Positions 1 through 21,982 of a stretch of 21,982 nucleotides of DNA are shown one piece after another. This DNA is from a virus. The notes under the pieces are model-generated. The model had not been told where the DNA came from and did no database searches. It saw only the letters and a list, made by a program, of their open reading frames with translations. Numbering within the stretch: position 1 is the stretch's first letter; each line of letters begins with the position of its first letter. The DNA lies in the IMG/VR virus record IMGVR_UViG_3300042465_005888, positions 1 to 21,982 of that record. The stretch is one strand, 5' to 3'. Position numbers and translations under genes: made by a program.

Positions 1-216
1 ATCAAGAAAGAGGGCAACGTCCGGGCCAAGAGTGTTTACGAAAAAAGAGAAGACGCCGAAGAGGCACTCAAACAAATCGAATACGCCGCAAAGAAGGGCG
101 AGAAATTCTTCCTAGAAGTCCGGGAAGGAAGCAGGACCCGGTGCGAAGGCTTTTGTCAGGTCGCGCCGTTCTGCAGTCAGTACAAGGACTATCAATCAAC
201 TAAGTCAAAGGATTAA
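1..216 (+). CDS. PD-(D/E)XK (RecB/Cas4-like) nuclease, C-terminal end only
   Basis: An open frame enters from the left edge in phase and stops at TAA 214-216, leaving 71 residues. The visible tail is Lys/Glu-rich and helical, then carries a Cys cluster, C-EGF-C-QVAPF-C (C-x3-C-x5-C), close to the end. Such a terminal Cys group after a charged helix is what is seen in phage RecB/Cas4-type PD-(D/E)XK exonucleases, where it can hold a zinc ion or an Fe-S cluster. The catalytic D/E-x-K core would lie outside the window, so the family call rests on the tail and on context. The annealing protein and SSB lie about 0.8 kb downstream, and an exonuclease plus annealing protein plus SSB is a classic phage recombination set. 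It could instead be another Cys-tailed replication protein. Confidence 0.55.
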   Translation: MKKEGNVRAKSVYEKREDAEEALKQIEYAAKKGEKFFLEVREGSRTRCEGFCQVAPFCSQYKDYQSTKSKD

Positions 217-219
217 TTC

Positions 220-417
220 ATGGCATCACAACGCATTTATCTCGTAAGCGGACCGACCGGGATTCGACTCGTGAAAGCGTCTGTCGCATCTCAGGCCATC
301 TCTCATGTGGCCAAGTCAGAGTTCAGCGCAAAGGTCGCTTCGCAAGACGATCTTGTTGAGGCCCTTGGAGACAGCATCAAGGTGGAAAACTATTCAAACG
401 ATCAGGAGCAGGCATGA
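220..417 (+). CDS. Small phage protein of unknown function (65 aa)
   Basis: The ATG at 220 follows an AAAGGA ribosome site and lies three bases after the preceding stop. The product begins MASQRIYLVSGPTGIRLVKA and has a short strand-helix pattern (RLVKASVASQAISHVAKSEF) followed by an acidic, Asp/Glu-rich second half. Small proteins with an R-L-V-[KR]-A-[SG] stretch and a hydrophobic helix are often found in phage early operons, with no known function. It has no Cys, membrane segment or catalytic motif. Its stop overlaps the start of the next gene (ATGA), so the two are probably translationally coupled. Confidence 0.7.
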   Translation: MASQRIYLVSGPTGIRLVKASVASQAISHVAKSEFSAKVASQDDLVEALGDSIKVENYSNDQEQA

Positions 418-581
418 GCAACTTTTTGTCTATTGCCTTTTTTGCTTGGATCTTTGGCGCGTGGCTTACGCACGTCATCACTTGCATCGCAACATCGAAG
501 TGGCTATTCCTGCTGGCGGGCGCCATTTTCTTCCCAGTTGGTTGTGTTCACGGAACCGGCATTTGGTTCGGTTTGTTTTGA
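414..581 (+). CDS. Small two-segment membrane protein (55 aa)
   Basis: This short reading frame starts at ATG 414, which overlaps the TGA of the gene before it, and ends at TGA 579-581. The 55-residue product is almost entirely hydrophobic and aromatic. A first membrane segment covers about residues 3-26 (FLSIAFFAWIFGAWLTHVIT) and a second about 29-48 (KWLFLLAGAIFFPVGCVHG), joined by a tight turn with Thr, Ser and Lys. It would sit in the host inner membrane as a hairpin. Small hairpin membrane proteins of this sort in phage early operons are sometimes linked to superinfection exclusion or membrane remodelling, but nothing here identifies a role. The stop/start overlap and sustained hydrophobic pattern make it a believable gene. 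Confidence 0.65.
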   Translation: MSNFLSIAFFAWIFGAWLTHVITCIATSKWLFLLAGAIFFPVGCVHGTGIWFGLF

Positions 582-590
582 GGGGTTATC

Positions 591-842
591 ATGAAAGTCT
601 ACGCACTTAATTTCATGGCGCCAGATATTGAGTATCTGATCTCTTCCATCGAGTTACGCGCCGCATCCATCGTCGAGGGCATCAGGATGCAGATCGAAAG
701 CCAAGACGCCCGGCCAGAAGATCCTCATATGGAGGACCCCTTCAAGGATGTGCAGCCCGCAGTCAAACCGCAGGAGGTTCAATGGGGATACAAGAAAGAC
801 GGCACGCCAAAGCGCCGACCCGGAAGAAGGGCACTCTCATGA
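591..842 (+). CDS. Hypothetical phage protein with basic C-terminal tail (83 aa)
   Basis: The ATG at 591 is preceded by GAGGGG at good spacing. The first 35 residues look helical and amphipathic (IEYLISSIELRAASIVEGIR), the middle is acidic (RPEDPHMEDPFKD), and the end is strongly basic: GYKKDGTPKRRPGRR. A K-x-D-G-T-P-[KR]-R-R-P-G-R tail of this kind recalls AT-hook or HNH-associated DNA-contact tails, so DNA binding is possible but is only an inference from charge. It overlaps the next gene by ATGA. No family recognised. Confidence 0.6.
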   Translation: MKVYALNFMAPDIEYLISSIELRAASIVEGIRMQIESQDARPEDPHMEDPFKDVQPAVKPQEVQWGYKKDGTPKRRPGRRALS

Positions 843-1033
843 AAATCAAAGAGTTCTTCTTCGATTTTGAGGCTGCGCCCATCAGCGACAACATCCTTCA
901 CGGCCCGATCACCACAGACCTGATGGAGTACATCCAACAGCGCAACGAAGCAAAACGCAAGCAGTCCATCGAGCTCCTCGGTGAGAAGTGGCTGCTCCAT
1001 CCAAGCAACATCAAGCGCAGGGAGGCGCAATGA
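839..1033 (+). CDS. Hypothetical small phage protein (64 aa)
   Basis: I chose the ATG at 839, which overlaps the previous stop (ATGA), rather than the in-frame ATG at 782, because the extra residues from 782 lie wholly inside the preceding gene and read as low-quality basic sequence. The product begins MKIKEFFFDFEAAP, has an N-terminal aromatic/acidic segment and a charged helix (DLMEYIQQRNEAKRKQSIELL), and ends KWLLHPSNIKRREAQ. No recognised domain. Its stop overlaps the start of the annealing-protein gene, so it may be coupled to it in translation. Confidence 0.6.
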   Translation: MKIKEFFFDFEAAPISDNILHGPITTDLMEYIQQRNEAKRKQSIELLGEKWLLHPSNIKRREAQ

Positions 1034-1740
1034 CAGAGAACTACTACATCAAGCTGGCGTCAGTTGACATCAGCAAAGAGATGGAGAAAAAGCAAAACCT
1101 CTCGTACCTTTCATGGGCTTACGCAGTTGACAAACTGATGCGCCAAGACCCGATGGCCAACTGGGAGTTCCATGCGCCCGAGATGTACGGCGAGACCATG
1201 ATGATCTCTTGCACGGTCACGGCCTTTGGCAAGCCCATCAAGATGCACCTGCCGGTCATGGATCACAGGAATCAGGCGGTCAAGAATCCAGACGCCTTCG
1301 TGGTCAACAAGAACATGATGCGCTGTCTGGTCAAGGCCATCGCCTGCCACGGTCTGGGCATCAATGTCTACGCCGGCGAGGACCTGCCTCTCGACGAGGA
1401 CGGCCACGTCAGCAAGCCCGCGCCAAAGGCAAAGGCGCCGCCAGCGCCCACACCAGCACCGCCGCCCAATAAGATCGAGGGCAAGGAAGGACCTTGGCAG
1501 CTCAAGGCCCAGATTAAACCGGCAGAGGGCAACTTCGTGGAGTGGGCAGAGATCGTCATCGAGTCCACCAACATCATGTTGGGTATGGCGCAGAGTGAGG
1601 CTGATGTTATGGCCATCTTCCGCACCAACACCAACATCTACAACCGCATGAAAGAAGAGCCCGGCAGCAGCGCCTACCAAGCCCTGCTGGAAAACTTCAA
1701 AAACGCCAAATCTCGATTCACAAACAAGGAAGAAGAATGA
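1030..1740 (+). CDS. DUF1071 / Sak3-like single-strand annealing recombinase
   Basis: This protein probably anneals complementary single strands during phage recombination and recombination-dependent replication, working with a 5'-3' exonuclease and SSB. The N-terminal domain (about residues 1-120) shows the family signature: QNLSYLSWAYAVDKL near residue 22, then NKNMMRCLVKAIACHGLGINVYAGEDLP around 93-120. A Pro/Ala/Lys-rich linker follows (about 128-148), then a C-terminal helical segment of about 85 residues. The start at ATG 1030 follows GGGAGG and overlaps the previous stop; the longer in-frame start at 988 lies inside the upstream gene. Length (236 aa) suits the family. SSB follows immediately with an ATGA overlap, as in many phage recombination cassettes. 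The biochemical role is by family, not shown here. Confidence 0.85.
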   Translation: MTENYYIKLASVDISKEMEKKQNLSYLSWAYAVDKLMRQDPMANWEFHAPEMYGETMMISCTVTAFGKPIKMHLPVMDHRNQAVKNPDAFVVNKNMMRCLVKAIACHGLGINVYAGEDLPLDEDGHVSKPAPKAKAPPAPTPAPPPNKIEGKEGPWQLKAQIKPAEGNFVEWAEIVIESTNIMLGMAQSEADVMAIFRTNTNIYNRMKEEPGSSAYQALLENFKNAKSRFTNKEEE

Positions 1741-2099
1741 ACGTCATCACCATTGCTGGCACGGTCGGCAAAGACGCCGAGATGAAATACCTCAACGACG
1801 GCACGGCCATTGCCGCGTTCTCTGTAGCAGATAGCCAAGGCAAGGACAAAACTGTTTGGTGGAACTGCTCGATGTTCGGCAAGCGGGCCGAATCGCTTGG
1901 CCAGTACATCCTCAAAGGAACGAGGGTCACGGTCTCCGGTCAGGTCACAGAGGATTCTTGGACCGACAAGAACGGCCTTGAGCGCAAGTCCATGAAGGTC
2001 CGCGTCAACGACATCGCCCTGCAGAGCAAATCAGAACCACGGCAAGAGGCGGCTCCAAAGCAAGAGCCGGTGATTGACGAGGGCGAAATACCGTTCTGA
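1737..2099 (+). CDS. ssb: Single-stranded DNA-binding protein
   Basis: A 120-residue SSB. Residues 1-95 form the OB fold, recognised from MNVITIAGTVGKDAEMKYL, then AIAAFSVAD, WWNCSMFGKRAESLGQYILKG and RVTVSGQV. Residues 96-113 are a short flexible linker, and the protein ends in DEGEIPF, a match to the acidic IPF tip through which bacterial SSBs recruit partner proteins. It protects ssDNA made by the phage exonuclease and replication fork and probably loads the annealing protein encoded just upstream, whose stop overlaps this ATG. The linker is much shorter than in bacterial SSB (about 170-180 aa), which is usual for phage copies. Confidence 0.95.
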   Translation: MNVITIAGTVGKDAEMKYLNDGTAIAAFSVADSQGKDKTVWWNCSMFGKRAESLGQYILKGTRVTVSGQVTEDSWTDKNGLERKSMKVRVNDIALQSKSEPRQEAAPKQEPVIDEGEIPF

Positions 2100-2101
2100 T
2101 C

Positions 2102-2521
2102 ATGAAGACGCTGCAGTTTGAAGCCGTGAAGGTGGCCCTCAAGCAGGACAAGACGGGCTACATTCTTACCCTGAACATGCACCCAGAGGAGGTTCCCGAG
2201 GAACTGCTTCGTGACTTCGTGGGTGCCCGCTATCAGGTGGTCATGGTGAGACTCAACGACGAAAACAGGCCAATGAACAGGGATCAGGAGTACGGCCGCG
2301 ATCCCGTTCGGACGGCCGGCATTCTGTGCCGCGACAAGATGTTTGCAGAATACCTTTTCCAGACTGGCGCCATCTTTGAGATGGACGAGCAGTCTGTCAT
2401 AGGTTGGCTCAAGTCAGAGCTGGACATCCAGTCTCGCGCAGAGCTGAAAGAAAACCGCGAGGCCGCACGTCGCCTCTACGCAATACAAGAGGATTTCAAT
2501 CTATGGAAAACAAGCGTCTGA
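2102..2521 (+). CDS. Conserved phage protein of recombination cassettes, unknown function (139 aa)
   Basis: Starts two bases after the SSB stop with no strong ribosome site, so it is probably translated by ribosomes finishing SSB. The N-terminal half is beta-rich (MKTLQFEAVKVALKQDKTGY and GARYQVVMVRLNDENRP), followed by helices, with the conserved-looking stretches VRTAGILCRDKMFAEYL and a C-terminal SRAELKENREAARRLYAIQEDF. Proteins with this K-V-A-L-K-Q-D-K-x-G-Y start and R-T-A-G-x-L-C-R-D core are common beside SSB or annealing genes in many unrelated phages, but no function is established as far as I know. An accessory role in DNA metabolism is inferred from neighbourhood only. Confidence 0.75.
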   Translation: MKTLQFEAVKVALKQDKTGYILTLNMHPEEVPEELLRDFVGARYQVVMVRLNDENRPMNRDQEYGRDPVRTAGILCRDKMFAEYLFQTGAIFEMDEQSVIGWLKSELDIQSRAELKENREAARRLYAIQEDFNLWKTSV

Positions 2522-2823
2522 TCCCCTACTCGGTGCATCTGCCAGAGGAGATCTATAAAAAACTCAAGGCCGCGGCTGGTGAGCGAAAAGCATCAGCCCT
2601 CGTTCGTGACGCCATCACAATCATTGTAAATGGCGACGACGAATTCAACGGCGGCTACAACAAGGCAGTCTCTGATGTCATCAACATGATCAAGGACAAC
2701 AGCATTTGCTCACGCATCAGCGTGGACGGCAACACCATCGCAGAGCATCTTGGAGAGCAGCTGCAAGAGATGATCGTCCCTCAGAACACGAAGGGGAAAA
2801 AGAATGGCAAAGCGAAAGGCTGA
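2503..2823 (+). CDS. Ribbon-helix-helix (CopG/Arc-type) DNA-binding protein
   Basis: I chose ATG 2503, preceded by AAGAGG, giving 106 residues; the longer frame from 2404 runs back through the upstream gene and its extra residues are an Arg-rich shadow. Residues 5-40 fit a ribbon-helix-helix unit: a strand with alternating residues (IPYSVHLP), a helix (EEIYKKLKAAAGE) and a second helix (ASALVRDAITIIVNG). RHH dimers insert the strand into the DNA major groove and usually repress. The rest (45-95) looks like a helical oligomerisation part, ending in a Lys-rich tail. It overlaps both neighbours. As the only clear DNA-binding fold in this operon it is a candidate regulator; its operator is not identifiable here. 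Confidence 0.7.
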   Translation: MENKRLIPYSVHLPEEIYKKLKAAAGERKASALVRDAITIIVNGDDEFNGGYNKAVSDVINMIKDNSICSRISVDGNTIAEHLGEQLQEMIVPQNTKGKKNGKAKG

Positions 2824-3004
2824 CGGGATCGAGATCCTTGTTGCCAGACAAGATCCAATCTCCATTCAAGAGATCACCATGCTCGACTGGTACGCCGCTT
2901 TTGCCATGCTCGGCATCAAGGAAGATAGCCCAAAAGATGCGGCCCGTCAGGCCTTTGAAAAGGCCGAGGCAATGCTGACAGAAAGAGCGCAAAGGATTCA
3001 ATGA
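2804..3004 (+). CDS. Small phage protein of the ISIRD-x-[WF]-A type (66 aa)
   Basis: The ATG at 2804 follows AAGGGG and overlaps the preceding gene by 20 bases. The 66-residue product carries a hydrophobic stretch (ISIQEITMLDWYAAFAMLGI) and a C-terminal helix (AARQAFEKAEAMLTERAQ). The pattern of D-W-[YF]-A-x-x-A-[ML]-x-G-[IL] followed by A-x-x-[AM]-[LM]-x-E-R matches a small protein class repeatedly found in phage early regions, of unknown function. It is not a membrane protein despite the hydrophobic patch. Stop overlaps the next start. Confidence 0.6.
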   Translation: MAKRKADGIEILVARQDPISIQEITMLDWYAAFAMLGIKEDSPKDAARQAFEKAEAMLTERAQRIQ

Positions 3005-3306
3005 TGGAACTTCACGACTGGTCAACATACATGCTTCGGTCCAAGCACCACCTCAAGGAGATGGAAAACAAACTGCTGCATAAAAACTACACAGAGATTG
3101 CTGCGCACGCCCATGCAATCAAGGATTCGGTCGATAAGGCAATGGCATGGGCTGCAGCCCGCAGGGGCGGGGCTGACATCGTGGAAATCCTTGAGGACAA
3201 TTTGCCATCTGTTGCGGATGCGCAACGGTACGTCCTGCTTGCGGCCATCCAAGAAATCAAACAGCTGCGCGATGAAAAGAGTTTTTTCCAGCAGGCGGGC
3301 AAGTGA
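3001..3306 (+). CDS. Hypothetical helical phage protein (101 aa)
   Basis: Two adjacent ATGs (3001 and 3004) follow in the same frame; the first overlaps the previous stop. The product is all-helical by composition. The first half (about 5-50) reads as an amphipathic helical hairpin (LRSKHHLKEMENKLLHKNYT and AHAHAIKDSVDKAMAWAA), and the second ends in VLLAAIQEIKQLRDEKS. Both patterns are familiar from small proteins of phage early operons; here they sit in one polypeptide. No catalytic motif and no assigned role. Confidence 0.6.
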   Translation: MMELHDWSTYMLRSKHHLKEMENKLLHKNYTEIAAHAHAIKDSVDKAMAWAAARRGGADIVEILEDNLPSVADAQRYVLLAAIQEIKQLRDEKSFFQQAGK

Positions 3307-3578
3307 ACAACCAGATCTCCCTCAAGGAACACGAATACCTGCAGCGACTCAAGACACTGCCATGCTCAGTTTGCGATGAGCCGGGGCCGTCTGACGCCCA
3401 CCACATCAAACAGGGCTTGCAGTACACCTGCGTAGCCCTGTGCAAATCCTGCCATCAGGGGAGCATTCTCGGCTGGCACGGACAGAAAAGAGCGTGGGCC
3501 ATCCGCAAAATGGATGAGCTCGACGCACTTAATACCACGATCTCTAGGCTTATCGCACTCATTGAAGAAGAGAAGTGA
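3303..3578 (+). CDS. HNH-type zinc nuclease, Ref-like (RecA-dependent nuclease family candidate)
   Basis: Starts at GTG 3303, overlapping the previous TGA (GTGA); no ATG is available before the motif region. The 91-residue product has a compact zinc/nuclease core: C21-x2-C24, D31-A-H33-H34, L46-C47-x2-C50-H51 and a later GWHGQKRAW with His59. This arrangement (Cys pair, HH, Cys pair plus His, then G-x-H) is that of HNH nucleases, and the H-H-I then L-C-x-x-C-H-x-G order resembles phage P1 Ref, which cuts DNA at RecA-made displacement loops. Ref itself is longer, with an extra N-terminal basic region missing here. It lies in the recombination operon as its last gene, fitting a recombination-linked or resolving nuclease. 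A plain HNH nuclease is the alternative. Confidence 0.7.
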   Translation: MNNQISLKEHEYLQRLKTLPCSVCDEPGPSDAHHIKQGLQYTCVALCKSCHQGSILGWHGQKRAWAIRKMDELDALNTTISRLIALIEEEK

Positions 3579-3590
3579 ATACTTTTAGGA

Positions 3591-3623
3591 GGCCGCAACC
3601 AAAACGCTTTGATTGCGCTAGCC
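3591..3623 (-). terminator. Hairpin at the convergent operon junction (possible terminator of the late operon)
   Basis: Read on the minus strand, C-GCAATCAAA (3617-3608), a GCGT loop, then TTTGGTTGC-G (3603-3594) make a ten-pair stem with one G-U pair. Three more pairs (GGC with GCC) close outside a bulge that is exactly the TAG stop codon of the 2363-aa protein gene. There is no U-run after the stem in either direction, so it is not a standard intrinsic terminator; it could stabilise the 3' end or act with Rho. On the plus strand the G-U pair becomes a C-A mismatch. The rest of 3579-3617 holds only a TAGGAGG without a useful start. Confidence 0.35.
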
Positions 3624-6600
3624 CTCAATCTCGGCCATGCGATTATTAAGAACCTTCATTCTGTTAGCAATAAGGTTCTCAACAGATTGAATTGCCTGCC
3701 GGTCGGCGCCCTTCTCCAAAAGGTCGCGCCTGCGCTGGCGCAGTTTCTGTACATCCTTCTCGACCTTGTTGGCAAACTGCACCAAGCGTGCCTCTGGGTT
3801 GTCCCTGATGTACTCCATCACGTTCTCGCGTGCTTCACGTCGGCCCTTGATCTCGTTCTCGTGTTTGTTGAGCTTTACGAGGTTGCTGTAGAACCGGGCT
3901 GACTCTGCGGCGTTACCCTTCGTATCGCCCACAAAACGGCCTACAAGAGGAATTTTGTACGTGGGCAGGTCTTCCCCCGTCACCATGCTTTTTGCGGTCG
4001 TCTGGGCCTTAATAAACTCCCTGCCGAGACCGCCGAAGGCTTGGCCAATCAGGTAGTCAAGCTGATCAGGTGTCGGGCTCAGTACGCCCGGCTGGAACTT
4101 GGTGCCGCCGCTGGCAAGGTTCAGGTAGTAAGCAATCTGCTCAGAGAACCAGCTTGCCGTGTCCTTGGCGCGGGTGTAGCCCGGCGTCGGGTCAAGATTG
4201 CTGAAGTCCTTGCGGGCGATCGGCTTGCCCGTCCAATCTCTGTTTTCGGTCAGTGCCACCAACGGGTCGGCAAACGTGGGAGCAATCGACTGCACAGACC
4301 ACCCGGCGTTGCCAACCGGGTTGAACGCCTCAAGGAACATGCCGGTCAGAGACTCGGCACGCTTGGCCGTATCTTTGAACCCGGACAGCGCCCACTCAGT
4401 GAGGATGCGGCTCACACCCGGAATGACGTGGTAGCCAAGCGGCATTGGGAAGGTCAGATACTTGCCATCGCCGATTGGCAGGATCAGGTTGCGCTCACGC
4501 ACAAACTCTGGCGGCTCTTCTTCATCAAAGCCGGCCATAGCCAACAGCGCGGCCTGCATCGTGCCAAGCAACAAGCCGCCGCCGATAATCTTTTTGCCCA
4601 TCGGGCCACGAAGCGTCTGGACCAGTCTGGTTGTGCCCTGCACAGCAGCGTTGAAGAACGCATACAGGGCGCCGGCCTGAACAGCAATCTGCCCCTTGCG
4701 GTTGAAGTTAACCGTCAGGTTCTTGGCCAGAGAAGCGGCCTCATCATTGCTCATCCCATTTTCTTTTGCTGCTTTGTAGGCAGACAGGCGGATGGCGTTT
4801 TCCATAGTGTCGTTGTAGTCAGACAGCCAGTCGAGCACAGCGCGGCCAGCGGCCTTTGCCTTGCCCTCGGTGATCTGCTTCATCTCGCGCTCAAGCGCCT
4901 CGGCACGCTCCTGCGAACGGCTGAACTGATCGCGGAAACCGGTCTGCCCGCCCTCACGTTGGAACTCGTTCCACAGTTTCGACCACTCGCCCTGAGCCTT
5001 CTCGCCGCGGCGATCCGCACGCAGGTCGGCATAGATACCCTTGAGTGCTGGCAACACACCGCCCATGATCTGCTTTTGAGATCCGGCAAGCGGGGTGTCG
5101 GACAGTTGTAGCGCAGCGCCCTGCACGTCACGAAGGAAGTTGTATGCGCCGAAGATCGGGTTGTACTGGGTGTTGACCGCCGCCATCCAGCGAGTAATGG
5201 TTGCAATCAAACTCATGCCGCGACCAAGCTGATCGGCATCTAAGTTTTTGAGCGCCGACGCCATGTTCTTTGCCCGATCGTTTTGCGGGTTGAAGAACAC
5301 ATAACGATCTCGGCCGTTGTAACGCATCGAAAGAACATTGTCATTGTTGCGCAGCATGGCATTGACGCGGCTGACAACCTCATTGGTGTTCTTGTCAATG
5401 CTCTTTTGCTGAGGCTCCTTCATCAAGAACTTAGCGTCCTCTTTGCTCAGGCCCATAGCCTCTAGCTCTTCGATGGCTGCTGGCGAGACCTCTGCCATCG
5501 GGTCAATTGCAAGCCAGAAGTCTGGGTTGGGGTTTTGCACGGCCAAGCCAAATAGCGCCTGAGACACCCGGTTTTTGTTGGCACGCACAATTGCCCGCTC
5601 ACGCTGCATGGCCACGTTGGCAAGGATGTCCACCACCTTGCGCTTGGAGCCCATCGCACGACGACTGAATGAGCCGCGCACATCAAAACCCTGACCAACG
5701 CCGGTGCTTGTCGTGGTGTACTGGAAGTCGATGTCTTCACGTTGCAGAGGCACGTAATATGGAAATGCCGCTTCCCACGCCTGTATTGTTTCTTTGCGCT
5801 CAAGACCTCCATCAAGAAGGACCTGTCTCGTTCCTTTTGTGATCGAGTCCAACTGCTTGGCCAGCGCCTCAAATTCCTTCTTGCGCTTTTCAGGCAAGCC
5901 GTCCATGTAGTCTTGCGCAGCCTGATCAGTAATCCCGGAGCCGCCGTCCTGCATGTCAGGATCGTTGGGGTTCACCTTGGCAACCTGCTCGTTGTAGGCG
6001 GGCGCATGACGGTTATGCAGGTACTTCTCAAACTCAGGAATGGTGATGCCCATGCGCTGCATGTTGTTCATCAGCGGGCGCAGCTCACCTTGCAGGAAGT
6101 CCTTGGTCTCCTTTGCAGTGCGACCGTGGTACAGCTCTTCCTGCAGGTATGGGTTCCACTTGTTTGCAATCTTGCCAGCCTTGGCGGTAATGGCTTCAAT
6201 CACACGCTTGGTGTCCACCATCTTGTCTTGCAGCAGACGAATGATGTCGTCCTTGGAGGTCTCGCCGTACAACTTGGTGTCGTCGGGCTCATTCCATGAG
6301 GACTGCACCTCTTCGTTGTAAATGTTTTTGCGCGGACGCTTGGTGGGCGGCTGTTCGCCTTCTTGCTGGAAGCGGATGTCTCCTTTACCAAACTGAGCCA
6401 TCAGCTCCGACTCATAGCCGGAAGAAATTGGAACCATGTCCGAAACGTCAATATCCAGTCCAGTTCCGGTATCAAAAGATTGGCCGGCCACCTGCACACT
6501 GCCATCAATTGGCTGATACTTATCTGGTGAAGCAAACCCACCTTCTTGCATAACAAGAACAACAGGTACCCTTAGCACACCCTCTGAGCTAAGCGCCGAC

Positions 6601-9600
6601 ATACGATGCCGCCCTTCGTGCCCAACAATTTGCCACTCTTCGTTTGGTTTACCTTTGTTTATTTGATTGATGAACAAGAATGGCGTCTGACTCTCAGACC
6701 TAATTTTCTGAATATCTAGCTTTCCAGACTCTTTGCGAATTTGTGTTTTTCGTTCGGCGGTTGGTGTTGTGCCATTAACAAATTCGTCAGGATCAACAAA
6801 TGCGGCGTAGGCTTTTGTTCGACCATCTGAATATCCAAACTGACGAATGAGGGCATTGATGCGGTCGTTCGACCATCCGGCTATTGTTTTATTCAATTCT
6901 TGCTGGAACAGTCTATCCTGAACCATCGGGCCGGCTGGCTTTGCAACACCAAGCCGGGCGCCTTTTTTACTCAGCATGGCGTCAATTGCGTCAACATCCA
7001 CATCAAGCAGGGACTCTGTTGATCGCACCAGCCTTTCGAGGGCCGACTCATACGGCTTGCCCAGACCCAACGCCGTGCGGATTAACTCAACCAACTGAGT
7101 GAAAACAGACTTCTCGCCCACCTTGATGTCATCAAAGTAGGTCTGCACATCCTTGTCTGTAATGCCCCATGCCAGCATCTCGTCAGGGTCGGACAAGACG
7201 TTGTTCAGGCGCTTGTAGTACCTCTGCATGACGGGCGGCAGAGTGCCAGCCTTGGCATCGGCATTGAACCTGTCAGCAATCATGTTGAACAACTCGATCA
7301 GCTGCCTCTTGAGCGGATCTGTGTTGGGCATGAACTTGAACTGCCCGCGTGTAGCAACGTGCAGCAACTCGTGCAACACGGTGATGTAGTTCATCCCCGG
7401 AGGAAAGCCACTCTGGTTGTTGAGTGCGGCAGCGCCGTTAAGAGTGACCTCGATTGTGGTGCCTTTGTCTCCAGAGCCCCACTTGAAATTAGTAACTCCG
7501 CGGGCGTTGCGAAGCATTACGGGCCGCTTGTTTCCACCTGCAACGGAAAACTCCAGCTTCATGCCCTTGCGCTGGAACGCACGCAAGCGGTCCCGGACCT
7601 TTTGGGCAATGACACGAGCAAAGGCGTTGGGCGCGTTGGCCACAGTCCAGTCTGCAACCTGCAGCATGGACTTGCCGGTCAGCTCTGCTTCGATCTTCTG
7701 CTCTTTGGGGTCAATGTTGATGCCGGTTTGACCTTCAGTTTGATACAGGAAGTCGGACTTTGAGGCGTACTTGGCGTTTTTGGCCAGAAGAAATTGGCCG
7801 ACCTGATACACCTCGTCTGCCGCAACAACCGGGCGACGGCTTGCGCGGTCATAGAAATATCCATGTCGCGCCGGATCAAAACCAACTTGAACCCACGCCG
7901 GGTCACTCATCAAGTCTTTGACTCTGGCGTAGGTCTCGTCGGGATCTAGGTTTTGCCAAGTACCTTCGACCGTTTGCAAGGGGGCCTTTGCCTCACCAGC
8001 CGCGACCGCAAGGCCCCGCTCTTGACCGCGGGTTTCAAACGTAGCGTTTTTGAGCCACCCCGTGCTTCGAAAGCCTATCAGTTTGCCAATTGTTTTGAGG
8101 CCAGGCTTGCCCTCGTGGATCGACACAACGCTGCCGCCGCGCTCACGGGCTGGCAGATCCATCCTCAAACCAACCTTGGTGCCGTTTGGAATTTCAACAT
8201 TGATTCTGTCGCGCTTGCCAGCATCGACAGTTTCATTCATCTTGGCTTCGGATGTCGGAGGAGATAACTTCTCTTGCTCAATGACCGGGATTGGCGCATA
8301 GAAGTCAACGTATTTCTCAAACTCCTCGCGGCTCATCCTGCCCTGCTGCAACAGTTGCGCAGCTGCCTGAACCTGAGGGTTTCTGCGTGACGGCTTGATG
8401 CTGGCCGTGTCCAGCAGAGGCGGTCGCTCTGGTGCCGCAGTCAACTCTTCAACTTGTTGGTCCTGCTCAAAATCAAACAGGCCTCGCTGCCCCTCTTGCT
8501 GGAACCGGCGCTCCACGCCAAGAGCGTCGCTCAGACGTTCTGCAAGAATCGTTTCATAAGCCAAGTCGGGATTGGCTCTGGCCTCTTCAAACGCCTGCTC
8601 TTCAATCAGACTAATGTCCTCGCCGCGCTCTTGGGCAAGCCTGCGCAGGGCGTCAATTTCTGGAACTGCAGGCGCTGCTTCAGCTTCCGTGCGGGCCTCG
8701 CGTTCAGCCTCTGTGGCCTCAGATACTTCGTACTGAATAGTCTTTGGCTGCTTGATGTCAGACTCAAGTTGAGCAACGACGTTTTCTGCCGTCTTGATGT
8801 CGTTGTCAATGTTCCACGGCGCATAGTTACCGGCACGCAGCTTGTCCTTGATGAACTCTGTTGCCTTATCGACATCTCGGGTTTCGCTATCGACCCGCTG
8901 GGACGGTTCAAGAAACTCGTCAAGCAATCCATCATCGACCATCTCGCTGATGTAGGTGCCTTTCTTGCCTTTGCTGATCAGGCGGTTCTGAAGCCGGGTG
9001 CGTGCGCTTTTGGTGGGTGCATCAACTCCAATGTCCGAAACCTCGTCAGGCGCAAGGGCGCCCTCGACAACCTTGAGCAAAGCATTTGTTTTGGACTTTG
9101 CTTTGAGCCGAGCAAGATCCTTCTCTGCCTGCAGGAATGCAATCTCTTGATCGGTCTCGGGCTCGGACTTCCCAAACAGGCGCTGCATCTTGCTGGCAAT
9201 TGAACGCACATCACTTTCGCTGAGGTCCGGCTCTGCTGCACGGGCCAAGAATTCGTTAAGGTCACGCTCGGCCACGACAGCGTCACGGCTTTCCACGGGA
9301 GGCAAAGTCTCATCAGCAAAGACAGATCCCTTTGCGGCCTCAGAATCCTTGCGTGCAAACTCCACCCCTTGAACCAACAGCTCTTGGATTTGGCCATCAA
9401 TGCGGGCGATTTCAGCCTTGACCTGCGGGGTTTGCTCTGATGCCAACAAACGCTGCTTCTCACGCTGCAGGAATGCGTAGTCCTCGCCAAGCGGAACCTC
9501 TGCTTTCGCTTCTTCCGCCTCTCGGCGACCGCGAAGTGCTGCGGCCAAAGGATCTTCACCTCCACCAAGCAAAGCGGCGCGGCCGGTGCGAGTGATTGAC

Positions 9601-10709
9601 GGACCAACCGGCTCTTGCGGGACGACTGGTTCCTGAATCGCCTTGCGCAGACGCAACTGCTCACCAGCTTTGCGCCCCTCTTGCTCTGCACGCAGCCGCT
9701 CTTCTTCGGCAAGAATTCTGTCAGCCTCAGCGCGGGCAGACCTGCGAAGCCCAGCCTCAGCGCCGCCAAATGCACCGCCAAGACCAGCGCCAGCAAGCGC
9801 CTCAAGCGTACCGGCGCCCACAGCGCCACGAAGCGTCGGCACATCGAAGCCCTCACGTTGCAGCGCAATGTTCTGAGCAATCTGCTCTTGCGAAGCCTGC
9901 AAGAACTCGGGCACGGATTCAGTCAGGGCTGACTTTGCCGCAGCACCGCCAACCTCACGCAACGCAGTCTGCGGAACCTTCTCAGCCGCCGCCTTTGCTG
10001 TGTCTTTTGCGGCAGCTCGGAACAGGATGTTCTTGGCTGCACTCTCAACGCCGGTCGTGCCGGCAAGCCCCCCGAGCCCTGCGCCAAGCAAGATCTGATC
10101 AAGGTTCTTGCCGCCGTATGCCTGCGCTTGCTGTGCTGTGGCCTCGGCCTGCTGCTCGGGAACTCCGCTTTCCATCAGGGTGCGCTTGGTCTCTTCGTAG
10201 ATTGAGCCCTTGATCGTGCCTGCGCCCATGCCTGCGCCGATGCCAGCACCGACCGCCCGAGTGGCCAAAGCCCCGGCCCCAAGCACCTTGCCGCCTAGCA
10301 ATCCAAGAATCGTCGGGGCCGCGGTGCCCAGACCTTGCGACAGAAGGTCAAAGGGCGCAACAGTAAACGCCTTGAAGCCGGCCTTGACCTGCTCCAGCAT
10401 TCCCTTGTCCTCGGCATCCTTCATGATCCGGGCAATCTCTTGCTCGTCATTGCGAGCCTGCGCGGACATCAGGCTGGTGAGGTATCCCTCTGCGCCCTTG
10501 ATAGCCTCAGACGCACGAGAGCCTGCGCCAAATGCGTCGGCAATCATGCGAACGCCGGAGAGGGCGCCGCGACCTACACCCAGTGGTACATCGGCAACCT
10601 GACGAAGAACCCCAGAGGGCTCTTCTTTTTTCTCAACAGGCTTGTCCTTTTCCCACCAATTTTCTGTCTTGCTTACGACAGCATCTTTTTCCCAGAAGTT
10701 GGTGGCCAT
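3618..10709 (-). CDS. Giant large polyvalent / internal virion protein with zincin-like, ParB-like and LPD38-type regions (2363 aa)
   Basis: ATG after AAGGGT, last gene of the late operon. Seen in order: a duplicated N-terminal N-[FW]-W-E-K-D tag (residues 4-9, 17-22); Gly/Ala-rich amphipathic stretches (about 105-320); a charged helical part (320-700); FQQE (736); a GFDPARHGYFYDR segment (about 943-955); HELLH at 1113-1117 with E1177 in DEMLAW as a likely third zinc ligand; FQQE (1268); a ParB-like part with HEGRHR at 1364-1369; FQQE (1447); then a C-terminal region like LPD38, with a hydrophobic span near 2040-2060 and a terminal coiled coil (2290-2363). In known large polyvalent proteins such modules are injected with phage DNA to protect it or change the host. 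Injection and enzyme activity here are inferred. It could also help form the DNA channel. Confidence 0.8.
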   Translation of the reverse strand: MATNFWEKDAVVSKTENWWEKDKPVEKKEEPSGVLRQVADVPLGVGRGALSGVRMIADAFGAGSRASEAIKGAEGYLTSLMSAQARNDEQEIARIMKDAEDKGMLEQVKAGFKAFTVAPFDLLSQGLGTAAPTILGLLGGKVLGAGALATRAVGAGIGAGMGAGTIKGSIYEETKRTLMESGVPEQQAEATAQQAQAYGGKNLDQILLGAGLGGLAGTTGVESAAKNILFRAAAKDTAKAAAEKVPQTALREVGGAAAKSALTESVPEFLQASQEQIAQNIALQREGFDVPTLRGAVGAGTLEALAGAGLGGAFGGAEAGLRRSARAEADRILAEEERLRAEQEGRKAGEQLRLRKAIQEPVVPQEPVGPSITRTGRAALLGGGEDPLAAALRGRREAEEAKAEVPLGEDYAFLQREKQRLLASEQTPQVKAEIARIDGQIQELLVQGVEFARKDSEAAKGSVFADETLPPVESRDAVVAERDLNEFLARAAEPDLSESDVRSIASKMQRLFGKSEPETDQEIAFLQAEKDLARLKAKSKTNALLKVVEGALAPDEVSDIGVDAPTKSARTRLQNRLISKGKKGTYISEMVDDGLLDEFLEPSQRVDSETRDVDKATEFIKDKLRAGNYAPWNIDNDIKTAENVVAQLESDIKQPKTIQYEVSEATEAEREARTEAEAAPAVPEIDALRRLAQERGEDISLIEEQAFEEARANPDLAYETILAERLSDALGVERRFQQEGQRGLFDFEQDQQVEELTAAPERPPLLDTASIKPSRRNPQVQAAAQLLQQGRMSREEFEKYVDFYAPIPVIEQEKLSPPTSEAKMNETVDAGKRDRINVEIPNGTKVGLRMDLPARERGGSVVSIHEGKPGLKTIGKLIGFRSTGWLKNATFETRGQERGLAVAAGEAKAPLQTVEGTWQNLDPDETYARVKDLMSDPAWVQVGFDPARHGYFYDRASRRPVVAADEVYQVGQFLLAKNAKYASKSDFLYQTEGQTGINIDPKEQKIEAELTGKSMLQVADWTVANAPNAFARVIAQKVRDRLRAFQRKGMKLEFSVAGGNKRPVMLRNARGVTNFKWGSGDKGTTIEVTLNGAAALNNQSGFPPGMNYITVLHELLHVATRGQFKFMPNTDPLKRQLIELFNMIADRFNADAKAGTLPPVMQRYYKRLNNVLSDPDEMLAWGITDKDVQTYFDDIKVGEKSVFTQLVELIRTALGLGKPYESALERLVRSTESLLDVDVDAIDAMLSKKGARLGVAKPAGPMVQDRLFQQELNKTIAGWSNDRINALIRQFGYSDGRTKAYAAFVDPDEFVNGTTPTAERKTQIRKESGKLDIQKIRSESQTPFLFINQINKGKPNEEWQIVGHEGRHRMSALSSEGVLRVPVVLVMQEGGFASPDKYQPIDGSVQVAGQSFDTGTGLDIDVSDMVPISSGYESELMAQFGKGDIRFQQEGEQPPTKRPRKNIYNEEVQSSWNEPDDTKLYGETSKDDIIRLLQDKMVDTKRVIEAITAKAGKIANKWNPYLQEELYHGRTAKETKDFLQGELRPLMNNMQRMGITIPEFEKYLHNRHAPAYNEQVAKVNPNDPDMQDGGSGITDQAAQDYMDGLPEKRKKEFEALAKQLDSITKGTRQVLLDGGLERKETIQAWEAAFPYYVPLQREDIDFQYTTTSTGVGQGFDVRGSFSRRAMGSKRKVVDILANVAMQRERAIVRANKNRVSQALFGLAVQNPNPDFWLAIDPMAEVSPAAIEELEAMGLSKEDAKFLMKEPQQKSIDKNTNEVVSRVNAMLRNNDNVLSMRYNGRDRYVFFNPQNDRAKNMASALKNLDADQLGRGMSLIATITRWMAAVNTQYNPIFGAYNFLRDVQGAALQLSDTPLAGSQKQIMGGVLPALKGIYADLRADRRGEKAQGEWSKLWNEFQREGGQTGFRDQFSRSQERAEALEREMKQITEGKAKAAGRAVLDWLSDYNDTMENAIRLSAYKAAKENGMSNDEAASLAKNLTVNFNRKGQIAVQAGALYAFFNAAVQGTTRLVQTLRGPMGKKIIGGGLLLGTMQAALLAMAGFDEEEPPEFVRERNLILPIGDGKYLTFPMPLGYHVIPGVSRILTEWALSGFKDTAKRAESLTGMFLEAFNPVGNAGWSVQSIAPTFADPLVALTENRDWTGKPIARKDFSNLDPTPGYTRAKDTASWFSEQIAYYLNLASGGTKFQPGVLSPTPDQLDYLIGQAFGGLGREFIKAQTTAKSMVTGEDLPTYKIPLVGRFVGDTKGNAAESARFYSNLVKLNKHENEIKGRREARENVMEYIRDNPEARLVQFANKVEKDVQKLRQRRRDLLEKGADRQAIQSVENLIANRMKVLNNRMAEIEG

Positions 10710-10712
10710 AGG

Positions 10713-12464
10713 TTACCCTTTGATTCGTTGAGTTCCGTCCGGTGCAGTGTAGACGCTGCCCTTTGGCAGTTTATCGTATTGCTCTTTGGTGGTGGGGGTC
10801 GAGGCGGAAGCCGCTGGCTCTTTCATGCCCTGCATAATGGACCTGATCTCAGCCCTTGCAAAGTCAGCCTCTTCCTTGGTCTCAGCATTTTGCAACAACG
10901 TCTGGGCGGCACGCAGCCTATCCGTAGGAGTAGCCCCTCGGGCCTCTCCGCCAAGAATACCAAGAGCCTGCATAGCCTTGAGCCGTGTTGCTCCGGGTGT
11001 TTCCTTAATGTATTCCTTGATTGCCTCTTCCTTCAGGCGTTCTGCGGCCGTGGGCATGGCACGCAGTCTTTCCTCAAAATTAAAGCGAATCTTCTGAATC
11101 TTCTGGTCGTTTTCGAACTTGAGTTTTTCAAGGGCAAGCCGCGAAGCCTCTTCTCTGGCCTGACGCTTGTCTCTGCCCTGCTCTTGAAGAATGTCAATGT
11201 TGGCCTTGAGCATCCGATCAAACTCGTTTGTGCCAACGCCAAACACATCTTTGGCGTACTGACGATTGGCATCAATCTTCCTCTGCTCAAGATCAATCTG
11301 CTTCTCAATCAAGCCGGTACGCTTGGCTTCACGCTCACGCTCAAGGGCCTGAACTCCGCGTGCGCCGGCGGCTCCGGCCTCGAAAGAGGACAGGCCTCGC
11401 GGCGTTGCGGCAACCTGCCCAAGAAATTCCATGAGACCGCCAAAGCCGCGCTCAGGACCTGCAGCGCCAGCCTTCTGACGCTCAAGCTCGGCTATCAATC
11501 GGTCGTACTGCGATGTGTCGGGTTTGCCAACGCGCTCTTCAAACTCTTTTTCGCGGCGGGCAGCATCAGCTCTTGCAATTGCTGCGGGGCTCATGGTCTG
11601 TTCAGGCAAGACCATTTCTTCGCTTAAGCCGGGAGGCATGAGCTCTTGTGCAGGCGCCCGATCAGCCGGTGCAGGAGCCCGCGCAGCAAGCTGTCGTGCG
11701 GGGCGGGTAGTGACTGCATTTGTTTGGGAAGGGCGTGTTTGCTTGGGCAAAACCATTTCTTCATCTGCGCCGATGGCAGATGGCTGGATTTTTGCCTCTT
11801 CACGCTTTAAGGATGGGTCGCTAACAAGACGACGGAACAATGTCCTCGGGTCTGGAACCAACTGATCAAGGAACTCGGCAACATTTTTCATTTGCTCTCT
11901 GTAAGGCACTGCGCCCTCCAGATTACCGCTTTCGATAATTCTCTGAATGCGCTCTTCCTCCTCGCGCCTTTCCCTCTCTCGATTGCGCCTATTCATTGTG
12001 TCGTAAGGAGTTTCGTAGGGCCTTGGAACGGTTCCTGTGTTTTGAAAGGCAACAATCCCGCCGCCCGCCATGCCAAACTCCACGGGCAGTTCGTCAATCC
12101 CTTGGGGCTGACTTTCGGGCTGAGGAACATTCGGAGGGATTGCGGCGGGCATCCCGCCCATCATCTGCTGCTTTTGCATCTCAGCAACCATACGCGCCTC
12201 AATGGCCTGTTGCGCACGCTGGCGCAGGCTCTCAGCCACAGTGGGAGGCTCAGATCCGGGAGGAGCCATGCTTTGCAACTGGTTCATTGCTTCCTGCCTT
12301 TTTGCAGCGTCATTTTCAGTCGTGACGATATTGAGCGCCATCAACTGGCGAAGATCATCAGGCAATCCGGTGGGGCTGGTTTCTCGGTCTTTTTGCACAC
12401 GCTGCGCCAATGCGCCGGGGTTGCCCATGAACAGCGATGCAATGCCTTGTGCGCTGGGTTGCAT
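10713..12464 (-). CDS. Putative internal virion protein with GGGIVAF motif (583 aa)
   Basis: ATG preceded by AAGGAATCAAC. The N-terminus (QGIASLFMGNPGALAQRVQK, then LPDDLRQLMALNIVTTENDA) and GMAGGGIVAF at residues 131-140 are patterns I associate with virion-linked proteins of marine and freshwater podoviruses. The centre (about 150-300) is charged and disordered in look, with many Pro/Ala segments. Residues about 310-530 are Lys/Glu/Arg-rich helix, probably coiled coil, including a Gly-Phe-Gly-Gly-Leu-Met-rich spot (GPERGFGGLMEFLGQ). The last residues, YDKLPKGSVYTAPDGTQRIKG, form a small G-[ST]-x-Y-x-A-P-D-G-x-x-R ending also common in phage proteins. No enzyme motif. Placed between the 1038-aa and 2363-aa proteins, it is probably co-packaged or injected. 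Confidence 0.65.
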   Translation of the reverse strand: MQPSAQGIASLFMGNPGALAQRVQKDRETSPTGLPDDLRQLMALNIVTTENDAAKRQEAMNQLQSMAPPGSEPPTVAESLRQRAQQAIEARMVAEMQKQQMMGGMPAAIPPNVPQPESQPQGIDELPVEFGMAGGGIVAFQNTGTVPRPYETPYDTMNRRNRERERREEEERIQRIIESGNLEGAVPYREQMKNVAEFLDQLVPDPRTLFRRLVSDPSLKREEAKIQPSAIGADEEMVLPKQTRPSQTNAVTTRPARQLAARAPAPADRAPAQELMPPGLSEEMVLPEQTMSPAAIARADAARREKEFEERVGKPDTSQYDRLIAELERQKAGAAGPERGFGGLMEFLGQVAATPRGLSSFEAGAAGARGVQALEREREAKRTGLIEKQIDLEQRKIDANRQYAKDVFGVGTNEFDRMLKANIDILQEQGRDKRQAREEASRLALEKLKFENDQKIQKIRFNFEERLRAMPTAAERLKEEAIKEYIKETPGATRLKAMQALGILGGEARGATPTDRLRAAQTLLQNAETKEEADFARAEIRSIMQGMKEPAASASTPTTKEQYDKLPKGSVYTAPDGTQRIKG

Positions 12465-12473
12465 GTTGATTCC

Positions 12474-15400
12474 TTATTTGATGACGCCGAGGCCTTTGAG
12501 CAGTTCGTAAACTGTCGTTGCGCCGCCAGCAAACTGCTGTAAATTGCTTTGCCCCGGCTGAACCAAAGACTGCGACGCAAGCGGCAGTCCAGAAAGAAGT
12601 GACTGTTGGAACTGCAGCATCTTGAAGGGGTTCAAACGAGCCTCCTCAAACTGCGCCTTGTCTGCCGCAATGCCCTCGGCCTCAATATCCCTTTGAGTTT
12701 TGCCAAGATCGGCAAGAGACTTGATGCCCTCAAGTCCGTACTGTGTCTCAAGGCCACCAAGTTGACCTTGTGTTTGAGCGGCTTGCAGGCCCGAGCGCAA
12801 TCCTTCCATGCCATAGGTGGCTCCAAACTGGGCCTCGGCCATGCGCCGCGCTTGATCGGCATTGAACTGAGCCATCGCCTTGTCGTAGGCCGTTGCGTAC
12901 CCCTGTCCAAGCACGTCGGATTGTTTTTCAAGCAGGTTGCGACGACCTTCGGACTCCATGATGGCCTGCCGACTTCCGCCAAACGCACCTGCTTTTGCAA
13001 GACGAGCGGCATCGGACATGCGGGCAATGTCAGACTGCCGGGTCAATTCTCGCAATTGAGGGTTCAAGGCAGTCTCAATGAATGGGTTCATGTACCGCTG
13101 CGCAATGCTGCCTCCGTCCGCCGGCGGCGTTAACGCGGAGGGAAGGCCGGCCATAGCTGCGCCGTCTTCCTGATACCCCGGAGGCATTTTGTTGGTTGGA
13201 CGCATACTTCCCGGAGGGGCAAATGCACCATCGCCGTCCATGATGACGGGCTCCGACCCCGGATAGCCCGGAGGCAATTTATTGGTTGACACGCCTTGCG
13301 ACTGGGGGGAGAGGAACGACGGTGTGCGCCGCGGCATATCCGCGCTCGTTGAACGATTGTCGCCCGAGGAATACGGCATTATTCCCGATGTCTGCGGCTG
13401 CGCAGGCGACGGGACGTTGAGGTATGACGGCGCAACGTCAAGCCCACTTACATTTCGGTCCCCAAGAAATGAAGTAGTCTGTGGCGTGTATCGCAGGTTT
13501 GGAGCCAAAGCGCCAAGCCCTCCGGCAAGGCCTGCAGCTTGACCAATGTTTGCAGACGGCCTAAACAGTGCAGAATTTACAAATGCAAGTTGCTGCAGCG
13601 GCGAGGCGCCCGCGGTCAGTGGGCCGGTGTAAGCCTCATACGGAGATTCCGAAAGAGCCTTGCCCTTGCCCAAAAGATCGGCCACGAACGGCCCAACCCA
13701 TGAGGCAAGACTGGAGCTTGTGACGCCGGCGCTCGGGTTGGAAGCTGCGGATCGAGTGACTGTGCCACCCACTTCGTAGCGATTGACTTGTCCACCGGGC
13801 ATAAATTTCTCCGGGTTAATTTCCTTGCCCTGTTCGGTCGTGCCGGTCCGGGCTTTGCGAATGCGGGCCATCATGGCGTAGAGCTTCTTGGCCCCGCGCT
13901 CAGTATCGCCGTCGCCGATACGTTTGACAACTTCCGGGGAGATGAAGGCCTCTTCATTGGCCACGCGTGCCTCTTGCCGGCCGTCAATTTTTGTTGGGAT
14001 GGAATCGCTCATGCCATCCCCGTCACCCTTGATCGGTCTGGCGCCGAACTTGCTTGCAAGCATCTTCAGGCCGGCCTCGCTGCTGCCATTGCCAAGATGA
14101 GACACGACATCAGCAGGCACCACAAATCCGTCAGAAACCAGCCCGCCTCTTGCGGCTTCCATGATCCCTGAATTTTGCGAGGCAAGCTGCTGGGGGCTTT
14201 GCGACATAGCTTGACTTGCTCTCCAGTTGGCAAGCGAGGTTTCCAAAATCCTGCGTGCCTCATCCTGAGACTTCCCTGCAAGATTTTGCACTTCAGACTC
14301 ACTGCCAGCTCGGCCGTACACCTGCTGAAAAAGATCCTGCAAACCGCCGCCAGACGGTGGCGCTACCGGGGTCGGCGGCTGAACCGGAGGTTGTGCCGGA
14401 GGCTGTACCGGAGGCTGTACCGGAGGTTGTACAGGCGGCTGCACGGGCGGCTGAACCGGAGGTTGTACCGGAGGTTGTGCCGGAGCGACAGCCCCAACAT
14501 TAAACTCACCTCCCGGTGCGTACCCAGAGCCGCTTACAGACATCGTGGCACCAAGCTCCTCCGTTTTCTTACGAAGTGCTTCTCTTCGCGCTTGGCGTTG
14601 CTCGGCTTCCATGATGTTGGACTTCAGGCGCATCAGAGCGTCTGCATCGCTTTCGTTATGGAGCTTCGTGAGCAAAGACGGATCGGCTTGAGCTTGCGCA
14701 TAGAAGTTGCCATACCCCGACTTACCAGTCACTTGGTATGCCTCAAGTTCCGCACGCTTGCGGGCGTCTTCCGCAGCCGCTGCGGCTACAGCACGGTCAT
14801 ATTCTTCTTTGGTGCCAAAACCACGATAGCTGCCCGCACCGGAACCGCCTGTAACGAATGGCGATGTGGACGCCGCAGCTTGGGTTGCACCCGAACCGCC
14901 ACCGGGCGCCGCGGTTGTCGTACCGGGCTGCGTTGGAGTTGTGGTCGTACCTGGCTGCGTTGGAGTTGTGGTCGTACCTGGCTGCGTCGTTGTGGCCCCA
15001 GACCCGGTGGAAGCACCGGACCCTGTAGCGGTCGGCCTAAATTGCTGCACCTGCTGAATTAGCGCAAGCAAAGACGGCAGATCGTATGCTGCCGGTTGGG
15101 TAAACGTGGGAGTTCCGCCCAAAGGCCGACTTGCAGGGCTCGAAATGCCGGCGTTTTCGGCAGTCACGTTTTGTCCCGTGCGGGCGTAGGTTACATCCCC
15201 GCCATAGTTGATGCCGCCAGATCCCGGACGCCGACCGGCAGGCGGCTCTCTGAGCATTGTGCGGGTTGCCGTTACCTGCGGGATGCCGCCTTGATAGCCG
15301 GGGTTCAGGATGGTAGGGCCACTGCTTCTGTTTGCGCTGTACAGGCCCGCAAGGATGGACGCCAAATTGCCGTACTCAGATGTAGAACCTTTGCCAGACA

Positions 15401-15590
15401 TAAGGCGCTTGGCCAAGTCGGCCAAATCTTTTAAGCCAACCCCGCTGGTACCGGCATTGCTTGCCATATTGGCAGCAAGTTTTGCAAGTTCTGGGCCTGT
15501 CAAATTCCCATATCCCGAATAATCAATCGTCGGGTCTGAAGTGTCCCCAAAGTATGTGGCGAGGTTATCGTCAGAGTATTCTTCAGCCAT
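12474..15590 (-). CDS. Modular repeat-rich internal virion protein (1038 aa)
   Basis: ATG after GAGGAGC, one base past the upstream stop. Modules seen: an N-terminal IDYSGYGNL peptide (22-30) shared with the 409-aa protein; Gly/Ser/Thr linkers with a 9-aa TTTTPTQPG repeat (about 199-225); a helical charged part (260-345); nine QPP[VAT] units (372-407); a Q-x-x-Y-G-R-A-G segment (about 425-455); duplicated FVVPADVV.. / FISPEVV.. units (489 and 549) around GDGDGMSDSIPT; two [ST]NK[LM]PPGY peptides; and a C-terminal helical core with AGAFGGSRQAIMESEGRRNL. The last and the DGMSDSIPT parts occur in internal virion proteins of several podovirus groups. No enzyme motif. Likely a scaffold-like or injected protein rather than a tape measure, though a tape-measure-like role cannot be excluded. 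Confidence 0.7.
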   Translation of the reverse strand: MAEEYSDDNLATYFGDTSDPTIDYSGYGNLTGPELAKLAANMASNAGTSGVGLKDLADLAKRLMSGKGSTSEYGNLASILAGLYSANRSSGPTILNPGYQGGIPQVTATRTMLREPPAGRRPGSGGINYGGDVTYARTGQNVTAENAGISSPASRPLGGTPTFTQPAAYDLPSLLALIQQVQQFRPTATGSGASTGSGATTTQPGTTTTPTQPGTTTTPTQPGTTTAAPGGGSGATQAAASTSPFVTGGSGAGSYRGFGTKEEYDRAVAAAAAEDARKRAELEAYQVTGKSGYGNFYAQAQADPSLLTKLHNESDADALMRLKSNIMEAEQRQARREALRKKTEELGATMSVSGSGYAPGGEFNVGAVAPAQPPVQPPVQPPVQPPVQPPVQPPVQPPAQPPVQPPTPVAPPSGGGLQDLFQQVYGRAGSESEVQNLAGKSQDEARRILETSLANWRASQAMSQSPQQLASQNSGIMEAARGGLVSDGFVVPADVVSHLGNGSSEAGLKMLASKFGARPIKGDGDGMSDSIPTKIDGRQEARVANEEAFISPEVVKRIGDGDTERGAKKLYAMMARIRKARTGTTEQGKEINPEKFMPGGQVNRYEVGGTVTRSAASNPSAGVTSSSLASWVGPFVADLLGKGKALSESPYEAYTGPLTAGASPLQQLAFVNSALFRPSANIGQAAGLAGGLGALAPNLRYTPQTTSFLGDRNVSGLDVAPSYLNVPSPAQPQTSGIMPYSSGDNRSTSADMPRRTPSFLSPQSQGVSTNKLPPGYPGSEPVIMDGDGAFAPPGSMRPTNKMPPGYQEDGAAMAGLPSALTPPADGGSIAQRYMNPFIETALNPQLRELTRQSDIARMSDAARLAKAGAFGGSRQAIMESEGRRNLLEKQSDVLGQGYATAYDKAMAQFNADQARRMAEAQFGATYGMEGLRSGLQAAQTQGQLGGLETQYGLEGIKSLADLGKTQRDIEAEGIAADKAQFEEARLNPFKMLQFQQSLLSGLPLASQSLVQPGQSNLQQFAGGATTVYELLKGLGVIK
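14370..14477 (-). repeat. 12-bp in-frame tandem repeat coding (QPP[V/A/T])9
   Basis: Nine consecutive 12-base units encode Gln-Pro-Pro-Val, with Ala once and Thr in the last. Codon choice differs between units (caa/cag, cct/ccg/ccc, gta/gtt/gtg), so the peptide is kept while the DNA has drifted. It gives a stiff polyproline-like spacer between the helical part and the central modules of the 1038-aa protein. Confidence 0.95.
14917..14995 (-). repeat. 27-bp in-frame tandem repeat coding TTTTPTQPG
   Basis: Two full copies of a 27-base unit, differing at one base, and a partial third. The encoded Thr/Pro/Gln/Gly spacer lies in the low-complexity linker near residues 199-225 of the 1038-aa protein. 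The near identity of the copies points to a recent expansion, unlike the diverged 12-bp repeat nearby. Confidence 0.95.
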
Positions 15591-15591
15591 G

Positions 15592-16821
15592 TCAGCTCCT
15601 CAACAGTCGGGCCAGTTCATCGGCCCGGTCAGTTTCTTTACCCGTCGAAGGCGCAGACAGGGATGATCCAAAAATGTCTTCCATCAATTCTATGTCAGCC
15701 CGGTTGTCAGGTACAGACAAAACGTAAGGGGCCTGCTGTTGAGACCCCAAAAGGGCAAAAAGTCCTGATAGATCAACGCCAGATCCTGTCGCCGCCGGCT
15801 TTTCTGGTCGGCTCTGCGTTGCGGTTGAGCCCGTTGGCTTGGTAACGGATGACGGCGTAGACCCAGTTGTTCCCCAAAGCGCCATAGCTTCATCGGGCGT
15901 CAGGTCCTGATCAGGCGTTTCGTAATCAAGGAAGGGCTCCTTGGGCCTTTGCCCAGTGATCGTGATATTGTTGTCCATCGTGTCATAGAAGTCCTGCAGC
16001 TGGTCTGACGTAAGATTGCCGTAACCGGACCAGTCCACATCGCCGCCAAACATGTTGGCAAGCTGCTCTTGAGACAGGTTGCCGTAGCCGCTGTAATCAA
16101 CGGTGCCATCAGGCGAGGTTGATGCCTGCAAGTATTGCAGCAAGTCTTCATCGGTAACTTCTTGGCCGGGGTAATAGCCCAGATCACCGCCCGTACCTTG
16201 ATCGGCAAAGCCTTCTGAGGCGCCTTTTCCGCCACCCTTCACGCCGCCAGTCAGGTTAATACCTGCCCTCATAATCGCAAGTGGGTCGCCGGACCTAAGC
16301 GCCATGCCAACATTGACGGCCTTCTTGATGTCGCCAAGGTCGTAGCCGGGAAGACCCTTCATCCCCGCAAGGTCGGCGCCTTGAAACGCAGCAGAAAGCA
16401 GATCCTTGTCCTCAAGGGACTTCAATATCTTGGCGTACTTGTTTGCCTGATTGATGGTGGAAACTGTGTCTGCGGCCGCGCCGAACTGACCCGCAAAATG
16501 GCCGGCAGCAGGAAGGGCTGACATGATGGCCTTTCCCCAATCGCCCTCACTCGCTGCCTTTGTTGCGTTCACGGCGGCAATGTACGGCCCCACCGCCGGA
16601 ATTGCCGAAGCAAACGTCATGGCAGCAGTCAGAAAGTCTTTTCCGTAAGACTTCCCCGCATTTAATGGGAAGGGATCGCCAACCGGGTTCCCGTAGTAAT
16701 CGTAGGTTTGGTAATACACCAAACCGTTTTTCCTGCCAACCTCCACAAAACTTTGTCTGTCGTCCTTGAGGTCCAAGGTCCGGATCAATGGGTTTTGGTC
16801 AACGCTTTTGTCAATTGCCAT
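15592..16821 (-). CDS. Putative internal virion protein with SGYGNL repeats (409 aa)
   Basis: ATG with AAGGA upstream. The first 60 residues are a small beta-rich part (RQSFVEVGRKNGLVYYQTYD, then YYGNPVGDPFPLN). Residues 65-210 are Ala/Gly-rich with several amphipathic or near-membrane helices (FLTAAMTFASAIPAVGPYIA, MSALPAAGHFAGQFG), as in proteins that pass through or insert into membranes. Two copies of V-D-[YW]-S-G-Y-G-N-L (241-249 and 262-270, 21 apart) follow, then an acidic and Ser/Thr/Pro-rich part and a C-terminal LSGLFALLGSQQQ segment. The same peptide opens the next protein, so the pair may share a binding partner. It follows the 461-aa structural gene by ten bases. No known family recognised. 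Confidence 0.6.
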   Translation of the reverse strand: MAIDKSVDQNPLIRTLDLKDDRQSFVEVGRKNGLVYYQTYDYYGNPVGDPFPLNAGKSYGKDFLTAAMTFASAIPAVGPYIAAVNATKAASEGDWGKAIMSALPAAGHFAGQFGAAADTVSTINQANKYAKILKSLEDKDLLSAAFQGADLAGMKGLPGYDLGDIKKAVNVGMALRSGDPLAIMRAGINLTGGVKGGGKGASEGFADQGTGGDLGYYPGQEVTDEDLLQYLQASTSPDGTVDYSGYGNLSQEQLANMFGGDVDWSGYGNLTSDQLQDFYDTMDNNITITGQRPKEPFLDYETPDQDLTPDEAMALWGTTGSTPSSVTKPTGSTATQSRPEKPAATGSGVDLSGLFALLGSQQQAPYVLSVPDNRADIELMEDIFGSSLSAPSTGKETDRADELARLLRS

Positions 16822-16830
16822 GATCAGTCC

Positions 16831-18216
16831 TTACTGCGTCAGGTCCCAAAAGGCAATCGTGCCGTAGCAATCGCCCGCAGGTGTTGCGGAGTCCACCGTG
16901 CGGATTCCGAGCGTTAAAACATCGCTGACGCCGGTCAAAGACACGCCCAACTGAAGCGCCCAGTTGTAGCCAGAGGGGTCAACCAAAGGCTGAATACCGC
17001 CCGATCCGCTTGAAGATACATAGTCTGTTTGCACCAAAGTGCCGCCTGTCATGGCTGTGGCAGTGGTGTCCATCTCCACGTTTGCGTCCGTGTCCACTGG
17101 AGCCCAAGATGCGCCGGTCAAGGTTGAGTTGAAGAACAGACCCACCTCATAGCTCTGACTCGTAATGGGAAGAACCTGCATCCGACCCGGAACAATTACC
17201 GCTCCCAGCGCCGTCGAGGCCAGACGGATTGACGCAATCGGCTTAAAGGTCAACTGGATGTTGGTCAGCTTGGATGTGCGCCGAGCCAAGTGGCTGGGCG
17301 AATACTGTTCATACCCGCCTTCGGAGATCACCGTTGCGCATATGTGCTTCATGCTCGCGGTGGTCAGGTTCGACAGATTCTTGATTTCGTAACGCACCGG
17401 CAAGATCGCGGTGGTCATGTACGTTGTAGTTTTGTCGTTGGCGTTCTCAAACGTGTGGCAGACGATGTATTGGCCGTTGATCACAAAACCGGTGCGTACC
17501 GATCCCACGCCAAGCCACTCAAAGTCCATCCACAAAATCTGGGTCTTGGACACATCAAGAGTAATCCCAGAAGGCCCTGTACCGTCGAGTTTGTCGCCGT
17601 TCCAGTTGGCTTGGGTTACGGTGCGAACATCGCTTGGCGTTCCGGGTGTGGGGATAGAGTCCGAACGCAACACCATCGAGAGCGTGGTGCCGTCCACCTG
17701 AAAGAACACGCCATTCTGAGTATTGAAGTACCCAACACGTTGGCGGATGTTGGCCGTTGGCGTGTTCATGGCAAAGGTGGCAAGCATTAAAAGCCCTTTG
17801 CCGGGTTGGTATGACATTGATCGGAAGGATTGCCGCACCGCCTCCGAGTTGGTGGTCGCCGCAACGGACATCTGCACCGCAGATTCATTGGTCAGAAAAG
17901 AAGTCGTGGCCCCGTTGGCTGTGCTGGTGTCAAACTGATTATCGGAGGCATACCGCTGTTGGGAGTCAAAAAGCGTGTAAGGCTGGCTGACCCGCAGCCG
18001 CCCAAAGGCATCGACGTTGGTGCCGCCGATGGAGACTGGAAGAGTATCGACGTTTGCCACAAGCTGCCCCAAGATGTTGTTCAGTTGGTTGAAGTACAGG
18101 CGCAGGACGTTGTTGAACTGTTCCTGATACCGCGAGTCGTACTGATACGGTGCCAGCGGCAGGTTGGGCGGCGCAACCTTGTTGAGATCAAACTCGGTGG
18201 TGACAATAAAGCTCAT
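16831..18216 (-). CDS. Tail/adhesin-type virion structural protein (461 aa)
   Basis: ATG overlaps the stop of the gp10-like gene (ATGA). The N-terminal helical part (about 20-58, YDSRYQEQFNNVLRLYFNQL) looks like a trimer- or head-attachment stalk; then comes VSIGGTNVDAFGRLRVSQPY (61-80), a D-A-F-G-R-L-R-V-S-x-P motif seen in structural proteins of many marine and cyanophage genomes. The remainder is Ser/Thr-rich beta structure with aromatic strands (FFQVDGTTLSMVLRSDS, ILWMDFEWLGVGSVRTGFVI), like a receptor-binding or decoration protein. Position next to the stabilisation protein fits a tail component. Exact role (fibre, spike or capsid fibre) is not decided by the sequence; no spike hydrolase motif is visible. 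Confidence 0.65.
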   Translation of the reverse strand: MSFIVTTEFDLNKVAPPNLPLAPYQYDSRYQEQFNNVLRLYFNQLNNILGQLVANVDTLPVSIGGTNVDAFGRLRVSQPYTLFDSQQRYASDNQFDTSTANGATTSFLTNESAVQMSVAATTNSEAVRQSFRSMSYQPGKGLLMLATFAMNTPTANIRQRVGYFNTQNGVFFQVDGTTLSMVLRSDSIPTPGTPSDVRTVTQANWNGDKLDGTGPSGITLDVSKTQILWMDFEWLGVGSVRTGFVINGQYIVCHTFENANDKTTTYMTTAILPVRYEIKNLSNLTTASMKHICATVISEGGYEQYSPSHLARRTSKLTNIQLTFKPIASIRLASTALGAVIVPGRMQVLPITSQSYEVGLFFNSTLTGASWAPVDTDANVEMDTTATAMTGGTLVQTDYVSSSGSGGIQPLVDPSGYNWALQLGVSLTGVSDVLTLGIRTVDSATPAGDCYGTIAFWDLTQ

Positions 18217-20114
18217 CTACGACCATCCTGCCTGATGTCAATACGGGGCGCACCGAGCTGCCACGTAGTCCCAAGCTGCGTTGAGCCAATTTTGAAGATC
18301 AACTGCCGTCCACGAACCCGCGTGTAGATCTGCCCAGTAAACTCTTCGGTGATCACGTATGTGGTTCCCTTGACCACATTCTGCCCGGCGTTATCAATTG
18401 AGCCGCTGCCCGAGTTGTACAGCGCATAGAGCGTCATCTCGACCTGAGGCTGTTGATTGGTGCTGCTCAGAGTAGAGTTGCTGAACGTCAGGTCAGGAAG
18501 AACCCGCCACACAAAGCCAAAGTTGTGACCATCATCAATATCAAACTCAGACGACGAAATATATGACTCAATGGGAGTAGGAGTAGCCGTGGAATTGTCA
18601 TCAATCCCATCCTCGTGCTGAACAATATTGTTGAGGTATGTGGCGGCAATCGGGAAGTCCAGCAGGCCGGAATCGAGCCACGCCGTGCGGGACAGCGTGC
18701 CGTAGTACCACGTATCCTCAAGGTAGTTGTAGATCACATACTTGTCAACGACATCGTAGTCAAGCGAACAGTAGAACCACCAGACTTCGTTGAATCCTTC
18801 GTTCGTGCCAGAGAAAACCTGCAGGTTCTGGTTCGGGTTGAAGTCATTGAAGATGTACCGCCGCAGATTGCAGTTGAGTGTTTGCACACGGCCGTCGTAC
18901 TTGTAGAACTTGTCCACACCCATCCAGTAAATCGCGCCGGATGCAACGACTGCCGCGTTGGGGCTGACGATGGAGATGTTGTCGCCAAGCAACTGCGACC
19001 CCCAAACAACTGGTGGCCCCAGATACTGCAGCGAATACACGGCGGAGTCCGTGAACACCACGATTTCCTGACGGGTCTGCACTGCAGTAACAATCTCAGA
19101 GCCGTGGGACAAGGTAACGCTGCCAGCTTGGTTGGTGGCGGCAGGTGTCCATACAGTGTAGTTTTCCTGATCCGACCAGCGAATGAGCATCGGGTCCAGT
19201 ACAACAGAGCCGTAGTCGTTCGTGCCGAACACAATCACAAACCGGGATACATCAGAGACCGTGAAGTAGTTTTGATATATCGGCGTACTTGCGTCGCCAA
19301 CCGTTGTAATGTTGAAGCCACGAGTGCCCGTACCAGCCGAGTAGTCCCAGTAATACAAGCCTCCACCACGGGGTCCGTAAAGCAGGTCCTCGCCGTAGTT
19401 GTACTGGTTCCAGATACGCAAAGAACTCGTACTGGTCGTACCCGTGCCCCAAGGACCAAGCCCCCAACCTCCAGCACCCCACCCAAGCAATGGAACCTGT
19501 GTCGCCGGCCCAATGCTGATCTGGTAGTACGCCTGCACCGTTGCGCCACCGTTACCGGTATCCGAAGCGTTGGATAAAACAGGCAGGCCGGTCGTTGGGT
19601 CCTTAGCGGTGAAGGTGTAAGTGTTGGCGTCAATCACCGTGATCTGGTAGTCCTGCTCCAGCACGGCCTCTGTAATGTTGCCGCCCAGCCCGCCGGGGCT
19701 TGTCACATTGGCAAAGGTCACAAAGTCCCCGGTGATATGCCCGTGAGCGGTATCAGTTACCGTGATGGTGGAGCTGAACGGCGGGGTTGTGACGGCTGCA
19801 AACGGGCCGTTGAGTACAACCGGCGCACCGGGGTCCAGCGGCGTGATGTCAAAATACTGCCCGCCTTGGCAAACGTAGAACTTCAGGTTGGTGCCAACGC
19901 CAACGAGATTTGCGCCGCCAAGAGAAGTCCAGTTCCACAAAGAACGGCAGATGCCAAGGTATGTATTGGCGTTGAACCGAGTCCAACCGCCGATCTTCTC
20001 GGGATTACCCTGGCGGAAACGAATCTTGTCGCACTCGTACCATCCGCCCTCGGTGGTGTAGCGTGTGTTTTCGCGGTTTACACCGGGTTTGAACAGTATC
20101 TTTTTGAGCGGCAT
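18213..20114 (-). CDS. P22 gp10-like packaged-DNA stabilisation (tail hub) protein (633 aa)
   Basis: ATG after AGAGGA. The start, with RENTRYTTEGGWYECDKIRF then GNPEKIGGWTRF (residues 14-47), matches the start of phage stabilisation proteins related to P22 gp10, which plug the portal after packaging and connect to the tail. The rest has repeated beta-blade-like units with aromatic and Gly turns (LLYGPRGGGLYYWDY, IYWMGVDKFYKYDGRVQTL, FNEVWWFYCSLDYDVVDKY, YLEDTWYYGTLSRTAWLDSG), consistent with a propeller-like fold. An extra beta insertion with DTAHGHITGDFVTFANV and YQITVIDANTYTFTA (about 113-172) interrupts the N-terminal part. A W/G-rich loop (205-225) follows it. Family by signature; structure inferred. 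Confidence 0.8.
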   Translation of the reverse strand: MPLKKILFKPGVNRENTRYTTEGGWYECDKIRFRQGNPEKIGGWTRFNANTYLGICRSLWNWTSLGGANLVGVGTNLKFYVCQGGQYFDITPLDPGAPVVLNGPFAAVTTPPFSSTITVTDTAHGHITGDFVTFANVTSPGGLGGNITEAVLEQDYQITVIDANTYTFTAKDPTTGLPVLSNASDTGNGGATVQAYYQISIGPATQVPLLGWGAGGWGLGPWGTGTTSTSSLRIWNQYNYGEDLLYGPRGGGLYYWDYSAGTGTRGFNITTVGDASTPIYQNYFTVSDVSRFVIVFGTNDYGSVVLDPMLIRWSDQENYTVWTPAATNQAGSVTLSHGSEIVTAVQTRQEIVVFTDSAVYSLQYLGPPVVWGSQLLGDNISIVSPNAAVVASGAIYWMGVDKFYKYDGRVQTLNCNLRRYIFNDFNPNQNLQVFSGTNEGFNEVWWFYCSLDYDVVDKYVIYNYLEDTWYYGTLSRTAWLDSGLLDFPIAATYLNNIVQHEDGIDDNSTATPTPIESYISSSEFDIDDGHNFGFVWRVLPDLTFSNSTLSSTNQQPQVEMTLYALYNSGSGSIDNAGQNVVKGTTYVITEEFTGQIYTRVRGRQLIFKIGSTQLGTTWQLGAPRIDIRQDGRR

Positions 20115-20145
20115 GTTTTCAGTCCTCTTGGAGCTATTTTCGCAC

Positions 20146-20649
20146 TCAACTCAGAAAAAGGGAACGCTCTGCTTGGCGGCGTTTAACCAGTCCGGGCAGA
20201 ACCTTGCCGCCGCCTTTTGTCCAGTCCATCAGGGCATCGGCTGCGCCCTCCCAGTCATCGCGGTTGGCCCGCATCCTGATCTGGCTGCGCTGGAGGTTGC
20301 CTAAACCGGCGTTGAATGCAAAACTGACCAGAGCGTCAAAGCTGCCTTGACGGCCAAGTACGCCGGGAACAAGTCGAAGAACACCACGTTCAAACAGCGC
20401 GACATCATCACGGAATAGCTTATCGATCTCGTTTTTCGTCCAAACACGGTTGTCCTCCGGCTTGAGGGGGTACTCGTTGCGAATCTGGCCTGTGTAGCCT
20501 TCCTTGCGGATTACGGGGAATCTGATCTGGTCTTGGTACAGCACATGGCCGTAGCCAATCGTCCAGATGTGGGCGGGGCAAAGATACGGCTTGCTACGAA
20601 ACCCCTCGTAACGGTGCATCAAATCCTCGCCAGCCTTGCTCAGTTTCAC
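20146..20649 (-). CDS. GH24 (T4/P22-type) lysozyme, endolysin
   Basis: Degrades peptidoglycan between MurNAc and GlcNAc to burst the cell. I chose GTG 20649, which overlaps the holin stop (GTGA) and gives the typical start MKLSKAGEDLMHRYEGFRSK (167 aa); a TTG at 20679 in frame would add ten atypical residues. The catalytic triad is seen as E15-x8-C24-x5-T30 in YEGFRSKPYLCPAHIWTIGYGH, where Cys stands in the position of the common Asp, a known variant of this family. The later part has the AFNAGLGNL region and GLVKRRQAERSLFL end of the family. No N-terminal membrane or signal segment is seen, so release to the cell wall should depend on the upstream holin. Confidence 0.93.
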   Translation of the reverse strand: MKLSKAGEDLMHRYEGFRSKPYLCPAHIWTIGYGHVLYQDQIRFPVIRKEGYTGQIRNEYPLKPEDNRVWTKNEIDKLFRDDVALFERGVLRLVPGVLGRQGSFDALVSFAFNAGLGNLQRSQIRMRANRDDWEGAADALMDWTKGGGKVLPGLVKRRQAERSLFLS

Positions 20650-21149
20650 TTCTTGCCCCACTGCCTCGACCCGAACCAAAAGCCAATAATGCCCCCGAGC
20701 ATCGCCATTTCGTCATCGCTGAAGATCAGGCTGGAATACTTGATCACATCGTCGATGTTCTGGATCAGGCCGGAGTGCTGCCACAGGTACCAAGCCATGA
20801 AGGCGTTGATCGCCACAAGCTCGATCACGAAGATGTAGGTCACCGTGGGGCGCACAGTGCCGACGTAGTTGGCAACCCAGCGGGAAGCCTTCTCCAGCAC
20901 CTTCTCGTCGTGCTTGAGCGCCGCTTCAGTCATCCGGGCGTCAGTCTCCATCGCCACTTGGTCGGTGCGGATTTCCTCCATCCGGGCTTGAGCGGCAAAG
21001 CCAGCCGCAGCCAGTTGCAGTTCCCGCTCCGTCTGGAGTTGCATCAGCGCCAGTTCATGCTTTTGGTCGGCCTTGGTCTGGAAGAACTCAAGGAGTTTTG
21101 GCAGGCCGCTGATCAGCAAACCGCCGAGGGTGGAAATCAATGAAAGCAT
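20646..21149 (-). CDS. Holin-like membrane protein (GTA_holin_3TM type)
   Basis: A 167-residue protein with an N-terminal hydrophobic/amphipathic segment (1-23), a long charged coiled coil (25-90, Gln/Glu/Lys/Ala-rich), then VRP followed by membrane segment TYIFVIELVAINAFMAWYLW (about 104-124), a polar loop, and a last segment GGIIGFWFGSRQWGKK (about 152-167). The R-P before the second membrane segment and the F-W-F-G-S-R ending match holins of gene-transfer-agent and podovirus type. It would permeabilise the inner membrane to free the lysozyme encoded immediately downstream with an overlapping GTG. The ATG follows the previous stop by TGATG overlap. Membrane topology is inferred. Confidence 0.75.
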   Translation of the reverse strand: MLSLISTLGGLLISGLPKLLEFFQTKADQKHELALMQLQTERELQLAAAGFAAQARMEEIRTDQVAMETDARMTEAALKHDEKVLEKASRWVANYVGTVRPTVTYIFVIELVAINAFMAWYLWQHSGLIQNIDDVIKYSSLIFSDDEMAMLGGIIGFWFGSRQWGKK

Positions 21150-21757
21150 CAGCTACCCCTTTTCGTCAGCATGTTTGCTGCAATTGTCATCATGGAAACA
21201 ACATGCTCCATGTTCTCTGGCTGCGTTGCCCATCCAGCCGTTATCTGGCCAATGAACTTGCTCTGGTCTGGCGGAACACTGATTCGGCATGTAAACGCTA
21301 CACCTTGCGATATATACCAGATGCCAAGTTCACTTTGAGCCCGAAGATACGGGCCACACGGAACCTCTCCGGCCATCAGTCGGACTACGTCATTGTTGTT
21401 GGCGACATTTGATGTAAACAGCCCTACATCCAAACCTTCCATGCTTTTGTGACGACCGTCCTTGGTGTAGAGCCTGTGCAGCACCCTCGTCCCAAGAATG
21501 GGGTTGACCTTGAACACTGCCACAACATTCGTGCCCGTGTGCTTGAAAACCAGAGCAGCAGCATCATCCACTCTTGCTTCATTTATGCCGGGAGTCTTCT
21601 GGTTCTCTTTGTATGCAGCAATCAAGAATGACTGGTTCGCCAAGAAGATGTACCCAACAAAAGCCACAATCCCCATGATGAGGATGGAGAAAAGTTTGAA
21701 CGGGCTGTCAACATACGTCAACACCCGGTCAATGATTCCAAGCGGCTTATCGCTCAC
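21149..21757 (-). CDS. Membrane-anchored protein of the lysis region, unknown role (202 aa)
   Basis: GTG start at 21757 with AAGGGG nine bases upstream. Short positive-poor N-terminus, one clear membrane helix at about 20-42 (FKLFSILIMGIVAFVGYIFL), then a soluble region of about 155 residues with Cys134 and Cys157, which could form a disulfide if this part lies in the periplasm. It contains beta-like stretches (VVAVFKVNPILGTRVLHRLY, GIWYISQGVAFTCRISVP) and a C-terminal helix (VVSMMTIAANML). No lysozyme, spanin lipobox or coiled-coil pattern that would show an i-spanin. Similar single-pass proteins sit next to lysis genes in related phages, with no known function that I can assert. Confidence 0.6.
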   Translation of the reverse strand: MSDKPLGIIDRVLTYVDSPFKLFSILIMGIVAFVGYIFLANQSFLIAAYKENQKTPGINEARVDDAAALVFKHTGTNVVAVFKVNPILGTRVLHRLYTKDGRHKSMEGLDVGLFTSNVANNNDVVRLMAGEVPCGPYLRAQSELGIWYISQGVAFTCRISVPPDQSKFIGQITAGWATQPENMEHVVSMMTIAANMLTKRGS

Positions 21758-21766
21758 AGTTACCCC

Positions 21767-21982
21767 TTAGCACGGGCCGGTGGTGCAGGTCAGGGTAGTG
21801 GATGGCCGGTTGTCCGTGGAGTAACTGCCAGTGCCCAGCACCCCGGTGCTGTTGGACATGGTGTTGGTCGTGGTGGTCAGGGTGCCGCCGCCCACGATAC
21901 CTGTTCCAGAGATCGTGACGATGGGCTGCGGCTGCTTGATGTTGGCGGCAATATCAGACGCCGCCTTAAACCCGAGGCCCGC
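21767..21982 (-). CDS. C-terminal end of a Thr/Gly-rich phage protein (partial)
   Basis: The window edge is in phase with a frame read from 21982 to TAA at 21767-21769, leaving 71 residues. The visible part starts AGLGFKAASDIAANIKQPQP, continues with a Gly/Thr-rich beta-like stretch (ISGTGIVGGG, TLTTTTNTMS) and ends SYSTDNRPSTTLTCTTGPC. Two Cys near the end (residues 66 and 71 here) are possible partners. The end with T-x-T-C-T-T-G-P-C is not diagnostic to me. It is followed ten bases later by the GTG of the membrane-anchored protein, in the same operon. The missing N-terminus prevents any stronger call. Confidence 0.55.
   Translation of the reverse strand, partial: AGLGFKAASDIAANIKQPQPIVTISGTGIVGGGTLTTTTNTMSNSTGVLGTGSYSTDNRPSTTLTCTTGPC

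Follow-up and report, generated by a model that had tools for sequence, protein, structure and literature searches.

The DNA analysed here (hereafter, the window) comprises positions 1 to 21,982 of the IMG/VR record IMGVR_UViG_3300042465_005888, a stretch of 21,982 nucleotides in which the late genes all lie on the minus strand. These genes encode a tail "stabilization" or needle-head-type protein of 633 aa (18213..20114; PHROG 3287), a virion structural protein of 461 aa (16831..18216; PHROG 1645), and four proteins called here A (409 aa; 15592..16821), B (1038 aa; 12474..15590), C (583 aa; 10713..12464), and D (2363 aa; 3618..10709). A and B, which are indeed encoded by adjacent late genes as the initial annotation had proposed, are putative ejection or internal virion proteins; residues 192–392 of A are predicted to be disordered, and B combines a disordered N-terminus with a long helical C-terminus. 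C occupies the position at which some relatives encode a protein with an SLT transglycosylase domain, and D is a giant protein with an LPD38 domain (PHROG 14770/616). The genes of this cluster lie next to the tail stabilization/needle-type genes and upstream of a giant protein of the injected type. This position, together with the SLT domain found in the C-type proteins of two other contigs (L118 and L130), makes it probable that A–D are the internal (ejection) proteins of a podovirus. In PHROG and Pfam, C and D of the window itself give no SLT match.

Among known systems, the podovirus ejection proteins (P22 gp7, gp20, and gp16; T7 gp14, gp15, and gp16) come closest; they are, like A–D, encoded by consecutive late genes beside the tail genes, and one member of the A–D cluster has a transglycosylase domain in some relatives. 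They differ in that A and B have no detectable sequence relation to the solved structures, and B no fold relation. No PHROG or Pfam family was found for A, B, or C. Searches of the PDB by sequence returned no homologue of A or B, and a Foldseek search of the PDB with the low-confidence model of B returned none by fold, while the AlphaFold model of A gave nothing significant against viral models. Comparison of A and B with known ejection proteins, by sequence or with these low-confidence models by fold, likewise revealed no similarity. Some local features of the two proteins can be mentioned here. Residues ~486–574 of B (window 13869–14135) apparently hold two copies of a segment that is single in aligned relatives, FVVPADVVSHLGNGSSEAGLKML and AFISPEVVKRIGDGDTERGAKKL, and residues ~380–415 (window ~14345–14453) consist of PPVQPP repeats, a (PPVQ)n tandem largely absent from aligned relatives. 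The A proteins of many relatives (e.g., L005, L009, L029, and L045) have a recurrent C-terminal ending, GG-x-[IV]...LLxxLR[SG], of which the A of the window keeps ELARLLRS alone.

A and B of the window have a short peptide in common. It occurs as VDYSGYGNL in residues 241–249 of A (window 16075–16101), as VDWSGYGNL in residues 262–270 of A (16012–16038), and as IDYSGYGNL in residues 22–30 of B (15501–15527). These three full copies, together with a weaker SEYGNL in B (residues 71–76; 15363..15380, minus strand), had been reported in the initial annotation, and all four are real, with coordinates correct to within a few bases; a further weak copy in B, SGYGNF (residues 291–296; 14703..14720, minus strand), had been missed. 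Both weak copies fall below the threshold of the module scan, and a six-frame scan of the window located the peptide nowhere besides A and B. Alignment of six good copies (three from the window, two from contig L009, and one from L099) defines a full unit of ~19 residues, [VI]D[YW]SGYGNL[ST]xxEL, formed by a turn and a short helix; one of the L009 copies deviates, starting with T and ending in the divergent DSSTLL. In the window, the peptide scan, the module matrix, and AlphaFold place the complete modules, all on the minus strand, at residues 240–258 of A (TVDYSGYGNLSQEQLANMF; 16048..16104), residues 261–279 of A (DVDWSGYGNLTSDQLQDFY; 15985..16041), and residues 21–39 of B (TIDYSGYGNLTGPELAKLA; 15474..15530). 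A 19-residue score matrix run over the collected open reading frames recovers only these six copies and those of the duplicate contig L008, with a wide gap below them. AlphaFold predicts a short helix directly after every full copy (A 251–257, A 272–285, and B 33–45), in agreement with the helix anticipated from the letters. The modules lie in compositionally biased regions of low pLDDT that are predicted to be disordered, the usual context of short linear motifs: confidence is low at A 192–380 and B 1–33, and the mean pLDDT is 45.7 for A and 52.6 for B.

The resemblance between A and B exceeds what chance would produce. The two proteins have one 8-mer in common, which was the case for 0 of 2000 shuffled pairs, and when six late genes were compared pairwise (15 comparisons), theirs gave the highest local alignment score, 59, the shuffle maximum being 41. 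It had also been claimed that the codons differ between copies while the peptide is preserved. This holds: at identical degenerate residues, the codons differ in 5/7, 7/8, and 6/7 cases for the three pairs of copies, with 4.3–4.7 expected under independent codon choice, so that synonymous sites are saturated between copies. Judging from these substitutions, selection appears to act on the peptide and not on the DNA.

The exact peptide is rare in other phages. Pattern scans for the full peptide covered 2.9 million viral contigs of IMG/VR with exact-codon patterns, from which near variants may escape, and all in-frame matches in large genes were B proteins. D[YW]SGYGNL was found in frame inside a protein of the family in two further phages, L008/L009 and L099, in both at the N-terminus of the B homologue: the former carries DYSGYGNL plus DWSGYGGL, and the latter DWSGYGNLTPEEL. 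The pattern GYGNLTx[DE][EQ]L yielded no extra family member in IMG/VR, and comparison of tandem peptides with annotated phages and plasmids gave no convincing match and no cultured representative. The matches set aside as chance in the pattern scans were the following: an 81-aa frame of L007, open to the end of the motif and with no family neighbour; DWCGYGNL in a stop-filled frame of L096–098, L100, and L101; one 139-aa protein type in L105, L127, L160, and L161; unrelated proteins in L167–170; and the matches in L106, L129, L149, and L162. Among the collections searched, the window is the only place where an A protein bears SGYGNL, and the exact A–B pairing of this peptide is unique to it. 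The initial annotation had named loss from close relatives of both genes as counting against its proposal, and the exact sequence is in fact absent from the nearest relatives of A and of B (L010, L012, L014, and L023); the four nearest A relatives (38–40% identity) show ...FG[DQ]LTNET at its place.

The picture widens when the locus is followed across further phages. Because a single-sequence search retrieved no relatives of A, the loci were reached through B, whose homologues were collected by alignment search; the A labels in these contigs, which are mostly fragments, rest on synteny and a divergent profile. Wherever the contig is long enough, nearly all B homologues are directly preceded by another large gene in the position of A. 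The N-terminus of B is hypervariable, and in many homologues it holds repeats of a short peptide (VFDPTYGG, YYENDGT, DNIDxGGGWNP, and others); these motifs vary by lineage, and the remainder of B is conserved. With low complexity masked, B N-termini and A proteins scored at least 55 in 28 of 3540 comparisons across phages and in 2 of 60 within a phage; block-shuffled A gave no such pair, and the genes downstream of B gave 4+1, though there is twice as much sequence there. Short modules of the B N-terminus and of A come from one pool, the matches being far more numerous than in shuffles and also more numerous than with neighbouring genes. Same-phage A–B pairs also score higher than permuted pairs (p = 0.012, relatedness being only partly controlled), with the window as the most extreme case. 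The shared segments can be longer than the module: in L054, A and B have a related segment of ~48 residues in common, and B N-termini and A proteins of different phages have common segments of up to ~50 residues, as L088 B with L050 A. Within-phage sharing in the annotated podoviruses DSL-LC04, MinM2, CRP-902, HTVC027P, and Octadecabacter virus 2 was in no case comparable.

An unrelated peptide, VFDPT[YF]GG, behaves in the same way. In IMG/VR, 82 of its 83 pattern matches are in frame, and its fuller form is E-x-VFDPT[YF]GG-x-LP, with E at position -2 in 79 of the 82 even though this residue was outside the search pattern. By profile, the carriers were assigned to A (29 open reading frames), B (18), and C (one), and 17 remained unassigned; about seven of the latter are probably fortuitous, and most of the rest are virion-type proteins, among them baseplate tail tube cap homologues and one C-like transglycosylase protein. 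The number of copies per protein ranges from one to four, and from one to two for the full peptide of the window, which bears out the expectation that copy number varies. VFDPT[YF]GG is present in both A and B of four phages: L117 (the same contig as L066), L154, L163, and L150. Where A and B are both readable, it is in both genes of 3 of 15 phages, against ~4% expected from a rough calculation on single frequencies in the collected B-homologue sample (p about 0.02), L150 being additional; in the other 12 of the 15, just one of the two genes carries it. The recurrent pairing predicted by the initial annotation is not supported for the exact peptide, which outside the window occurs in B homologues alone, and stands in a wider form, in that other peptides are common to A and B of relatives and within-phage sharing is above expectation. 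Short peptides recur in different proteins beyond chance, in A and B and, for VFDPT[YF]GG, in A, B, C-type, and baseplate proteins. In six contigs (L112, L113, L116, L124, L143, and L146), myovirus-type virion proteins, the baseplate tail tube cap homologues among them, have E[NS]VFDPT[YF]GG, sometimes repeated, close to the N-terminus, and the SLT transglycosylase C-type proteins at L118:2779-5403 and L130:1436-3661 also bear ESVFDPTYGG. Relatives of A also contain repeats of a second peptide, LVITG[ND]R, of which the A of the window has a single copy, ITITGQR (residues 286–292; 15946..15966, minus strand). In the form ELV[IV]TG[ND]R it occurs in A proteins of L025, L066, and others, with up to six copies in L025 and 25 matches against 2.3 in shuffles. 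This second peptide may resemble the N-terminal sequences of TonB-dependent receptors.

What would such modules do? The reading tentatively preferred here, from the sequences and their predicted structures, is that they are lineage-specific, exchangeable docking motifs which tether the co-packaged ejection proteins A and B to a common site on a putative partner. The motifs, each a conserved turn of aromatic and glycine residues with a short helix behind it (~19 residues in all), would be carried by flexible stretches of the two proteins, in A the C-terminal half and in B the N-terminal tail. All would attach to the same site, the most likely candidates being the inside surface of the portal or tail channel and an internal core protein used by both; in this way A and B might be loaded side by side in the virion and leave it in order. 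The peptide that does this job would vary from lineage to lineage, SGYGNL in the window and E-x-VFDPT[YF]GG-x-LP in many others, and peptides would appear, disappear, multiply, and pass between A, B, and at times C. Docking to one site is favoured because the motifs are short, repeated, and helix-containing, and sit in flexible parts of co-packaged proteins. Counted against it are the nearest A relatives without SGYGNL, the negative PDB searches, and the overall low confidence of the AlphaFold models. Since in most phages of the family a given peptide is confined either to A or to B, a common partner need not be required in all of them, and since VFDPT[YF]GG is also found in myovirus baseplate and tail proteins, the receptor may not be specific for ejection.

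The main rival, possible although somewhat doubtful, is an old partial duplication or recombination across the A–B boundary. It would make the C-terminal part of A and the N-terminus of B paralogous, or leave them with exchanged segments, so that their similarity would reflect ancestry and little that the two now do in common. The segments of ~48–50 residues in L054 and in the L088–L050 comparison fit this idea, as do the closeness of the two module regions across the gene boundary and the tandem repetition of modules inside one protein. However, the window keeps only ~10–19 residues while synonymous sites are saturated, which calls for selection on the peptide, and VFDPT[YF]GG is also found in unrelated proteins, including the baseplate tail tube cap. 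A less likely alternative is that the partner of the modules is a host component encountered in the course of ejection (a periplasmic or membrane protein), their sequence tracking the host and not a virion partner. Motifs that differ by lineage in an otherwise conserved B would suit a host partner; podovirus ejection and myovirus baseplate proteins with the same peptide could meet the same host factor, and the perhaps receptor-like LVITG[ND]R repeats of A proteins would point in the same direction. Multiple copies per protein suit a multimeric virion channel equally well, however.

Convergence of functionless, glycine- and aromatic-rich linkers of low complexity would be in keeping with two regions that are both disordered and compositionally biased, but it is very unlikely given the 8-mer result, block shuffles that preserve local composition and yet abolish all strong matches, and in-frame full-motif matches confined, in large genes, to B proteins. 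Most improbable of all is that the peptide is a processing site or the substrate of a phage-encoded modifying enzyme, for example a 2-oxoglutarate oxygenase. The repeated short motifs with an invariant D and Y/F-G would accord with a substrate, and a 2OG-Fe(II) oxygenase gene lies nearby in annotated podoviruses with related tail genes, but PF13640 occurs on 2 of 42 contigs with VFDPT and on 1 of 48 other contigs, and is lacking from the window; the oxygenase idea was dropped for want of an association. Cleavage, for its part, would remove the very tail that bears the repeats.

The docking motifs proposed here would resemble short linear motifs (SLiMs) in being short, degenerate, repeated, located in disordered context, and quickly gained or lost. 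Known viral SLiMs mostly bind host proteins. A structural likeness is offered by phi-crAss001, whose tail barrel is lined by 12 copies of a 32-residue helical segment of the cargo protein gp45; six copies of a 14-residue helical segment, unassigned but probably also of gp45, lie at the muzzle (PMC10172136). There, a flexible cargo docks by short helical segments whose size and helix match the A/B module; the difference is that those segments come from (probably) one protein, whereas the peptide of the window is repeated in A and common to B. Ejection proteins are also known to be mosaic, with domain swapping between members (PMC8954989). In the open-access literature searched, there is no report of short peptides common to several ejection proteins, nor of the SGYGNL and VFDPT[YF]GG peptides themselves.

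The module is thus a real observation and part of a wider pattern that is undescribed in the literature searched, and it is this general phenomenon, more than the exact pairing, that makes the finding of interest. A broader generalization, rather doubtful at present, would be that environmental phages have a pool of exchangeable docking peptides, that each lineage marks two or three successive ejection proteins with a peptide of its own, that some of the peptides also mark baseplate proteins of myoviruses, and that one receptor site reads them all and decides which proteins enter the tail and are expelled through it. As VFDPT[YF]GG is present on dozens of phage contigs, the docking idea is testable by comparison alone. 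Little is understood of the way in which podoviruses choose, stack, and order the proteins that they inject. If docking by interchangeable peptides were true, cargo could be predicted from sequence, the peptides would indicate where the receptor surface lies, and loading could be tested by transplanting them.
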